Positions 1 through 64,000 of a stretch of 64,000 nt of DNA are shown piece after piece. This DNA is from Bacteroidota bacterium (lineage in GTDB: Bacteria > Bacteroidota > Bacteroidia > NS11-12g > UBA955). The notes under the pieces were generated by a model, which was not told the origin of the DNA, did not search any database, and worked only from the letters and a program-made list of their open reading frames with translations. A program made the translations under genes and the position numbers. Location: the NCBI GenBank assembly GCA_018333525.1, contig JAGXTF010000077.1, forward strand, positions 1-64,000, written 5' to 3'. Within the stretch, counting starts at the first letter, position 1; every line of letters begins with the position of its first letter.

Positions 1-12
1 GTGGTATATTCA

Positions 13-441
13 GCCACTAATTTTCACTAATTATTATTCAGTTTTCATTCGTGGTAATTTTAGCCACTAATTTCACTAATTTTCACTAATTATAATACAG
101 TTTTATTCGTGTAATTCGTGGCAATTTTAGCCACTAATTTCACTAATTATCACTAATTATAATACAGTTTTATTCGTGGCAATTCGTGTAATTCGTAGCA
201 ATTTTAGCCACTAATTTCACTAATTTTCACTAATTTATTATTCAGTTTTCATTCGTGGCAATTCGTGTAATTCGTGGCATATTCAGCCACTAATTTCACT
301 AATTTTCACTAATTTATTATTCAGTTTTCATTCGTGGCAATTCGTGTAATTCGTGGCATATTCAGCCACTAATTTCACTAATTTTCACCTATTATTATTC
401 TGTTTTCATTCGTGGTAATTCGTGTAATTCGTGGCATATTT
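13..441. repeat. Tandem array of about six imperfect palindromic repeats
   Basis: Copies of a unit beginning gccactaatttcactaa start near 13, 63, 130, 207, 286 and 364. The last three spacings are 77-79 bp, while the first two are shorter (50 and 67), so the left copies look deleted. Each full unit ends in a segment like aattcgtgtaattcgtggc. That end pairs with the unit's beginning at about 16 of 19 positions, so each unit could fold into a hairpin or cruciform. Both arms contain smaller direct repeats (cactaattt and aattcgtg). The array may continue to the left of the window. Nothing else is seen before the first gene. Confidence 0.9.
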
Positions 442-552
442 ATCCTGGATTCCAGAGTATCTATTATTTGCAATACCCATACTAAATTCCCAATAATTAC
501 TCTCGCCGCTTTTCCAATTAAAAACTATTTCTTACCTTTAAAATAAATTACC

Positions 553-1209
553 ATGAACATGCAACAAGAAGAAAGAAAAAAAATCCAATTGATTTCGTAT
601 TTGCAATTGCGGAATTTGATTGGTGCCACTGGCTTGCTCCTACCCTTACTCCTATTTATCGGCAATTGGTATAAAACCGGTGAAATATCAGTTGAGAATT
701 CCATCAGTGATTACCACCATACAGAATCCAGAGACTTATTTGTGGGAGTACTTTTTGTACTCGGCTTTTTTCTTTTGACCTATAAAGGATTTGAAGCCAT
801 TGACAGCAAGTTTGCCAATTTCGGTTCTGTATTTGCAATTGGAGTAGCTCTATTTCCCAACGACAGCCCAACAAAATGGATTAGTACCATGCATTTTGTT
901 TTCGCAACATTATTATTTCTGGTATTTATCTATTTCAGCCTGGTATTGTTTCGGAAAAAGAGCAAATCCGCGCCTGTAAATCCCTCCAAAATTGTTCGAA
1001 ACCGAATTTATCTGATTTGTGGCATTATCATGGTGATTTGTGTTGTCGGTATAGCGCTGGGGAAATTTATTTTAAGTGACGATGAATTAGACAACAGCAA
1101 TTTGATTTTCTGGTTGGAAACTGTGGCATTGATTGCATTTGGCTTTTCATGGATTACCAAAGGGGAATTGTTCATAAAAGACGTTTTGGATGGAGGCTCT
1201 AAGGTATAA
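553..1209 (+). CDS. Six-TM membrane protein of unknown function
   Basis: This 218-residue protein has six hydrophobic segments, at about residues 20-40, 62-82, 88-103, 111-135, 151-173 and 185-203. The first two are separated by a loop with the motif ISDYHH-TESRD. The pattern resembles small uncharacterised DUF998-like membrane proteins, but I recognise no catalytic motif and the assignment is loose. It starts at ATG 553 after an AT-rich leader and has no Shine-Dalgarno sequence. The 81 bp after it contain a short GC-rich palindrome (1226-1238, ttggccgggccaa) with no T-run, so it is not an obvious terminator. Confidence 0.75.
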   Translation: MNMQQEERKKIQLISYLQLRNLIGATGLLLPLLLFIGNWYKTGEISVENSISDYHHTESRDLFVGVLFVLGFFLLTYKGFEAIDSKFANFGSVFAIGVALFPNDSPTKWISTMHFVFATLLFLVFIYFSLVLFRKKSKSAPVNPSKIVRNRIYLICGIIMVICVVGIALGKFILSDDELDNSNLIFWLETVALIAFGFSWITKGELFIKDVLDGGSKV

Positions 1210-1290
1210 TCCGGAGTGCCTTGATTTGGCCGGGCCAATTGAGAATAACGAATTTTTCGTAACAAAATAATTTGTTATATTCGGGGCTTT

Positions 1291-1893
1291 ATGAAATATT
1301 TATTCGGATTTATTTTACTATTAACGATTTCGTCTTTACAGGCACAGCTCGCCCTGAAAGTCAATCAGTTCCGACCGGCAGGTCGTTTGGGTGGTGCGAT
1401 GAAAAAAGCAGTTTCCTTTGAAATCATGTATATGTCAGACCCCTCAGATGAAACCTGGCGGTCTCGCTTTGGTTTCGGCTATGTAAATATGCATCCAAGG
1501 CTGGATACTTTTCACACAGTTTCTTATATGTATGAGAATGGCAAAACAACTGTTTATCCGGGATATGAAATTTACCGACATTTTGATTTGGCATACCTGT
1601 TCGCCGGATTTGATTATATGGAATTGCAAAAAAACAACTTTACCATTTATCCCGGTATAGACCTTTTGGGAGGCGGGTACAGCGCCAGTTATCTGAAAAA
1701 GAATGTTATTGGAACAACCGATGCTAAAGACGGTTGGGCCTGTGTCGGAACACGTTTTCGCGCAGGTGTTCATTATGCAGCTTCGGATCAACTTCATTTG
1801 AATCTGGAATTTCAAAGAGCGGCGACCTTACTTACCAATTACCAAATATATACTTTCGGAGAAATTGGATTTGTGGCACATTATATTTTTTAA
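1291..1893 (+). CDS. Exported protein, probable outer-membrane beta-barrel
   Basis: The 200-residue product begins with a clear signal peptide (MKYLFGFILLLTISSLQAQ, cleavage near residue 19). Alternating aromatic/polar strands follow, and the protein ends in VAHYIF, the aromatic C-terminus typical of outer-membrane beta-barrels. No catalytic motif is visible and I do not recognise a named family. The next gene starts 5 bp after its stop, so the two are probably co-transcribed with the M16 protease downstream. Confidence 0.7.
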   Translation: MKYLFGFILLLTISSLQAQLALKVNQFRPAGRLGGAMKKAVSFEIMYMSDPSDETWRSRFGFGYVNMHPRLDTFHTVSYMYENGKTTVYPGYEIYRHFDLAYLFAGFDYMELQKNNFTIYPGIDLLGGGYSASYLKKNVIGTTDAKDGWACVGTRFRAGVHYAASDQLHLNLEFQRAATLLTNYQIYTFGEIGFVAHYIF

Positions 1894-1897
1894 TTTT

Positions 1898-2668
1898 ATG
1901 AAAAAGAATTTTATCTTAATTTCTATTGCTTTGTCTTTGGTTACCTGTACCAAAGTTTTGAAAGATGTACATGATTATTATCCAAAATTGAAAATGGTTT
2001 CAGCTACAGTTTTGGATGATGGTTCGGTGGAAGTTACCGGTGAAGTGCTGAGTTCCGGAAATGGCGAAATGGATTTCATGGGATTTTGTACAGACACCAA
2101 CAGTAGCCCTGAAATGCTGGATATGCAGATCAATGAAGTAACCGTAAAAGGATCCAAATTCACTGCAACCTATCCTCCGGATTTTGAACTGGGCACCAAA
2201 TATTATTTCAGATGCTGGGGAAATAATGGATTTGGATATGCATACAGCAATATAATTTCTTTAGACAGCATTAGGCCACTGGACGTAACTGCGCCATGTA
2301 ATCCAACTATAAACACAGTAAATGCAGGCACCATCCAGGGAAATGAAACTTATTCCAGTTTTCAAAGTTCCAGTAATATTGGATATTGGCAAATTGATGC
2401 TTATAGCAATTCCAATATTTTAAAGTATAAGTTTTACACCAAACCCAAAACCGGAATTTACACAACCACCACAAATTTTGATCCTGGTATGGGAGGTGTT
2501 TACGTTTCCAACACCAGCGGATTTAGTTCAGGAACATTAACTGCGGGATCAAAAGTTTATGTAAATCAGTATCAAACGGGGAAATGGGAAATTACCATCT
2601 GCAGCGCGCCAATTAAATATGGTTCAGCATCGGTAAATTTCACTACCCATTTTAAATATAGCGAATAA
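1898..2668 (+). CDS. Putative lipoprotein of unknown function
   Basis: I place the start at the ATG at 1898, because from there the protein opens with a short lipoprotein-like signal (hydrophobic stretch ending LVTC, cysteine near residue 19). An upstream alternative start at 1865 would overlap the previous gene and bury the signal. The product is 256 residues. It looks extracytoplasmic, with an Ig-like beta-rich first half (about residues 30-125) followed by a Ser/Thr/Asn-rich half. Its location between a barrel protein and a secreted protease suggests an envelope role. The function is unknown. Confidence 0.7.
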   Translation: MKKNFILISIALSLVTCTKVLKDVHDYYPKLKMVSATVLDDGSVEVTGEVLSSGNGEMDFMGFCTDTNSSPEMLDMQINEVTVKGSKFTATYPPDFELGTKYYFRCWGNNGFGYAYSNIISLDSIRPLDVTAPCNPTINTVNAGTIQGNETYSSFQSSSNIGYWQIDAYSNSNILKYKFYTKPKTGIYTTTTNFDPGMGGVYVSNTSGFSSGTLTAGSKVYVNQYQTGKWEITICSAPIKYGSASVNFTTHFKYSE

Positions 2669-2673
2669 TTATT

Positions 2674-5469
2674 ATGAAAAAATATATCCAAATCATTGTA
2701 CTGATTTTTATCAGTGCATTCGCGGTTGATGCCATTGCACAGGCAATACCACTGGACAGCCGGGTAAAAAAAGCGCAACTCGCCAATGGACTCACCTATT
2801 ACATTATGCAGAATTCCCAACCCAAAAACAAAGTGGAATTGCGATTGGTAGTAAATGCAGGTTCCATATTGGAAGATGACGACCAGCAAGGATTGGCGCA
2901 TTTTCTGGAGCATATGTTATTTAATGGAACCACTCATTTTAAAAAGAATGAACTGGTGGACTATCTGCAGCAAATTGGTGTAAAATTTGGCGCGGACTTA
3001 AATGCATATACCAGCTTTGATGAAACGGTTTTTATTCTTCCAATTCCAACTGAAAGACCGGAAATTGTTGAAAAAGGTTTTCAGGTATTGGAAGACTGGG
3101 CTCACAATGCACTGCTGGAAGAAAGTGAAATTGACAAAGAACGGGGCGTGGTTTTGGAAGAATACAGACTTGGTCTGGGCGCTGACAAAAGGATGTGGGA
3201 GAAATACCTGCCGGAAGTATTAAAAGGAAGCAGGTATGCGGAGCGATTGCCCATTGGTAAAAAAGAAATTCTGGAAACTTTCAAACCTGAAACACTCCGC
3301 AGGTTTTATCGCGATTGGTATCGCCCGGATCTGATGTCGGTTGTAGTAGTTGGAGATTTGGATGCAGCAACTGCTGAAGCCTATATAAATAAATATTTTT
3401 CAGGAATTAAAGGACCCGAAAATCCAAAACCAAGACCGGTTTTTTCTCATCCTGCAGTGAACGAGACGCGCATTTGTGTTGCAAGCGATAAGGAAGCCAC
3501 AAACAATACCTTTAATATTAATATCTTTCCAAAACAGCCCAATGTGGCGGCACAAAATGAAACTGATTTGCTGCGCGATATGATTTATTATTTGCATACC
3601 TATGTGTTTTATGAGCGTTGTGAGGACATCAGTCAAAAACCAAATGCGCCATTTGCATACGCAGGTAGTAATATTTATCCTTATTTTTCAAGAACCAATC
3701 TTTCTATGGGTTTTTATGGATATTTCGATGATAAAAAGGCTTCTGAGTCTTTTCACAAAGTATATTCTGAAATGCTGAAATTAAAAAAATTCGGTATCCA
3801 AAGTGGAGAACTGGATAGGGCTAAGAAAAATATTTTGGCTTACTACGAAAATCAATTTAACGACAGAAGTAAAACCAATAGTGAATATTTGGTATATAAA
3901 TTTTTGCAGAATTTTTTATCTGGAGAACCTGCTCCTGATCCTGAATGGCAACTTCAATTTTTGAAAAAATATTTAGATGGCATTACCCCTGAAATGGTGA
4001 ATGCAATGATTGGGGATTTGTTTCAAACAGAAAATATTGCAGTGGTATTTGAATTGATTGAAAAGGAAGGTACTGTGTTGCCCACCAAAGAAGAAGTGAC
4101 CCAGTGGATGCAGGAAACAGAACAGGTACAAGTGATTGCGAATGTAGAAGAAACGGTGAATAGCAGTTTAATGAAACAAATTCCAACTCCTGTGCGTGGG
4201 TATAAAATTAAAAAAACAAAAGCACCGGGAGTGAAAATGTTACAATTAAAAAACGGATTGCATGTGTACTATAAAATAACGGATTTTAAAGATGATGAAA
4301 TTTCGTTTAAGGCATTCAGTCCCGGTGGCACATCCACTATTCCGGATTCAGAATTAAAAGAAACTTCCCTGGGTATGTCCTGGATTTCAAGTCCTACTTT
4401 AAATGGGATGAATCCCGCGGTATTTTCAAAAGTAATTAGCGGAAAAAATGCATGGGTGGGAGCTGGAGTTTCAGGAACTAAAGAAACATTAACAGGCTCC
4501 TCAGGTATAGCAGATTTGGAAACGATGATGCAATGGACCCATTTGTATTTTACTTCTTTGGAAAAGGATCGCGAAAATTATGATGCGTTTGTGAACAAAC
4601 GAGTGGCATATTACAGCAACTTTCTAAACAACCCGGCTTTCTATTTTCAGATGCAGTGTCAGCAAATTTTGGCTAACGGGAATCCCAGATATATTGGATT
4701 TCCCACAGAACAAATGATGAAAGGCCAAAATTACGAATCGGTTTTTTCCCTCTTAAAAGAGAAATACTCCAATGCAGCAGATTTTGAATTCTTTTATATG
4801 GGCAATTTGGATGAAAAGAAATTCATAGATTATTGTGAAACATATTTGGCTTCATTGCCGGTTACCGGAAAAAGAGAAACCAAAATCAAGCATACCTGGC
4901 CAATGCCCCAAGGCCCGATTGACAGCACCATTTATAAAGGTACTGATCCGAAGGCTACTGTAAACATCATTTATTCTGCCTACAAAAATTACGATCCAAA
5001 GTTGGCTTTATATCTGGATTTTGTTGCTGAAATATTGGAAATAAAACTCGTGGAAATATTAAGAGAAGAGGCCAGCGGCGTATATGGGGTCGGTGCTTAT
5101 GCGTATTTTACACGCGATGGAGATCCGAGCTATAGCTTTTATATCAACTTTCCTTGTGGTCCGGAAAATGTAGATAAGCTCAGCAAACTAGCCATCGAAG
5201 AATTAAATAAAATTATTCAAAACGGTCCGGATCCCAAAGACCTTGCAAAAGTGAAAGAGGCCAAACGTCTGGAGTTGGAAAAGAATCTCAGAGAGAATTC
5301 TTATTGGTTGGGAAAAGTGACCTGGTGGGTAGAACACCATGAAAAACTGGGAGATCCTGCAAAAGGTTATAAAAAAATAGAAGATGTAACCGCAGCTCAG
5401 GTGCAAAAGACCGCAAAGGATTTATTATCGATACCCTATTATAAGTTTGTGTTGTTGCCGGAGAAATAG
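2674..5469 (+). CDS. M16 (pitrilysin-like) zinc metallopeptidase, exported
   Basis: The 931-residue protein has a signal peptide (residues 1-23) and the inverted zinc motif HFLEH (H76, E79 catalytic, H80). The distal glutamate lies in the KERGVVLEEY stretch near residue 156. The fold is the usual M16 two-half arrangement: an active N-terminal peptidase domain (about 35-190), an M16_C domain to about 400, then a second inactive half (about 515-931). The length fits periplasmic M16B/pqqL-like proteins that degrade peptides. It starts 5 bp after the lipoprotein gene and is followed by a rho-independent terminator, so it is the last gene of that group. The substrate is unknown. Confidence 0.93.
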   Translation: MKKYIQIIVLIFISAFAVDAIAQAIPLDSRVKKAQLANGLTYYIMQNSQPKNKVELRLVVNAGSILEDDDQQGLAHFLEHMLFNGTTHFKKNELVDYLQQIGVKFGADLNAYTSFDETVFILPIPTERPEIVEKGFQVLEDWAHNALLEESEIDKERGVVLEEYRLGLGADKRMWEKYLPEVLKGSRYAERLPIGKKEILETFKPETLRRFYRDWYRPDLMSVVVVGDLDAATAEAYINKYFSGIKGPENPKPRPVFSHPAVNETRICVASDKEATNNTFNINIFPKQPNVAAQNETDLLRDMIYYLHTYVFYERCEDISQKPNAPFAYAGSNIYPYFSRTNLSMGFYGYFDDKKASESFHKVYSEMLKLKKFGIQSGELDRAKKNILAYYENQFNDRSKTNSEYLVYKFLQNFLSGEPAPDPEWQLQFLKKYLDGITPEMVNAMIGDLFQTENIAVVFELIEKEGTVLPTKEEVTQWMQETEQVQVIANVEETVNSSLMKQIPTPVRGYKIKKTKAPGVKMLQLKNGLHVYYKITDFKDDEISFKAFSPGGTSTIPDSELKETSLGMSWISSPTLNGMNPAVFSKVISGKNAWVGAGVSGTKETLTGSSGIADLETMMQWTHLYFTSLEKDRENYDAFVNKRVAYYSNFLNNPAFYFQMQCQQILANGNPRYIGFPTEQMMKGQNYESVFSLLKEKYSNAADFEFFYMGNLDEKKFIDYCETYLASLPVTGKRETKIKHTWPMPQGPIDSTIYKGTDPKATVNIIYSAYKNYDPKLALYLDFVAEILEIKLVEILREEASGVYGVGAYAYFTRDGDPSYSFYINFPCGPENVDKLSKLAIEELNKIIQNGPDPKDLAKVKEAKRLELEKNLRENSYWLGKVTWWVEHHEKLGDPAKGYKKIEDVTAAQVQKTAKDLLSIPYYKFVLLPEK

Positions 5470-5497
5470 TAGAATATTCCATTTCAACAGGATAGAT

Positions 5498-5520
5498 AAA
5501 GGGCCTTCGGGTCCTTTTTT
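5498..5520 (+). terminator. Rho-independent terminator after the M16 gene
   Basis: The stem AAAGGGCC / GGTCCTTT has a TTCG tetraloop and runs directly into a T-tract, 28 bp after the M16 stop codon. One G-T wobble sits in the stem. Confidence 0.9.
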
Positions 5521-5871
5521 ATTGGCTAACGACTACGGATTAGGGTCGAAGTAGACCTATCAGATAATCCCCAGCCCAGGGGGGCAATCCCTTTATAGTA
5601 ACCATTGTTACATAAGTGCCTGTTTTCTACTCCTTATTATATACGAAATTTTGAAAACACACCATTTACTACTTAAGTATATGATTTACAGCGTGTTAAG
5701 GCATTAAAGTTTGAAAAATCACACAAAAAAGACCAAATTCATTAACCCAAAATGGCACTTTATGAACCCTTAAGTCGAGTTCGTAAACCCAAAAATGGAT
5801 TTGGTGAACTGCTTTTAAGGGGGCGAAGGATTAGGTGAATCTTTGTACCAGAGGATCTTATTAACACGCAC
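5521..5871. other. Intergenic leader with a direct repeat and a hairpin
   Basis: No gene is seen in these 351 bp. A degenerate direct repeat (AACCCAAAAxTGG...TGAAC) occurs at 5744-5767 and 5786-5809. The second copy lies inside a possible hairpin whose outer stem is CCCTTAA (5767-5773) with TTAAGGG (5815-5821), and whose inner stem is AGTTC with GAACT. The hairpin ends 50 bp before the start of the next gene, so it probably lies in that gene's untranslated leader or operator. The function is not known. Confidence 0.45.
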
Positions 5872-6918
5872 ATGAAAAATCAAGTACATAAATTGGTGTG
5901 CCTCGCAATATGCGCAGCAACCATCATTTTCGCCAACAAAGCACTGGCGATTACTACCTACACATCTAAGGTAACATCGGGAAACTGGTCATCGGCCGGT
6001 AGCTGGAATGTAACAGGTTCTGGATCTGACGTAAAGTATGTTATCCAGGCCGGTCACACCATTAGCATGAATGTAAATGTATCAGGAGTTGATACAGTTT
6101 CTATTTATGGAACTTTAGATATGGGAAGCAACAGAACCATAACCATTGACAGCTTTGGAACCATTCTGGTAAATTCTGGTGGTACACTTAGTGGGGGTTC
6201 AAACAACACCAAAATCATCTTTTTGGGTTCCCCTTATCAAATCGTTGGCCCTTTTACCACATTACTGGGTAATTTAATTACAAACGGACCGCGTTACGCA
6301 ACTGCTTTAACCACTACTGCAGCTTCCGGTGACCCCCAAGGTTCTTTTGTTGGACTAAGTCTGTTACCAGTTGAACTCTCTTCTATTGAAGTAGTAAAAA
6401 TGGCAACCGCTTACCAATTGCAGTGGACTGCGTTGGGTGAAAGCAACAAAAGCACTTTTGGAATCGAAATTTCCACCAATGGCACAGATTACTATTTTGC
6501 AGGCTCCGTGAGCGGCAATGAGGAAATCACCAGCGGTGATTACACATTCAACATAATCGGAGTTAAAGGCAGCTTTTATGTTCGCCTGAACGAGACCGAT
6601 GTAAATGGCAACAGCAAAGCGCTTGCCACCAAATATGTAAAGAACAACACTACTGCAGATGCCTTTCAAATCTACCCGACCTTGATTGCACCTGCTGGCC
6701 AAAACATCCAAATGGTACTGCCAACTTCCGGCATGTACAAAGTAGTAGTGTACAATTTGAATATGCAGGTTGCCGCCGAGTCAACGGCTTCCACATATTC
6801 GAGCAACGAAGCTGTTAGTTTCAATAGCAGCGACTGGAATCTGAATGCAGGCCAGTACGTAGTGGTTGTTCAAGGGAACAACGGCGAAGTGTACAAAACC
6901 CGCATTATGGTTCGTTAA
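5872..6918 (+). CDS. Secreted protein with possible C-terminal T9SS sorting domain
   Basis: The 348-residue product has a signal peptide (about residues 1-26, ending NKALA). A beta-helical region follows (about 30-150) with the GNWSSAGSWNV and AGHTISMNVNV phrases found in many Bacteroidota surface proteins. The middle region (about 165-255) begins LLPVELSSIEVVKMATAYQLQW and resembles the fibronectin-like domain that commonly precedes type IX sorting signals. The last 85 residues (FQIYPTL... to KTRIMVR) look like a type A sorting domain, although the usual YPNP is replaced by YPTL. It is flanked by terminators, so it is a single-gene unit. The ligand or role is unknown. Confidence 0.75.
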   Translation: MKNQVHKLVCLAICAATIIFANKALAITTYTSKVTSGNWSSAGSWNVTGSGSDVKYVIQAGHTISMNVNVSGVDTVSIYGTLDMGSNRTITIDSFGTILVNSGGTLSGGSNNTKIIFLGSPYQIVGPFTTLLGNLITNGPRYATALTTTAASGDPQGSFVGLSLLPVELSSIEVVKMATAYQLQWTALGESNKSTFGIEISTNGTDYYFAGSVSGNEEITSGDYTFNIIGVKGSFYVRLNETDVNGNSKALATKYVKNNTTADAFQIYPTLIAPAGQNIQMVLPTSGMYKVVVYNLNMQVAAESTASTYSSNEAVSFNSSDWNLNAGQYVVVVQGNNGEVYKTRIMVR

Positions 6919-6992
6919 AATTCGAAATACCCTCTGAGAAAAAAAACACGAATTCAGGAATATCCCTCCAAAAATCCTGATTCAACAAAAAG

Positions 6993-7017
6993 ACCCGCCT
7001 GCCAGCGGGTTTTTTTA
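6993..7017 (+). terminator. Rho-independent terminator
   Basis: A perfect 6-bp stem, ACCCGC / GCGGGT, with a 6-nt loop is followed by a run of seven or more T residues, 75 bp after the preceding stop codon. It marks the left edge of the AT-rich accessory region. Confidence 0.9.
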
Positions 7018-7136
7018 TTTTGTTTTTTTACTACAAAGACACAAGGTTTTTTTATGTGGATTTTTCTCATTCCGCCCAAAAAATCTGTTATTCAATATTG
7101 TCACAACAACGTGCTGATCGCGTATATGTATAGTCT

Positions 7137-7144
7137 TATATTTG
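7137..7144 (+). promoter_or_regulatory. Candidate Bacteroidota -7 element
   Basis: The sequence TATATTTG matches the Bacteroidota -7 consensus TAnnTTTG and lies 28 bp before the ATG of the HD-domain gene. I could not find a TTTG -33 element at the usual 19-bp spacing, so this is a half-site match only. Confidence 0.35.
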
Positions 7145-7172
7145 TTGTAGCCTTGAATTAAAACTAAACAAG

Positions 7173-9140
7173 ATGAAAAATAAACCTGAGCTTGACAAAC
7201 TTAAATTTCCATACAAACGAATTTTAGTATTTCCTGATAGGAATCTCCGCGCAACTGCACTTGAGATGGCAGCAATAGATACCAGAATTTTTCAAAGATT
7301 GCGATTTACTCGTCAGCTTGGTAATTCCTATGTTGCATTTCCCACAGCCGATCATTCCAGATTTTCACATTCACTTGGGGTTTGCTACTGGGCAGGTAAA
7401 ATTCTTTCAGCCCTAAAGGAAAACCATAATACACATGAAAATGAACCATTATTGCATCGATTAAACAAAGCTATAGCTGATTATTTGGCTGCACAGTGTG
7501 AAGTAGTTCCAGCCTATGTATTCAATAACGAATTATTTCTAGGAGTGAGCTGGTTTGAGCAGCTCGTGCGAATGTATGGATTATTACATGACATAACGCA
7601 TATTCCATATGGCCATACACTTGAGGATCAAGCTGGTTTGTTCGAGCGCCATGATGATGATTTTGTTAGACTCGGTAAAGTTTTTGACAAATTGAAAGAA
7701 GAGGTTCGAGGCAGCCAACATTTTGACGAATGCGGAGATCCAAAAATTCTAGAATCAATAATGATTGAATATATTAAATTGGTTGAACTTTTGTTTCTCG
7801 TTGGATATATTACAGATAAATCAAACACGTTATCAAAAATCAAGAATGATCAAGAACAACAAAAAAAGTGGGAAATTGAACGAAAAACTCTAACTGATCG
7901 TTGGGCAACAATTCAATCAACACTGCACGAACCACTTATTTTGACATATGACATAGTGAGTAATACAATTTGCGCTGATTTAATGGATTATACTCTGCGT
8001 GATACTCTTTTTGCAAGTATGCCTAAAAGCTTTGACAAGGCATTGTTGGTTTATATGAAAATTGTGCAGTACGACACCACCATATATGGTAATCAGACCA
8101 ATACAAACAAAATGTATAGATTAGGTGTCAGCGTAAGCAGAAAAAAAATACGGCATGATATAATAACCGCTATACTCGATCTCCTAAGAATAAGATATGA
8201 TCTTACCGAGAAGGTATATTATCACCATACCAAAGTAATTACGGATGCAATGTTGGAAAAAATAATTCGCTCCTTGCCCACAGCTACAAATACGATGGGC
8301 CTTTCGTTGGACGAAGTAAATGAAATTGCATTTACTACTGATCTAATTTATTCTAATTATTTAGGAGATGAAGGCTTTTTACGGGAATTAGAACATAGAC
8401 TATCTAAATTTCCCAGTCTACAACCATTGAAACTAATTTTGAATAAAATATTTACTCGGCGATTATACAAATCGGTATTTAGGACAAACTTTAACGCTAC
8501 ACTAAATGGTAAGGGTCGTCAAGCTCAGAACTCTTGCAATAATCCGAACGGTCGTTCCCAGATTGAATCTTTTATAATTACTACATTGCGAAATAAATAC
8601 GATGTTGAAATTGAAGACGGTGATTTGATAGTTTCATATCCCCCAAAAAAAATGCAAATGAAAATAGCAAAAGCCTTAATCGAATGGACAGATGGACAAA
8701 TTTATCCATTTGATGAACTTCCAATAGAAACTAACTACTCTAACGAAGTAGGTGTTCTGACTGATCGATATAAGTCTCTTTGGGCATTAAATATCTTTTT
8801 GAATCCTGATAAAATTCATTTGGTTAAACTCGTCGAATCAATCTGTGAAGATACTTTTCACATTAGAAATGAATATATACTAAATCAGTATTTATCTACA
8901 ACATATAGTGACTTTTATGCCTCAACAACCGTGATGCGTGAACTAAGTTTAGGTGCGATGTCCCGTGAATCGGAATTCATTAAATCAGAAGCAGCAAAAG
9001 GAAGTTCATATTTGAATGATGAAGTCCTTGAATCTGTAGCAGTTAAAGCATTGGAAATGGAAGTCGATAAACGGAAATCTAAAAAACCCAAAAAGGACAA
9101 TCCGAATAAAAATAATAATAGTAATGAATCCTTGCTATAA
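7173..9140 (+). CDS. HD-domain phosphohydrolase, SAMHD1/dNTPase-like
   Basis: The N-terminal half (about residues 35-300) carries the full metal-binding set of the HD superfamily: H66 in FSHSLGV, H139-D140 in LLHDITHIPYGH, and D269 in ICADLMDYTLRD. The stretch QRLRFTRQLGNSYVAFPTADHSRFSHSLG is close to that of SAMHD1-like and YdhJ-like nucleotide triphosphohydrolases. A C-terminal half of roughly 350 residues is not recognised and ends in a Lys/Asn-rich tail. The expected activity is hydrolysis of a (deoxy)nucleotide phosphate, but the substrate cannot be read from sequence. An M78-type protease gene begins 14 bp after its stop, so the two are probably co-transcribed. The gene is visibly more AT-rich than the housekeeping genes around the island, which suggests transfer. 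A role in phage defence is inferred only. Confidence 0.85.
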   Translation: MKNKPELDKLKFPYKRILVFPDRNLRATALEMAAIDTRIFQRLRFTRQLGNSYVAFPTADHSRFSHSLGVCYWAGKILSALKENHNTHENEPLLHRLNKAIADYLAAQCEVVPAYVFNNELFLGVSWFEQLVRMYGLLHDITHIPYGHTLEDQAGLFERHDDDFVRLGKVFDKLKEEVRGSQHFDECGDPKILESIMIEYIKLVELLFLVGYITDKSNTLSKIKNDQEQQKKWEIERKTLTDRWATIQSTLHEPLILTYDIVSNTICADLMDYTLRDTLFASMPKSFDKALLVYMKIVQYDTTIYGNQTNTNKMYRLGVSVSRKKIRHDIITAILDLLRIRYDLTEKVYYHHTKVITDAMLEKIIRSLPTATNTMGLSLDEVNEIAFTTDLIYSNYLGDEGFLRELEHRLSKFPSLQPLKLILNKIFTRRLYKSVFRTNFNATLNGKGRQAQNSCNNPNGRSQIESFIITTLRNKYDVEIEDGDLIVSYPPKKMQMKIAKALIEWTDGQIYPFDELPIETNYSNEVGVLTDRYKSLWALNIFLNPDKIHLVKLVESICEDTFHIRNEYILNQYLSTTYSDFYASTTVMRELSLGAMSRESEFIKSEAAKGSSYLNDEVLESVAVKALEMEVDKRKSKKPKKDNPNKNNNSNESLL

Positions 9141-9154
9141 ATAATGATATTCAA

Positions 9155-10048
9155 ATGACTGCGTTGTCGAATTTTGATACATATTTAAAAACCAAATTTA
9201 AGGTAAGTGAAACTCCGTTAATCATTGAAAATGCTATCTCATATATTGCAAATGGGACCCAACCGGATGAAACATCCAATATAAAATACATAGCAATCGA
9301 TAATTGGATAAAACAGATATTAGGATTTTGGGCAATTGAGCTAATAGAAGAGGATCTTGGAAATGCAAAATTCCATGGGAAGTTGGTGCCAAAGAGAAAT
9401 GGATTCAATCTTTTTCTCAATTCTAGTTTATTTCCTACTCAAAGACGCTTTGCATTAGCGCATGAACTAGGCCATTTAGTAAGTTTTGACACCACATTTG
9501 AATGGCCAAAATATGTTGTCAAACATTCTTGGAATGAAGAATTATTTTGTAATCAAGTCGCGCGTGGTATACTATTGCCAAAAATTATTTTTGACACTCT
9601 TAATATCAATCTACAAAATGTAGATAGTATAAATTATACATTATTTGCCCAAATTTGGAAGGAGTATTTAGTTTCACCATTACAGATTATTCGACGGCTA
9701 TATGATCTTTATATAAATAAAAATGTTTCCACTATAATTTGGAAGCACTCCAAAGATGATAATTGTTTACGAATTTTTGACTATTGCAAAAATAATAATT
9801 ACTTTATTCCATTAAGGAAAAGAAAAATACTGAATGACCTAATTCAACAAGAAGGAACTAATAATCTACCTCAAATCGCATTCAATTCAAATGGATTTAT
9901 TAAAGATTATGACTTAGTATCCTTTGGTTCTTTTTATAAAAAACGAATGATGACTTATGCCTTTCCCATCCATACAATCATGGATACATATATAGTGCAG
10001 ACAATATTTGATTCAGATGAAAATGGGGTTTTTGATGACTCAAAATAA
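9155..10048 (+). CDS. ImmA/IrrE-type (M78) metalloprotease
   Basis: The 297-residue protein has the gluzincin-like motif ALAHELGH (H103, E104, H107). A downstream acidic motif, NEELFCNQVARGILLP (about 127-142), is the usual third-ligand helix of ImmA/IrrE (COG2856) proteins. Members cleave or modulate DNA-binding regulators or act as the antitoxin-linked protease in mobile elements. No helix-turn-helix is evident here: the N-terminal 60 residues are not a recognisable XRE domain, and the C-terminal 130 residues are unassigned. It follows the HD gene by 14 bp on the same strand. A plausible job is to control the HD enzyme by proteolysis, which is inference. No signal peptide is present, so it should act in the cytoplasm. 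Confidence 0.85.
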   Translation: MTALSNFDTYLKTKFKVSETPLIIENAISYIANGTQPDETSNIKYIAIDNWIKQILGFWAIELIEEDLGNAKFHGKLVPKRNGFNLFLNSSLFPTQRRFALAHELGHLVSFDTTFEWPKYVVKHSWNEELFCNQVARGILLPKIIFDTLNINLQNVDSINYTLFAQIWKEYLVSPLQIIRRLYDLYINKNVSTIIWKHSKDDNCLRIFDYCKNNNYFIPLRKRKILNDLIQQEGTNNLPQIAFNSNGFIKDYDLVSFGSFYKKRMMTYAFPIHTIMDTYIVQTIFDSDENGVFDDSK

Positions 10049-10215
10049 TATTTTTATCGGTCATTCAAGTTTATTGTTAAATTATCACTATTTATCTCTA
10101 ATATTTAGTGTAAGTAACAATCTTAAATGGATCTTAAAAATATCCTTTTGAAGCTCTATCATAGTTTTTGCTTATACGCCACTTTAATGGGCAAATAGAC
10201 GCCTAAAAGCAGGTA

Positions 10216-10707
10216 TTAATGACGTTTTTTAAGCATTGAATCCGACAAGTAAACAGTATCGCGTATCACAATCTTTTGGGGCGTTACCTCGACTGATTCT
10301 GTGTTGTGTTTGTTTGATTCTTGAGGCACTTTTGGCGACAATATTTTTATACTTAATATTACGCTCACGATGATGGAGAATATTGCGGTAATTCCTCCCT
10401 TTATGACTTCCCACAATATTGGATGCATATCAGTCCAACTTGGTGGTTTATATGCCGGATTAACTACTATGTCTAAATCATTTGTGTTTTGCGTTCCAGG
10501 CTCCTTTAAATACTCTCCAGTGCCTACCAAAATCGCCGCGACTCTTTCGACAACCCGTGGATGTATCTTGCTTTCTATGCCTAGTATTTGCTTACATGCA
10601 TATTTTACGCTTGCCCTATGCGAATCTCTGACACCCCTTTTCAAGCTTTCCACAATAGCGTCAATTTGTTCACCGCTAATGTTATTCCAAGTTTTTACAT
10701 CACTCAT
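10216..10707 (-). CDS. Small single-TM protein of unknown function
   Basis: The 163-residue protein has a soluble N-terminal part (about 1-105) with a conserved-looking stretch GTGEYLKEPGTQNTNDLDI. One membrane helix follows (about 106-125, ITAIFSIIVSVILSIKIL), then a polar tail ending in KKRH. It is convergent with the HD/metalloprotease pair and lies 167 bp from it. The opposite strand has an open frame over the same bases, but its translation is low-complexity Leu/Ser/Cys and lacks a domain, so I take the minus strand as real. I do not recognise the family. Its place in a defence-type island makes a membrane effector or sensor conceivable, but nothing in the sequence proves it. Confidence 0.6.
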   Translation of the reverse strand: MSDVKTWNNISGEQIDAIVESLKRGVRDSHRASVKYACKQILGIESKIHPRVVERVAAILVGTGEYLKEPGTQNTNDLDIVVNPAYKPPSWTDMHPILWEVIKGGITAIFSIIVSVILSIKILSPKVPQESNKHNTESVEVTPQKIVIRDTVYLSDSMLKKRH

Positions 10708-10725
10708 ACAATGATTTAAAAGTAA

Positions 10726-10857
10726 TATTGCAAATTTCTAAAAATTGATACCTCTTTTGAGGTTGCCCTGAAAGCAATTTCCAAAGTTGACAAAAAAGTT
10801 GTTGACCGCAACATAGCGCATGCTGAAAAAAAGAAGCAAGACAAAGGTAAGTTATAA
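10726..10857 (+). pseudogene. Possible 3' remnant of a lost gene
   Basis: An open stretch of about 43 codons with no start codon encodes a Lys-rich, coding-like C-terminus (for example VALKAISKVDKKVVDRN) and ends at TAA 10855. The bases just upstream contain stops. This resembles the tail of a gene whose front was deleted when the island was assembled. I cannot assign a family. The rest of the 341-bp gap between 10708 and 11048 shows nothing further, apart from presumably holding the promoter of the methyltransferase gene. Confidence 0.25.
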
Positions 10858-11048
10858 TGTTTGGTTTAACAAAATATATAGTTACCAGGTTATCTGGAGT
10901 TGAATGATGCCAAAGACCTGTTGAGCTTTTCTCCACATAATTACATTTAGGACACCTGGAGCAGGAAAGATTCTATTTCTTTTCCATAAATTTGCATAGG
11001 GCATAACGGGCTATTCAATGAGCCTATTATCAAACATAATCACATGGA

Positions 11049-12608
11049 ATGAAAGAAATGGACAAAATTATTTCTCCTCTGTCAAAAGAACCGCCATCTA
11101 GTTATGCAGAAAGGCTAGGCTTAGAATACACAAGCATTGTTAATCAACAACATAAAAAAGAATTTGGCCAATTTTTTACTCCAAAACAGGTGGCTGAGTT
11201 TATGGCAAACCTATCTGATATTCAAGAAAGTACAATTACATTGTTAGATCCAGGCTTTGGAGTAGGCATTTTGACATGTGCATTAGTTGAAAAATTTATA
11301 TTGAACCATGGTAAAAAGGCAAGAGTTGAAATAATTGCATATGAAACAGACTTTCAAATTTATCCATATGCAAATGCCTCAATTCAGTATTTAAAAAATT
11401 GGGTTGAATCCCAAGATGCTAACTTAAGCTATAAAATTAGTAGCAAAAACTTTATAACCGATAATGCCAACAAAACAAAATACAAGAAATTCTTTGATAT
11501 TGTAATATCTAACCCCCCATACTTTAAAATTCCAAAGGATGATGAATCCAATCTTGCAGCTTCATCAATTTTCGGAGTTCAGAATAATATATATTCATTA
11601 TTCATGGGCATTTCAACAGACCTACTCAAACCGAATGGAGAGCTTATTTTTATTACACCAAGGAGTTTTTCATCTGGTGGTTATTTTAAATCATTTAGAG
11701 AGTTCTTTTTTAATAAAGTGCAGCTTGAAAGAGTTCACTTGTTCATTTCAAGAAAAGATACATTTAATCGAGATAAAGTATTACAAGAAACTTTAATTAT
11801 TAAAGCAACAAAACAACAGATTAAAAATAAAAAGGTCATTATTTCAAGTTCAAATGGATTATCAGATTTAAACAAATGCGAAAATAGAGAATATCCGCAT
11901 GATCACTTAATTGATGTTGTATCAAATGAAAAAATACTCTATTTACCAACAAATGACCAAGAAGATGAGGTAATAAATATATTCAATAAATGGCATGACA
12001 ACCTAAATAGTCTAAATATCCATATCTCTACAGGCCCCGTCGTGGCCTTTAGGGCCTATAATAGTATTGTTTTAAATGAAATAAAGAAAGGTAACTTTTG
12101 TCCTCTATTATGGTTGCACAATGTAACTAAAATGCAAGTTTCTTGGCCAATAAACAGAGTTAACAAGGGACAATACATAGAAATTAACGATTTTACTAAA
12201 TCAAGTCTTATACCAAATAAGAATTATGTATTACTCCGCCGATTTTCTAGTAAAGACGATAAATCTAGATTAATCGCTGCACCCTATTATTCGGAATTGG
12301 ATTTTCCCTTATTAGGCGTTGAAAATAAACTAAACTATATTTATCGAAAGGGCGGAAAACTTTCTGAATTTGAGGTTACAGGGCTTGCGGCATTGCTCAA
12401 TAGCAGACATTTTGATACTTATTTTAGGATATTTAACGGAAATGTAAATGTTTCCGCTACGGAATTGAGAGAAATACCATTTCCGCCATTAGAAACAATA
12501 ATTGAAATTGGTAAGCAAATTATTATGGGTAAGGATTTTACCCCAGAAACTATTGGTACGATAGTCAATAGGTACTTTCAAATCGATTATAAATTGGAAT
12601 TATTATGA
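11049..12608 (+). CDS. Type II N6-adenine DNA methyltransferase (BsuBI/PstI partner)
   Basis: The 519-residue protein has the layout of gamma-class Eco57I-like methylases: motif X GQFFTPKQVAEFM (about 40-52), the SAM-binding motif I LDPGFGVG (66-73), and the catalytic motif IV SNPPYF (154-159). The C-terminal half should carry the target-recognition region. Motif I is DPGFGVG where many relatives have DPACGSG. The downstream gene overlaps its stop by 4 bp (ATGA) and encodes a BsuBI/PstI-family endonuclease, so this enzyme should protect the host at the same site. Known pairs of this family recognise CTGCAG, but the specificity here is unproven. An alternative ATG lies at 11058. The composition is AT-rich like the rest of the island. 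Confidence 0.92.
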   Translation: MKEMDKIISPLSKEPPSSYAERLGLEYTSIVNQQHKKEFGQFFTPKQVAEFMANLSDIQESTITLLDPGFGVGILTCALVEKFILNHGKKARVEIIAYETDFQIYPYANASIQYLKNWVESQDANLSYKISSKNFITDNANKTKYKKFFDIVISNPPYFKIPKDDESNLAASSIFGVQNNIYSLFMGISTDLLKPNGELIFITPRSFSSGGYFKSFREFFFNKVQLERVHLFISRKDTFNRDKVLQETLIIKATKQQIKNKKVIISSSNGLSDLNKCENREYPHDHLIDVVSNEKILYLPTNDQEDEVINIFNKWHDNLNSLNIHISTGPVVAFRAYNSIVLNEIKKGNFCPLLWLHNVTKMQVSWPINRVNKGQYIEINDFTKSSLIPNKNYVLLRRFSSKDDKSRLIAAPYYSELDFPLLGVENKLNYIYRKGGKLSEFEVTGLAALLNSRHFDTYFRIFNGNVNVSATELREIPFPPLETIIEIGKQIIMGKDFTPETIGTIVNRYFQIDYKLELL

Positions 12609-13540
12609 GTAAAATTGAAGACGCACAGAAAATATTAAAGTCATTGGGATTACCTAAAGAGCAACAAAATGAAATTGCTGCTTTTACATTATTAGCATTG
12701 GCTAGAATGGAGGCAGAGAATTCCTGGGCAGACGCAAAAAGAGAAAGTGTTGGTGTTTCTATAGGAATAATGGACTTTATTTCTGAGAAATATGGTCGGA
12801 CGTATAAACCTAATACCCGCGAAACGGTAAGAAGGCGAGTTTTACATCAATTTGAACAAGCTCGCATTGTGGACTATAATCCCGATGATCCCACCTTGCC
12901 AGTAAATAGCCCAAAGACACACTATGCCCTTACCATTCATGCACTGGAAGTTTTAAGAAACTTTGAAACTGAACATTTTGAAGAAAAAGCCTCAGAATTT
13001 CTAAAAAATCAAGGCAACCTTCAAAAAGAATATGCTAAAGCTCGAGAAATGCATATGGTTAAAGTTATACTTGGCAAAGGATTAGAATTAAAACTTTCAT
13101 CCGGTAAACACAATGAAGTATCAAAAGCATTCATTGAAGAGTTCGTTCCAAGGTTTGCGCATCACGGTATAGTAATATACTTGGGAGATACAGCTGAGAA
13201 AGATATTTATCTAGATGAAAAAGCATTTAAAAAGCTAAATATTTCTTTTGGAAAACATACAAAGCTTCCTGATATTATAATTTATGACCCATCTAGGAAT
13301 TGGTTATATTTAGTTGAAGTAGTTACATCACATGGCCCCGTATCGCCAAAAAGATATAAAGAATTGGCGAAAATTCTAGATAGCTGTACTTGTGGACTAA
13401 TTTATGTAACAGCCTTTGCAGACAGAAAGCAATACAAAAAGCATGCAGATGATATAGCCTGGGAAACCGAAGTATGGTTTGCAGATTCCCCCACACATAT
13501 GTTGCATTTCAATGGAGATAAATTTTTAGGTCCGAGATAA
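12605..13540 (+). CDS. Type II restriction endonuclease, BsuBI/PstI family
   Basis: The 311-residue product is close in length to R.PstI. Its C-terminal catalytic region carries a PD-(D/E)xK variant: LPDIIIYD (D223) followed by LVEVVTSHGPVSPKR (E238). This is the signature block of the BsuBI/PstI family. The N-terminal third (about 20-115) looks like a winged-helix DNA-binding domain, with TRETVRRRVL and a following beta-hairpin. It overlaps the methylase stop by 4 bp, so the two are translationally coupled with the methylase made first. No controller (C) protein gene is present upstream. Both reading frames are intact, so the system is probably functional. Confidence 0.93.
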   Translation: MSKIEDAQKILKSLGLPKEQQNEIAAFTLLALARMEAENSWADAKRESVGVSIGIMDFISEKYGRTYKPNTRETVRRRVLHQFEQARIVDYNPDDPTLPVNSPKTHYALTIHALEVLRNFETEHFEEKASEFLKNQGNLQKEYAKAREMHMVKVILGKGLELKLSSGKHNEVSKAFIEEFVPRFAHHGIVIYLGDTAEKDIYLDEKAFKKLNISFGKHTKLPDIIIYDPSRNWLYLVEVVTSHGPVSPKRYKELAKILDSCTCGLIYVTAFADRKQYKKHADDIAWETEVWFADSPTHMLHFNGDKFLGPR

Positions 13541-13735
13541 GTCGCTAATAAAGCTGAACCTAGATTATATTTAGATTAGCTTTAATTGTCCTTAATGTAA
13601 TTATGGGGAAGCTGTACAATAAATCAAAATAAGGACCGAAAAAAGATTTTTTGTCACAACTGCAAAGCCGCTTTTAAACCAAATATCGAACTTCTTAAAT
13701 CAAATTTATTTGGATATTTTCGGGATTAAACATAT

Positions 13736-13747
13736 CTTGCATGCAAG
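13736..13747. repeat. Perfect 12-bp palindrome CTTGCATGCAAG
   Basis: CTTGCATGCAAG reads the same on both strands. It lies 196 bp after the endonuclease stop and about 30 bp before a terminator. It could bind a dimeric protein, but no cognate regulator is visible. Confidence 0.35.
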
Positions 13748-13777
13748 TTGCATCCCTCTCCAAAAGAGATGTCACTT

Positions 13778-13804
13778 AGGTCAGAATTAATTCTGACCTT
13801 TTTT
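13778..13804 (+). terminator. Rho-independent terminator (long perfect stem)
   Basis: The perfect inverted repeat AGGTCAGAATT / AATTCTGACCT is followed by a T-run on the plus strand. It lies 237 bp after the endonuclease gene and probably ends the island's plus-strand transcription. Confidence 0.8.
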
Positions 13805-13995
13805 AAAAACTTTTTATTCAAACAATTAGCATGTTTTCAGAGTTTAAAAATACAAATAATAAATAATTGCACTGTTTTTCTGCCAAAAAACATGAATAAT
13901 TAATTCCTCCAAAGACGAATCAAAAGCTTTAAAATCGCTTTTCCAAAAATTTAAGGCAATTAATCGGTTAATGTATGTTCAACTCAAAATTCTTT

Positions 13996-15006
13996 TCAAT
14001 CTTTAAAGCGGATATAAAATAATTTCGGTGCTTTATTTTCTCGGTTTTCGGTACCAACCACCAAAGCATTCATAGCTTTACTGTAATCCAGACAATGGAA
14101 ATATTCCCGATTTTCCAATTGCTTAAATAAGTACATGCTGTTGCTCTGAAAATTCAAATAATAAATATTGGAATCGCCAGTAAAAAATACAGAACCGGTA
14201 GTATCTCCGGGCACCAGAATAAAATCATGTAAATATATATCCGGAATTTGTGCAGCGGCAGCCAGTGTATCTTTTTGGGTGTCCCACAATAGTAACCAGG
14301 TCTCAGAGCCTTCTTCATTTTGAAAAGTCTGCGTAAATAACATTTTGTTGGTCACCGGGTCCAAATCAAATGGCTTTATGGCTCCCCTATCAGAACTAAA
14401 ATACGGCAAATGCACGGACTTTCCATATAATCGCGTGAGTGCTTTCTCCATAGATAAGTTGCTATTCCCATACTCACCGGGACCTTCGCACCACTGAGGG
14501 GAAACCTGATTTAACTTTTTAGAATAATAATATGCGCAACCAAACCAATCTACCACCACCATATCCCCGGCAGCATTAAACCAGGCTTCCGGTGCCCAAT
14601 TGTCCTTTTTCTGAAAAACATAGTTGAGAATGAGTGCATTGCTTTTTGAATTATAAATTTTAAATCCACCATAACTTCCTACTACGTATATACTTTCATC
14701 CGGAGAATATTTCACCAGTTCTTCATGTGCGGCGAATGGCCGGTGCGTCCATTTCACCAGGGTACCCGTATCGTTTAACTCCAGAAGTTTTACGGCAGTA
14801 GCACCTCCCGAAATGATTTGTGTACCCGCTTTGTTAAAATGTACGGTAGTTATTAAGTGGTAATGTGCCCGATATTGTCTGATGGATTTTGCAAAAGTAT
14901 CTTTCAGTTGGGGGTAGATAATATTGGGTTTCCAGCTGGTATCGGCATATTGTCCGAAACAAAAAATTGCATTAAAAAATGGAACCAGGAATAGTATTTT
15001 TTTCAT
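13996..15006 (-). CDS. Exported protein of unknown function, propeller-like
   Basis: The 336-residue product has a signal peptide (about 1-19, ending FCFGQ). Repeating beta-rich segments of 40-50 residues follow, with phrases such as HFNKAGTQIISGGATAVKLLEL and KYSPDESIYVVGSYGGFKIY. These resemble degenerate WD40-like blades, so the protein may be a secreted beta-propeller. No catalytic residues are recognised. It lies 12 bp downstream of the DCC-family gene on the same strand, so the two may be co-transcribed. Confidence 0.65.
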   Translation of the reverse strand: MKKILFLVPFFNAIFCFGQYADTSWKPNIIYPQLKDTFAKSIRQYRAHYHLITTVHFNKAGTQIISGGATAVKLLELNDTGTLVKWTHRPFAAHEELVKYSPDESIYVVGSYGGFKIYNSKSNALILNYVFQKKDNWAPEAWFNAAGDMVVVDWFGCAYYYSKKLNQVSPQWCEGPGEYGNSNLSMEKALTRLYGKSVHLPYFSSDRGAIKPFDLDPVTNKMLFTQTFQNEEGSETWLLLWDTQKDTLAAAAQIPDIYLHDFILVPGDTTGSVFFTGDSNIYYLNFQSNSMYLFKQLENREYFHCLDYSKAMNALVVGTENRENKAPKLFYIRFKD

Positions 15007-15018
15007 CCATAATAAATA

Positions 15019-15426
15019 TTAAATAAATCGTTTTTTTAAGCGCTCATCCGGCAACCAGCACTCCTCTTTTTTGCCAAACCATTTGTAGCGGTTGCGCGCT
15101 ATAAAACGGTACGCCGCATCGCGAATAAATTTGGGAACGATTAAAAATACATACCAGAATTTCCAAATGCCGCTGCAATGCCCGGCTATGCGCAATGCCG
15201 CACTGGATTCCAGATAGGCTTTGTTATTTTGAATTAAAATAACACTGTCTTCTTCCGCCGGAATTTCATACTTCGATTGGAGAACTTTGCCCGTTTCGCT
15301 TTGCAAAGAGGCAAAAACAAAATGCTCTTTTTTATCGTGTTTAATGATCCACTGTACGGCACCGGAACAGAGATTGCAAACTCCATCAAATAATATGATA
15401 GCCTTTTGCTGTTCTCTTTCTTCCAC
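15019..15426 (-). CDS. DCC-family thiol-disulfide oxidoreductase-like protein (DUF393)
   Basis: The 135-residue protein starts with ILFDGVCNLCSGAVQW. This is the DxxCxxC motif of the DCC/YuxK family (D14, C17, C20). The ending RYKWFGKKEECWLP is also typical of the family, and the length is normal. Members are predicted thiol-disulfide oxidoreductases, but their substrates are mostly unknown. It is cytoplasmic by lack of a signal. It lies 27 bp after the coiled-coil gene and 12 bp before the propeller-like protein gene. Confidence 0.88.
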   Translation of the reverse strand: MEEREQQKAIILFDGVCNLCSGAVQWIIKHDKKEHFVFASLQSETGKVLQSKYEIPAEEDSVILIQNNKAYLESSAALRIAGHCSGIWKFWYVFLIVPKFIRDAAYRFIARNRYKWFGKKEECWLPDERLKKRFI

Positions 15427-15453
15427 GTGATTTACTAAATTCTCTAAAAAATA

Positions 15454-18400
15454 TTAATGTACGCTGCGCAAATACTCTTTGGATTTTTCGCGGTAATATG
15501 GTGTCAATTCCGGTGGGCTATGCCGCAGCATTTCCCGCTCGCGCTGTTTTTGTTTCATATACTCCTGCATGGTTGGCGGAAGTTGTGTGGGATGGCTTCC
15601 CGGATTTTGCGATTCCCGCTTTTCTTCCTGCTGCTGGTTGCGATCTGCACGCTCATGTTCCAGCATGCGCGTTTCAATTTCTTTTTGTCTTTTGATCATT
15701 TCCGGAGTGATGCGTTTGTTCACCAAATCGCGCTCCTGCTGCTCCATCATCTGCTCCGTTTTTTGCAGTTCTTTGCTCGCTGCTTTGCCCTTTTCACCTT
15801 CCTGCTCCAACTCCTTGCGCATGGCCTGCAATTGCCTGCGCAATGCCTCCTGCATCAATGCAGCTTTTGCATATTCTTTATTTAATTCCCTTTGCCCTTC
15901 TTTATCACCCGGTTTTTTGCCATTGCGTTTTTCCTGTGCTTTTTTCTGCAATTCCTGCAAAGATTTTCCAATTTGCTCCTGTCCCTGAGATAATTTTTGG
16001 CCTTTGCTTTTATCACCCTGTCCCGGGTTTTTTGGATTGTTACAACTTTGATTTCCGGGTTTTTTCTTTTTGGAAGACATCTGCTGTTGCATATTTTCCA
16101 TGCTTTCCATTAGCATTACAGCCAAATTATTTAACCCTGTCATAATATATTGCTCCCGCATGGCAGCATCCGAAAGCCGTCTTGTTTTTAAGCTTCCCAA
16201 AGCATAATCCATATTGCTGTTGATACGGGAAATTTCACGGGTAATATAGGTGCTCACCATGGGTTGTCTTTTGGCCAGCATGCGCAAACTGTCTTCAATA
16301 ATTCTGCAGTCTTCTTTAATTCCCATCTGCCTTTTATTCAACTCCACAAAGCGTGGATTGTATTCGCGAATGGTATTTAATTCAGAAAATATTTCCTCCT
16401 GATCAAATGATGCTTCTACCAAATTCTCCAACAACTCGCGGACTTTCTGGTAATCTTCTCCCAATCTTTTTTGCTGCTCTTCTTCCATGCTCTCCTTCAT
16501 TTTTTTTGCCGCCTGTTTCATTTGTTCTGCGGCATTTTTTTGATTTTCAGCAGCCTTTTTATTCTTCTCGTTATTCAGGTTCTTTTCTGCACTTTTCATT
16601 TCATCTGAAGCCTTTTGATTCTCATCTCCGGCCATATCCAGATTCATGGGTTGCTCCAAATCCTGATTCATTTCCTGCGCTTCCTGTATGTCTTTTTTAA
16701 TGTCTTCCAGTTCCTTTTGTAATTCCTTTTGTTCTTCTAATGACTCTTTGGAATTTTTGGGATCCCCTTCTGTTTTTTCCGCAAGTTTTTCTTCCTTTTC
16801 TGCCAGCTTTTCCAAACGCTCGATATTGTCGTTCATCTTTTGTTCCAACTGCAGCTGTTTGTATTGCTCCATCAACTTATCCAAATCCTTGGACATGTCT
16901 TTGTTTTTGTTCTGCAATTGTTCCATTTTGTCATTCAACTCTTCCTTGCTGCTCTGCTTGTCCAGCAGTTTCTGAATTTCTTCCAGCAATTTTTTTATTT
17001 CCGGATCTTCCATTTGTTTGAACAGTTCATCCAATTGTTTTTGGCGTTCTTTGAACTGTTCATTTTCTCCCTGAAATTCCTGTTTCTGCTGTTTTAATTT
17101 TTCCTTTTCTCTTTGAATTTCTTCAATTTTATCCAGCAATTCCTGTTGCTTTTCCAGCACATCTTCCACTTTAGATTTATCCTCCCAGTTCATATTCTTT
17201 TTGTGGTTCAGATAATCCTTCATTTCCTGGTTTTGCTTTTGCAGTTGTTTTGCATTTTTAAATGCATCCTGCATCATATTTTTAACGTTTCCCGCAGTTT
17301 TATCAGCTTCCTTGCGCGCTTCATCCTCACTCTGGCGGCGAAGTTTTGCAGTTTGTGTTCTGGTACTTTTACTTCCGTGAATGCCATCATTATCCCAAAC
17401 TTCAAAATAATATTCAACTTCATCGGATGGGCTCATACCCAATGCATTCATATGCAGGATATAATAAAAATCAACATCGGCTTTTCCAACACCCGTTGGT
17501 ACCGGAATACTGCGCAGTGGCAAATTCCTTTTCCCCGGATCTTCACTTTCAATAAAGCGATAATTAAATGTCACTTTTGCAACACCGTAATCGTCATTGG
17601 CATTTCCCAGAAAATAAAACTGATGAATATCCGCGGTATCGTCTTTTTTCTCCGCATATACTCCCGGATGGTGATCCGGAATTACCTGAATGCGGAATGA
17701 CGCAGTATCTGTAAGTGAAGTATTCTTATTTCGCAACAGGACTTTGCAAAATGCGGAATGCAAAAATTTCTTTTTGATTTTAAATCTGCCATTGGAATTG
17801 GAAGGTAACAATTCTTCGGAATTACTATTTCCCCGAAATACCATTTGTTCCGCATCTCTGGTATCAAATGTCCATTCAATTTCTGAACCTTCAGGTACAG
17901 AGAAATCGGAAGTGCCATTTATGATTTCAGTAGATTTTCCGGTATACAGAGGATAGTGTATAATCGCCTCAGAACCGGTAAAGACAGGCACTGGAACCAC
18001 TTCAATGCGGTGATTTTCAGAGGAAAATCCAGAGGCCAGAAAATGAAAAACATCAGACTCCTGTATATTTTTAAATAAATAGGTGAATTCTCCCACAGCA
18101 TTTCCGGACATTTTAATTTCCTGATTTCTATATTTGACATACACATCCTGTGGAATGGAGTTGCCGGTTAAATTCAGTTTCAATTCCAGATCGCTTCCTT
18201 TTCTCACTTTCAGATTTTTATTCAACAATTGAAATTGAAATGGGGCTTTTCGGGCGAAATGCTGGTTAAAATGCATGATGCGATTGGCGCCATCCGTTAT
18301 AATACTGCTTTGAAAAATCAGAATTACTCCTGTGAGTGCCAAAGGCACGACCAAAAATCGAAGGTATTTTTTATTTCCCGATAAATTGATGGCGGATGAA

Positions 18401-18825
18401 AATGGAACCGGACGTAATTCTTTGGTTTTTTGTTCTATCCCAGCAGAAAGCAATGCACTGTCGGGGTGTGAAACTGACATTTCTTCCAATTGCAACAGGT
18501 TTAATAATTTGTCCTGCACACTGGCAAAATGACTCCCAATAATTCTTGCTGCATCCTGATAGGAAATTACTTTTCCCAATTTGTATAACCCTGCAAGAGG
18601 AATAGCGATCCAACGCCAAAGTACAAATGCAAGGCAAACCCAGAATCCCCAAAAAAACAAAGCACGTAAAAATGTTCCAAAATGGCCATAATATTCTGTG
18701 AGATTTACAAACAGGAACACGGCCAGTACCAGCGATGAACCAATAAGTACACCGCGGATCAATTGGTTTTGATAATACCGCCTGATAAATCCGTCGAGTT
18801 TATTTCTGATTTCGCCTCGGGCCAT
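15454..18825 (-). CDS. Large coiled-coil membrane protein, DUF4175-like
   Basis: The 1123-residue protein has two N-terminal TM helices (about 22-45 and 50-72) and a third near 155-175. An extracytoplasmic Ig-like region follows (about 190-490). A very long Gln/Glu/Lys-rich stretch (about 505-1090) is predicted coiled coil, with many runs such as KEKLKQQKQEF. This is the architecture of the DUF4175 family common in Bacteroidota, whose role is unknown; a structural envelope role would fit. The coiled-coil bias creates many long spurious frames on the opposite strand. The upstream gene boundary is clear, with ATG at 18825 and 172 bp of gap before the SpoU methylase. Confidence 0.8.
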   Translation of the reverse strand: MARGEIRNKLDGFIRRYYQNQLIRGVLIGSSLVLAVFLFVNLTEYYGHFGTFLRALFFWGFWVCLAFVLWRWIAIPLAGLYKLGKVISYQDAARIIGSHFASVQDKLLNLLQLEEMSVSHPDSALLSAGIEQKTKELRPVPFSSAINLSGNKKYLRFLVVPLALTGVILIFQSSIITDGANRIMHFNQHFARKAPFQFQLLNKNLKVRKGSDLELKLNLTGNSIPQDVYVKYRNQEIKMSGNAVGEFTYLFKNIQESDVFHFLASGFSSENHRIEVVPVPVFTGSEAIIHYPLYTGKSTEIINGTSDFSVPEGSEIEWTFDTRDAEQMVFRGNSNSEELLPSNSNGRFKIKKKFLHSAFCKVLLRNKNTSLTDTASFRIQVIPDHHPGVYAEKKDDTADIHQFYFLGNANDDYGVAKVTFNYRFIESEDPGKRNLPLRSIPVPTGVGKADVDFYYILHMNALGMSPSDEVEYYFEVWDNDGIHGSKSTRTQTAKLRRQSEDEARKEADKTAGNVKNMMQDAFKNAKQLQKQNQEMKDYLNHKKNMNWEDKSKVEDVLEKQQELLDKIEEIQREKEKLKQQKQEFQGENEQFKERQKQLDELFKQMEDPEIKKLLEEIQKLLDKQSSKEELNDKMEQLQNKNKDMSKDLDKLMEQYKQLQLEQKMNDNIERLEKLAEKEEKLAEKTEGDPKNSKESLEEQKELQKELEDIKKDIQEAQEMNQDLEQPMNLDMAGDENQKASDEMKSAEKNLNNEKNKKAAENQKNAAEQMKQAAKKMKESMEEEQQKRLGEDYQKVRELLENLVEASFDQEEIFSELNTIREYNPRFVELNKRQMGIKEDCRIIEDSLRMLAKRQPMVSTYITREISRINSNMDYALGSLKTRRLSDAAMREQYIMTGLNNLAVMLMESMENMQQQMSSKKKKPGNQSCNNPKNPGQGDKSKGQKLSQGQEQIGKSLQELQKKAQEKRNGKKPGDKEGQRELNKEYAKAALMQEALRRQLQAMRKELEQEGEKGKAASKELQKTEQMMEQQERDLVNKRITPEMIKRQKEIETRMLEHERADRNQQQEEKRESQNPGSHPTQLPPTMQEYMKQKQREREMLRHSPPELTPYYREKSKEYLRSVH

Positions 18826-18997
18826 TCTTACAAAATTAAACGCTCCATAGTGGTTTTTGATTCTTCTTTGGTCAAAAAAGTAAATGATTCAGTCCTAAAA
18901 TTACAATATACTGGATAACTGCAAATTTTATTCCGTTTCTCAGGTAAAAATCGTCGTTTTTTAAGCCATTCTTGACCAAAATAGGAAAAACCCAACT

Positions 18998-19723
18998 TCA
19001 ACGATGTAACGATCTGGAGAGTTTCTCCATTACAATTCCTGCAGCAATCGCCGCATTCAGACTTTCCGCACCTCCATATCCGGGAATGGTGATTTTATCT
19101 CTCAATTTGGGCAAAAGTGATTCGCGAATGCCATGGGATTCACTGCCAATGACCAAATACAGCGGAAATTCCGGTTTCCAATCTGCAATTGCAAAGCCAT
19201 TTAACACGCATGCTGCTGCGTTTTTGTTTTCAAGTTCCGTGGCCAAATCTGCATATTTAAAATAACAACGGGTAAAAGACCCCATAGTAGCGCTAAGACT
19301 TTTGGGGTTGTAAAAATCTGTACAATCTTCAGAAAGCAGGAAATGGTGAAAGCCAAACCAATCTGCCGTGCGGATAATGGTGCCCAAATTTCCCGGATCG
19401 GAGATTCCATCCAGACAACAAATTACAGGTACATCCCAATTTACATGCGCGGTGTTGCGCATGGATGCAACGGCGAGTATGCCCGGAGCGGTTGTAAAGC
19501 TGCTCAGTTTCTGCATTTCAGAATCGCTTATGATTTCCGTAATAGCACTTGAAGAATTGCGCTCCAAATATTTTTCAGTGGCCAGTATATTGTGTACTAC
19601 GTAGTCGCTGTGGATTAATTCCTCAACGCCTTTGCGGCCCTCCACGCAGAATTGGTCGTATTTTTGCCTGTATTTCTGCACTTTAAGTGCAGCTATTTTC
19701 TTCAACAGCGCTTGTGAAGGCAT
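18998..19723 (-). CDS. SpoU/TrmH-family RNA 2'-O-methyltransferase
   Basis: The 241-residue SPOUT enzyme has the three knot motifs: motif 1 GISDPGNLGTIIRTADWFG, motif 2 LVIGSESHGI, and motif 3 ITIPGYGGAESLNAAIAAGI. The N-terminal part (about 1-95) is the SpoU substrate-binding domain. It should transfer a methyl group from S-adenosylmethionine to a ribose 2'-OH in rRNA or tRNA, but the target nucleotide cannot be read from sequence. Its start codon overlaps the start of the divergent TamL gene, so its promoter probably lies inside that gene. Confidence 0.92.
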   Translation of the reverse strand: MPSQALLKKIAALKVQKYRQKYDQFCVEGRKGVEELIHSDYVVHNILATEKYLERNSSSAITEIISDSEMQKLSSFTTAPGILAVASMRNTAHVNWDVPVICCLDGISDPGNLGTIIRTADWFGFHHFLLSEDCTDFYNPKSLSATMGSFTRCYFKYADLATELENKNAAACVLNGFAIADWKPEFPLYLVIGSESHGIRESLLPKLRDKITIPGYGGAESLNAAIAAGIVMEKLSRSLHR

Positions 19724-22086
19724 TATTTGGCAAATATCCGAATTTACTTATTGGTCCCGCCATTTTTTTTGCGACGGTATTTTTTATCTCTTGCGGCGTA
19801 AAAAAAACCATACCGGAAGGCCAGCATTTGTTGCGCAAGAATAAAGTTCATGTTTATGGAAAAATTCCCACCACAGAAATTAGTGGTCAAATTTTGCACC
19901 GCGCTAACAAACGCGTTATTTTTAATCGCGTTCCGATTTATTTATGGGCATATGCACTGGGTACCAAACATGAGGATCCGGGCAGCAGCGACAGCAGTAA
20001 ATTACGCAGAAAATTAAGACATGATTTTGGAGAGCCACCGGTTTTGATGGATACCAATCTGGTAGTTCTTTCTGCCGATAATATTCACAACTACTTATTC
20101 AATACCGGATACTTCGATGCGGTAGTTACTACCAAAGTAGTGTATTCAAAAAGAAAAGCGAAAGTATTTTATTATGTACATCCCAAAGAGCCCTTTCTGA
20201 TTAATTCGGTTTTTATGCGGCCTGTGGATTCCAGTTTGTATCCGGAAATGCAGAGAATTGCTGAAAAAAGTGATTATTTCAGATTGTGGTGGCCGGCTAA
20301 TTTAAATAAGCTTGGCGAAGCCAGAAATTTCATGGCGGCTGAATTGCAAAATCTTGGATACTATACCATCAAACCGGAATTAATTCGTTTTCGCGTGGAT
20401 ACTCTCTCCAATAAAACATCTGGTCAGAAAGAAGCGGAAATAAAAATGATTCTTGAAAATCAGGCAAATAATGAGCCCCATGTAAAATATAAATTTGGCG
20501 CAGTAAAACTGGTATTGGAAACCAGTGAAATGTATACCAGAACCAGGAATCCAAAAACTGTGTATTATGACGGAAATACACTGGAATTAAATCATTACCC
20601 AATAATGCCCGCAACCATTGCGAGAATTATTTATGTAGACAGTGGTGCAATTTACAGTCAGAATGCAGGCAATAAAACATACCAGAGTTTGGTTCAAATG
20701 GGTTTGTTTTCTTTTGTAGAAATTGTGTACACCGTAGATACCTCGAAGAAGGAAATTTCATCTGTGATACATGTAAAAACCTCACCCCGAATGTATTTTC
20801 AGGTTGAACCGCAAGCCTTGTATTCTCCGCAGGGATCATCTGGTTTGAATATTTCTACCGGAACCCAACGCAGTTTTGGAGGTGCATTAATACTTTCTTT
20901 TTCCAATAAAAATTTATTTAGAAATGTAGAAAATTTGCGCATCAGTTCTATTACTTCTTATGAGGGAATTATCAAACGCGATAATAAAAATACACTGGGC
21001 TACGCCTTACAGCAGGGGTTTAATGCATCCCTTTCCCTGCCTCATTTAAAGTTGATGAATTTAAATAAAATCAACAGTAAAATTACACAGAGGAATACCC
21101 TGCTTTCCCTTTCCTATCAATATGAAAGAAATCCCAATTTTTTTAGAAGCGCTATTCCTGCGAGTATAACGTTTCAATATCTGCAACCCAAAATCAGTTA
21201 TTATTGGACACCTGTTGAAATTTCATTCAACAAAAATATTCTGAGCAAGGCTTTTATTGATCGGCTTCCGGCAGCAGACAGCGCCTTTATCAGCAGGGTT
21301 TTTACCAATCAATTTGTGAGTGCAACCAAAATTGGTTTCATCTATGCAAACAACCGAACCAAACCAGGTGAAACCTATGTTTTCACGCGATTAGGCATGG
21401 AGACCAGCGGAAATCTGCATCGCACCTATCGCAAGTTGTTTGAAAATCCGTTTATATCCGACAGCACCTATACCATTTTTGGATTGCAATATTTTCAATA
21501 TGCAAAACTGGAAGGTGAAATCCGGCTGCGACAGATCATTGATGAATTAAATTCCGTGGTATTACGGGTAAATAGTGGAATTGCCATTCCTTATGGCAAT
21601 AGCCGGTATGTACCATACGACAAACGATATTTTATTGGTGGCAGTAACAGTTTGCGAGCCTGGAGGCCACGCAGACTAGGACCAGGTAGCACATCGGATA
21701 CAACCAATTTTATTATTGACCGTTCCGGAGAATTTTTATTGGAAGGGAACCTGGAATATCGTTTTACCTTGCTTCGAAAATTGTTGGAAAGTGCATTATT
21801 TCTGGATATTGGAAATATTTGGAATCTGGATCACAAAGGACAAACCGCTCCCGCCGCAAGCATTTTAAACAGCGATAAATTATTTCAAGACATGGCGGTA
21901 AATACCGGAATTGGATTTCGATTTGATTTTCAGTTCTTCTTGTTCCGCATAGATTGGGGAATTCCATTGCGCGATCCCAGCAGGGAAATTGGTACCCGTT
22001 GGTTAATTGGAAATTACCACAACGGTCCCTGGAATTTTGTGAGCAAAGAAACTGCTTTGGCTTTCGGTATCGGATACCCTTTTTAA
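19714..22086 (+). CDS. TamA/BamA-like outer-membrane assembly lipoprotein (TamL type)
   Basis: From the GTG at 19714 the 790-residue product begins with a lipoprotein signal (ALFGKYPNLLIGPAIFF..., lipobox FISC, cysteine at residue 27). POTRA-like domains follow (about 40-390), then a C-terminal Omp85 barrel with YFIGGSNSLRAWRPRRLGPG, the conserved lid-lock loop, and a final aromatic residue (GIGYPF). A lipidated N-terminus is typical of TamL, the Bacteroidota counterpart of TamA. It is expected to insert proteins into the outer membrane. No in-frame ATG precedes the mature part, and an in-frame TAA at 19684 leaves only GTG 19714 or GTG 19687, so the gene must overlap the SpoU start by at least 10 bp. 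Confidence 0.88.
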   Translation: MKALFGKYPNLLIGPAIFFATVFFISCGVKKTIPEGQHLLRKNKVHVYGKIPTTEISGQILHRANKRVIFNRVPIYLWAYALGTKHEDPGSSDSSKLRRKLRHDFGEPPVLMDTNLVVLSADNIHNYLFNTGYFDAVVTTKVVYSKRKAKVFYYVHPKEPFLINSVFMRPVDSSLYPEMQRIAEKSDYFRLWWPANLNKLGEARNFMAAELQNLGYYTIKPELIRFRVDTLSNKTSGQKEAEIKMILENQANNEPHVKYKFGAVKLVLETSEMYTRTRNPKTVYYDGNTLELNHYPIMPATIARIIYVDSGAIYSQNAGNKTYQSLVQMGLFSFVEIVYTVDTSKKEISSVIHVKTSPRMYFQVEPQALYSPQGSSGLNISTGTQRSFGGALILSFSNKNLFRNVENLRISSITSYEGIIKRDNKNTLGYALQQGFNASLSLPHLKLMNLNKINSKITQRNTLLSLSYQYERNPNFFRSAIPASITFQYLQPKISYYWTPVEISFNKNILSKAFIDRLPAADSAFISRVFTNQFVSATKIGFIYANNRTKPGETYVFTRLGMETSGNLHRTYRKLFENPFISDSTYTIFGLQYFQYAKLEGEIRLRQIIDELNSVVLRVNSGIAIPYGNSRYVPYDKRYFIGGSNSLRAWRPRRLGPGSTSDTTNFIIDRSGEFLLEGNLEYRFTLLRKLLESALFLDIGNIWNLDHKGQTAPAASILNSDKLFQDMAVNTGIGFRFDFQFFLFRIDWGIPLRDPSREIGTRWLIGNYHNGPWNFVSKETALAFGIGYPF

Positions 22087-22233
22087 ATATTCCCGGTTTC
22101 AAATTGCAAGTTATTCGCCTGTAATTGAAAAATTGCATGACGCTTAAACTTCTTTCTGTACAAAGGTTTTCAAGTTTTTTACACTTTGAATTACAAGTTT
22201 CGGAATGATTTTTGCCAGCATTTCTTTGAAACT

Positions 22234-23034
22234 ATGAAAAGCGCAATCAAACATTTTGTAATTGCCGGAATCGCTGCATCTCTTTTATTTGTGCAGTCAT
22301 GTAAAGACGAAAATGGGAAAATCAACATTTTCACGGTTCAGGATGACATGTCTTTTGGAGCTCAGGTGAGTGCGGAATTTGAAAAAGATCCGAACAATAA
22401 AATACTCGACAGTGCATCGCATGTAGGTATATATAAATATGTATACGGAATACGCGACAGTATTTTAAACACAGGCAAACTGACCTATGGAAATACCTTT
22501 GTATGGCGCATGCGGGTAATTCAGGATGATACCACCCTGAACGCCTTTTGTACCCCGGGAGGATATATTTATGTATACACCGGTTTGATGAAGTTTCTGG
22601 AAAGTGAAGACCAGCTCGCCGGTGTGTTGGGACATGAAATGGCGCATGCAGACCGCAGGCACAGCACAGAGGCAATGACCCGTGAATATGGAATTCAAAC
22701 GTTGATTGACATTGTTTTTGGACAAGATAAAGGGCAACTGGTGCGTATTGCAGCCGGTTTAAAAAGCCTGCAATACAGCAGACAAAACGAAACACAGGCA
22801 GATGAATATTCGGTAATTTACCTGTACCCCACTGCATACAATGCATATGGTGCAGCAGGATTCTTCGAAAAAATGATAGCACTTGGTTCACAAAATCCAC
22901 CGGAGTTTTTGAGTACCCACCCAAACCCGGATAACAGGGTTCAGGCCATTAAAGACAAATGGATGAGTCTGGGTGGAAAAGCCGGAAATGACTTTAAAAC
23001 CAGATATACAAATTTCCTCAGCACATTGCCTTGA
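22234..23034 (+). CDS. M48-family zinc metalloprotease, lipoprotein
   Basis: I chose ATG 22234 because it gives a clean lipoprotein signal (MKSAIKHFVIAGIAASLLF, lipobox FVQSC, cysteine 23). An upstream start at 22186 would add 16 residues before the signal. The 266-residue protein has the M48 zinc motif GHEMAH (H134, E135, H138) and the third ligand E191 in TQADEY. This matches BepA/YcaL- or LoiP-like periplasmic proteases of the M48B/C type, which take part in outer-membrane protein quality control. The following NlpC/P60 gene starts inside its stop codon (TTGA), so they form an operon. It follows TamL on the same strand, which fits an envelope-biogenesis group. Confidence 0.9.
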   Translation: MKSAIKHFVIAGIAASLLFVQSCKDENGKINIFTVQDDMSFGAQVSAEFEKDPNNKILDSASHVGIYKYVYGIRDSILNTGKLTYGNTFVWRMRVIQDDTTLNAFCTPGGYIYVYTGLMKFLESEDQLAGVLGHEMAHADRRHSTEAMTREYGIQTLIDIVFGQDKGQLVRIAAGLKSLQYSRQNETQADEYSVIYLYPTAYNAYGAAGFFEKMIALGSQNPPEFLSTHPNPDNRVQAIKDKWMSLGGKAGNDFKTRYTNFLSTLP

Positions 23035-23558
23035 TTCAGAAGATCACCATATTATTTTTAACTTTTTTGGGAATTTCATTTTCCCAATGGGCTTTTTCAC
23101 AAGACACTGCCTCAGTTTCTGATACAACTGTAGTGCTGCCGGATGATACCTCTAACACCCATCTGGTAGAAATTAACCGCTTGATAGTAGCTGCGGAAAA
23201 ACATTTGGGAACGCCTTATCGCTATGGTGGTAAACAACCGGGTGGATTTGACTGCAGCGGATTTGTGTTGTATTGTTATGGAAGTACCTGTGGCATCAAA
23301 TTACCTGCAAGTGCTACCGAATATACCCATTATGGATATCCGGTTTCCAGAGACAGCGCAAGACCCGGTGATGTGATTTGTTTTAAAGGTTATAGTACAC
23401 GTTCATCCAGTATTGGGCATGTTGGAATTATTACTGAAGTCACCCCAACCGAAATTCATTTTATCCATTCTGCATCGCACGGTGGCATTCGCTACGACAA
23501 ACTGAGCCAGCAATATTATACTACTAGGTTCATGGGGATAAGAAGAATTCTGCGTTAG
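23031..23558 (+). CDS. NlpC/P60-family peptidoglycan endopeptidase
   Basis: The 175-residue protein uses a TTG start that overlaps the TGA of the M48 gene. It opens with a signal peptide (about 1-24, ending WAFSQ). The NlpC/P60 (C40) domain occupies about 50-175, with the catalytic cysteine C75 in GGFDCSGFV, H130 in IGHVGII, and the third polar residue H146 in FIHSASHG. Such enzymes cut the D-Glu/diamino-acid bond in peptidoglycan stems. The small size without SH3 or LysM domains means it has no obvious wall-binding module. It is periplasmic. Confidence 0.92.
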   Translation: MIQKITILFLTFLGISFSQWAFSQDTASVSDTTVVLPDDTSNTHLVEINRLIVAAEKHLGTPYRYGGKQPGGFDCSGFVLYCYGSTCGIKLPASATEYTHYGYPVSRDSARPGDVICFKGYSTRSSSIGHVGIITEVTPTEIHFIHSASHGGIRYDKLSQQYYTTRFMGIRRILR

Positions 23559-23598
23559 ACCGGTATTCGATATTCAGCTTTTTTGAAGTCTACTATTT

Positions 23599-24939
23599 TC
23601 AAGGTTTCAATGCAATTAATGGCACTTTGAATTTTTTCTTCACTTCGACCAGGTCATCCGGATCTTCCATATTTTCTGGATTCTGAACTGCAATTGTACC
23701 AATGGAATCTTTATACGTAATTAAGTATTTCTTGTTTATACTAATTGCCACAATTTCAACGGCATTATAATCTGGTAAATAGAATGATGACTTAACTCCA
23801 TTTACAGATGGATAAGGTAAATAAGTGGCGGAGTCTTTAGAAGTATTTTTGTACTTAATTAAATAGGATGGCGACTGCTGTCTATATTGGATTTCCAAGG
23901 CTGTGGAGTCAGTATATTGGATGACAGACATATATTTAGTTGGTATTAAAGTATTAAATATTTCTCCTATTAATTTTTTGTTTTTATACAGTCTTAAATA
24001 AAGTGGTTTTAAAGCAAATGCACCAAAAGCTAAAATCGAATCCGGTTCGAAATTAAAAGAATCAATTCCCTTTTGAGCTAGCATTTCCCAATGCATTTTT
24101 AGGTTAACCAATTCCTTCAAGGTGCTGTCTTCAAGCGCCAATTTGCTAGGCATGACAGAAAATTCCCGAATTCCAAATGGTAAAATTTCCGAAGTATCTA
24201 AAGTAGCGTTTTGGGAATAATTATGTTTTAGAACCAATTGATTTGATTCTGCATAATCATACCATAGTGTTCTACTGCCTCCTTTGATATGAATATTGCA
24301 TGGAGGATAGTAAATTGTATCCTCACCAAATTCAAGGTGCAAGTTTTGAATTGCCATAAAATCCGGAATAAATTCGAGGTCATGTGCAATTGGATTTTTC
24401 GACCCTGTCATTCTTCTGTATATGCAAACAGAATCATTTAGAGCAAAATAATCATACGACAGAATTTTCCAATTTATTCCCATACAACCGGCAAAACCGC
24501 AATTTTGGGTATGCAGGTTATATTGAATTTTTAACGCAGACCAGGATTTCTCAATAGTATCATACAAGCCCAACGAGCCGAACCAGAGTAATGGCTCCGG
24601 TGTTCTTATTTTAAGTGATTTTGAACCCACTTTTCTTTCCCTCCCAAAAACATTTTTCTCATACACATCCACTTGGGTTAATTGTCCTTCTTTACTGTTG
24701 ACCCTAACCCACCAATCACCATTTATTTTCTCAAATTTCAAATTGCTTGAGCGTAAAATTAGAGATGCTGATTTATGATTTGTCTTGGTAAAATAAATCC
24801 GCTGCAATTCGTAACGCATTACGACTTTCCCATAGTCCGTTGCTATTTCACCAAAATCAGATCGTCTTACTTTACATGAAAGTATGGATAAGATAATTGA
24901 AATGAGTATGAAGCATTTATTATGGTACCTCATACTCAT
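23599..24939 (-). CDS. Putative lipoprotein of unknown function
   Basis: The 446-residue product starts MSMRYHNKCFILISIILS with the lipobox SILSC (cysteine near residue 22). A second in-frame ATG at 24933 would also work. The rest is a beta-rich soluble extracytoplasmic protein with no domain I recognise and no catalytic motif. It starts 23 bp downstream of the clpC stop on the same strand, so it may be read through from clpC, and it is convergent with the NlpC/P60 gene 40 bp away. It appears intact. Confidence 0.65.
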   Translation of the reverse strand: MSMRYHNKCFILISIILSILSCKVRRSDFGEIATDYGKVVMRYELQRIYFTKTNHKSASLILRSSNLKFEKINGDWWVRVNSKEGQLTQVDVYEKNVFGRERKVGSKSLKIRTPEPLLWFGSLGLYDTIEKSWSALKIQYNLHTQNCGFAGCMGINWKILSYDYFALNDSVCIYRRMTGSKNPIAHDLEFIPDFMAIQNLHLEFGEDTIYYPPCNIHIKGGSRTLWYDYAESNQLVLKHNYSQNATLDTSEILPFGIREFSVMPSKLALEDSTLKELVNLKMHWEMLAQKGIDSFNFEPDSILAFGAFALKPLYLRLYKNKKLIGEIFNTLIPTKYMSVIQYTDSTALEIQYRQQSPSYLIKYKNTSKDSATYLPYPSVNGVKSSFYLPDYNAVEIVAISINKKYLITYKDSIGTIAVQNPENMEDPDDLVEVKKKFKVPLIALKP

Positions 24940-24962
24940 TTAACTTATTAGAAAGAAAGTTA

Positions 24963-27497
24963 TTACTCTTCCGTAGTTTCTTTTTCTTTGGCTTTGGATT
25001 TAGGCGCAGAAATCACCAGTTCTTCCGCATCTTTTTTGCGGTCTACTTTTAATTCTGCACCTTCTTTTACATTGCCTTTGAGTATTTCTTCAGCAAGCGG
25101 CTCTTCCAGATATTTCTGCAATGCGCGCTGTAAAGGACGTGCACCAAAATCGGGATCAAATCCTTTTTCACCCAGAAATTCTCTCGCTGCTTTGGTAAGT
25201 GCCACTTTATATCCCAGATCTGCAATGCGTTTCAACATCTTTGCCATGCGCAAATCCAGAATATTCATGATTTCATCTTTACCAAGACTGTTGAACACGA
25301 TCACATCATCCACACGATTTAAGAATTCAGGTGAGAAGAATTTTTTTAATTGGGTTTCAATTACCATTTTGGTTTCTTTCTCATGGCTTTCCTGCCTGTT
25401 TGAAGTACCAAATCCGACCCCGGTTCCAAAATCTTTCACCTGGCGTGAACCAATATTGGAGGTCATAATTATTACTGTATTTCTGAAATCAATTTTGCGT
25501 CCGAGACTATCTGTCATTTGTCCTTCATCCAATGCCTGTAACAGCAAGTTGAATACATCCGGATGTGCTTTTTCCACTTCATCAAATAGAATTACACTGT
25601 AAGGTTTTCTGCGCACTTTTTCAGTGAGTAATCCGCCTTCTTCATATCCCACATAACCCGGAGGCGCACCAACCAATCTGCTTATCGCAAATTTTTCCAT
25701 GTATTCACTCATGTCGATGCGTATTAATGCTTCATCCGAATCAAATAAAAATTCGCTCAGGGCTTTTGCCATTTCTGTTTTTCCTACGCCTGTTGGACCC
25801 AGAAAAATAAAAGAGCCTATAGGTCTGTTTGGATCTTTAAATCCTGCACGGGTGCGTTGAATTGTTTTGCTCAGTTTTTCAACTGCCTTGTCCTGCCCTA
25901 CCACGCGTTTTTTCATGGTATCCGCCATATGCAGCAAACGACGGCTTTCATCTTCTGCCATGCGTTTCACAGGTATGCCGGTCATCATACTCACCACATC
26001 GGCAATATCATCTTCCGTTACATTGAATTTCTCTTCACGGGTTTGTGCCTCCCATTTTGCTTTTGCAGTTTCGAGTTCTTCCAAAAGACGTTTTTCATTG
26101 TCGCGAAGTTTTGCTGCTTCTTCAAAATTCTGGCTTTTTACCACCTTATTTTTCTCGTGCTTGATCTCTTCAATTTTATTTTCAAGAGTTACGATATCGG
26201 TTGGTACATGAATATTCGAAATGTGTACGCGTGCACCTGCTTCATCCAAAATATCAATTGCCTTATCCGGCAAATGGCGGTCACTCATATAGCGAACACT
26301 CAGCTCCACACAAGCTTTGATTGCATCATCGGTGTATTGCACGCTGTGGTGGTCTTCGTATTTTTCTTTGATGTTGTGCAGTATTTCTACTGTTTCTGCA
26401 GGGCTTGCAGGCTCTATCATCACCATTTGAAAACGGCGTTCCAAAGCACCATCTTTTTCAATGTATTGGCGATATTCGTCTAAGGTTGTTGCACCGATGC
26501 ACTGAATTTCACCCCTTGCCAAAGCAGGTTTGAACATATTGCTGGCATCCAGGGATCCACTTGCACCACCTGCACCAACAATGGTGTGAATTTCATCAAT
26601 AAACAGAATTACATCATCAGCTTTTTCCAGTTCCATCATCAGCGCTTTCATGCGCTCCTCAAATTGACCGCGGTATTTGGTACCTGCAACCAGACTTGCC
26701 AAATCGAGACTCACCACTCTTTTATTGAATAAAACACGACTCACTTTGCGCTGAATGATGCGCAGTGCAAGGCCTTCTGCTATAGCTGTTTTTCCAACTC
26801 CGGGTTCCCCAATTAAAACAGGATTGTTTTTTTTGCGGCGACTCAAAATCTGGCTTACTCTTTCAATTTCTTTGTCGCGACCAACAATAGGATCCAGTTT
26901 GCCATCTTCGGCTATTCTTGTAAGGTCTCTTCCAAAATTGTCCAATACCGGAGTTTTGGATTTCCCTTTACCTGTTTTTCTGGCTTCCTGGGCTTTTTGT
27001 TCTTCGCGATAAAATTCTTCAGGGGTGTCCTGATCGTCATTGGGCAGTTCATCGCGGATGGCATCTACACCTTCTTCCAATGCAGATTTGAACACATCGT
27101 AGTTGATACCATATTGTGCCAGAACCTGCGATGCGATATTGTCTTCATCTCGAAGAATGCTCAATAGCAAATGTTCCGTGCCTATGAGATCGGTTTTAAA
27201 AATTTTAGCCTCCAGATAGGTAATCTTCAGGGCTTTTTCCGCCTGTTTGGTCAGTGGAATATTGCCAAGATTGGCCGTTTTGGTTGCTGTAGTGCGAATA
27301 TTATCTTCTATGGTTTTCTTTAGGCGCAATGCGTCTATATCCAATAGTTTCAGGGTTTGCAGTGCTTTGCCCTCTCCTTCTCTGATAATACCCAACAACA
27401 AATGCTCACATCCTATATAATCGTGGCCAAGCCTGATAGCTTCCTCGCGACTAAACTGGATGACTTCTTTAACTCTTGGTGAAAATTTTGCTTCCAT
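24963..27497 (-). CDS. clpC: ATP-dependent Clp protease ATP-binding subunit ClpC
   Basis: The 844-residue AAA+ unfoldase has two Clp_N repeats (about 5-145). AAA-1 carries Walker A GEPGVGKT (230-237) and Walker B ILFIDE (297-302). A UVR-type middle region (about 450-480, [13 protein letters not shown]) is diagnostic of ClpC rather than ClpA or ClpB, and AAA-2 has GPTGVGKT at 567-574. A VGFG loop in AAA-2 ([11 protein letters not shown]) fits ClpP docking. It feeds unfolded proteins to ClpP in the cytoplasm. ClpP is not in the window. No mcsA, mcsB or ctsR genes lie beside it, unlike in Firmicutes. It is transcribed away from dnaB, with a 270-bp shared upstream region. Confidence 0.96.
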
Positions 27498-27767
27498 TCA
27501 CTGGTTTTCCTTATGTACAAAAATATTGCGTTGTGTCTTCAATTCTTCTATTAGTAACAAACAACTTTTATGCCTGTCATATCTTTTGGAATCTCCGATG
27601 CAAAGTTTCTATCCAAAACCCTGCCCAAACATAGAAACTGCCAGAATTACCGTTGGTTGTTAGCGCAATGTAAAATCTTATTCACTATTTTTTCCCCATT
27701 GTTAAAAAATTAATAGTAACTGATGTGAGGTTTTAAACGAAATTCATAATTTATTTTGAACCCCCCT
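27498..27767. other. Divergent promoter region between clpC and dnaB
   Basis: These 270 bp separate two divergent genes and must contain both promoters. They are AT-rich, and I could not find a pair of Bacteroidota -33/-7 elements at good spacing. I saw no heat-shock inverted repeat (CIRCE or CtsR type). Confidence 0.5.
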
Positions 27768-29360
27768 ATGTCAAACCCTCCTCAGGAAAAGCGCAACAAC
27801 AAAAGAATTGCGGGTGTTCACGTATTGCCCCCGGATTTACAAGGCAGGATTCCTCCGCATGCCAGAGAGCTTGAAGAAGCTGTACTCGGCGGTATGATGC
27901 TGGAGCGAGATAAAATCAACTCGGTAATTGACATCTTGTCAGACAAGCATTTTTACGTTCCGGAACATCAGTACATTTTCAAGGCCATACGCGACATTTA
28001 CAACGAAGGGCAAACCCCCGTGGATTTGCTTACGGTAAACAATGCGCTTCGAAATTCCGGGGAACTGGAAATCGCAGGTGGTTCCTATTATCTGGCACAA
28101 CTCACCAACAAAGTTGCCAGTGCAGCCAATATAGAATTTCACGCCAGAATTCTCAATCAAAAATTTGTTCAGCGCGAACTGATTCGCGTTTCCGGTGAAA
28201 TATCCGTTGAAGCATATAACGATGGACGCGATTCATTTGAAATGCTGGATGAGAGCGAACGCAAACTCTATGAAATTAAAAATGCCGGATTAAAAAGAAG
28301 TTTTCAGGATATAGGTTCCCTGGTAAACCGCGCGTTAACAGATTTGGAAGAACGATCCAATTCTGAACATGACGGCATTACCGGTGTGGCTTCCGGATTC
28401 AGTGATCTGGATAAAATAACTGCTGGTTTTCAGCCTTCGGATCTCATCATTATTGCGGCAAGACCTGCAATGGGTAAAACTGCCTTTGCACTATCCATGG
28501 TTAGAAATGCAGCCGTGGATTTTAAAAAATCGGTAATGATTTTCTCCCTGGAAATGGCCGATGTACAATTGGTAAATCGTTTGATTTCAGGAGAAGCAGA
28601 AATTGCCAGCGATAAAATTCGAAAAAGCGATCTTACCGGTGAAGAATGGCAAAGGCTCCATTCCAAAACTACCCATTTATCGGAATCCAAAATATTTATT
28701 GACGACACCCCTCAGCTTAACATTTTTGATTTAAATGCAAAATGCAGAAGGGTTCACAGCCAACATGGTCTGGATATGGTAGTAGTAGATTACCTACAGT
28801 TGTTGAGACATGAAACCAAAGGTGTAGGAAATCGCGAACAGGAAATTGCGTTTATCTCCCGAAGTCTGAAAGGTCTTGCAAAAGAATTAAATGTTCCTGT
28901 TATCGCGCTGGCGCAGTTGAGTCGTGAAGTTGAAAAACGGGTAAACAAACGCCCACAATTGAGCGATTTGCGTGAATCCGGTTCTATTGAGCAGGATGCA
29001 GATATGGTAATGTTCCTGTACAGGGACGATTATTATGCAAAAATGGGAACTGCAGAAAAAGGTGCTGAAGCCTTTAACAATTATGGAATTGAAGGACTTA
29101 CGGAAGTAATTATTGGGAAACACAGACATGGTGCGGTTGGTTCTGCATTTACCAAATTCGTACACCAGTATTCTAAATTCCGTGATCTGGAACCAGAAGA
29201 GAGGCTTGCCACACAGGGTGAAGGTGGATATGACTCTTTCAGTCAAACCATGCAAACATTTCCAAGCAGAATGAATGCGGATGATAATCCATTGGGTGGA
29301 GATGATTTTCCGGGTTGGAATAATTTTAATACCGATTCCAATATTTTTATTGACGATTGA
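27768..29360 (+). CDS. dnaB: Replicative DNA helicase DnaB
   Basis: From the ATG at 27768 the product is 530 residues (a TTG at 27756 would add four). The N-terminal domain (about 20-130) and the RecA-like C-terminal domain are both complete. Walker A is AARPAMGKT (about 230-238), Walker B is MVVVDYLQLL, and the sensor region PQLSDLRESGSIEQDAD is intact. It is the hexameric fork helicase that loads with DnaC/primase. The last 60 residues are an acidic, Gly/Asn-rich tail typical of Bacteroidota DnaB. A bidirectional terminator follows 20 bp later. Confidence 0.96.
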   Translation: MSNPPQEKRNNKRIAGVHVLPPDLQGRIPPHARELEEAVLGGMMLERDKINSVIDILSDKHFYVPEHQYIFKAIRDIYNEGQTPVDLLTVNNALRNSGELEIAGGSYYLAQLTNKVASAANIEFHARILNQKFVQRELIRVSGEISVEAYNDGRDSFEMLDESERKLYEIKNAGLKRSFQDIGSLVNRALTDLEERSNSEHDGITGVASGFSDLDKITAGFQPSDLIIIAARPAMGKTAFALSMVRNAAVDFKKSVMIFSLEMADVQLVNRLISGEAEIASDKIRKSDLTGEEWQRLHSKTTHLSESKIFIDDTPQLNIFDLNAKCRRVHSQHGLDMVVVDYLQLLRHETKGVGNREQEIAFISRSLKGLAKELNVPVIALAQLSREVEKRVNKRPQLSDLRESGSIEQDADMVMFLYRDDYYAKMGTAEKGAEAFNNYGIEGLTEVIIGKHRHGAVGSAFTKFVHQYSKFRDLEPEERLATQGEGGYDSFSQTMQTFPSRMNADDNPLGGDDFPGWNNFNTDSNIFIDD

Positions 29361-29380
29361 TTTCTAATAAAATGAAATAA

Positions 29381-29410
29381 AAAAAAGCCGCAAATATTGC
29401 GGCTTTTTTT
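29381..29410. terminator. Bidirectional terminator between dnaB and degP
   Basis: The stem GCCGCAA / TTGCGGC (29387-29403) has a 3-nt loop. It is preceded by an A-run and followed by a T-run, so it can end transcription from both convergent genes. Confidence 0.93.
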
Positions 29411-29426
29411 TATTCAAATATTTTTA

Positions 29427-30920
29427 TTAATCTTCTTTACTTACCGGCATTTTTACTGCGAAAATTTTATCGGTTCCATTGGCTAATTTCCCTTCAATGG
29501 TGATAGCTCCTTTTAATTCTTTTAAGGTGGCTATGGCGCCCTGAACGCTATACACAGGCTCGTTATTGATATTGGCAATTATAAAGTCTTTTGGAATTCC
29601 GGCATCTTTAAAAACACCATTTCCAACAGATGAAACTTTTACGCCATTTTTCAATTTTAAACTCAACCTTTCTTCCCGGCTTGAATTTGCAAGGGTCATT
29701 CCCAGATAGGAATCTGTTTCTGTTTTTTCTGCCATTTGCAGTTTGGTATTTCCGTCTTCGCTCAACAGTTCAGGTTCCAAAACCTTTATTTCCCCTTTGC
29801 GACGAACGGTAACTTTAATTTTATCACCGGGTTTATTGCGGCCAACTTCTTCCTGTAGTTTGGAACTGGAATTAATATCCGCCTCATTTACTTTTAGAAT
29901 TACATCGCCTTTTTTAATTCCTGCTTTTTCTGCAGCGCCATGCTCCACAACTTCAGCTACATAAACACCCTTCAAATCCGGTAAATCTTTTTCATCTGCC
30001 AATTGCTGGTTAATTTCCTGAATACTTACGCCCAACAATGCACGTTGAACTTTACCGTATTTCATAATATCATTCACTACCTTTTTCACCAGATTTACAG
30101 GAACAGCAAAGGCATAACCTGCATAAGAACCGGTTTCGGAAGCAATTGCGGTATTTATTCCAATAAGTTCTCCGGCTGTATTTACCAAAGCACCACCGCT
30201 GTTACCCGGATTTATAGCTGCATCGGTTTGTATAAAATTTTCAATAGCGTATTTATTCCCTTTGCTTCTGATTAAATCAATATTGCGACCCATAGCACTC
30301 ACAATTCCCAAGGTAACGGTACTATTTAGATTGAATGGATTTCCAACGGCAACCACCCAGTTGCCAACACGCACATCGTCGCTGTTTCCGAGTTTCAAAA
30401 ATGGCAGATCGTTTTCTGCTATGCGCAGCACAGCCAAATCGGTATTTTTGTCAGTTCCGATAACTTCAGCGATATAGCTGCGTTTGTCGTTCAATACCAC
30501 TTCGATTTTGGTTGCACCGTCTACTACGTGGTTATTTGTAACAATGTATCCGTCATCAGACAGAATTACACCGGATCCGCTTGCCGCGCGTGGCCCCGGA
30601 TTGGGGAAACGGAAATTGGGATCATTGAAAAAATCGAATGGATTTTGGGGTGTTTCTGCAGACCCGGAGGCAGTGCCCATCATGGTTTTAATGTGAACAA
30701 CCGCAGGATTCGCGATGTCGGCAACACCGGCAAAATCAAAGGCTGGTGCTGAGTTTAAACTTGCATATCTGGCAAGTTGTGCAGAGGCATTTTGTTTCCC
30801 TTCAATAGAATTTGCTGATTTTTTTGAAATAGCCACATAGCCTCCCAAAGCCGCTGCACCGCCTGTTAATCCGGCCAGTAGCAAGGCGAAAAATCTGTTT
30901 TTATTGATGATGTTCTCCAT
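29427..30920 (-). CDS. DegP/HtrA-family periplasmic serine protease
   Basis: The 497-residue protein has an N-terminal membrane/signal segment (about 8-32). The trypsin-like domain carries the catalytic triad H131 (TNNHVVDG), D161 (NTDLAVL) and S241 (NPGNSGGAL). Two PDZ domains follow (about 295-385 and 405-490). This is the Do/DegQ architecture, for degrading or holding misfolded envelope proteins. It is divergent from an ECF sigma factor gene across a 122-bp gap, which invites a stress-response link, although no sigma binding site could be identified. Confidence 0.94.
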
Positions 30921-31042
30921 AGTTCAATGTTATTAGCTTCAAATTTTGTTCCGAATTAAAAACGGAAAAAACAGTGCCAATACTTTAATTTGCGCTGCGA
31001 GCATTTACCTTTTTCGATAAAGAGGTATCAAATATCCGTGAA

Positions 31043-31612
31043 ATGTCAGGAACTGAACCCGGAACTGAACAAGAAATATTGGGACGACTGCAGGCAGGCG
31101 ATCAGGAAGCCCTTGTTACGCTCTACCATGCCAATTTCAATATGGTCAGAAACTATGTGGCCAAAAATAATGGCGTGGTGGAAGATGCAGAAGACCTTTT
31201 GCAGGATGCTCTTGTGGTATTGTGGCAAAACCTCCGCAAACCAGATTTTGAAGTTACCAGTAAGATCAGCACCTACATTATGGCCATTTGCAAAAACCTG
31301 TGGCTTAAACAACTGAATAAAGGAAGTAAAATGTTAGGTGAAGAAGTGATATTGCCGCAAATGCACAGCGAAAACCCGGATCATGGAAAGACCATGGATA
31401 TGAAAAAAATCCATCAGGCGTTGGATGAGCTGGGAGATACCTGTAAAAGTATTTTGCAGATGTTCTATTTTGATGGCTTTGATATGGATACCATTGCCAA
31501 AGCCATGCAGTTCAACAATTCCGATACTGCGAAAGCAAAAAAATACCAGTGTTTCAAAAAACTGGAGGACATTGTAAAGAAAAAGTATTCCATGTCTGAT
31601 TTTTTAAGATAA
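31043..31612 (+). CDS. ECF-type RNA polymerase sigma factor
   Basis: The 189-residue protein has sigma region 2 (about 12-85, with DAEDLLQDALVVLWQN, the -10 recognition helix) and a region 4 helix-turn-helix (about 120-180, FDMDTIAKAMQF). It is the size of Bacteroidota sigma-70 family ECF factors. The next gene, 13 bp downstream, encodes a single-TM protein that fits a membrane anti-sigma factor, so the pair is probably a signal-responsive unit. The trigger and regulon are unknown. The divergent degP gene suggests envelope stress (inference). Confidence 0.9.
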   Translation: MSGTEPGTEQEILGRLQAGDQEALVTLYHANFNMVRNYVAKNNGVVEDAEDLLQDALVVLWQNLRKPDFEVTSKISTYIMAICKNLWLKQLNKGSKMLGEEVILPQMHSENPDHGKTMDMKKIHQALDELGDTCKSILQMFYFDGFDMDTIAKAMQFNNSDTAKAKKYQCFKKLEDIVKKKYSMSDFLR

Positions 31613-31613
31613 A

Positions 31614-31619
31614 AAGGAG
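31614..31619 (+). promoter_or_regulatory. Strong Shine-Dalgarno sequence AAGGAG
   Basis: AAGGAG lies 6 nt before the ATG of the probable anti-sigma gene, just after the sigma-factor stop. Clear Shine-Dalgarno sequences are rare in Bacteroidota and I saw none this good elsewhere in the window. Confidence 0.7.
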
Positions 31620-31625
31620 ATAAAA

Positions 31626-32645
31626 ATGGAAAATCCGGAGCTGAATAACGATCTCATAGATAAATATCTGCGCGATGAATTGGAAGGTGCAGAGCTGGAT
31701 TCCTTTTTGGCAAAAATGGAATCGGATTCCGCATTTAAAAAGGATGTGGAATTTCGCAAAATATTGGTACGCGGTATTCAGGAACACGGTGCTGCCCAAC
31801 TAAAGAACTTTATCAGGCAAAGAACTACCCAAAGAAAGATAATGACCATTTCTTTCAATACCTGGTATTATGCCGCAGCTGCAGTTGCCATTCTTTTGGT
31901 TGCATCTACAGTTTTATTATGGGTAGGACAAAAAAATGAAATGCAGGGAACTGAAATTGCAGATGTAAAGAAAACCGAACCAAAAGAACAAATACCAGCC
32001 TCCGGCAATGAGCCTGCACAGGTTGTTACCGGCAATAAATCTGAATTAGCAGACTCAACCAAATCTGAAACTTACCTCGCTTTGGAAGATGCAAATAATT
32101 CCGGTTCCGGGGCAGTGGACACAGACAGGGATGGCGTTGCAGAATCAGACCAAACGAATGCATATCCGGATGTGGTGATGATTGCAAGCAATATTCCGGT
32201 AATTCCGATTCAGATTGAACCTGCCACATCAGAAATGAAAATAGAAAGCAGCAGTGTGCCACAATCCAGAAAACCGGTTCTGAAAAGAGAAAAAGAAGCT
32301 ACTGCAGATAAAAATGTTTTGGTAGATTCAGGTCTTAATTGGTCCGTTGAAACCATAGCAAAAGCAGATTCAGATAATGAAACTGTTATTCCCAGATTTA
32401 ATTTGAGTTTTGGTAATACCAGAGATGCAAAACCACAAATTGAACTATTGAAAAAATCCAATTCCGGAACCAATGATCTCATGGTATATAATTTGCCTTA
32501 TGACAACCCGATTATTCTCAATTACAACAATAAATTCTATCTCAAAACCGGAGATAAATATTATGAGTTCAATCTGAATAAGGCAAAAAAACAGGCAGTT
32601 GCTGCGGTTACCGATAAAAATATTCTGGAAGCACTGAATAAATAA
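31626..32645 (+). CDS. Probable membrane anti-sigma factor
   Basis: The 339-residue product has a short cytoplasmic N-terminus (about 1-75, acidic, opening ENPELNNDLIDKYLRDELEG) and one TM helix (about 78-100, YYAAAAVAILLVASTVLLWVG). A low-complexity periplasmic region rich in Glu, Ser, Asp and Pro runs to about 260, and a basic C-terminal part ends in a short beta-rich segment. Position directly after an ECF sigma gene and the topology both fit an anti-sigma factor. No classical zinc anti-sigma motif (HxxxCxxC) is present, so the family is uncertain. Confidence 0.65.
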   Translation: MENPELNNDLIDKYLRDELEGAELDSFLAKMESDSAFKKDVEFRKILVRGIQEHGAAQLKNFIRQRTTQRKIMTISFNTWYYAAAAVAILLVASTVLLWVGQKNEMQGTEIADVKKTEPKEQIPASGNEPAQVVTGNKSELADSTKSETYLALEDANNSGSGAVDTDRDGVAESDQTNAYPDVVMIASNIPVIPIQIEPATSEMKIESSSVPQSRKPVLKREKEATADKNVLVDSGLNWSVETIAKADSDNETVIPRFNLSFGNTRDAKPQIELLKKSNSGTNDLMVYNLPYDNPIILNYNNKFYLKTGDKYYEFNLNKAKKQAVAAVTDKNILEALNK

Positions 32646-32646
32646 A

Positions 32647-33414
32647 ATGCATTTTTTTAAATATCAGGGAACCGGCAATGACTTCATCATTTTAGATGGA
32701 AGAGAAAATATTCCTTCTGAATTGGATGTGCAATTGCTTTGCGATCGAAGGTTTGGAATAGGTGCAGATGGCCTGATGGTATTAAAAAATCACCCTGCTT
32801 ATGATTTTGAAATGGTGTACTACAACAGCGATGGAAATCTGAGTAGTATGTGTGGCAATGGTGGCAGGTGTTTGGCTCATTTTGCCAATTTCCTGGGAAT
32901 AGGAAATCAGGGTGAAATGGAATTTATTGCAGTTGATGGCCCCCACCATGCCAGGGTTTCCGGAAATTATGTGGAACTGGGTATGCGCGATGTAAATCAA
33001 TGGGAAAAAAGGGATCCAAATACCTATGTATTAAATACCGGTTCCCCGCATTATGTTCATTTCATGGATGGAAATATTCGCGAATTGGATTTGATTTCTT
33101 TCGCCAGAAATATTCGGTATAATGATGAATTTTCGCGCGACGGTATTAATGTAAATGTGGTACATATTTTAGATTCTGAACACATTTTATTGCGCACTTA
33201 TGAGAGAGGGGTGGAAGACGAAACGCTGAGCTGTGGCACAGGAGTAACAGCCTCTGCGCTTGCATTTCAAATACATTTAAATACGGTATTACCTGAGATA
33301 AAAGTACAATCTATGGGTGGTGATCTGGTAGTAAAATCCCAAAGAAATTTGGAATCATTTCAGGAAATTATTTTAGCCGGGCCTGCAGTTCAGGTTTATT
33401 ACGGACAGATATAA
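32647..33414 (+). CDS. dapF: Diaminopimelate epimerase
   Basis: The 255-residue enzyme has both active-site cysteines: C69 in SSMCGNGGRC and C196 in LSCGTGVTAS. It also has the N-terminal GTGNDFI motif. It converts LL- to meso-diaminopimelate, the lysine precursor and peptidoglycan cross-linking residue, which agrees with the DAP-type MurE in this window. The start codon follows the preceding stop by one base, so it may be co-transcribed with the sigma/anti-sigma pair. It is closed by a bidirectional terminator. Confidence 0.96.
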   Translation: MHFFKYQGTGNDFIILDGRENIPSELDVQLLCDRRFGIGADGLMVLKNHPAYDFEMVYYNSDGNLSSMCGNGGRCLAHFANFLGIGNQGEMEFIAVDGPHHARVSGNYVELGMRDVNQWEKRDPNTYVLNTGSPHYVHFMDGNIRELDLISFARNIRYNDEFSRDGINVNVVHILDSEHILLRTYERGVEDETLSCGTGVTASALAFQIHLNTVLPEIKVQSMGGDLVVKSQRNLESFQEIILAGPAVQVYYGQI

Positions 33415-33417
33415 AAA

Positions 33418-33441
33418 AAGCCCTGTTTCCAGGGCTTCTAT
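33418..33441. terminator. Bidirectional terminator
   Basis: The hairpin AAGCCCTG / CAGGGCTT has a TTTC loop. It is flanked by an A-run on the left and a T-rich tract on the right, between convergent dapF and the BNR-protein gene. Confidence 0.88.
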
Positions 33442-33463
33442 TTTAATTTAGTTTTAATTATTT

Positions 33464-36070
33464 TTATTGAACCAAAAACTTCACTGTGCCGGAAGTGCCG
33501 CTCTGCGTGAGTTTTGCAAAATAATATCCCGAAGCCAAATCCGAAATATTAATGGTATACACGTTGTTTCCTTTAACGGATTCATGTTGGCTTGCGCCCA
33601 TTTTTTTACCGTGAATATCAAATATTTCCATGGCTACTTTTCCATTGGTTTTTGCATCAAATGACACCTGAATATTTTCTTTTGCTGGGTTCGGATAAAC
33701 TTTCAAAGAAGTTGCATCTCTTGCAATTTTTTTGGTGCTTGTGAGCAATCCGGTGCTCCTGAAAAATCCGCGTCCATGGGTTCCAATATACAGATCCATG
33801 CCTTCCCAGGGGTGGTATTCATAACCGCGAATTTCATACACGGGAACACGCGCCATTCCGGTATTTGCCTCCTCCCATGAAGTTCCGCCATTTTCGGTAA
33901 GCCAGATTCCCAGGTCAGTTGCCAAAACAATGCGGTTGGCATCGTCCACGTCTACTACTGCATCGTAAACAGGCATGCTGGGTAAATTGCCGGTAATATT
34001 TTTCCAGGTGGGGACTGCATCCAGCGCATTTTCTGTTTCATAAACATAACTGCTGTTGCCATAACCACCGAGGGTAACTACTACATGGTTTGGATTACTC
34101 TGATCTACATTCACTGAAGTTACTGTTCTTCCGTTCGCTCCTGCAGGAGTAATATTAACCAGTTTAATTTTTGAAGGAACCACTCTTGCGCCGGAATTGG
34201 GGTCATATTTGGCACTTTGAATACTGTCAATTCGATATACTCTTTGGTGTTTTGCAACAAACAAATGGTCTCCATCCGGAGTGTGGTCCATTTCTATAAT
34301 TCGATCGCCTCCAAGGCTAGCCGTTAATAAATACCATGCAACCGGAGTTGAAAAATCAGTTGGATTTAATGCAACCCACACATCAGTATTTTTAGCCAGA
34401 AATAATTTGGATACTTTTTCACTTTGTTCCCAAAGCGTGAAGGTGGTATTAAAATCAGAAGGTACTTTTCCATCCTGCCTCAAATCCCAGAATGTGGAAG
34501 AAGACTGACCACCATTGGCAGATCTTGCGACATTTCCATAGTAGGTACTTACAAACATCACAGCCGGATTAAAGCTGCTGAATTCCACATCAAATCCATC
34601 TCCGCCATATACTTCTGCAGATGACTTTGAAGGTTCACCATTAAAACTGTTTCCGGAAAAATTAATCAATTGGGTTCCATTATCCTGAGAGCCTCCCATT
34701 ACATGTCCGAGATAATTCGCAGCAACATTATAGAGTTGCAACGTTGTAAAACCTCGATTCATGGGCGACCATGTAGCTCTGTCCTGACTAAAGAACAATC
34801 CACCATCCGTACCTACAATCATTGTTGGAGGTGATGTGCGCATGTTAAATTGAATCACATGTTTATCAGCATGCACATAACCGGAATTCCAGGGCATGTC
34901 GAACTGGCTGGTAATTTCCCTGTATCCTTTGTCTTGATCCCAAACTGCAAGACCAACGCCTCCCAAATAAATTTTGTCTTTGTCTAAAGGATCAACTCCT
35001 ATAACATTGTCATACCAACCCTGGGTATTAGAGCCAAATATGTCGGTAACTGAACTTTTTGCTACAATAAGATCCCAATTGATATCACCAAGGTTTTGTG
35101 CACCGCCATTGGTCGTGCGCCAAACTCCTGACATACTACCTCCCGAAGAACCGAGCAAATAAATATATTGTGGATCCTGTGGACTAATTGCAATAGATGT
35201 TCTGCCACCAGGGGTGATACCGTTGTTTACTGAAGTAAATGTTGTACCATCAACATTCCCCTTATATATAGTTCCAATATTGTTTGAGCACCAAATAATT
35301 CCATCCTTGTCAATGGCGGCATCCAGAATTGCTCCACCCCTAACAAGCGTCCAGGACGTTCCGCCGTTTGAAGTTTTATACAGTCCTGCTTCATTTGCCA
35401 CCCAAAGCCAGTCTTCGGTTGGATGTGCCAACATAACATTACACCTGGTCCAGGATTTAGTATTTGTTATACTGGTAAATGTTTTTCCAGTATTGTCGGT
35501 ACTTTTAAAAACTCCGAGACCATCAAATGCCGGTGAACCATTTCTGGTTCCACCACCATTGGTATAAAACCCTTCACCGGTACCATAATATATAATTCCA
35601 TTCGGGGTTTGAGCGATACAATTCACATTTAAATTCTGCTGCAAGTCATTTACCGGTCTCCAGGATAGTCCTCCGGTATTGGAGCGAAACAACCCACCAC
35701 TTACACCGCCGGCAAACATCAGGTTGGCACTATCGCGATGCATGAGAAATGCACGGATTCTGCCGCCAATATTATCCGGACCCATATTTTTCCAAACTAT
35801 AGGTTTTGCAGCTCTGCTGGTCACTTTAATTTTATCTGCCTGAGCAATGGCTTCTTTTATCCATTCAGGTTCCAGTGTACCGGTTGCCTCATTCAAACGC
35901 ATGGAATAAAAAGATTCAATAGCGCCCTGAATACTCCGGCCCTCTGATTCTTCTTCCATACTCGCCATCCATTCTCCTTCAGATTCTTTGGTGCTGAACC
36001 GGGACAAAGTGCCAATTCCTGCAACCAATGAAATTGCCGTTGCCAGAATGATAAGTTTGTTTCTTTTCAT
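33464..36070 (-). CDS. Secreted BNR/sortilin-like propeller protein with T9SS type A tail
   Basis: From ATG 36070 the protein has a signal segment (MKRNKLIILATAISLVAG). The alternative ATG at 36094 would add eight polar residues and is less likely. The product is 868 residues. Many blades carry Asp-box-like motifs (TNGGTSW, SNGGTSW, TGGLSW and TDGGLFFS), as in sialidase or VPS10-type propellers. The last 80 residues (about 785-868, with KVYPNPAKENI and the final beta strands ending KFLVQ) are a type IX secretion sorting domain. It should therefore be exported to the cell surface or released. The ligand is unknown and there is no sialidase RIP motif. Confidence 0.85.
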   Translation of the reverse strand: MKRNKLIILATAISLVAGIGTLSRFSTKESEGEWMASMEEESEGRSIQGAIESFYSMRLNEATGTLEPEWIKEAIAQADKIKVTSRAAKPIVWKNMGPDNIGGRIRAFLMHRDSANLMFAGGVSGGLFRSNTGGLSWRPVNDLQQNLNVNCIAQTPNGIIYYGTGEGFYTNGGGTRNGSPAFDGLGVFKSTDNTGKTFTSITNTKSWTRCNVMLAHPTEDWLWVANEAGLYKTSNGGTSWTLVRGGAILDAAIDKDGIIWCSNNIGTIYKGNVDGTTFTSVNNGITPGGRTSIAISPQDPQYIYLLGSSGGSMSGVWRTTNGGAQNLGDINWDLIVAKSSVTDIFGSNTQGWYDNVIGVDPLDKDKIYLGGVGLAVWDQDKGYREITSQFDMPWNSGYVHADKHVIQFNMRTSPPTMIVGTDGGLFFSQDRATWSPMNRGFTTLQLYNVAANYLGHVMGGSQDNGTQLINFSGNSFNGEPSKSSAEVYGGDGFDVEFSSFNPAVMFVSTYYGNVARSANGGQSSSTFWDLRQDGKVPSDFNTTFTLWEQSEKVSKLFLAKNTDVWVALNPTDFSTPVAWYLLTASLGGDRIIEMDHTPDGDHLFVAKHQRVYRIDSIQSAKYDPNSGARVVPSKIKLVNITPAGANGRTVTSVNVDQSNPNHVVVTLGGYGNSSYVYETENALDAVPTWKNITGNLPSMPVYDAVVDVDDANRIVLATDLGIWLTENGGTSWEEANTGMARVPVYEIRGYEYHPWEGMDLYIGTHGRGFFRSTGLLTSTKKIARDATSLKVYPNPAKENIQVSFDAKTNGKVAMEIFDIHGKKMGASQHESVKGNNVYTINISDLASGYYFAKLTQSGTSGTVKFLVQ

Positions 36071-36273
36071 GTTGTTAATTGAGAAGTCTTTCATGCAAAG
36101 TAATTACTCAAACACCGATATAGAAAGTATTAATGTCAAAAAAACTTAAAATCGAAATGTCATCGCCTCAAACCCGCAACTGACAAGGGGTGAATAATTT
36201 ATGACAAATGGATTTATGACAATTTTGCAACGAAAATTGCAATATATTTCAGCAAAAATTTATAATAATTTGC

Positions 36274-37149
36274 TTAAAGCACATGCTTTTCAGCATGGTA
36301 GGAACTTCGCACCATGGGTCCGCTTTCTACAAAACGAAAACCCTTGTCCAGCCCATATTTTTCCCAATGTTTGAACTTGTCCGGATGTACAAATGATGCA
36401 ACATTCAAATGCAGTTTTGTAGGTTGTAAATATTGACCTAAAGTCAAAACATCACATTGGTGTTCGTGCAAATCGTCTATCAATTGTTTCACTTCATCAT
36501 CGGATTCCCCGCAACCGAGCATGGCACCGCTTTTGGTTCTGGTGCCGTATTCCGCTGTCCGGCGGATTTGTTCTAATGACCTTTGATATTTCGCCTGCGG
36601 CCTGACTAATTTATACAAGCGCTCAACGGTTTCCATGTTGTGACTCACCACATCCGGTTTTTCATCCAGTATCATATATAAAAGATCCCACTGACTTTTA
36701 AAATCCGGAATCAATGTTTCAATGGTAGTACCCGGATTTAGTTTTTTTACTTCCTTAATGGTGTTGGCCCAAACCGTTGCGCCTTTGTCTTTTAACTCAT
36801 CGCGGTTTACGGAAGTTATAACACAATGTTTCACTCCCATCAGCTTCACTGCTTCTGCCACCCTCTGTGGTTCATCCAAATCGTATTCAGTGGGTCTCCC
36901 TGTTGCAACTGCACAAAAGCTGCAACTTCTGGTACAAATATTTCCCAGAATCATAAATGTTGCAGTTCCCGCTCCCCAGCATTCTCCCATATTCGGACAA
37001 CGGCCGTCCTGACATATGGTATGAAGTTTATTTTCGTTTACAATTTTTTTAACCCTGGAATAATTCTCTCCGGTGGGCAATTCAATTTTTAACCATGAAG
37101 GTTTGGAGATGCCTCTTTTTTCAGGCGTTACAACCGGTAATTCTAACAC
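36274..37149 (-). CDS. lipA: Lipoyl synthase
   Basis: The 291-residue radical-SAM enzyme has both iron-sulfur clusters. The auxiliary cluster uses C46, C51 and C57 ([13 protein letters not shown]) and the radical-SAM cluster uses C72, C76 and C79 (CTRSCSFC). The C-terminal RSSYHAE motif that completes the auxiliary cluster is present. It inserts sulfur into octanoyl-protein to make the lipoyl cofactor. The length is normal. A small outer-membrane-type protein gene lies 12 bp upstream on the same strand. Confidence 0.97.
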
Positions 37150-37161
37150 TGGATTCCTTTG

Positions 37162-37905
37162 CTAATTTTTGCCAAAGCCGAGCGCAAAGGTAAGATAAAA
37201 CATGGAAAACAACTGTTTGTTCATGCTGTTGATATAGAGAATTGGAAGCTTTTTGGAATAGGCCTCCACCCGCATTCCCAAGGTAACAATTTTAACATCT
37301 GTACGGTAATTCCCCCATGAAAATTCCAAAGCAGAATGCAGTCCAACTCCGGGGGTAAAACTGCCTTCACGAATTCCTTTTCTAAAGGGTGCTCTCCCTC
37401 CAATCAAATTCTGTGGGTGAATATTCGGGTCATAGCGAACCTCGGTATATTGTTCCGAGGCACCACTACCCTGTTGGTACAAACGTATATAAACCGGCCA
37501 GGAGTATGCAACCGGAATACCAATTCCCGCAACAGCATTCAGAGCAATGGATTTCCTGTCTTGTCTGAGTGAAAGTGGATAGCGAAAGACATAAGTTGGC
37601 CTAAAAGCCCAGGCGTAATTGATTTTGCCAAATTTATAAATTCCGCTGCTCTGCAAGGTTGTATTAATCAGGGCCACTTCCCTGGGATGTTGAATATTGC
37701 CAATTTCGAACCCTAAATCTCCGGCAAGTATTTTATGTTCCTGTTTCCAGGGTTTGTAATACTTAAAGCTTGCAGCAATTCCGTATCGGTTGAGACCAAG
37801 ACCAAAAGCAAGTGTGCGTTCACTTTGCGCCTGCAAACCGGCGATAAAAAAACACAAAATGGTTAACGCTGTAAATCTCAAGAAATTCAAATTTAGTTCA
37901 GCCAT
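37162..37905 (-). CDS. Exported beta-barrel-like protein of unknown function
   Basis: I use ATG 37905, which gives a clean signal peptide (about 1-27, ending IAGLQAQ). An upstream start at 37977 would place 24 residues ahead of it. The 247-residue product is aromatic and beta-rich, with a pattern of alternating residues and a C-terminus (YLTFALGFGKN) compatible with an outer-membrane barrel. No known family is recognised. It is divergent from the mraZ cluster. Two GTGGG repeats in the minus orientation lie about 70 bp upstream, so MraZ may also affect it. Confidence 0.65.
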   Translation of the reverse strand: MAELNLNFLRFTALTILCFFIAGLQAQSERTLAFGLGLNRYGIAASFKYYKPWKQEHKILAGDLGFEIGNIQHPREVALINTTLQSSGIYKFGKINYAWAFRPTYVFRYPLSLRQDRKSIALNAVAGIGIPVAYSWPVYIRLYQQGSGASEQYTEVRYDPNIHPQNLIGGRAPFRKGIREGSFTPGVGLHSALEFSWGNYRTDVKIVTLGMRVEAYSKKLPILYINSMNKQLFSMFYLTFALGFGKN

Positions 37906-37972
37906 TTGAAATAATAGCAATTGGATTTTGAATATGTTTTGAAACCATGGGTTGTGAAATGCAAAAAAACAT

Positions 37973-37987
37973 CCCACATTATCCCAC
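37973..37987 (-). promoter_or_regulatory. Candidate MraZ box, minus orientation
   Basis: Two CCCAC pentamers (37973-37977 and 37983-37987) read as GTGGG-N5-GTGGG on the minus strand. This 10-bp period is the spacing described for MraZ operators. The site lies upstream of the divergent exported-protein gene. Confidence 0.5.
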
Positions 37988-38124
37988 GAATTTAAAAACC
38001 TTGAAAAATCAATACTTGTGAGTTATTTTCGCAAGGTCTAAACAGATCCAAACCAACGCTTTAAACCTTAAAACCCCTTACCATGGGAGACTTGTGGAAA
38101 AATGGTGATTAAAAAGGGGAGAAT

Positions 38125-38139
38125 GTGGGAAAAAGTGGA
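38125..38139 (+). promoter_or_regulatory. Candidate MraZ box upstream of mraZ
   Basis: GTGGG (38125-38129) and GTGGA (38135-38139) are 10 bp apart, and a looser TTGGG follows at 38143. The pattern lies 40 bp before the mraZ start, where MraZ normally autorepresses the division cluster. Further weak copies (TGGGA at 38084, GTGGA at 38094) are less regular. Confidence 0.6.
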
Positions 38140-38179
38140 AAATTGGGTTTTTATTTAGCAGACGGAATTTCTAATCAAA

Positions 38180-38641
38180 ATGAACGGATTCATCGGGGAG
38201 TACACATGCAGGCTGGACGAGAAGGGGAGACTCTCTCTGCCATCCAGATTGCGCGCGCAATTCCCTGAAAGTGCCGGCAACCAGCTGGTGGTGAATCGTG
38301 GTTTTGAGAAATGCCTTGTTCTGTATACCAAAGAAAGCTGGCTTCAGGAAACTGCCAGATTAAACGCTGTGGATGATTTTATGAGTCCGGAAATCAGAAG
38401 GTTCAAAAGGATTTTCACCAATGGTGCTAACCTTGTTCAGATTGATTCCGCACAGCGTGTCCTGATCCCAAAAAAATTGTTGGAATATGCGGAACTGCAC
38501 AGCGATGTAGTTCTGAATGCATTCAACAATAAAGTGGAAATCTGGAGCCTGAAGCATTATGAAAATGAGCTGGATGTGAATGCTGATGAAATGAGCAGAC
38601 TCGCCCAGAATTTTTTTCAGCAGCAATCTGGTAAACAGTAA
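38180..38641 (+). CDS. mraZ: Transcriptional regulator MraZ
   Basis: The 153-residue protein has two SpoVT-AbrB-like MraZ repeats (about 1-75 and 80-145). The signature YTCRLDEKGRLSLPSRLR lies near the start and VQIDSAQRVLIPKKL lies in the second half. It is the first gene of the division and wall cluster and is known to bind its own upstream repeats and to control this operon. The start ATG 38180 is the only reasonable choice. The next gene starts 23 bp after its stop. Confidence 0.95.
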   Translation: MNGFIGEYTCRLDEKGRLSLPSRLRAQFPESAGNQLVVNRGFEKCLVLYTKESWLQETARLNAVDDFMSPEIRRFKRIFTNGANLVQIDSAQRVLIPKKLLEYAELHSDVVLNAFNNKVEIWSLKHYENELDVNADEMSRLAQNFFQQQSGKQ

Positions 38642-38664
38642 GGCGGAAATATCCGTTTTGCGAA

Positions 38665-39567
38665 ATGAGTAACTACCATCATGCCGTTTTGTTAAATCCC
38701 AGCGTGGACGCCCTGGTAAAGGATCCATCCGGGATTTATGTAGATGCCACCTTTGGAGGAGGAGGTCATTCCCGTGCCATATTGGAAAGACTTAATGACA
38801 AAGGAAGATTGATTTCTTTCGACCGGGATTCAGATGCAAGTCAAAATGTTCCGGATGATAAAAGATTTCTTCTGGTGCATCACAATTTTTCATTTATTAA
38901 ACAATTTCTCACTTACTACAGAGCAATTCCCGTTCAGGGAATTCTGGCAGATCTTGGAATAAGCTCCCATCAGATTGATGAGGCTGAACGAGGTTTTTCA
39001 CATCGGTTTGACGGACCATTGGACATGCGAATGGACCGCGATGCAAAATTGAGTGCTGATACTGTAATAAATGCATACACAGAGGAACAATTGGGCAATG
39101 TTTTTTATTTATATGGCGAATTAAAAAATGCCAGAAAAATAGCATCCGTCATTGTTCAGGCCAGATCAGGCAAAGGAATTCACACTACCGAAGATTTAAA
39201 GCGTGCTTTGTTTGAACTCACACCTAAACATACACCTGCAAAATTTCTTAGTCAGGTTTATCAGGCAATTCGATTGGAGGTAAATGGAGAATTGCGCGCA
39301 TTGGAAAAAATGCTCATGCAATCTGCAGAAGTACTGAGTACCGGTGGAAGACTTGTAATTATTTCTTACCATTCTCTGGAAGACAGAATGGTGAAAAATT
39401 TTATGCAAACCGGAAATTTTCAGGGAAAAAGAGAAACGGATTTATTCGGGAAAATGGAGCGTCCATTTCACCCTGAACCCACCAAAGCAATTGTACCTGA
39501 TGAAAAAGAAATTCAGGATAACAAGAGAGCGAGAAGTGCGAAAATGAGGATTGCAATAAAAAATTAA
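38665..39567 (+). CDS. rsmH: 16S rRNA (cytosine1402-N4)-methyltransferase RsmH
   Basis: The 300-residue enzyme has the SAM-binding motif VDATFGGGGHSRAIL (about 26-40). The conserved blocks GISSHQIDEAERGFS and ISYHSLEDRMVKNF are also present. It methylates C1402 in the P-site region of 16S rRNA. The length is typical. Its stop overlaps the next start by one base (TAATG), so the ftsL-like gene is translationally coupled to it. Confidence 0.96.
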   Translation: MSNYHHAVLLNPSVDALVKDPSGIYVDATFGGGGHSRAILERLNDKGRLISFDRDSDASQNVPDDKRFLLVHHNFSFIKQFLTYYRAIPVQGILADLGISSHQIDEAERGFSHRFDGPLDMRMDRDAKLSADTVINAYTEEQLGNVFYLYGELKNARKIASVIVQARSGKGIHTTEDLKRALFELTPKHTPAKFLSQVYQAIRLEVNGELRALEKMLMQSAEVLSTGGRLVIISYHSLEDRMVKNFMQTGNFQGKRETDLFGKMERPFHPEPTKAIVPDEKEIQDNKRARSAKMRIAIKN

Positions 39568-39911
39568 TGGGAACAGAAAATTCAGAGTTGGAAAACCAAA
39601 ATTCAAATGTGGATTCTTCTGCAGAAATTCAGCCAACCAATCCATGGATGTGGGTTCGTTTTGGATTTGTGGTTTTCTTTCTCATACTATTTTATATATA
39701 CAACCAACACCACGCAAATAAAGCGCTGCGCAAAAAAGAAATGCTAATTAAAGAACTCAAGGAATTGCATAGTGAAAAAATTAGTCTGGAAAGTGAAGTA
39801 ACCAAAGAAAGTAAGCAGAGTGAACTCGCTGAAAAATTAAAAGCGACCGGAATTAAAGAGTTAACTGAACCCCCTGTAAAAATTGAACTCCACAAAGAAA
39901 AAAAGCAATAA
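39567..39911 (+). CDS. ftsL: FtsL-like cell division protein
   Basis: The 114-residue bitopic protein has a cytoplasmic N-terminus, one TM helix (about 28-50, WVRFGFVVFFLILFYIYN), and a Lys/Glu-rich coiled coil (about 55-95) outside. This is the FtsL layout, and its place between rsmH and ftsI is the canonical FtsL position. Sequence conservation of FtsL is always low, so identity rests mainly on topology and synteny. The downstream ftsI start overlaps its last 29 bp. Confidence 0.82.
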   Translation: MGTENSELENQNSNVDSSAEIQPTNPWMWVRFGFVVFFLILFYIYNQHHANKALRKKEMLIKELKELHSEKISLESEVTKESKQSELAEKLKATGIKELTEPPVKIELHKEKKQ

Positions 39912-42012
39912 AGTTAATTCCAGAAGGGCAATTCTGATACGGTCATATGTGGTCGTTGGAATAGCAATGCTTTTTGGATTGGGCGTGCTTATTGCCGCTG
40001 CAAGACTACAATTGCGTTCTGATGGAGAATTCAGTGAATTAATCCGCCAAAAAACCACCAGAGAAATAAAAGTAAAAGCTGTACGTGGAAATATTTATGC
40101 AGATGATGAAAGTCTGCTTGCGACTTCCGTGCCAACGTATAATCTGATTTTCGACAGCCGTGCAGATGGTTTGACAAATGAATTATTCAGAAGCAAAATA
40201 GATAGTCTCAGCATTCAATTATCCATCTTATTTCCTGAAAAAACTGCAGCTGGCTGGAAAGCACATTTTCAAAATCTGAGATCGAGAAAAGTTCGATATG
40301 CAGTAATTAAAAAGGATATGAATTTCCGGCAGGTAAAAGTCATCAAAAAATGGCCCCTGGTAAATCTCGGAAAATTCACGGGTGGATTTTGGTGGGAAGA
40401 GCAGGCGAAGAGATTATACTTCATGGGGGAATTGGCTAAGCGCGCTATTGGGTACAGCAAACAAGGGGTTTATGTAGGATTAGAAGGTGCGTTTGACAGC
40501 CTGCTTCGCGGTGCCGATGGCACCCGGCTGGAGCAGCGAATGCCGGGAAATGTCTGGCGCGCTATTCAAACAGGAAATTATACCGATCCTATAAATGGCT
40601 ATGATATTGTTACAACACTGGATGTCAATTTGCAAGATGTAGCGCAAAGTGCATTAAACAGAGTATTAACTGAAAACGAAGCGGATCATGGTTGTGCTGT
40701 TGTAATGGAAGTCGCAACCGGAGCAATCAAAGCAATTGCGAATTTGAAACGCAATAAAGAAGGCAAATATACCGAGACCCAAAATTTTGCAGTAGATGAG
40801 TTTTCAGAACCGGGATCCACATTTAAACTGGTTGCCACCATGGCCTTGCTGGAAGATGGTTTTTGTAATCCCAACGACAGCATAAACGTGGAAGGCGGGA
40901 AAACAAAATTCCACGGACAAACCATGGAGGATGCATCGAGACCTCACAAAAATATTCTCACTTTACAGGAATCTTTTGAAAAATCGAGCAATGTTGGAAT
41001 TAGCAAATTGGTAGTTAAACATTATGCATCCAAACCACAAAAATTCGTGGAGCATGCATTGGATTTGGGATTGAATATAAAACCGGATTTTGACATACGC
41101 AGTGCCGGAAATCCCAGAATAAAAAACATAAAAAGTACCGATTGGTCGGCAGTTTCTCTTCCCTGGATGAGCATAGGATACGAATTAAAAATTTCGCCCA
41201 TGCAGGTATTGATGTTATACAATGCTGTTGCAAATAATGGCAAAATGGTGAAACCTTTTATGGTGCGTGAAATACGCCAGGAAGGAAGGCTGATACGCAG
41301 AATTGAACCCACTGTTCTGAAAGAAAAAATATGCAGTGAGGAAACCATAAAATCTTTAAAAATGATGATGGAAGGTGTGGTGGATCATGGTACTGCGACA
41401 AATTTAAAAAACGAAGATTACAAGGTTGCCGGTAAAACCGGAACCGCACAAATAAGTAAGGGTGGCGGATATAACAAAAGCAGCTACAAAGCATCTTTTG
41501 TGGGATATTTTCCGGCAGAAAATCCAAAATATACTGTTATCGTCGTAATTAATGAACCTTCAAAAGGAATCTATTACGGTGCTTTGGTTGCGGGTCCTGT
41601 TTTTAAAGAAATTGCGGATAAAATTTATTCCAGTAGTTTAAGTTTATTGCCAGGAGTACAAATCTCAGGTACACCTGCAATACCAGGAATATTAAATGGA
41701 AACTGGGCATCTTCCAAAACAGTTCTCAATTACCTGGGTATCACATCTGAATTGGATTCCGCATTTCATCAAAGTGCATGGATTAAAGGAAAGTCTACGC
41801 TTCACAGTGTCCATATCAGCAATATAAAAATGTCACAAAATACCATTCCGGATGTAACCGGAATGGGCTTGCGGGATGCAATTTATCTGCTGGAAAGCCG
41901 TGGATTAAAAGTGGGATATAAAGGCTATGGAAGAATTACTTCACAAAGTATCAAACCTGGTAATAGCATAATTCCCGGAAGTATTATTCAATTAACGTTA
42001 ACTCCATTTTGA
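39883..42012 (+). CDS. ftsI: Septal peptidoglycan transpeptidase FtsI (PBP3) with PASTA domain
   Basis: The 709-residue class B penicillin-binding protein uses a TTG start that overlaps ftsL; no in-frame ATG precedes the TM helix (about 19-41). The dimerisation domain (about 55-240) is followed by the transpeptidase domain with S312-TFK315, S368-SN370 and K518-TG520. The C-terminus (about 650-709) is one PASTA domain, starting IPDVTGMGLRDAIYLL. It cross-links septal peptidoglycan with FtsW. The PASTA extension is absent from E. coli FtsI but known in Bacteroidota and Firmicutes relatives. Confidence 0.95.
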   Translation: MNSTKKKSNKVNSRRAILIRSYVVVGIAMLFGLGVLIAAARLQLRSDGEFSELIRQKTTREIKVKAVRGNIYADDESLLATSVPTYNLIFDSRADGLTNELFRSKIDSLSIQLSILFPEKTAAGWKAHFQNLRSRKVRYAVIKKDMNFRQVKVIKKWPLVNLGKFTGGFWWEEQAKRLYFMGELAKRAIGYSKQGVYVGLEGAFDSLLRGADGTRLEQRMPGNVWRAIQTGNYTDPINGYDIVTTLDVNLQDVAQSALNRVLTENEADHGCAVVMEVATGAIKAIANLKRNKEGKYTETQNFAVDEFSEPGSTFKLVATMALLEDGFCNPNDSINVEGGKTKFHGQTMEDASRPHKNILTLQESFEKSSNVGISKLVVKHYASKPQKFVEHALDLGLNIKPDFDIRSAGNPRIKNIKSTDWSAVSLPWMSIGYELKISPMQVLMLYNAVANNGKMVKPFMVREIRQEGRLIRRIEPTVLKEKICSEETIKSLKMMMEGVVDHGTATNLKNEDYKVAGKTGTAQISKGGGYNKSSYKASFVGYFPAENPKYTVIVVINEPSKGIYYGALVAGPVFKEIADKIYSSSLSLLPGVQISGTPAIPGILNGNWASSKTVLNYLGITSELDSAFHQSAWIKGKSTLHSVHISNIKMSQNTIPDVTGMGLRDAIYLLESRGLKVGYKGYGRITSQSIKPGNSIIPGSIIQLTLTPF

Positions 42013-43472
42013 TGAAAAGTATATCTGAAATATTTCATGGATTAAATGGAATTGAAATTATTGGTAATTCCGAAATTTCTATTTCCGGTATTACCATCGA
42101 CAGCAGAAAAGTTGAAAAGCAATTTCTATATGCAGCATTAATTGGAACCAAAACAGATGGCCACAATTTTATAGATACTGCCATACGTGCGGGCGCCACT
42201 GCTATTTTATGCAAACAATTACCAGAAAACACAAACAGCAATATCACGTACATCGTTGCAAATGATGTTCCTCTAATTTTGGGTAAAGTCTGCAATTTAT
42301 TTTATGAAAGTCCGGATAAAAAAATGCAGGTTGTAGGTGTTACGGGCACCAACGGAAAAACCACTGTAGCTACTTTATTATTTGAATTATTCCGCGAAAA
42401 AGGTTTTCAATGCGGCCTTATCAGCACTGTAGAATATCGCATCGGAAAAAATGTTTATCCAAGCACACATACTACGCCGGATGTAATTTCTGTGTATCAG
42501 TTAATGCACAAAATGGCAGAAGCCGGATGCAGCTATTGTTTTATGGAAGTGAGTTCACATGCCGCAGATCAAAACAGAATAGCGGGTATAGAATTTACAG
42601 GGGCGATTTTCACCAATATTACCCATGACCATTTGGATTATCACCAAACATTTGAAGCATACCGGGATGCAAAAAAATCATTTTTTGACAGCCTTCCTTC
42701 AACTGCTTTCGCATTAACCAATAAAGACGACCGCAACGGATTATTCATGTTGCAAAACACGAAAGCGGCAAGGTATACCTACAGTTTACATGGTACGGCC
42801 GATTTTAATGGTCGCATTTTAGAAAGTGATTTTAATGGCACACTCATTCAAATCAATCAAAAAGAAATGTGGGTGAGTTTGGTCGGTGAATTCAATGCTT
42901 ACAATTTAACAGCAGTATATGGTGCTGCATTTTTACTAACGGAAGGTGATCCTGAAATTGAAATAAAACTCAGTGCATTACCCAGAGTAAATGGAAGATT
43001 TGAAACTATTCCGGGTCCAAAAAGAATTACTGCAGTTGTGGATTATGCGCATACTCCGGATGCTTTGCAAAATGTATTGGAAACCATAAACAAAATTCGC
43101 ACGCGCGGTGAAAAACTGATTACCGTTGTTGGCTGTGGAGGAAACAGAGATGCCGCCAAAAGACCTGAAATGGGAAAAATTGCAGCCAGATTAAGCGATC
43201 GTGTAATTCTCACCAGCGATAACCCGCGCGATGAAGATCCCAATACCATCATTGAACAAATGGAAAGTGGTGTGGAAGGCCAGTATTACAAAAAAGTATT
43301 GCGCATTACGGATCGGAAAGAAGCAATAAAAACTGCGGGAATGATGGCTCAACCGGGTGACGTGATTTTGGTTGCAGGAAAAGGACATGAAACCTATCAG
43401 GAAATTTCAGGAGTGAAATATCCTTTTGATGATAAAAAAATAATGATTGAAACATTTAATCTCATCGGATAA
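42012..43472 (+). CDS. murE: UDP-MurNAc-tripeptide synthetase MurE (meso-DAP type)
   Basis: From the ATG at 42012 (overlapping the ftsI TGA by one base) the enzyme has 486 residues. It contains the Mur ligase ATP loop [10 protein letters not shown] (about 111-120), the central THDHLDYH motif, and the substrate motif [12 protein letters not shown] specifies addition of meso-diaminopimelate rather than lysine. It adds the third residue to UDP-MurNAc-L-Ala-D-Glu in the cytoplasm. mraY starts at its stop codon with a one-base overlap. murF does not follow it, which differs from E. coli. Confidence 0.96.
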
Positions 43473-44608
43473 TGCTGTATTACCTATTTAACTGGCTCGA
43501 CGCACAATTTGGACTCTCCGGAGCCGGGGTATTCCGTTTTATTTCTTTTCGGGCATCCATGGCCGGAATATTGAGTTTATTAATAGCCCTTTGGGTTGGA
43601 AAAGGTATCATACGATGGCTGCAGAAAAAGCAAATAGGTGAAACTATTCGCGAATTGGGGCTGGAAGGTCAGATGCAAAAAAAAGGTACGCCAACCATGG
43701 GTGGAATTATCATTGTTATCAGCATCTTAATCCCCACATTATTATTTGCAAAACTCGAAAATATTTATGTGATATTGATGCTAATAAGTACGATATGGAT
43801 GGGAACCATCGGTTTAATTGATGATTATATAAAAGTATTTAAAAAGAATAAAGAAGGACTCAAGGCAACATCTAAATTAATTGGACAACTATTGTTGGGC
43901 GCCATAATCGCTGTTGTTATTGATTACACCCATAAAATAAGCGACCTGCCCCTCGAAACCAACCTTCCAATATTAAAAGATAAATTCAGCTATTCTGATT
44001 TAATACCTGGTGCAAATAATGCATGGTTTATTTATGTTCCGGTTATCATTTTTATTTGTATGGCTGTGACCAATGCTGTCAATTTAACCGATGGAATTGA
44101 CGGGCTGGCAGCGGGCACAACGGCTATTGTAGGCGTTGGATTGGGTATACTGGCATATGCATCAGGTAACATCAAATTCGCTGATTATCTGAATATTATT
44201 TACGTGCCAAACAGCGGTGAAGTTGTTGTTTTTCTCGCTGCCGTAATTGGTGCATGTCTCGGATTTCTTTGGTACAACGGTTACCCGGCACAAGTCTTTA
44301 TGGGAGATACGGGAAGTTTGGCATTGGGCGGTGCAATAGCTGCGGTTTCCATAATAATCAAAATGGAATTGCTCATCCCTATTTTATGCGGTGTATTTTT
44401 TTCAGAGAGTCTTTCTGTGGTACTTCAGGTAGCCTGGTTTAAATATACCAAGAAAAGATACGGAGAAGGCAGAAGAATATTTCTGATGTCTCCTTTGCAC
44501 CATCATTTTCAAAAATTAAATATTCCCGAAAGCAAAATCACCTTGCGTTTTTGGTTGGTTACTGTAATTCTGGTACTCGCAACATTAGCATTACTCAAAC
44601 TGCGTTGA
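43472..44608 (+). CDS. mraY: Phospho-MurNAc-pentapeptide translocase MraY
   Basis: The 378-residue polytopic membrane protein has about ten TM segments. It has the conserved loops [10 protein letters not shown] (cytoplasmic, about 69-78), [12 protein letters not shown] and the C-terminal HHHFQK motif. The Asp motif [10 protein letters not shown] is also present. It attaches the UDP-MurNAc-peptide to undecaprenyl phosphate, making lipid I. Its start overlaps the murE stop by one base and its own stop overlaps the TTG start of murD. Confidence 0.97.
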
Positions 44609-45942
44609 ATAAAAAACTCGTCATATTGGGAGCAGGCGAAAGCGGAACTGGAACTGCCATTCTTGCACAAAAGAAGGGGTGGGATGTATTCGTTTCCGAT
44701 CTCGGTCCTATTAGCGAGAAATATAAATCCGAGTTGAATTCATATGGTATTTCCTGGGAAGAAAACAACCATGACGGAGGCAGGATTTTAGATGCAGATA
44801 CTATTGTTAAAAGTCCTGGGATTCCAGACAAAGCACCAATGGTAAAAGCTGCACGAGAAAGGCATATTCCGGTAATTTCTGAAATGGAATTTGCGCAATC
44901 TTATACCTCAGCGTTTATTATTTCCATTAGTGGTACTAACGGGAAAACTACCACCACTTCCCTCATTTATCATATACTCAAAAATGCCGGATTTAATGTT
45001 GGTTTGGGTGGAAATATCGGATTGAGTTTTGCCAGACAAGTTGCCCTAAATAATTACGATTATTTCGTGCTGGAACTCAGCAGTTTTCAACTGGATGGCA
45101 ATATTCACTTCAAAAGCAATATTGCTGTTCTTACCAATATAACTCCGGATCATTTAGATCGATATGAGTATGACGAAAGCAGATATGCCGCCAGCAAATT
45201 CCGTCTTGGTATGAATCAAACTGCGGCAGATCATTTTATTTATTGCAGCGATGATCCTTTAACCATTCAATATATGGAAAAGTGGAAACCCACGGCAACA
45301 ATGCATTCCTTTTCATTAAAAAAAAAAGAAAATTCTTCCGCCTGGAAAGAAGACCATTACATATACATACAAACCCTCAAAAACAAATACACAATTAATA
45401 TGCAGGAAATTACACTACGTGGTATCCACAACACTTACAACACTATGGCCGCAGGTATCGTTTCCGGCTTACTCGATGTTCGCAAAGAGAGCATTCGCGA
45501 AAGCCTGATGGGATTCCAAAACATTGAACACCGCCTGGAGTTTGTAACCAAAACCAATGATGTGGAATACATCAATGACAGCAAAGCTACCAATGTAAAC
45601 TCCGCATGGTACGCACTGGAAAGCATGGACAAACCAGTAGTTTGGATTGCAGGAGGCGTTGACAAAGGAAATAATTACGAAGAATTGCGACCATTGGTAA
45701 AACAAAAAGTGAATTTGATTATTTGCCTCGGATTGGATAATCGAAAAATACATCAGGCATTTCAGGGTGATGTAGATATGATTGTAAACACCATGAGTGC
45801 CAAAGAAGCGGTCCATGTGGCCAGCAGGCTTGCAAAATCGGGCAGTGTGGTATTGCTTTCTCCTGCATGTGCGAGTTTCGATTTATTCGACAATTACGAA
45901 GATCGCGGAAGGCAATTTAAAGATGCAGTGAGGAATCTCTGA
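44605..45942 (+). CDS. murD: UDP-MurNAc-L-alanine-D-glutamate ligase MurD
   Basis: I place the start at TTG 44605, overlapping the mraY TGA as TTGA, so the product starts [20 protein letters not shown]. The longer frame from 44551 would run through the end of mraY and add 18 residues that look like a shadow. The 445-residue enzyme has the N-terminal Rossmann motif GAGESGTG, the ATP loop [10 protein letters not shown], and the C-terminal ligase motif NDSKATN. It adds D-glutamate. ftsW starts 2 bp after its stop. Confidence 0.94.
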
Positions 45943-45944
45943 AA

Positions 45945-47120
45945 ATGACTTTCGGTACCCGATTTAGTAAAATATTCAAAGGCGATCCATGGATTTGGGC
46001 CATTGTAATTCTGTTGTCTTTGATCGGCATTCTCGCTGTTTATAGTGCAACAGTAACACTTGCATTTTCCAAACATGGCGGAAATACAGAATTTTATTTC
46101 TTACGGCACACCGGATTTTTGCTCATTGGTCTTTTCTTCTTATACCTCTGTCATTTGGTGAATTATTTATATTTTTCCAGATTGTCGCAGTTGTTTTTAT
46201 GGATTAGTATCGGATTGTTATTGGTGACTTTATTTGTAGGTTCAGAAATCAACAATGCGACCAGGGTTTTGCCTATACCGGGCTTGGGTATTACCTTTCA
46301 AACATCAGATATGGCAAAGTTGTTTCTGATGATGTATATCGCCAGATATCTGAGTAAAAATCAGGAAGAAATAAACAGCTTTTCCGTATTCAGGAATATT
46401 TTGATTGTCATATTAATTGTGGTTGCATTAATCGCTCCTGAAAACCTGAGTACATCTCTGGTGGTTTTTGTTACCTGCTGCATGTTATTATTTATTGGAA
46501 GAATTAACATGAAATATCTGGCTTTATTGGCCGGAACCGGTATCGTTTTATTAACGGTATTAATTGTAACGCTCTTAAGTATTAACACAGAAAATCTGGG
46601 TAATACACGTATTCCAACATGGAAAAAGAGAATCGAAACTTTTACGAATAAGGATGGAGGAGAAGGAAATTACCAGCAATTGCAGTCAAAAATAGCAGTG
46701 GCTACCGGGGGCTTTTTTGGCAAAGGGCCTGGAAATAGCACCCAGCGCGCATTTTTGCCTCACCCCTATTCCGATTTTATTTATGCCATTATTGTGGAAG
46801 AATACGGATGGTTTGGTGGTGCACTTGTTGTTGCACTTTTTATTTTGCTCATTTTTCGATGTATACGAATTGTGGTCGAAAGCCCCAAAGCATTTGGGGC
46901 GCTGCTTGCATTGGGTTTGTGTTTTAGCATGAGTTTTCAGGCATTTGTAAATATGGGTGTGGCCGTGGGTATTTTACCGGTAACCGGACTTACCATACCC
47001 TTGGTAAGTATGGGTGGAACCAGTTTGGTATTTAACAGCATTGCATTCGGCGTAATTCTTTCTGTGAGCAGAAGTATTCAGGAAAACAAAGACAAAGAAC
47101 CCACGAAAGTTGCCGCATAA
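45945..47120 (+). CDS. ftsW: Septal lipid II polymerase FtsW (SEDS family)
   Basis: The 391-residue protein has about nine or ten TM helices. It has the SEDS signature GNSTQRAFLPHPYSDFIYAII (extracytoplasmic loop) and, near the C-terminus, PLVSMGGTSLVF. It polymerises lipid II at the septum together with FtsI, encoded upstream. The last 11 bp overlap the start of murG. Its length is near the normal 370-400. Confidence 0.95.
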   Translation: MTFGTRFSKIFKGDPWIWAIVILLSLIGILAVYSATVTLAFSKHGGNTEFYFLRHTGFLLIGLFFLYLCHLVNYLYFSRLSQLFLWISIGLLLVTLFVGSEINNATRVLPIPGLGITFQTSDMAKLFLMMYIARYLSKNQEEINSFSVFRNILIVILIVVALIAPENLSTSLVVFVTCCMLLFIGRINMKYLALLAGTGIVLLTVLIVTLLSINTENLGNTRIPTWKKRIETFTNKDGGEGNYQQLQSKIAVATGGFFGKGPGNSTQRAFLPHPYSDFIYAIIVEEYGWFGGALVVALFILLIFRCIRIVVESPKAFGALLALGLCFSMSFQAFVNMGVAVGILPVTGLTIPLVSMGGTSLVFNSIAFGVILSVSRSIQENKDKEPTKVAA

Positions 47121-48189
47121 GTATATCATATCAGGAGGGGGAACAGGTGGGCATATTTTCCCTGCTGTCGCCATAGCTAACGAATTGCGCAGGCGCGAAC
47201 CGGAATGCAAAATTTTATTTATAGGAGCGAAGGGGAGAATGGAAATGGATAAAATTCCCGCGGAAGGATATGAAATTACAGGACTTGATATAATGGGATT
47301 GAAAAGATCATTGAGTTTAAAAAATATTTCTGTGATCTGGAAATTCATTCGTTCTTATTTTAAAGCGAAGCAGATTTTAAAACAATTTAACCCCGATTGT
47401 GTAATTGGCACTGGTGGATATGCAAGCCTTGCTGTGCTGTACGCTGCAGGAAGAAAAAAACTCCCGTCACTTATCTGGGAAGGCAATGGTTATGCAGGTC
47501 TTACCAATAAAATCCTAGCAAAAAGGACAACGGCTATTTGTACGGGATTGCCGGGAATGGAAAAATATTTTCCAAAAGAAAAAATCCACCATACAGGAAA
47601 TCCGGTTAGAAAAGAAATATTGAATTTACCCGATAGAAATGAAGCCATTCGATTCTTTGGACTTAAATCCGAAGACCCAATTGTTTTTATTACAGGGGGA
47701 AGCTTGGGTGCAAGAACCATTAATGAATGTATTCAACAAAATCTGGATGCTTTCGTATCCAAAGGAATTCAACTTATATGGCAAACCGGAAAGAATTTTC
47801 AGGCAGATGTGCAAAATAAATCCGGAATTTACAGCACTGTTTTTCTGCGTGAAATGAATATGGCTTATGCCGCATGTGATCTTGTAATTTCCAGGGCAGG
47901 TGCATTGAGTATTTCAGAAATTGCGGTGGCAGGCAAGCCTTCTGTTCTGGTTCCAAGTCCAAATGTAACTGACGATCATCAGACCAAAAATGCCTTGAAA
48001 CTTACGGAGATTCATGCAGCCGTTTTAATTCAGGATTCAGAATCCAGACAAAATTTAACTAAAGAAATTCTTGCACTGTTGGGAGATGTTGTTAAAATGA
48101 ATGCCATGAAAACAGCGGTAATGAGAATTTCCAAACCAAGAGCAACGGAAGACATTGTAGATATCATTCAAAAAATACAAAGAAAATGA
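47110..48189 (+). CDS. murG: Lipid II synthase MurG (GlcNAc transferase)
   Basis: The 359-residue GT-B glycosyltransferase starts at a TTG inside ftsW (11-bp overlap). It begins with the G-loop SGGGTGGHIFPA and ends with the UDP-GlcNAc-binding helix (GALSISEIAVAGKPSVLVPSP). It transfers GlcNAc from UDP-GlcNAc to lipid I at the cytoplasmic face of the membrane. murC begins inside its stop (ATGA). Confidence 0.96.
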   Translation: MPHKYIISGGGTGGHIFPAVAIANELRRREPECKILFIGAKGRMEMDKIPAEGYEITGLDIMGLKRSLSLKNISVIWKFIRSYFKAKQILKQFNPDCVIGTGGYASLAVLYAAGRKKLPSLIWEGNGYAGLTNKILAKRTTAICTGLPGMEKYFPKEKIHHTGNPVRKEILNLPDRNEAIRFFGLKSEDPIVFITGGSLGARTINECIQQNLDAFVSKGIQLIWQTGKNFQADVQNKSGIYSTVFLREMNMAYAACDLVISRAGALSISEIAVAGKPSVLVPSPNVTDDHQTKNALKLTEIHAAVLIQDSESRQNLTKEILALLGDVVKMNAMKTAVMRISKPRATEDIVDIIQKIQRK

Positions 48190-49610
48190 AATTGGAACAG
48201 GTGAAATACGCGTATTTTTTGGGAATCGGTGGAATTGGAATGAGCGCTATAGCGCGTTATTTCAACAGTATTGGAATTGAAGTTTGTGGTTACGACAAAA
48301 CACCCTCAGACCTTACAATTGAACTGGAAAAAGAAGGAATACAAATACATTTCGAAGAAAATATCCGCGCCATTCCGTCTAAATTTATTGCAGAAAAAGA
48401 AAAAACCTTATTCATTTATACACCGGCAATTCCATCCACCCATAAAGAACTGGTATACCTCCTACAACAGGAATTTACGTTGTTTAAGCGAAGTGAAATA
48501 TTGGGAATTATTTCCAGAGATGCTTTCTGTATTGCAGTTGCCGGAACGCACGGAAAAACAACTACAAGCACCATGATTGCGCATATTTTGTATGAAGCCG
48601 ATATTAATTTCGTAGCATTTTTAGGTGGCATTTCAGCAAACTATAACAGCAATTACCTGAATAAGACAGATGGTACATCCTTATTCCCAGATAAAAATAT
48701 CGTGGTTCTGGAGGCCGATGAATTTGACAGAAGTTTTCACAGGCTGAATCCGGATATTGCTGTAATCACAGCAATTGATCCCGACCATTTGGATATTTAT
48801 CACAGTGCAGAAGCATTTCGAAAAGCATTTATTGAATTTACGCACAAAATCAAACGCAATGGAAAATTGGTATATCAATATACCCTTTCGGAAAATCTGA
48901 ATTCCGGGATATCGAATTACACCTATGGTATAACTACAGATTCTAATGTCAATTTTAGAAGCAGGTTTGAAGGTGTAAAAAATGGTTATTTCACTTTCAA
49001 TTACCAAAGTACAACAGAAGATGAAGACAGCATTGCAGATAGGGAAGTAACCGGAATTACCTGTGGTTTGCCCGGCTTCCACAATATAGAAAATGCAACC
49101 GCTGCCATAGGAGTTTGTTTGGATATTTTGCATCTGGATCGTTATGATGTGAAAAATGGAATTAAAAGTTTTCTGGGTGTTAAACGCAGATTTGAATTTA
49201 TTTTTCGAAATGACGATTATGTGGTGATTGATGATTACGCCCATCATCCACAGGAATTGGAAGCAATCATTTCATCTGTAAAAGAACTTTACCCGAATAA
49301 AAAAATTACGGGAATTTTTCAGCCACATTTGTTTACCAGAACCCGGGACTTTGCAGATGGATTTGGCAAAAGTCTCAGCATGCTGGATGAATTAATATTA
49401 ATGGAAATTTATCCTGCAAGGGAGTTGCCAATTGAAGGAATAGACTCGGAATGGTTGATGCAGAAAGTACAAACACCCAAACAACTTATGGACACAGATT
49501 CCATAATAAAGAAAATAAAAACAGAGAAACCTGAGTTATTACTCATACTCGGGGCTGGAGATATTGATAGGTTGGTTCCTAAAATCAGGGAGGTATATGC
49601 AACTTTTTAA
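48186..49610 (+). CDS. murC: UDP-MurNAc-L-alanine ligase MurC
   Basis: The 474-residue Mur ligase has the N-terminal motif GIGGIGMSAIARYF, the ATP loop GTHGKTTTS (about 119-127), and the C-terminal DDYAHHPQE motif. It adds the first amino acid, L-alanine, to UDP-MurNAc. Its ATG overlaps the murG stop. The ftsQ gene begins 14 bp before its stop. Confidence 0.96.
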   Translation: MKLEQVKYAYFLGIGGIGMSAIARYFNSIGIEVCGYDKTPSDLTIELEKEGIQIHFEENIRAIPSKFIAEKEKTLFIYTPAIPSTHKELVYLLQQEFTLFKRSEILGIISRDAFCIAVAGTHGKTTTSTMIAHILYEADINFVAFLGGISANYNSNYLNKTDGTSLFPDKNIVVLEADEFDRSFHRLNPDIAVITAIDPDHLDIYHSAEAFRKAFIEFTHKIKRNGKLVYQYTLSENLNSGISNYTYGITTDSNVNFRSRFEGVKNGYFTFNYQSTTEDEDSIADREVTGITCGLPGFHNIENATAAIGVCLDILHLDRYDVKNGIKSFLGVKRRFEFIFRNDDYVVIDDYAHHPQELEAIISSVKELYPNKKITGIFQPHLFTRTRDFADGFGKSLSMLDELILMEIYPARELPIEGIDSEWLMQKVQTPKQLMDTDSIIKKIKTEKPELLLILGAGDIDRLVPKIREVYATF

Positions 49611-50439
49611 AAGGATTTCAGGATCCAGAACCTGGTTATTAATTGTAATTGTTATGGCTGTAATCATTATTGGAATCATCTGGGGATCTCTGCAGTTTTC
49701 AGGGAAAAACAGAACCATTACTGCATTACAAATTACGATGAAACCCGATACTGGAAATTACTTTATTTCCAAACAGGATGTATCAGATATGGTTGTAAAA
49801 ATCAGTGGAAATCCTATTGGAAAACCGCTTAGTAAAATCAATTTGGCGCGAATGGAAAGTATATTGAGGAAATGGCCATATCTGGAAAAAGTGCAGGTTT
49901 TTGCGGGTCTGGATGGAGTGCTAAAAATTCAGGTTGTACAAAGAATTCCCGTATTACGGGTTATGAATAATTCATTTGAAACATTTTTTATTGATTCCAC
50001 CGGAACCAAAATCCCCTATCATCCTGTGCCTGGAATTGCCCCACCTGATGTAATTGTGGCAAATGGTAACATTACAGAAAAATTTAATGACTCCAATAAA
50101 GTACACAGTAAGGAATTGACCGAATTATTGGCAGTTGCAAAATTTATTCGGAACAATTCCGTGTGGAACGCACAATTTGAACAATGCTATGTAGATAACT
50201 ACGGAGACATAATATTGATTCCCCGCATTGGAAAGCATAGCATTGTTATAGGAAGTTCCGAGAACCTACCCCAAAAGATGGAAAACCTGCGCGTATTCTA
50301 CGAGAAGGGGCTAAGAAACATAGGATGGGATACATACTCAAGTATCAGTCTGAAATTTCAGGATCAGGTGGTAGCAACCCGGAATGCCAAACAAACTGAA
50401 CACAAAACAAAAGAACATGTCCAAATTCCGCAACACTGA
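49597..50439 (+). CDS. ftsQ: Cell division protein FtsQ
   Basis: I choose ATG 49597 (280 residues). The alternative upstream start at 49564 adds 11 residues that are a shadow of murC. A cytoplasmic basic tail is followed by one TM helix (about 14-33, WLLIVIVMAVIIIGIIWGSL). A POTRA-like domain (about 46-115) and a beta domain complete the protein. Its position before ftsA and ftsZ supports the call, since FtsQ sequence is poorly conserved in Bacteroidota. Confidence 0.85.
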   Translation: MQLFKRISGSRTWLLIVIVMAVIIIGIIWGSLQFSGKNRTITALQITMKPDTGNYFISKQDVSDMVVKISGNPIGKPLSKINLARMESILRKWPYLEKVQVFAGLDGVLKIQVVQRIPVLRVMNNSFETFFIDSTGTKIPYHPVPGIAPPDVIVANGNITEKFNDSNKVHSKELTELLAVAKFIRNNSVWNAQFEQCYVDNYGDIILIPRIGKHSIVIGSSENLPQKMENLRVFYEKGLRNIGWDTYSSISLKFQDQVVATRNAKQTEHKTKEHVQIPQH

Positions 50440-51820
50440 TACAAATCATCCACATATGACGGTTAAGAACGATATTATTGTAGGTCTCGACATCGGCACA
50501 ACAAAAGTGTGTGCGATTGTTGGCCAGTTGGCCGAAAACGGCAAAATCAACGTATTGGGTATGGGCAAAGCACCCAGCCTGGGAGGCGTTTCCCGTGGTA
50601 TGGTAGCCAATATCAGCAGGGCTGAAGCTGCAATCCGTGCTGCAGTGGAAGAAGCACAGCGACAGAGCCAGGTCGATATTAAAACGGTATTTGTGGGAAT
50701 TGCAGGGCATCACATAAAAAGTATGCAACATCGCGGTACCTTATCGCGCAAAAATGCATTTGAAGAAATCACGCAGGATGAGTTGGATAAATTGGAAAGC
50801 GATATGGAAAATCTGGCCCTGGAACCCGGGCTTGAAATCATCCATGTATTGCCCCAGGAATACAGAATTGATGAAGAAGAAGGAGTAAAGGATCCGGTAG
50901 GAAGAATGGGCGTACGTGTGGAATGCAATTACCATATTGTAACCGGTCAAACGCAGGCAGCAAGACATATTATAATGGCTGTAAGACGCGCTGGATTGGA
51001 AGTTGCAGATTTGGTTGTAGAACCATTCGCATCTTCTGCAGCCGTATTATCTGAACCTGAAATGGAAGCCGGTGTTGCGTTGGTAGATATTGGTGGAGGT
51101 ACCACAGATATTTGCATTTTTGAAGATGGATTTATTCGCCATACTGCAATTATTCCAATTGGAGGTGATCGAGTAACCAAGGATATTCAGGAAGCTTTTG
51201 GAATTATGAAGGAGCAGGCCGAAATAGTGAAAGTAAATTACGGCAGCTGCTATCCTACAGAATCCATGAAAAATCAGGTTGTGGTTGTTCCGGGATTGCC
51301 AGGCAGAAAGCCAAAAGAAATTTCACTGTTCAGTATTGCTCAGGTAATTCAGGCACGTATGATGGATATAATCGAAAAAGTAGATTATGAAGTGGAACTT
51401 TCAGGTATTCGAAATAAACTGGGTGGTGGTATGGTGTTGACCGGTGGTGGTTCTGCCATGCAGAATATTGCGCAGTTATTTACCTTTCACACCGGTATGG
51501 AAATTCACATAGGAATGCCCAGTCAAAAACTGGCAAAAGGAATGGTGGAAGAAGTAAGAAATCCGATGTACTCCACAGGTATTGGTTTGGTGTTAAAAGG
51601 ATTTGAAACTTCACAAAAATTAAATCTGCCCGGTAATGAATTAATTCCTAAAAAAGAAGAACCAAAAGTGGCAGAAACCAGACGTGAAAAAGTAAAAGAA
51701 AAAGTTGCAGATGGAAATAAAAAACCGGGATTTGCATCCAACATTTTTACCGGAAATTGGGGTCTTTTCAAAGGCTTTAATGAATGGATGAAAGACGGTG
51801 AAGATTTTAACGAAGATTAA
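50417..51820 (+). CDS. ftsA: Cell division protein FtsA
   Basis: The actin-like ATPase has the phosphate-1 motif VGLDIGTTKVCAIVG (about residues 22-36 from ATG 50417), the 1C/SHS2 domain, the phosphate-2 motif VALVDIGGGTTDI, and the adenosine motif GMVLTGGGSAM. The C-terminus (GLFKGFNEWMKDGE) is an amphipathic helix that should bind the membrane. It tethers FtsZ. Either ATG 50417 (467 residues) or ATG 50456 (454 residues) could be the start: the first overlaps ftsQ by 23 bp, the second follows it by 16 bp. Confidence 0.93.
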   Translation: MSKFRNTDTNHPHMTVKNDIIVGLDIGTTKVCAIVGQLAENGKINVLGMGKAPSLGGVSRGMVANISRAEAAIRAAVEEAQRQSQVDIKTVFVGIAGHHIKSMQHRGTLSRKNAFEEITQDELDKLESDMENLALEPGLEIIHVLPQEYRIDEEEGVKDPVGRMGVRVECNYHIVTGQTQAARHIIMAVRRAGLEVADLVVEPFASSAAVLSEPEMEAGVALVDIGGGTTDICIFEDGFIRHTAIIPIGGDRVTKDIQEAFGIMKEQAEIVKVNYGSCYPTESMKNQVVVVPGLPGRKPKEISLFSIAQVIQARMMDIIEKVDYEVELSGIRNKLGGGMVLTGGGSAMQNIAQLFTFHTGMEIHIGMPSQKLAKGMVEEVRNPMYSTGIGLVLKGFETSQKLNLPGNELIPKKEEPKVAETRREKVKEKVADGNKKPGFASNIFTGNWGLFKGFNEWMKDGEDFNED

Positions 51821-51838
51821 ATAAAGAAAATAAAAAAT

Positions 51839-53158
51839 ATGCCGAATAATTTTGAACCGGATTTGGTAAAAATGGCTGGCTCTATCATCAAAGTAATTGG
51901 TGTTGGAGGAGGTGGGAGCAATGCTGTCAACCACATGTTTCGCCAGGGAATTGAAGGTGTTGAATTCTTTGTTTGCAACACCGATGCTCAGGCGTTGATT
52001 GATAGTCCGGTTGCCAATAAACTGCAACTGGGAATCCAACTCACTGAAGGACTTGGAGCAGGCAGTGAACCAGAACAAGGACGTAAGGCGGCCATGGAAA
52101 GCGTGGGTCAGATTACGGACATTTTGAGAAACAATACCAAAATGGCTTTTATTACTGCAGGCATGGGCGGCGGAACCGGAACAGGTGCAGCACCGGTGGT
52201 TGCCAAAATCGCAAAAGAACTTGGCATTCTCACCGTTGGTATTGTAACTATTCCTTTTGAAGATGAAGGTCCGGAACGTATCAAACAAGCCACGCAAGGA
52301 GTGAATGATTTGCGCCCGAATGTGGATGCACTACTTACCATTTGTAACGACAGAATTGTAGATATTTATGGAGATCTTCCCATAACCCAGGCATTTTCCA
52401 GAGCAGATGATATTCTATGCACAGCGGCAAAAGGAATCGCAGAAATCATTACCAAAGCAGGAATGTTAAATGTGGATTTTAAGGATGTGCAAACGGCAAT
52501 GACCAACAGTGGAAGAGCGATTATGGGCACCGGAATTGCCAAAGGAACTGACCGCGCAGAACAAGCAGTACAAGCAGCATTGGATAGTCCTTTGCTCGAC
52601 AATACCAGAATAGTTGGAGCAAAACATGTATTGGTAAATTTCACATACGGAACTACCGAACCTTTATTAAGTGAAACCAGTAAGGTAAAAAAATACCTGC
52701 AGGCGGAAGCGGGAAATACCGCACATTTAAAAATGGGAATTACCCATGATATGCGACTGGGAGACGAAATTGCTATTACAGTAATTGCAACAGGTTTTGA
52801 GGTACAAAACACATTGAATTTAAATCCGGAAATTCCGGTTGCCAATTCATTACCTGTAAATGAAGTACTTGAAAATCCTTACGGCCAGGCACCTGTGCCG
52901 CTGATGGATGAACCGGAACATGGCGAAGAGGCATTTCGTGAAATTCTCCGCAGCAGTAATAATGAGAATAAAAGAAACAACAGGGAAAAAGAATTGGACA
53001 ACATGTCCGTACCTGCATATTTAAGAAGAAATGTGCAGTTGATTCAGGCGCCTAAAAGCGATAACAATCAGGTTGCGCGTCATCAAATTGGTGAAATCAC
53101 CGAAGAAAATGACCAGCAAATTCAAAAAAATAAGTTCCTTCACGACAACGTGGATTGA
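51839..53158 (+). CDS. ftsZ: Cell division GTPase FtsZ
   Basis: The 439-residue tubulin homologue has the nucleotide motifs [12 protein letters not shown] (about 21-32) and GGGTGTG (110-116). The T7 loop region containing NVDFKDV is also present. The C-terminal tail carries the FtsA-binding peptide VPAYLRRN (about 390-397), followed by an extra segment of about 40 residues ending NKFLHDNVD. That extra end is a Bacteroidota-type extension beyond the usual conserved peptide. It is the last gene of the cluster, 18 bp after ftsA, and is followed by a strong terminator. Confidence 0.97.
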
Positions 53159-53184
53159 ATATAACACCGGAGCTTTTACAATGA

Positions 53185-53211
53185 AAAGGGGCCTTTAAAG
53201 GCCCTTTTTTT
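53185..53211. terminator. Bidirectional terminator after ftsZ
   Basis: The inverted repeat GGGCC-TTTAAA-GGCCC (53189-53204) has T-runs on both strands (TTTTTTT on plus, TTTT on minus). It lies 26 bp after ftsZ and just past the stop of the convergent gene, so it ends the division cluster and the minus-strand unit. Confidence 0.9.
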
Positions 53212-53890
53212 ATTGGGACCAAAAATATTGCGCAACAGCAAATGCGCCATAAGTATTGCTCTTTTTCGATTCATTTCTTAGAAATGTTCTCGCGTTTATC
53301 ATGAAGTAAAAACGCAATGTATTATCCGAACGCATATCGAAATCACTACCTATTTTTATGCAACCTCCAATATTCATTTTGGCAAAATCCGCACGCTCCG
53401 AATATTCATATGCAAGTGTGCTGTCAACATTATTGTTTCGCTTGCGTTCCAGGTTTTTTTGAATGATGATACCCGGATCAAAGGAAAATCCCATAAACCA
53501 TTTCTGACTTCTCGGCGAAAAATAATGGTTAAATTCCAGGGGGGTCTGAATGCTGATTTCACTTATAGAATAGCGCGCATCCGGGGCAAGGGCAACAGGA
53601 TTTTCCTGTTCAGAAAAATTCCAGCGTTGTTGCATAAAATTCAAACTGATTCCCACATTCTGCCGCTCAGTTACAAACTTGTAATAAGACATTCCAAACA
53701 AGGATGAAGCTCCGGGTCCCCTTCGAAACATATTCTGTTTAAAATCAGCTCTGTTTCCACTGGATAAACCAAAACCAACTTGCGGGCCATACATGGAATA
53801 TGTAGATAAATAGACCCCTTTATGCCCTTGTGCGTGCACATCATGGACTGTACAAAACCAAAGAATAATAATTGCAAAAAAGGTTCTCAT
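53210..53890 (-). CDS. Outer-membrane beta-barrel protein of unknown function
   Basis: The 226-residue product has a signal peptide (about 1-20, ending VHAQG). Alternating amphipathic strands follow and it ends in AVAQYFWSQ, consistent with an 8- to 10-strand porin-like barrel of the OmpA/PorT-like class. It does not show the PorP/SprF signature found next to many T9SS substrates. Its start overlaps the stop of the large protease gene by 4 bp, so both are translated from one message. A partner role for the protease or its surface attachment is inferred. Confidence 0.75.
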   Translation of the reverse strand: MRTFFAIIILWFCTVHDVHAQGHKGVYLSTYSMYGPQVGFGLSSGNRADFKQNMFRRGPGASSLFGMSYYKFVTERQNVGISLNFMQQRWNFSEQENPVALAPDARYSISEISIQTPLEFNHYFSPRSQKWFMGFSFDPGIIIQKNLERKRNNNVDSTLAYEYSERADFAKMNIGGCIKIGSDFDMRSDNTLRFYFMINARTFLRNESKKSNTYGAFAVAQYFWSQ

Positions 53891-56800
53891 TCTGTAATAT
53901 AAATGTAACCCGATCTCATAAATTCTCTTCCCTGATTCTCATACCTGCTTTTGATTTTCATAATACAGTAATAGGAGCCGTTGGGTACACGCTCACCTTT
54001 TACATTTCCATCCCATTTGAAAAAAGGATTCGTGCTTTCAAAAACCAGATTTCCCCAGCGGTTATAAATCATTACTTTAAATGCATCTACCGGACAATCC
54101 CATACCACTGAAAATGAATCATTCAAGCCCGGACTTCTTCCCGGAGAGAAACTATTTGGTACGTGTACGGGACAGCTGCAATCTTTATCCTTAACAACAA
54201 TTTCATCACTTGTACTTCCACATTTATTCACCAATTGCACCAGGTATTTTCCACCCTGAATAATATCTATATCATTGGTTACTTTTCCATTATTCCACAG
54301 GTAGCTGGTAGTCGGAAATACAGGAGATGAAACACGTAATGTATCCCCGAGGCATATGGTGGTATCATTTGGCAGAAGTACCCATGGTGTAGCTAAAGTA
54401 TCAAAAAAGATGCTGTCTGAAACCGCGCATTTTCCATTGGTCATTCGCAAATAATATTTTCCTATATCTGTGATATTTCTCGATTTTCCGGTGCTCGAAT
54501 CATCCCACAAATATGCAGAGATTGGAATTTTTACATTTTGAGGGTTTAACACATATGGAATATTTTTCGCGCAAATTATGGTATCATTTCCCAAAGAAAA
54601 TGTTGGTGAAATATCCACTTTTAATTGAATAGAATCGCGATTTATACAAACACCTGATTTGGCTTCCAGCCAATAAATTCCGGAACCAGATACGGTTCTG
54701 CTGATATTTAATGTACCATCATCCCATTGGTAATTTGAAGCATTGGTTATGGCCGGTATCCGGTATGGAAGTAAGGGCTCACAAATTGCAGTATCCGGGC
54801 CCAGGGTAACCACAGGCATGGAATCTGCCCTAATTATTATGGTATCAGAATAAACACAAGCTCCATTGCTTCTTTGCAACCAAAAAGCACCCCCATTTGC
54901 AATCCAATGATTCCGGTTTGTAGAACTATCCTCCCATAAATAAGTTCCCGAATTTACTTTTTCACTTAGCGGAATTAATTCAAGTGGCAAATTCGAATTA
55001 CAAAGAATCGTGTCTGCAGACAATTTAAAATATGGAACAGAATCGGAAATAATTTCTATGGAATCACTCTGAAAACAATTTCCGGTGCGAGTTTCCAACC
55101 AGTAATTTCCGGATTTTAACACTATAATTTGTGCCGTTTTTTCACCGGTATTCCATTGATATTCCGCTGCAATTAAATTGCTCTTTAATAATATAGAATC
55201 GGTCTCACAAATGGATGTATCCCTTCCAATATTGAGAAGATTCGATTTATTGCTGGATATATTAATAGTATCCATTGCAATACATCCCCTGTCTGATTTC
55301 ACCTTCAGTATATATTGGATTGGAGCATTTACATATGCTGTGGGATCCGCCTGACCGGGTGAACTCAATCCACTTCCCGGGCTCCATGTATACACATTTC
55401 TGCCCAACGCGAAACCACCTAACTCCAAAGTATCCGGGAAACAAACTGCTGTATCATTACCTGCAAATGCCACTGGTGTGCGATAAATGGTATAAACACT
55501 AACCGCAGTATCTACCCGACAAAAATCATTCATTATAAGTGTTATCGTTTGTTTTCCGGTACCGGAAAACACCACTTTTGGCGGTTGAAAACCCTTGTAA
55601 CTGCTGATATTGGCTCCGGTAAATTTCCATTCAAATGTAGCCCCCGGATTGAAAATGGAAACATTCAGAAATTGAATGCTATCCATACTGCAAATATTTT
55701 CTTTATCTATAATAAAACGCGCCCAACTACTGCAACAATTTGTATTTACAGAAATGGTTACAGAATCATAGGCCACATTTCCATGAAAATCTGTAATATT
55801 TACATAATAGGTTGTTTTTTTTCTGGGTGCGAAAAAAGGGCTTGAAGACGTAATACTGCTGATATGTTCGTTTGGTGTCCAAAAATAAAAGTACGGATCT
55901 TCACCACAATCCAATTGCATTTTTCCGATGCGAACACTATCCCCGATACAAATCATGGTATCCGGTAACATTTTTGTAATTCGGAATGAATCGGAAGAAA
56001 AATATATTTTGGTTGCAGTATCCAAACAGGTGAATTTCCCCTGCCTGCTCAACACCACAAGTGTAACTGTGTCAATACCGTTATTTTTATATTTATGGGT
56101 AATATTTGCTCCACTTCCAACACTTCCATCACCGAAATCCCATTGCCAGCTTTCCAGATTGTAACCCGCATTATCCACGGATTTATCTGTGAATTCAACC
56201 GGTTTACCGGTACATGTAGGACGGATTTCAAAATCCGCTTTCAATTTACAAGCCCGTTTGGTTGTGGAATCAAATTTGGATTTGCAGATATAGGAAATGG
56301 ATGGTGTATAACTGGATTGGGTAAAAGACGGGTTTTGGGTAGCAGTAAAATTCTGGCTGCTATAGGTTACAGAACTCACATTGATGGAAACAGATGTTAC
56401 ACTTACAGTGGCGTTAGCTGAATGGCAAAATCCTTTTAGGGAACAGCCCATACGACCAAAATAAATTTGATTATTCCCTGTTCCTGATTCACTACCTGCA
56501 TAATACACACCATCGTCATAATTGCGATAAATTGCATTTACACGTTCGGTTGCACTTGCACCCACCAGTTCAGATTTTAATAAATTTCCGGAAGAATCAA
56601 TTTGTAACAAAAATCCATCCCCGGATTTGGAATTGGTTGGTCCTGTTAATATAAATTTATCTCCAATGCGAATTGCATCAGAAAACCCTCCTGTACCAAT
56701 TGTATATTTATTCCAGAAAACCACATTTCCCGAATAATCGATTTTTGCAGCAAACAATTCCTGTGTTTGTGTGGATCCACCTGTATAATCATTCATGACT

Positions 56801-59346
56801 CCGAATCCATAGAAATGTTTATCATCCCATTTTAACAAACGCAGAAATATGGTTACCCAGGTTCCGGTTGCCGGCACATATTTTTTCGCATATGTTATTT
56901 TTCCCGATGCATCCAATTTTAATAAAAGTGATTCATTTTTAGGAAATCCTGTACCACCTCCAATATATAAATCTGTATTTTTATCTTCCAGAGCCGTAAA
57001 ATTCCGATTCAGATCATTATCACCAAATTGCTTCGCCCACTGCATGTTTCCGGCTGAATCCACTTTATACACTGTATAATCTTCGCTACCAAATGAATTG
57101 GAAATAGAATGCCCGGTGAAATAAATATATTTCTGATCTGCACTAATCAGACAACGATATATATAATCCAATGAACCATTATTATAATTTCGTTTCCATT
57201 TTAAATTTCCATCTTTGTCATATTTTGCCATAAAAGATGCACGGCTGGATGTATTGGAATAAGAGTACCCTCCGGCATAAATATTTCCAAGATTATCGTT
57301 GGCTACACATAAAAAACCTTCCTCCTTTGTGCCACCTATTGTTTTTAACCAATGCATTTTACCACTCAAAGAAACTTTGGCGATAAATGCATCGAAGTCT
57401 CCAGCACCATAAGATTTTGTTTTTCCAACGATGTAACAAAGAGTATCGGCAACCACACTGAGTCCTAAAGCCTGATCATCATTGGTGCCACCAAACCGCA
57501 TCACAAAGCGCAATGCGCTGTCACAATTCGGGGAATAAGGGGGAAGCACAACAATTTTTGTAGTTTGGAATACGCTACCGGTACATCCATTTTCTGAAAC
57601 AGAAATGGGGGTAAATATTTTTGTAGTATCTGGTTTTAATAAAATAAAATAGGGTGTATTCTGAACTCCATTTACGGTAAAATTTGATTTCCCATCCGTA
57701 TAAACCAAATTCCACGGACCTACTCCTGTGAAATCCACTTTGATGGTTCCATAATCCCCTTTTTCAATGGTTTGATTCCCTGAAAATGTTGCGGTTGGTT
57801 TCCCAACGGATACCAATGCATTCATGAGCATGGTATCCGTAACACTGCCATTGCTCACAATCAATTTCACAGCGTATGTACCGGCTGTATTATACCGCAC
57901 TACCGGATTCGCAATAAAACTTGTAGCAGGAGTGCCACCGGTAAATTCCCATTTCCATAGTATCGGATTATAAGTACTTTGATCGGTAAATTGAACCGTG
58001 TCGCCAGTACAGACTCTGGTTTTTGAAAGTGAAAATTTCGCATAAATATCTTTGATACAATTCAATGAATTATATGCATCAATTCTCCCTACACCGAGCA
58101 TTCCTTTATATGCCGGGTTTTTTGAATCGATATTGACACATCCTCCTTTCAAACAACTCTCTACCATATTCACACTTACAGATGGATTTTTGCTGATCAT
58201 CAATGCGCACAATCCCGCCACCATAGGGCATGACATGGATGTTCCATCCATACTCCCATATTTGCCTCCGGGAAGGGTGCTGTAAATCGACATTCCAGGT
58301 GCCATCACATCTACCCACTTTCCATATTGAGAAAAATATGCTTTTTTATCCTGGTTGTCTGTGGCTCCTACCGAAATAACGTGATTGTAAGCTGCCGGAA
58401 ATATTTTGTCATCGGTATATTCATTGCCTGCAGCTGCTACACAAACGATTCCCTTTTTATAAGCATAATCATATAAGGCCTGAAAACTTTCCGAGGAATC
58501 CGGGCCTCCCCAACTCATGCTAATAACCCGGGCTTTATTTATTATTGCATATTCAACTCCTTCAAATAATCCGGACAAACTTCTATCTTTGGTAACAGCG
58601 ATTTTAACATTCATAATTTGAATGTTAAAACCAATACTTGCAATACCATTGTTATTATCTGTTGAGGCACCCGCTATACCCGCACAATGGGTTCCATGAT
58701 CCAATGTATCGGTTACAATTACATGTGGGTTGTTATCTACATCTCCGGCATCCCATCCAAACCAGTCATCTTTATACCCATTTCCGTCGTCATCAATGCC
58801 ATTATTTTTTATTTCTTTTTTATTGTGCCACAAAACTTTCTGCAGGTCAGAATGAGTGGTGTCTATACCTGAATCTACAATTGCTAATACAACACCTTTT
58901 CCGCCTTTATTCAGGTTCCACGCTTGTTCCGCGCGAATTTGCGCAAGTGCCCATTGCTTCAAATGAATGTCATTGGGAGCATAAAACAAATGATATACCG
59001 GAACTTTTTCTACCAATTGCACCATATCGGAATTTCTCAAAATTTGCATGATTGGAACCTCCGATTTCAAATCATATCCGGTAATTTTATAAATGCGATT
59101 CAGCGGTTCCTCGTCAATTTTGGATGCCCGTTGTACGAGCAGATTTTCCATTCTTATCCCAGCTTGAATCAGAATAGTGTAGAGGTCCTTTTCCGCATTT
59201 TTCGATTCGGGTTTTACCCAAACGTAAAGCCCGGCAGGTATATTGGCTTGCTGTTCTGTTTGGGAAACAGCTATATTGGGGATTGAATAAAATAAAAGTA
59301 CCAATAAGCAAATTCCAATTCTGCAACAAGTAATTTTATATCTCAT
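53887..59346 (-). CDS. Giant secreted subtilisin-like protease with T9SS type B tail
   Basis: The 1819-residue protein has a signal peptide (about 1-28, ending IAVSQ). A subtilase domain (about 145-430) carries the catalytic D158, H217 and S370 and the oxyanion N308. A PKD-like domain follows (about 440-520). A beta-rich propeller-like region (about 600-960) contains SBBP-type repeats. Further PKD domains then occur, followed by a series of 60-70-residue Ig-like modules (about 1300-1720), each with a dTxxC opener and a YWLEt phrase. The C-terminus (about 1730-1819, starting VPNSFSPGRSP, with IYNRWGNLVF) is the CHU_C gliding-type sorting domain for type IX secretion. The substrate is unknown. 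It is the longest gene in the window, and its frame is continuous. Confidence 0.92.
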   Translation of the reverse strand: MRYKITCCRIGICLLVLLFYSIPNIAVSQTEQQANIPAGLYVWVKPESKNAEKDLYTILIQAGIRMENLLVQRASKIDEEPLNRIYKITGYDLKSEVPIMQILRNSDMVQLVEKVPVYHLFYAPNDIHLKQWALAQIRAEQAWNLNKGGKGVVLAIVDSGIDTTHSDLQKVLWHNKKEIKNNGIDDDGNGYKDDWFGWDAGDVDNNPHVIVTDTLDHGTHCAGIAGASTDNNNGIASIGFNIQIMNVKIAVTKDRSLSGLFEGVEYAIINKARVISMSWGGPDSSESFQALYDYAYKKGIVCVAAAGNEYTDDKIFPAAYNHVISVGATDNQDKKAYFSQYGKWVDVMAPGMSIYSTLPGGKYGSMDGTSMSCPMVAGLCALMISKNPSVSVNMVESCLKGGCVNIDSKNPAYKGMLGVGRIDAYNSLNCIKDIYAKFSLSKTRVCTGDTVQFTDQSTYNPILWKWEFTGGTPATSFIANPVVRYNTAGTYAVKLIVSNGSVTDTMLMNALVSVGKPTATFSGNQTIEKGDYGTIKVDFTGVGPWNLVYTDGKSNFTVNGVQNTPYFILLKPDTTKIFTPISVSENGCTGSVFQTTKIVVLPPYSPNCDSALRFVMRFGGTNDDQALGLSVVADTLCYIVGKTKSYGAGDFDAFIAKVSLSGKMHWLKTIGGTKEEGFLCVANDNLGNIYAGGYSYSNTSSRASFMAKYDKDGNLKWKRNYNNGSLDYIYRCLISADQKYIYFTGHSISNSFGSEDYTVYKVDSAGNMQWAKQFGDNDLNRNFTALEDKNTDLYIGGGTGFPKNESLLLKLDASGKITYAKKYVPATGTWVTIFLRLLKWDDKHFYGFGVMNDYTGGSTQTQELFAAKIDYSGNVVFWNKYTIGTGGFSDAIRIGDKFILTGPTNSKSGDGFLLQIDSSGNLLKSELVGASATERVNAIYRNYDDGVYYAGSESGTGNNQIYFGRMGCSLKGFCHSANATVSVTSVSINVSSVTYSSQNFTATQNPSFTQSSYTPSISYICKSKFDSTTKRACKLKADFEIRPTCTGKPVEFTDKSVDNAGYNLESWQWDFGDGSVGSGANITHKYKNNGIDTVTLVVLSRQGKFTCLDTATKIYFSSDSFRITKMLPDTMICIGDSVRIGKMQLDCGEDPYFYFWTPNEHISSITSSSPFFAPRKKTTYYVNITDFHGNVAYDSVTISVNTNCCSSWARFIIDKENICSMDSIQFLNVSIFNPGATFEWKFTGANISSYKGFQPPKVVFSGTGKQTITLIMNDFCRVDTAVSVYTIYRTPVAFAGNDTAVCFPDTLELGGFALGRNVYTWSPGSGLSSPGQADPTAYVNAPIQYILKVKSDRGCIAMDTINISSNKSNLLNIGRDTSICETDSILLKSNLIAAEYQWNTGEKTAQIIVLKSGNYWLETRTGNCFQSDSIEIISDSVPYFKLSADTILCNSNLPLELIPLSEKVNSGTYLWEDSSTNRNHWIANGGAFWLQRSNGACVYSDTIIIRADSMPVVTLGPDTAICEPLLPYRIPAITNASNYQWDDGTLNISRTVSGSGIYWLEAKSGVCINRDSIQLKVDISPTFSLGNDTIICAKNIPYVLNPQNVKIPISAYLWDDSSTGKSRNITDIGKYYLRMTNGKCAVSDSIFFDTLATPWVLLPNDTTICLGDTLRVSSPVFPTTSYLWNNGKVTNDIDIIQGGKYLVQLVNKCGSTSDEIVVKDKDCSCPVHVPNSFSPGRSPGLNDSFSVVWDCPVDAFKVMIYNRWGNLVFESTNPFFKWDGNVKGERVPNGSYYCIMKIKSRYENQGREFMRSGYIYITE

Positions 59347-59711
59347 AAGGTAGGTGAAGCAAATTAATAAATAAAAAAATAAAGAATGGGGAGTCGCACA
59401 GTAATTTACACAAAGTTTTCATAATTGAAGATTATAATGGATGAAGCCAATAACCTAATGCTCCATAATTTTAAATCTCCCCATTCTTTAATAGCCTTTT
59501 GGGCTACAACAAATTGGCAGTGCAACTATAATCCTGTTTTACAGCAACCAACGGTTTGTTGACCATTCAAAGGTATATGCAGTAAAAACAGAAATACTTT
59601 GCTCCTATTACAATTAACTATCGCTTGTTACAATAAAACAGAAATTTAATTTGTTCAAACAATTGTAGGTATTTGTTTGATAACGACTCCAATTCATTCA
59701 AATACAACCTT
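59347..59711. other. Upstream region of the giant protease gene
   Basis: These 365 bp separate two minus-strand genes and hold no convincing frame. They contain a perfect 14-bp inverted repeat (listed separately). A weak hairpin TAGCC-TTTTG-GGCTA (59492-59506) might end the response-regulator message on the minus strand. The promoter of the protease gene must lie here, but no good consensus match was found. Confidence 0.5.
59380..59490. repeat. 14-bp perfect inverted repeat around an 83-bp spacer
   Basis: TAAAGAATGGGGAG (59380-59393) is the exact reverse complement of CTCCCCATTCTTTA (59477-59490). The spacer is AT-rich and has no gene. It could form a long hairpin in the leader of the protease message. 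Confidence 0.75.
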
Positions 59712-60437
59712 TTAGATTCCCATATCTCTGATTACTTTCAGTTTCCTTTGAGATATTGGATATTCCTTTCCATCGGTCAATTCAATACTTAGGTTTTTGA
59801 TATCTGCATTTACAACATGTTGGAGATTCACTAAAAATCCATGATGAATTCTAAGAAATTTAGCATCGGATAATAAATCCTCATAATAACCCAAATTATA
59901 GGAACTCACCATATTTCTGTTTCCGTTTAAGTGAATTCTGCTGTACTTTCCTTCTGCGGATAATAACAATATGTCATTCAATGGCAGATGTTCACGGATT
60001 CCCTTATGTAAAATAGTAATTCGCGAAAAATTATCTTTAAATGGATTGGTAAATTCACCTTGTTCCTCCTCCTCTTCCATTTGCTGAAACTTCAATGCCA
60101 GTTGTTTGAATTCATCAATCTGTAAAGGCTTTAACAAATAATCATATGCACCGTATTTGATTGCTTTAATTGCATATTGGTTATATCCTGTGGTAAAAAC
60201 CACCTGAAAATTTCTTTTGATTTGATCCAATACCTGAAAACCAGTGCCTTCTTTAATCTCAATATCCAAAAAAACCAGATCTGGATTTTCACTTTGAATC
60301 AACTTTATTGCCTCACTTACACTTTGGGCAATTCCAACACAAGTGGATCCCTGAAGAAATTGGGTGGCAAATCGCAACAAAAGGTCAGCACCTTTGGGCT
60401 CATCTTCAACAATTAAGTAACGAATATTATTCGACAT
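59712..60437 (-). CDS. LytTR-type response regulator
   Basis: The 241-residue protein has a receiver domain (about 5-120) with the phosphoacceptor D58 in LVFLDIE and acidic pair E11-D12. Its C-terminal LytTR DNA-binding domain (about 140-241) has the typical ISQRKLKVI ending. It starts 2 bp after the stop of the histidine kinase gene, so it is the partner of that kinase. LytTR proteins bind paired direct repeats. No target site is identified here. Confidence 0.95.
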   Translation of the reverse strand: MSNNIRYLIVEDEPKGADLLLRFATQFLQGSTCVGIAQSVSEAIKLIQSENPDLVFLDIEIKEGTGFQVLDQIKRNFQVVFTTGYNQYAIKAIKYGAYDYLLKPLQIDEFKQLALKFQQMEEEEEQGEFTNPFKDNFSRITILHKGIREHLPLNDILLLSAEGKYSRIHLNGNRNMVSSYNLGYYEDLLSDAKFLRIHHGFLVNLQHVVNADIKNLSIELTDGKEYPISQRKLKVIRDMGI

Positions 60438-60439
60438 TA

Positions 60440-63358
60440 TTAATAAGGTTTTACTAACTCTTCCGGCAGGTAAATTATAGCCTCCACACCTTCAGACCCG
60501 TGATCCATGATTTCGAGCCTGGAATTGACACTTCCCGGCCGGCTGCGGTTGAGCAGCTCCAGACGATTGCTTATGATTTGCATTCCCCTTGAAATATGAT
60601 TGCTGTCACTGACACTCTGTATTCCTTTGCCGTTATCTCTTACGCGATACACCAAAAAGCCCTGCTTCATGGATAAGGTGATTTCAATTATTCCCTCTTT
60701 TTCCACATATTTCATACCATGTTTAACGCTATTTTCAACCAAAGGTTGCATCAGTAATGGCGGAATAAATGTATTCTCTTTATCAATTTCAGGATCACAC
60801 ACAATGGTATAATGAAATAATTCATGGAACCTTACTTTTTCAATTTCCAGATATCGTTCCAAAAATCCAAGTTCTTCTTCAATAGTAATTAATTCTCTAT
60901 CTGAAAAGTCGAGTATTTCCCGAAACAATTTGGAAAATGACCCCAGGAAATAATTGGCCTTTTGTGTATTTCCTTCAAATACAAAACTCTGAATACTATT
61001 TAATGCATTAAAAACAAAATGCGGATTCATCTGATTTCTGAGGGTAGCCAGTTTTTCTACATCTATCATATTCTGCAGCCGCTGTCTGGTTCTAAAGGTT
61101 CTGAATCGCCAAAAAACTACCCCGGAAATTAAAGCTACAGAAAGTGTCACAATAAATATCCGAAACCATAAAGTTTGACTAAAATGGGGTTTTATTTCAA
61201 ATTTCAAAGAGGAAATTTCACCCCAACGCAAATACCTGCCTCTTCCCTGTACCAGAAAAGTATAGGTACCAAATCCGAGATTTGCGAGCAAAAGCTCAGT
61301 TTCATTTGTATGAATCCAGTTGGTATCAGTATTGCCATTTTTCAAAACCGCATATCGGTAAGTAGTTGAGCTAAGTGTTTTGCTATTTATAAATGAGGAG
61401 TAACTTATGAGTATGGTATTTTGATTGTATTCCAGCTTCCCGGATGGATCTACATTCCTGTTTTCTGTAACCAGTTTCAGGTAATTTATTTCAACATTTG
61501 GAATGCGCAGCGTAGGGGAAATGGTATGTTCCATTATCCGAACAAAACCCTTACTCGTACCTATATAAACATATCCATCGTTTATATAATTCACGTTAAC
61601 CTCATTGGAAGGTAAACCATCAGATTTATCGAGCAAAATGATCTCGGCAATTTTTAAATCATATCGCAATCTCACCAGCATTGCCCCATTATTTGAACCC
61701 ACCCAAAATTCATTTTGACCTGATACATAAATTGAATTAATTACGTCCGATGACAATCCATTATGTTGCCTGATATTTCGAACCACCACATTTCTGGCAG
61801 CATCATATATATAGATACCATCGCCTAAAGTTCCTATTAAATAATAATTGTGGTACTTTACAATGGCATTAATTCTGAATTTGGTTATATTCAGTGGTTG
61901 GGCAGAAAATGTTAAAGGATCAAAACGCTCCAAACCATTGTCAGTCGCTATTAAAATCTTTCCATTGTTTTCCGGACAAAAGCTATAAACCCTGAATCTT
62001 AATCTATCTTGTTTTAGTTTCCAAGTTACAGTATCTGCAACAAAAAATGCGTTAGAGCTAAACCCAATTATCTGATTTCCATTCGCAACCATTTTTTTTA
62101 AATAATAAGTAGTAATTTTTTCAACCGGGTGGTCCATGTTCTGCATTTGTGCTATCAGTTCTTTCTTTCCTGTAACAAGCAAGTCACTTACATTCCCATA
62201 AAAAGTGCGAACCTTGGTATATTTGTAATTTTTATCGTAATAACCCAATTCCCCGTTTTTCTGCCCTATATATAATTTGTCTCCCAGTTTTATTAAAGAC
62301 TGTACATTAAATTTATTGTTATCCGGAATTTCAGGTAAATTCAATGGCAATATAAACACCCCTTTCTCAAGCGTTGAAATCCACAAATTATTTTCTGAAT
62401 CTTTATACATGGATGTTATGGACAAATCATCAAAATCCTTTAATTCAGCATATTTACCCGTTTGTTGATTCAACTTAATCAAACCCTCCAGTAAAACACC
62501 AAGATAGATGTCATTTCCATGCACCAATGCTGTATGTGTGCGAATGAGTTTCGGATCTCTCAATATCATTCTCATACTGCCTTTCAGCCTGTCTATCCAA
62601 TATAAACGATGGTTATAAAACAATATTACATTATTTTTATCCGCCCATAGTACAAAAGTTCTGGTATTTACTACATAGTCAATATCTAACATATTAATAC
62701 TAAACTCACCATGCCCGTTTTTCTCTGTATAACCCTCCTTTACAGGTTCCTCATGGTAATTCATCATAGCGCGCGGCATATCCCCATAACTGGTATCAAA
62801 ATACAAATGATAAGTTATACTTTTATTCTTTGTTTTTGGTTGCGGATTTATGATATAATCTGACTCTGCAATTGTGTCCAAAACACCATCCTTTATTGTA
62901 CAAATGAATCTGTTGACCGTTGAAACTCCTACATTAAATGTATATATCCCATTATTGTATGATATCCCATTTATAAATTCCTTCTTGAAATTTTTTCGCA
63001 ATATCGAATTGTATTCAAAAGGCATTAATTTGCCATTGATGTATTTATAATAATTGTTATTCTGTGAAACAAACCACCCTATCCCGTTCTTATCAAATTC
63101 ACCCGAATAAAATATTCTGTCGGCATTTTCTCCTTTTAAAACAACAAATTTATAGGAGTCATAAATTACCAATCCCCTGTCTGTACAAAACCAGAGATTT
63201 CCTTTCGGATCTTTGATTACTTTATATACCTCAGAACTGGGCAATCCATTATCAGCATCGTACTGCATCATGCTCAATTTTTGAGCAGATAATTGCAATT
63301 TTGCAATACATAGCACCCACAATATAATAACAACTTTTAATTTGAAAATTTGAACCAT
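60440..63358 (-). CDS. Propeller-type histidine kinase of the LytS family
   Basis: The 972-residue protein has a signal peptide (about 1-26). A long periplasmic region with two-component-regulator propeller repeats (about 30-640; WFCTDRGLVIYD and similar blades) is followed by a Y_Y_Y-type domain (about 650-730). One TM helix lies at about 735-757. The cytoplasmic kinase is of the LytS type (His_kinase) with N778-PHF, phosphoacceptor H780, and the ATP motif DNGKG at about 908-912. It should sense an extracellular ligand and phosphorylate the adjacent LytTR regulator. The nearby giant secreted protease could be a target, but that is inference. Confidence 0.93.
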   Translation of the reverse strand: MVQIFKLKVVIILWVLCIAKLQLSAQKLSMMQYDADNGLPSSEVYKVIKDPKGNLWFCTDRGLVIYDSYKFVVLKGENADRIFYSGEFDKNGIGWFVSQNNNYYKYINGKLMPFEYNSILRKNFKKEFINGISYNNGIYTFNVGVSTVNRFICTIKDGVLDTIAESDYIINPQPKTKNKSITYHLYFDTSYGDMPRAMMNYHEEPVKEGYTEKNGHGEFSINMLDIDYVVNTRTFVLWADKNNVILFYNHRLYWIDRLKGSMRMILRDPKLIRTHTALVHGNDIYLGVLLEGLIKLNQQTGKYAELKDFDDLSITSMYKDSENNLWISTLEKGVFILPLNLPEIPDNNKFNVQSLIKLGDKLYIGQKNGELGYYDKNYKYTKVRTFYGNVSDLLVTGKKELIAQMQNMDHPVEKITTYYLKKMVANGNQIIGFSSNAFFVADTVTWKLKQDRLRFRVYSFCPENNGKILIATDNGLERFDPLTFSAQPLNITKFRINAIVKYHNYYLIGTLGDGIYIYDAARNVVVRNIRQHNGLSSDVINSIYVSGQNEFWVGSNNGAMLVRLRYDLKIAEIILLDKSDGLPSNEVNVNYINDGYVYIGTSKGFVRIMEHTISPTLRIPNVEINYLKLVTENRNVDPSGKLEYNQNTILISYSSFINSKTLSSTTYRYAVLKNGNTDTNWIHTNETELLLANLGFGTYTFLVQGRGRYLRWGEISSLKFEIKPHFSQTLWFRIFIVTLSVALISGVVFWRFRTFRTRQRLQNMIDVEKLATLRNQMNPHFVFNALNSIQSFVFEGNTQKANYFLGSFSKLFREILDFSDRELITIEEELGFLERYLEIEKVRFHELFHYTIVCDPEIDKENTFIPPLLMQPLVENSVKHGMKYVEKEGIIEITLSMKQGFLVYRVRDNGKGIQSVSDSNHISRGMQIISNRLELLNRSRPGSVNSRLEIMDHGSEGVEAIIYLPEELVKPY

Positions 63359-63373
63359 AAAAAAGCAATCCGG

Positions 63374-64000
63374 TTAAAATAAATTTGCATATAAATTCAA
63401 ATATTGTTGTGCCACAACACGTATATCAAACACGGTTTCAGCTTGCTTCCTGGCGAAATTCGAAAGTTCTGCCAAATCCATTTCTGAAAGCTGAAAAAAG
63501 TCTGAAATTAAACTGGCTAACGCAATCTTGTCGCCTTTTGGCGCGAGATAGTTTCCAAGTAAATGTGGCAAAATATCTCTGATACCTCCTACCTCAAAAC
63601 CAGCGACAGGTGTGCCACAAGATATACTTTCCACCACGGTTGTTGGCAAATTTTCTTCCAAAGATGTGGTCACATATAAATCTGTTGCATTGTAAAATTG
63701 CCTTAGAATTTCAGGGTTCCCCACCCCAACAAACCATTGGTACGAAGGATTGTTTAATTCAAACCCGGGGTTTCTGTTTCCTACCACCACTGCGTGAAAA
63801 TCAGATGATGTTTTGCGTAATTCGGCAAACATTTCTGTAAACTCCTGAAAACCTTTATATGGGTTGGATAAATTTCCTGCAATAAACAGCAAAACCTTTT
63901 TATCGACAGGAATTCCAAGTTTTTCCCGGGATTTAATTTTATCCTCGGGACGAAATAATTGCGTGTCAATTCCATTGGGAATTACAATCGGGCTTTTTTT
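63374..64000 (-). CDS. GT4-family glycosyltransferase, partial (5' end outside window)
   Basis: The reading frame stays open on the minus strand to the window edge, so the true start is beyond 64000 and at least the N-terminal Rossmann domain is missing. The visible 208 codons begin in a VIPNGIDTQLFRPE block and continue with LLFIAGN, a GFQEF block, and the donor-binding motif EENLPTTVVESISCGTPV. These are diagnostic of the C-terminal half of GT-B, GT4-type (group 1) enzymes. The apparent start at 63892 is an internal codon. It lies 15 bp before the kinase gene on the same strand and may share its transcript. Confidence 0.92.
   Translation of the reverse strand, partial: KKSPIVIPNGIDTQLFRPEDKIKSREKLGIPVDKKVLLFIAGNLSNPYKGFQEFTEMFAELRKTSSDFHAVVVGNRNPGFELNNPSYQWFVGVGNPEILRQFYNATDLYVTTSLEENLPTTVVESISCGTPVAGFEVGGIRDILPHLLGNYLAPKGDKIALASLISDFFQLSEMDLAELSNFARKQAETVFDIRVVAQQYLNLYANLF

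Follow-up and report, generated by a model that had tools for sequence, protein, structure and literature searches.

SAMHD1 is a human virus-restricting enzyme. A SAMHD1-like defence enzyme, CloA of the Clover system, drains dGTP; this HD dNTPase is held by a dedicated partner, which restrains it so that toxicity is avoided (PMC12265719). The proteases PprI and CapP are activated by single-stranded DNA (ssDNA) and cleave HTH repressors, and proteases of the PprI type respond to DNA damage (PMC10904395).

The window, i.e., the whole stretch of 64,000 nucleotides analysed (Bacteroidota bacterium, contig JAGXTF010000077.1), carries an HD gene followed by an M78 protease gene. The features of this locus are the following:

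7173..9140, plus strand: HD phosphohydrolase gene (655 aa, intact ORF); SAMHD1-like, presumed effector
7587..7592, plus strand: HD dyad H139-D140 (pattern match at 7587, within HDITHIPYGHTL); invariant in the paired homologues
8805..9137, plus strand: HD C-terminal tail (residues 545-655); a feature specific to HDs paired with M78 and a candidate target of the protease
9141..9154, no strand: intergenic gap between the HD and M78 genes (14 bp)
9155..10048, plus strand: M78 (ImmA/IrrE-type) metalloprotease gene (297 aa, intact ORF); presumed sensor/regulator
9461..9475, plus strand: HELGH zinc motif, M78 residues 103-107; H103, E104 and H107 invariant in 15 homologues
9539..9541, plus strand: M78 E129, presumed third zinc ligand in the NEEL helix; invariant in 15 homologues
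11049..13540, plus strand: BsuBI/PstI-type restriction-modification (R-M) genes, context only (methylase 11049-12608, endonuclease 12605-13540)

The window HD protein has the HD fold, the metal ligands and the C-terminal lobe of SAMHD1 and shares with it the motifs QRLR..QLG, HxRFxHSxG, HDxxHxPF/YxH and ADxxDYxxRD. It differs from animal and fungal SAMHD1 by the lack of a SAM domain, by a tail of ~110 aa and by being encoded together with a protease. Clover (CloA dGTPase and CloB nucleotidyltransferase) is similar in that a candidate HD dNTPase is accompanied by a dedicated second gene; in the window, however, this gene encodes an M78 protease instead of a nucleotidyltransferase, and control would be proteolytic rather than exerted by a nucleotide signal. 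No nucleotidyltransferase was found among the adjacent genes scanned in the window. The HD superfamily and the idea of dNTP draining are also common to Dgt (TIGR01353, PADLOC dGTPase), but the window HD reaches only 19.8 bits against the curated cut-off of 152.35 for TIGR01353, and its PADLOC dGTPase match is weak (6e-5).

The protease resembles those of CapH/CapP (CBASS) and PprI(IrrE)/DdrO in its M78 domain, its weak PADLOC capP match (5e-10) and its PprI fold. In contrast to these systems, it adjoins an enzyme, and no match to an HTH repressor family (CapH-like) was found among the five proteins scanned between 7173 and 13540, which are those of the longer ORFs. An M78 domain beside a partner gene also occurs on plasmids together with DUF4411 (L041-L043), whereas the partner in the window is an HD enzyme and DUF4411 is absent. 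An HD-M78 system was found neither in PADLOC and NCBIfam nor in the literature searched (mostly freely readable papers), which agrees with the initial annotation, where no described system of these two parts was known. The parts are of known kinds, and their pairing is absent from PADLOC, NCBIfam and the papers found.

Gene pair and its surroundings

The two genes are intact, co-directional and 14 bp apart, as initially described. Their GC content is 34.8% (HD) and 30.4% (M78), and that of the R-M genes is 31.2% and 35.8%, against a mean of 39% for the ORFs of the window; since these values lie below the mean, the whole HD-M78-R-M block looks acquired. The R-M pair, located ~1 kb downstream of HD-M78, is matched by PADLOC MTase_II (6e-118) and REase_II (1e-110) and by Pfam BsuBI_PstI_RE (1e-60). 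Compared with relatives, synteny on the right side is kept from 15019 onward, and the left-flank gene lies on other contigs.

HD-M78 is separated from the R-M genes by a hypothetical gene on the minus strand (10216-10707) with a host-like GC content of 39.6% and a hydrophobic stretch, for which no family match was found.

HD protein

The HD protein matches Pfam HD (1e-4) and HD_assoc_2 (8e-5), and a profile built from the paired HDs finds SAMHD1 chains (E = 2e-44) and, together with them, the fungal homologue 9mr6 (1e-44 to 1e-47 for the two). The best Foldseek matches of its model (AlphaFold2 with the locus alignment; pLDDT 79, pTM 0.81) are SAMHD1 structures, which are covered over nearly the whole core (E = 1e-14, TM (target) 0.66-0.73). 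Overall identity to solved dNTPases is ~18%.

The window HD has all the metal ligands named in the initial annotation (H66, H139, D140, D269), each of which is invariant in 19 of 19 paired homologues and, alignment gaps aside, in the 73 solo ones tested. R63, H148, Y273 and D277 are also invariant in the alignment of the 19 paired homologues. On the basis of the profile alignment and of established knowledge of the SAMHD1 active site, we take these eight residues to correspond to its metal ligands and phosphate-side residues. Positions H143/H148, Y273 and R276-D277 are conserved as well. The conserved residues and the modelled fold suggest that the HD protein could act as a dNTPase.

Residues up to ~545 match the SAMHD1 core. 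Most of what had been described as a C-terminal extension of ~350 residues of unknown fold is therefore the SAMHD1-like C-terminal lobe, and what goes beyond it is limited to the last ~110 residues. This tail is poorly conserved, its pLDDT falls below 50 at residues 577-614 and 638-655, and no cleavage motif is visible in it.

A housekeeping dGTPase, the counter-reading named in the initial annotation, was rejected for this gene: a separate 420-aa HD gene is present elsewhere in the host genome, and solo relatives occupy other parts of the tree.

M78 protease

The M78 protein matches Pfam Peptidase_M78 (4e-8; 33.5 bits against a cut-off of 22), and both HELGH and the downstream NEEL helix reported earlier are found, at residues 103-107 and at the invariant E129, respectively. 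Its model (pLDDT 68) matches the fold of PprI/IrrE, an ssDNA-bound PprI entry included. PprI/IrrE uses a C-terminal GAF-like domain for ssDNA sensing; in the window M78 model, the C-terminal third is of low confidence, and pLDDT is below 50 in the last 60 residues. Structure prediction, suggested as a check at the outset, thus sets one model on the SAMHD1 core and the other on PprI/IrrE. With no HTH partner identified next to the M78 gene of the window, control is more likely to be post-translational.

Relatives and distribution of the pairing

In 107 other genomes of the same order, the window M78 protein (P0002) gave only two weak matches, and the protease was found in none; in a 395-genome sample of the phylum, the HD protein gave only partial matches. 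Single-protein searches of plasmids, phages and viral contigs with HD (P0001) and M78 (P0002) returned distant HD or M78 proteins and no paired relative; paired relatives were missed because the peptide patterns, which were chosen automatically, bypassed the conserved motif. A DNA pattern for HDIxxxP[FY]GHT retrieved one phage contig (L044/L046), and a wider hand-made DNA pattern, HD[IL]xxxP[FY]GHT, retrieved at least 118 stretches from genome contigs.

The phage contig encodes a full-length HD homologue (27-29% identity) with an M78 gene directly after it, and in L046 the pair lies amid phage genes, gpA terminase among them. None of the HD matches examined on plasmids (Phaeobacter, Klebsiella, Desulfosarcina, Vibrio, Rhizobium) has an M78 gene next to it. 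Plasmid M78 matches were rejected as relatives of the pair, as they belong to HTH-fused or DUF4411-linked families.

The HD protein of the phage contig (L046:7923-10058) and that of an acidobacterial locus (L143:1261-3588) are close relatives (800 bits), which suggests phage-borne transfer.

Co-occurrence, the check proposed in the initial annotation, was scored with profiles of the paired HD (A4) and M78 (A3) in 119 HD-match loci, the window included. Among these listed matches, which come from many phyla, HD and M78 genes adjoin each other in 19 of the 119 homologous loci, and the adjacency of the two genes is beyond chance. The spacing is within ~150 bp, except in L058 (699 bp), where the HD frame is broken; most homologous pairs abut or overlap, compared with the 14-bp gap in the window. 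The M78 gene lies downstream on the same strand in 15 pairs, upstream in two (one of them, L148, weak, E = 2e-4) and in convergent orientation in two. In the remaining HD stretches among the matches listed, some of which end near the HD gene, M78 was not found.

Besides the window and the phage contig, paired loci belong to Planctomycetota (3), Actinomycetota (4), Zixibacteria, Ignavibacteria, a deltaproteobacterium/Myxococcota, Verrucomicrobiota, Hyphomicrobiales, Gammaproteobacteria, Tistlia consotensis, Calditrichota, Solibacter and KSB1. Of 392 Planctomycetota genomes drawn independently, 66 contained an HD match; M78 was adjacent in only two of the 30 HD loci read, both already known (0 of 28 others). 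Among 299 Pseudomonadota genomes, the Tistlia pair alone reached the threshold (0 of 298 others). Pairs of this type are rare, and their occurrence is scattered.

Paired sub-family of HD proteins

The tree of 107 HD proteins places every paired row in one group of 31 (support 86, which is below the starred level), and the pairing label changes 6 times versus 17.5 in shuffles. Solo HDs, mostly of 410-460 aa and without M78, form phylum-coherent groups (Acidobacteriota, Bacillota, Latescibacterota, Heimdallarchaeota and others). The tail beyond position 545 has a median length of 102 residues in the 19 paired proteins versus 26 in the 73 solo ones (p = 4e-10), and N264 is present in 18/19 paired versus 3/73 solo HDs.

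In 15 of 15 loci, the paired HD gene is poorer in GC than its flanks (mean -6.5 points), against +1.0 for solo genes (n = 72; p = 1e-8), and paired HD genes for this reason look recently acquired. Taken together, restriction of the pairing to a sub-family and the acquired composition imply that paired HDs behave as mobile cargo would, and solo HDs as resident genes would. These observations support a single accessory, horizontally acquired module whose pairing is conserved across phyla.

Genomic neighbourhood

The 123 neighbours of paired loci were compared with 121 neighbours of 19 solo loci, a small comparison rather than a formal enrichment. The neighbours of paired loci include an Eco57I methylase and an XhoI-type endonuclease (L082), an oligonucleotide cyclase (L072; a CBASS-type 2TM effector match belongs to the same neighbour set), an OLD/AbiEii-like ATPase (L118) and four phage integrases, three of which are placed at L063, L118 and L148. 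The solo set is represented mainly by RecQ-like helicases matching DpdF, with single matches to other models; no integrase was found in the families shown for it (121 neighbours, 19 loci). Several paired loci (L058, L088, L102) have ordinary genes on both sides and no defence neighbour, which is a point against the anti-phage reading. The defence context, for which the initial annotation had pointed to the adjacent R-M system, now extends from the R-M genes of the window and L082 to CBASS at L072, the integrases and the phage contig.

Proposed function and alternatives

With moderate confidence, HD-M78 could be regarded as a mobile two-component anti-phage module, in which a SAMHD1-type dNTPase is controlled by a PprI/CapP-like protease. 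The M78 zinc protease would sense infection or DNA damage through a cue that is most likely ssDNA, by analogy with its characterized relatives, and this cue could be provided by phage replication intermediates or by damaged DNA. The protease would then cut the HD enzyme, probably in the pair-specific C-terminal tail, and thereby switch it, activation being more likely than inactivation. Once active, the putative SAMHD1-type dNTP triphosphohydrolase would drain dNTPs, and phage DNA replication would stop; the candidate pair could in this way protect the host against phages.

Direct post-translational control is the most economical option, because no HTH partner was identified in the window, the tail is pair-specific and adjacency is retained in different orientations. 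The full scheme, in which an ssDNA-activated M78 protease cuts the tail of a SAMHD1-like enzyme and frees dNTP destruction with no transcription factor or nucleotide signal in between, is put forward tentatively. If it is true, M78 proteases would gain an effector enzyme as a substrate in place of a repressor. The tail peculiar to the pair, the obvious choice of catalytic mutants and the availability of an isolate host (Tistlia consotensis) make the pair directly testable.

An antitoxin gene typically precedes the toxin gene, whereas the usual order here is HD and then M78, often with overlap. This order, as well as the persistence of the long-tailed HDs L126 and L157 without a visible M78 gene, which is unexpected for a toxin lacking its antitoxin, makes it rather doubtful that the HD protein is toxic by default, is restrained by M78 through binding or degradation and is freed when a phage shuts off the host. 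Such a toxin-antitoxin-like module would nevertheless be in line with the two-gene structure and its conserved adjacency in several orientations, with M78 genes adjoining partners in other candidate toxin/defence loci on plasmids and with the restraint of the toxic HD dNTPase of Clover by its dedicated partner (PMC12265719).

The pair could also serve the DNA-damage or stress response, if the protease senses ssDNA and tunes dNTP pools via the HD enzyme, defence being a side effect or absent. The damage response of PprI-type proteases (PMC10904395) and the location of the L078 pair (= L171:5196-12586) between ribonucleotide reductase and dCTP deaminase genes are compatible with this role. It is unlikely, however, as the foreign composition, the patchy distribution (0/298 other Pseudomonadota) and the copy on a phage contig suit mobile defence better.

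Hydrolysis of another nucleotide (a second messenger or a modified nucleotide) instead of dNTPs could be proposed, since HD enzymes are chemically diverse and identity to solved dNTPases is low. This is quite improbable: SAMHD1 dNTPases rank first in both the profile and the fold comparison, and conservation extends to the motifs that line the active site of SAMHD1. That two unrelated genes of mobile elements lie side by side by chance is hardly credible and was rejected on the basis of the census, for, although M78 genes are common on mobile elements and several of these genomes have more M78 matches elsewhere, the 19 adjacent cases among the matches listed span many phyla, a phage contig and three orientations, and fall in one HD sub-family with its own tail.

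HD proteins in other arrangements

Aside from the proposed two-component module, some members of the paired group may act without M78, because a few HDs that the tree places there have no visible M78 gene (L050, L134, L073, L135, L126 and L157). One planctomycetal genome (Planctomycetota FR_29) carries three long-tailed HD copies (L049, L124, L157) with no adjacent M78, and two of these appear frame-broken. In each of the two genomes, the planctomycetal solo HD gene (L050, L134; 526-556 aa) has a neighbour that looks MutL-like by eye, which suggests a vertically inherited role. In Amycolatopsis iheyensis, the family is represented by a 750-aa HD protein (L073:1533-3782), whose N-terminal stretch is Ser/Thr-kinase-like by eye; GC here is 12 points below the flanks, and this could be a kinase-gated version.

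On the Desulfosarcina (L034:5361-8232) and Rhizobium (L036:5409-8298) plasmids, a gene of ~135-142 aa is followed by an HD protein of 807-826 aa whose C-terminus resembles a nuclease by eye (ETDLII...VIENK); the two genes may form a further two-gene system.
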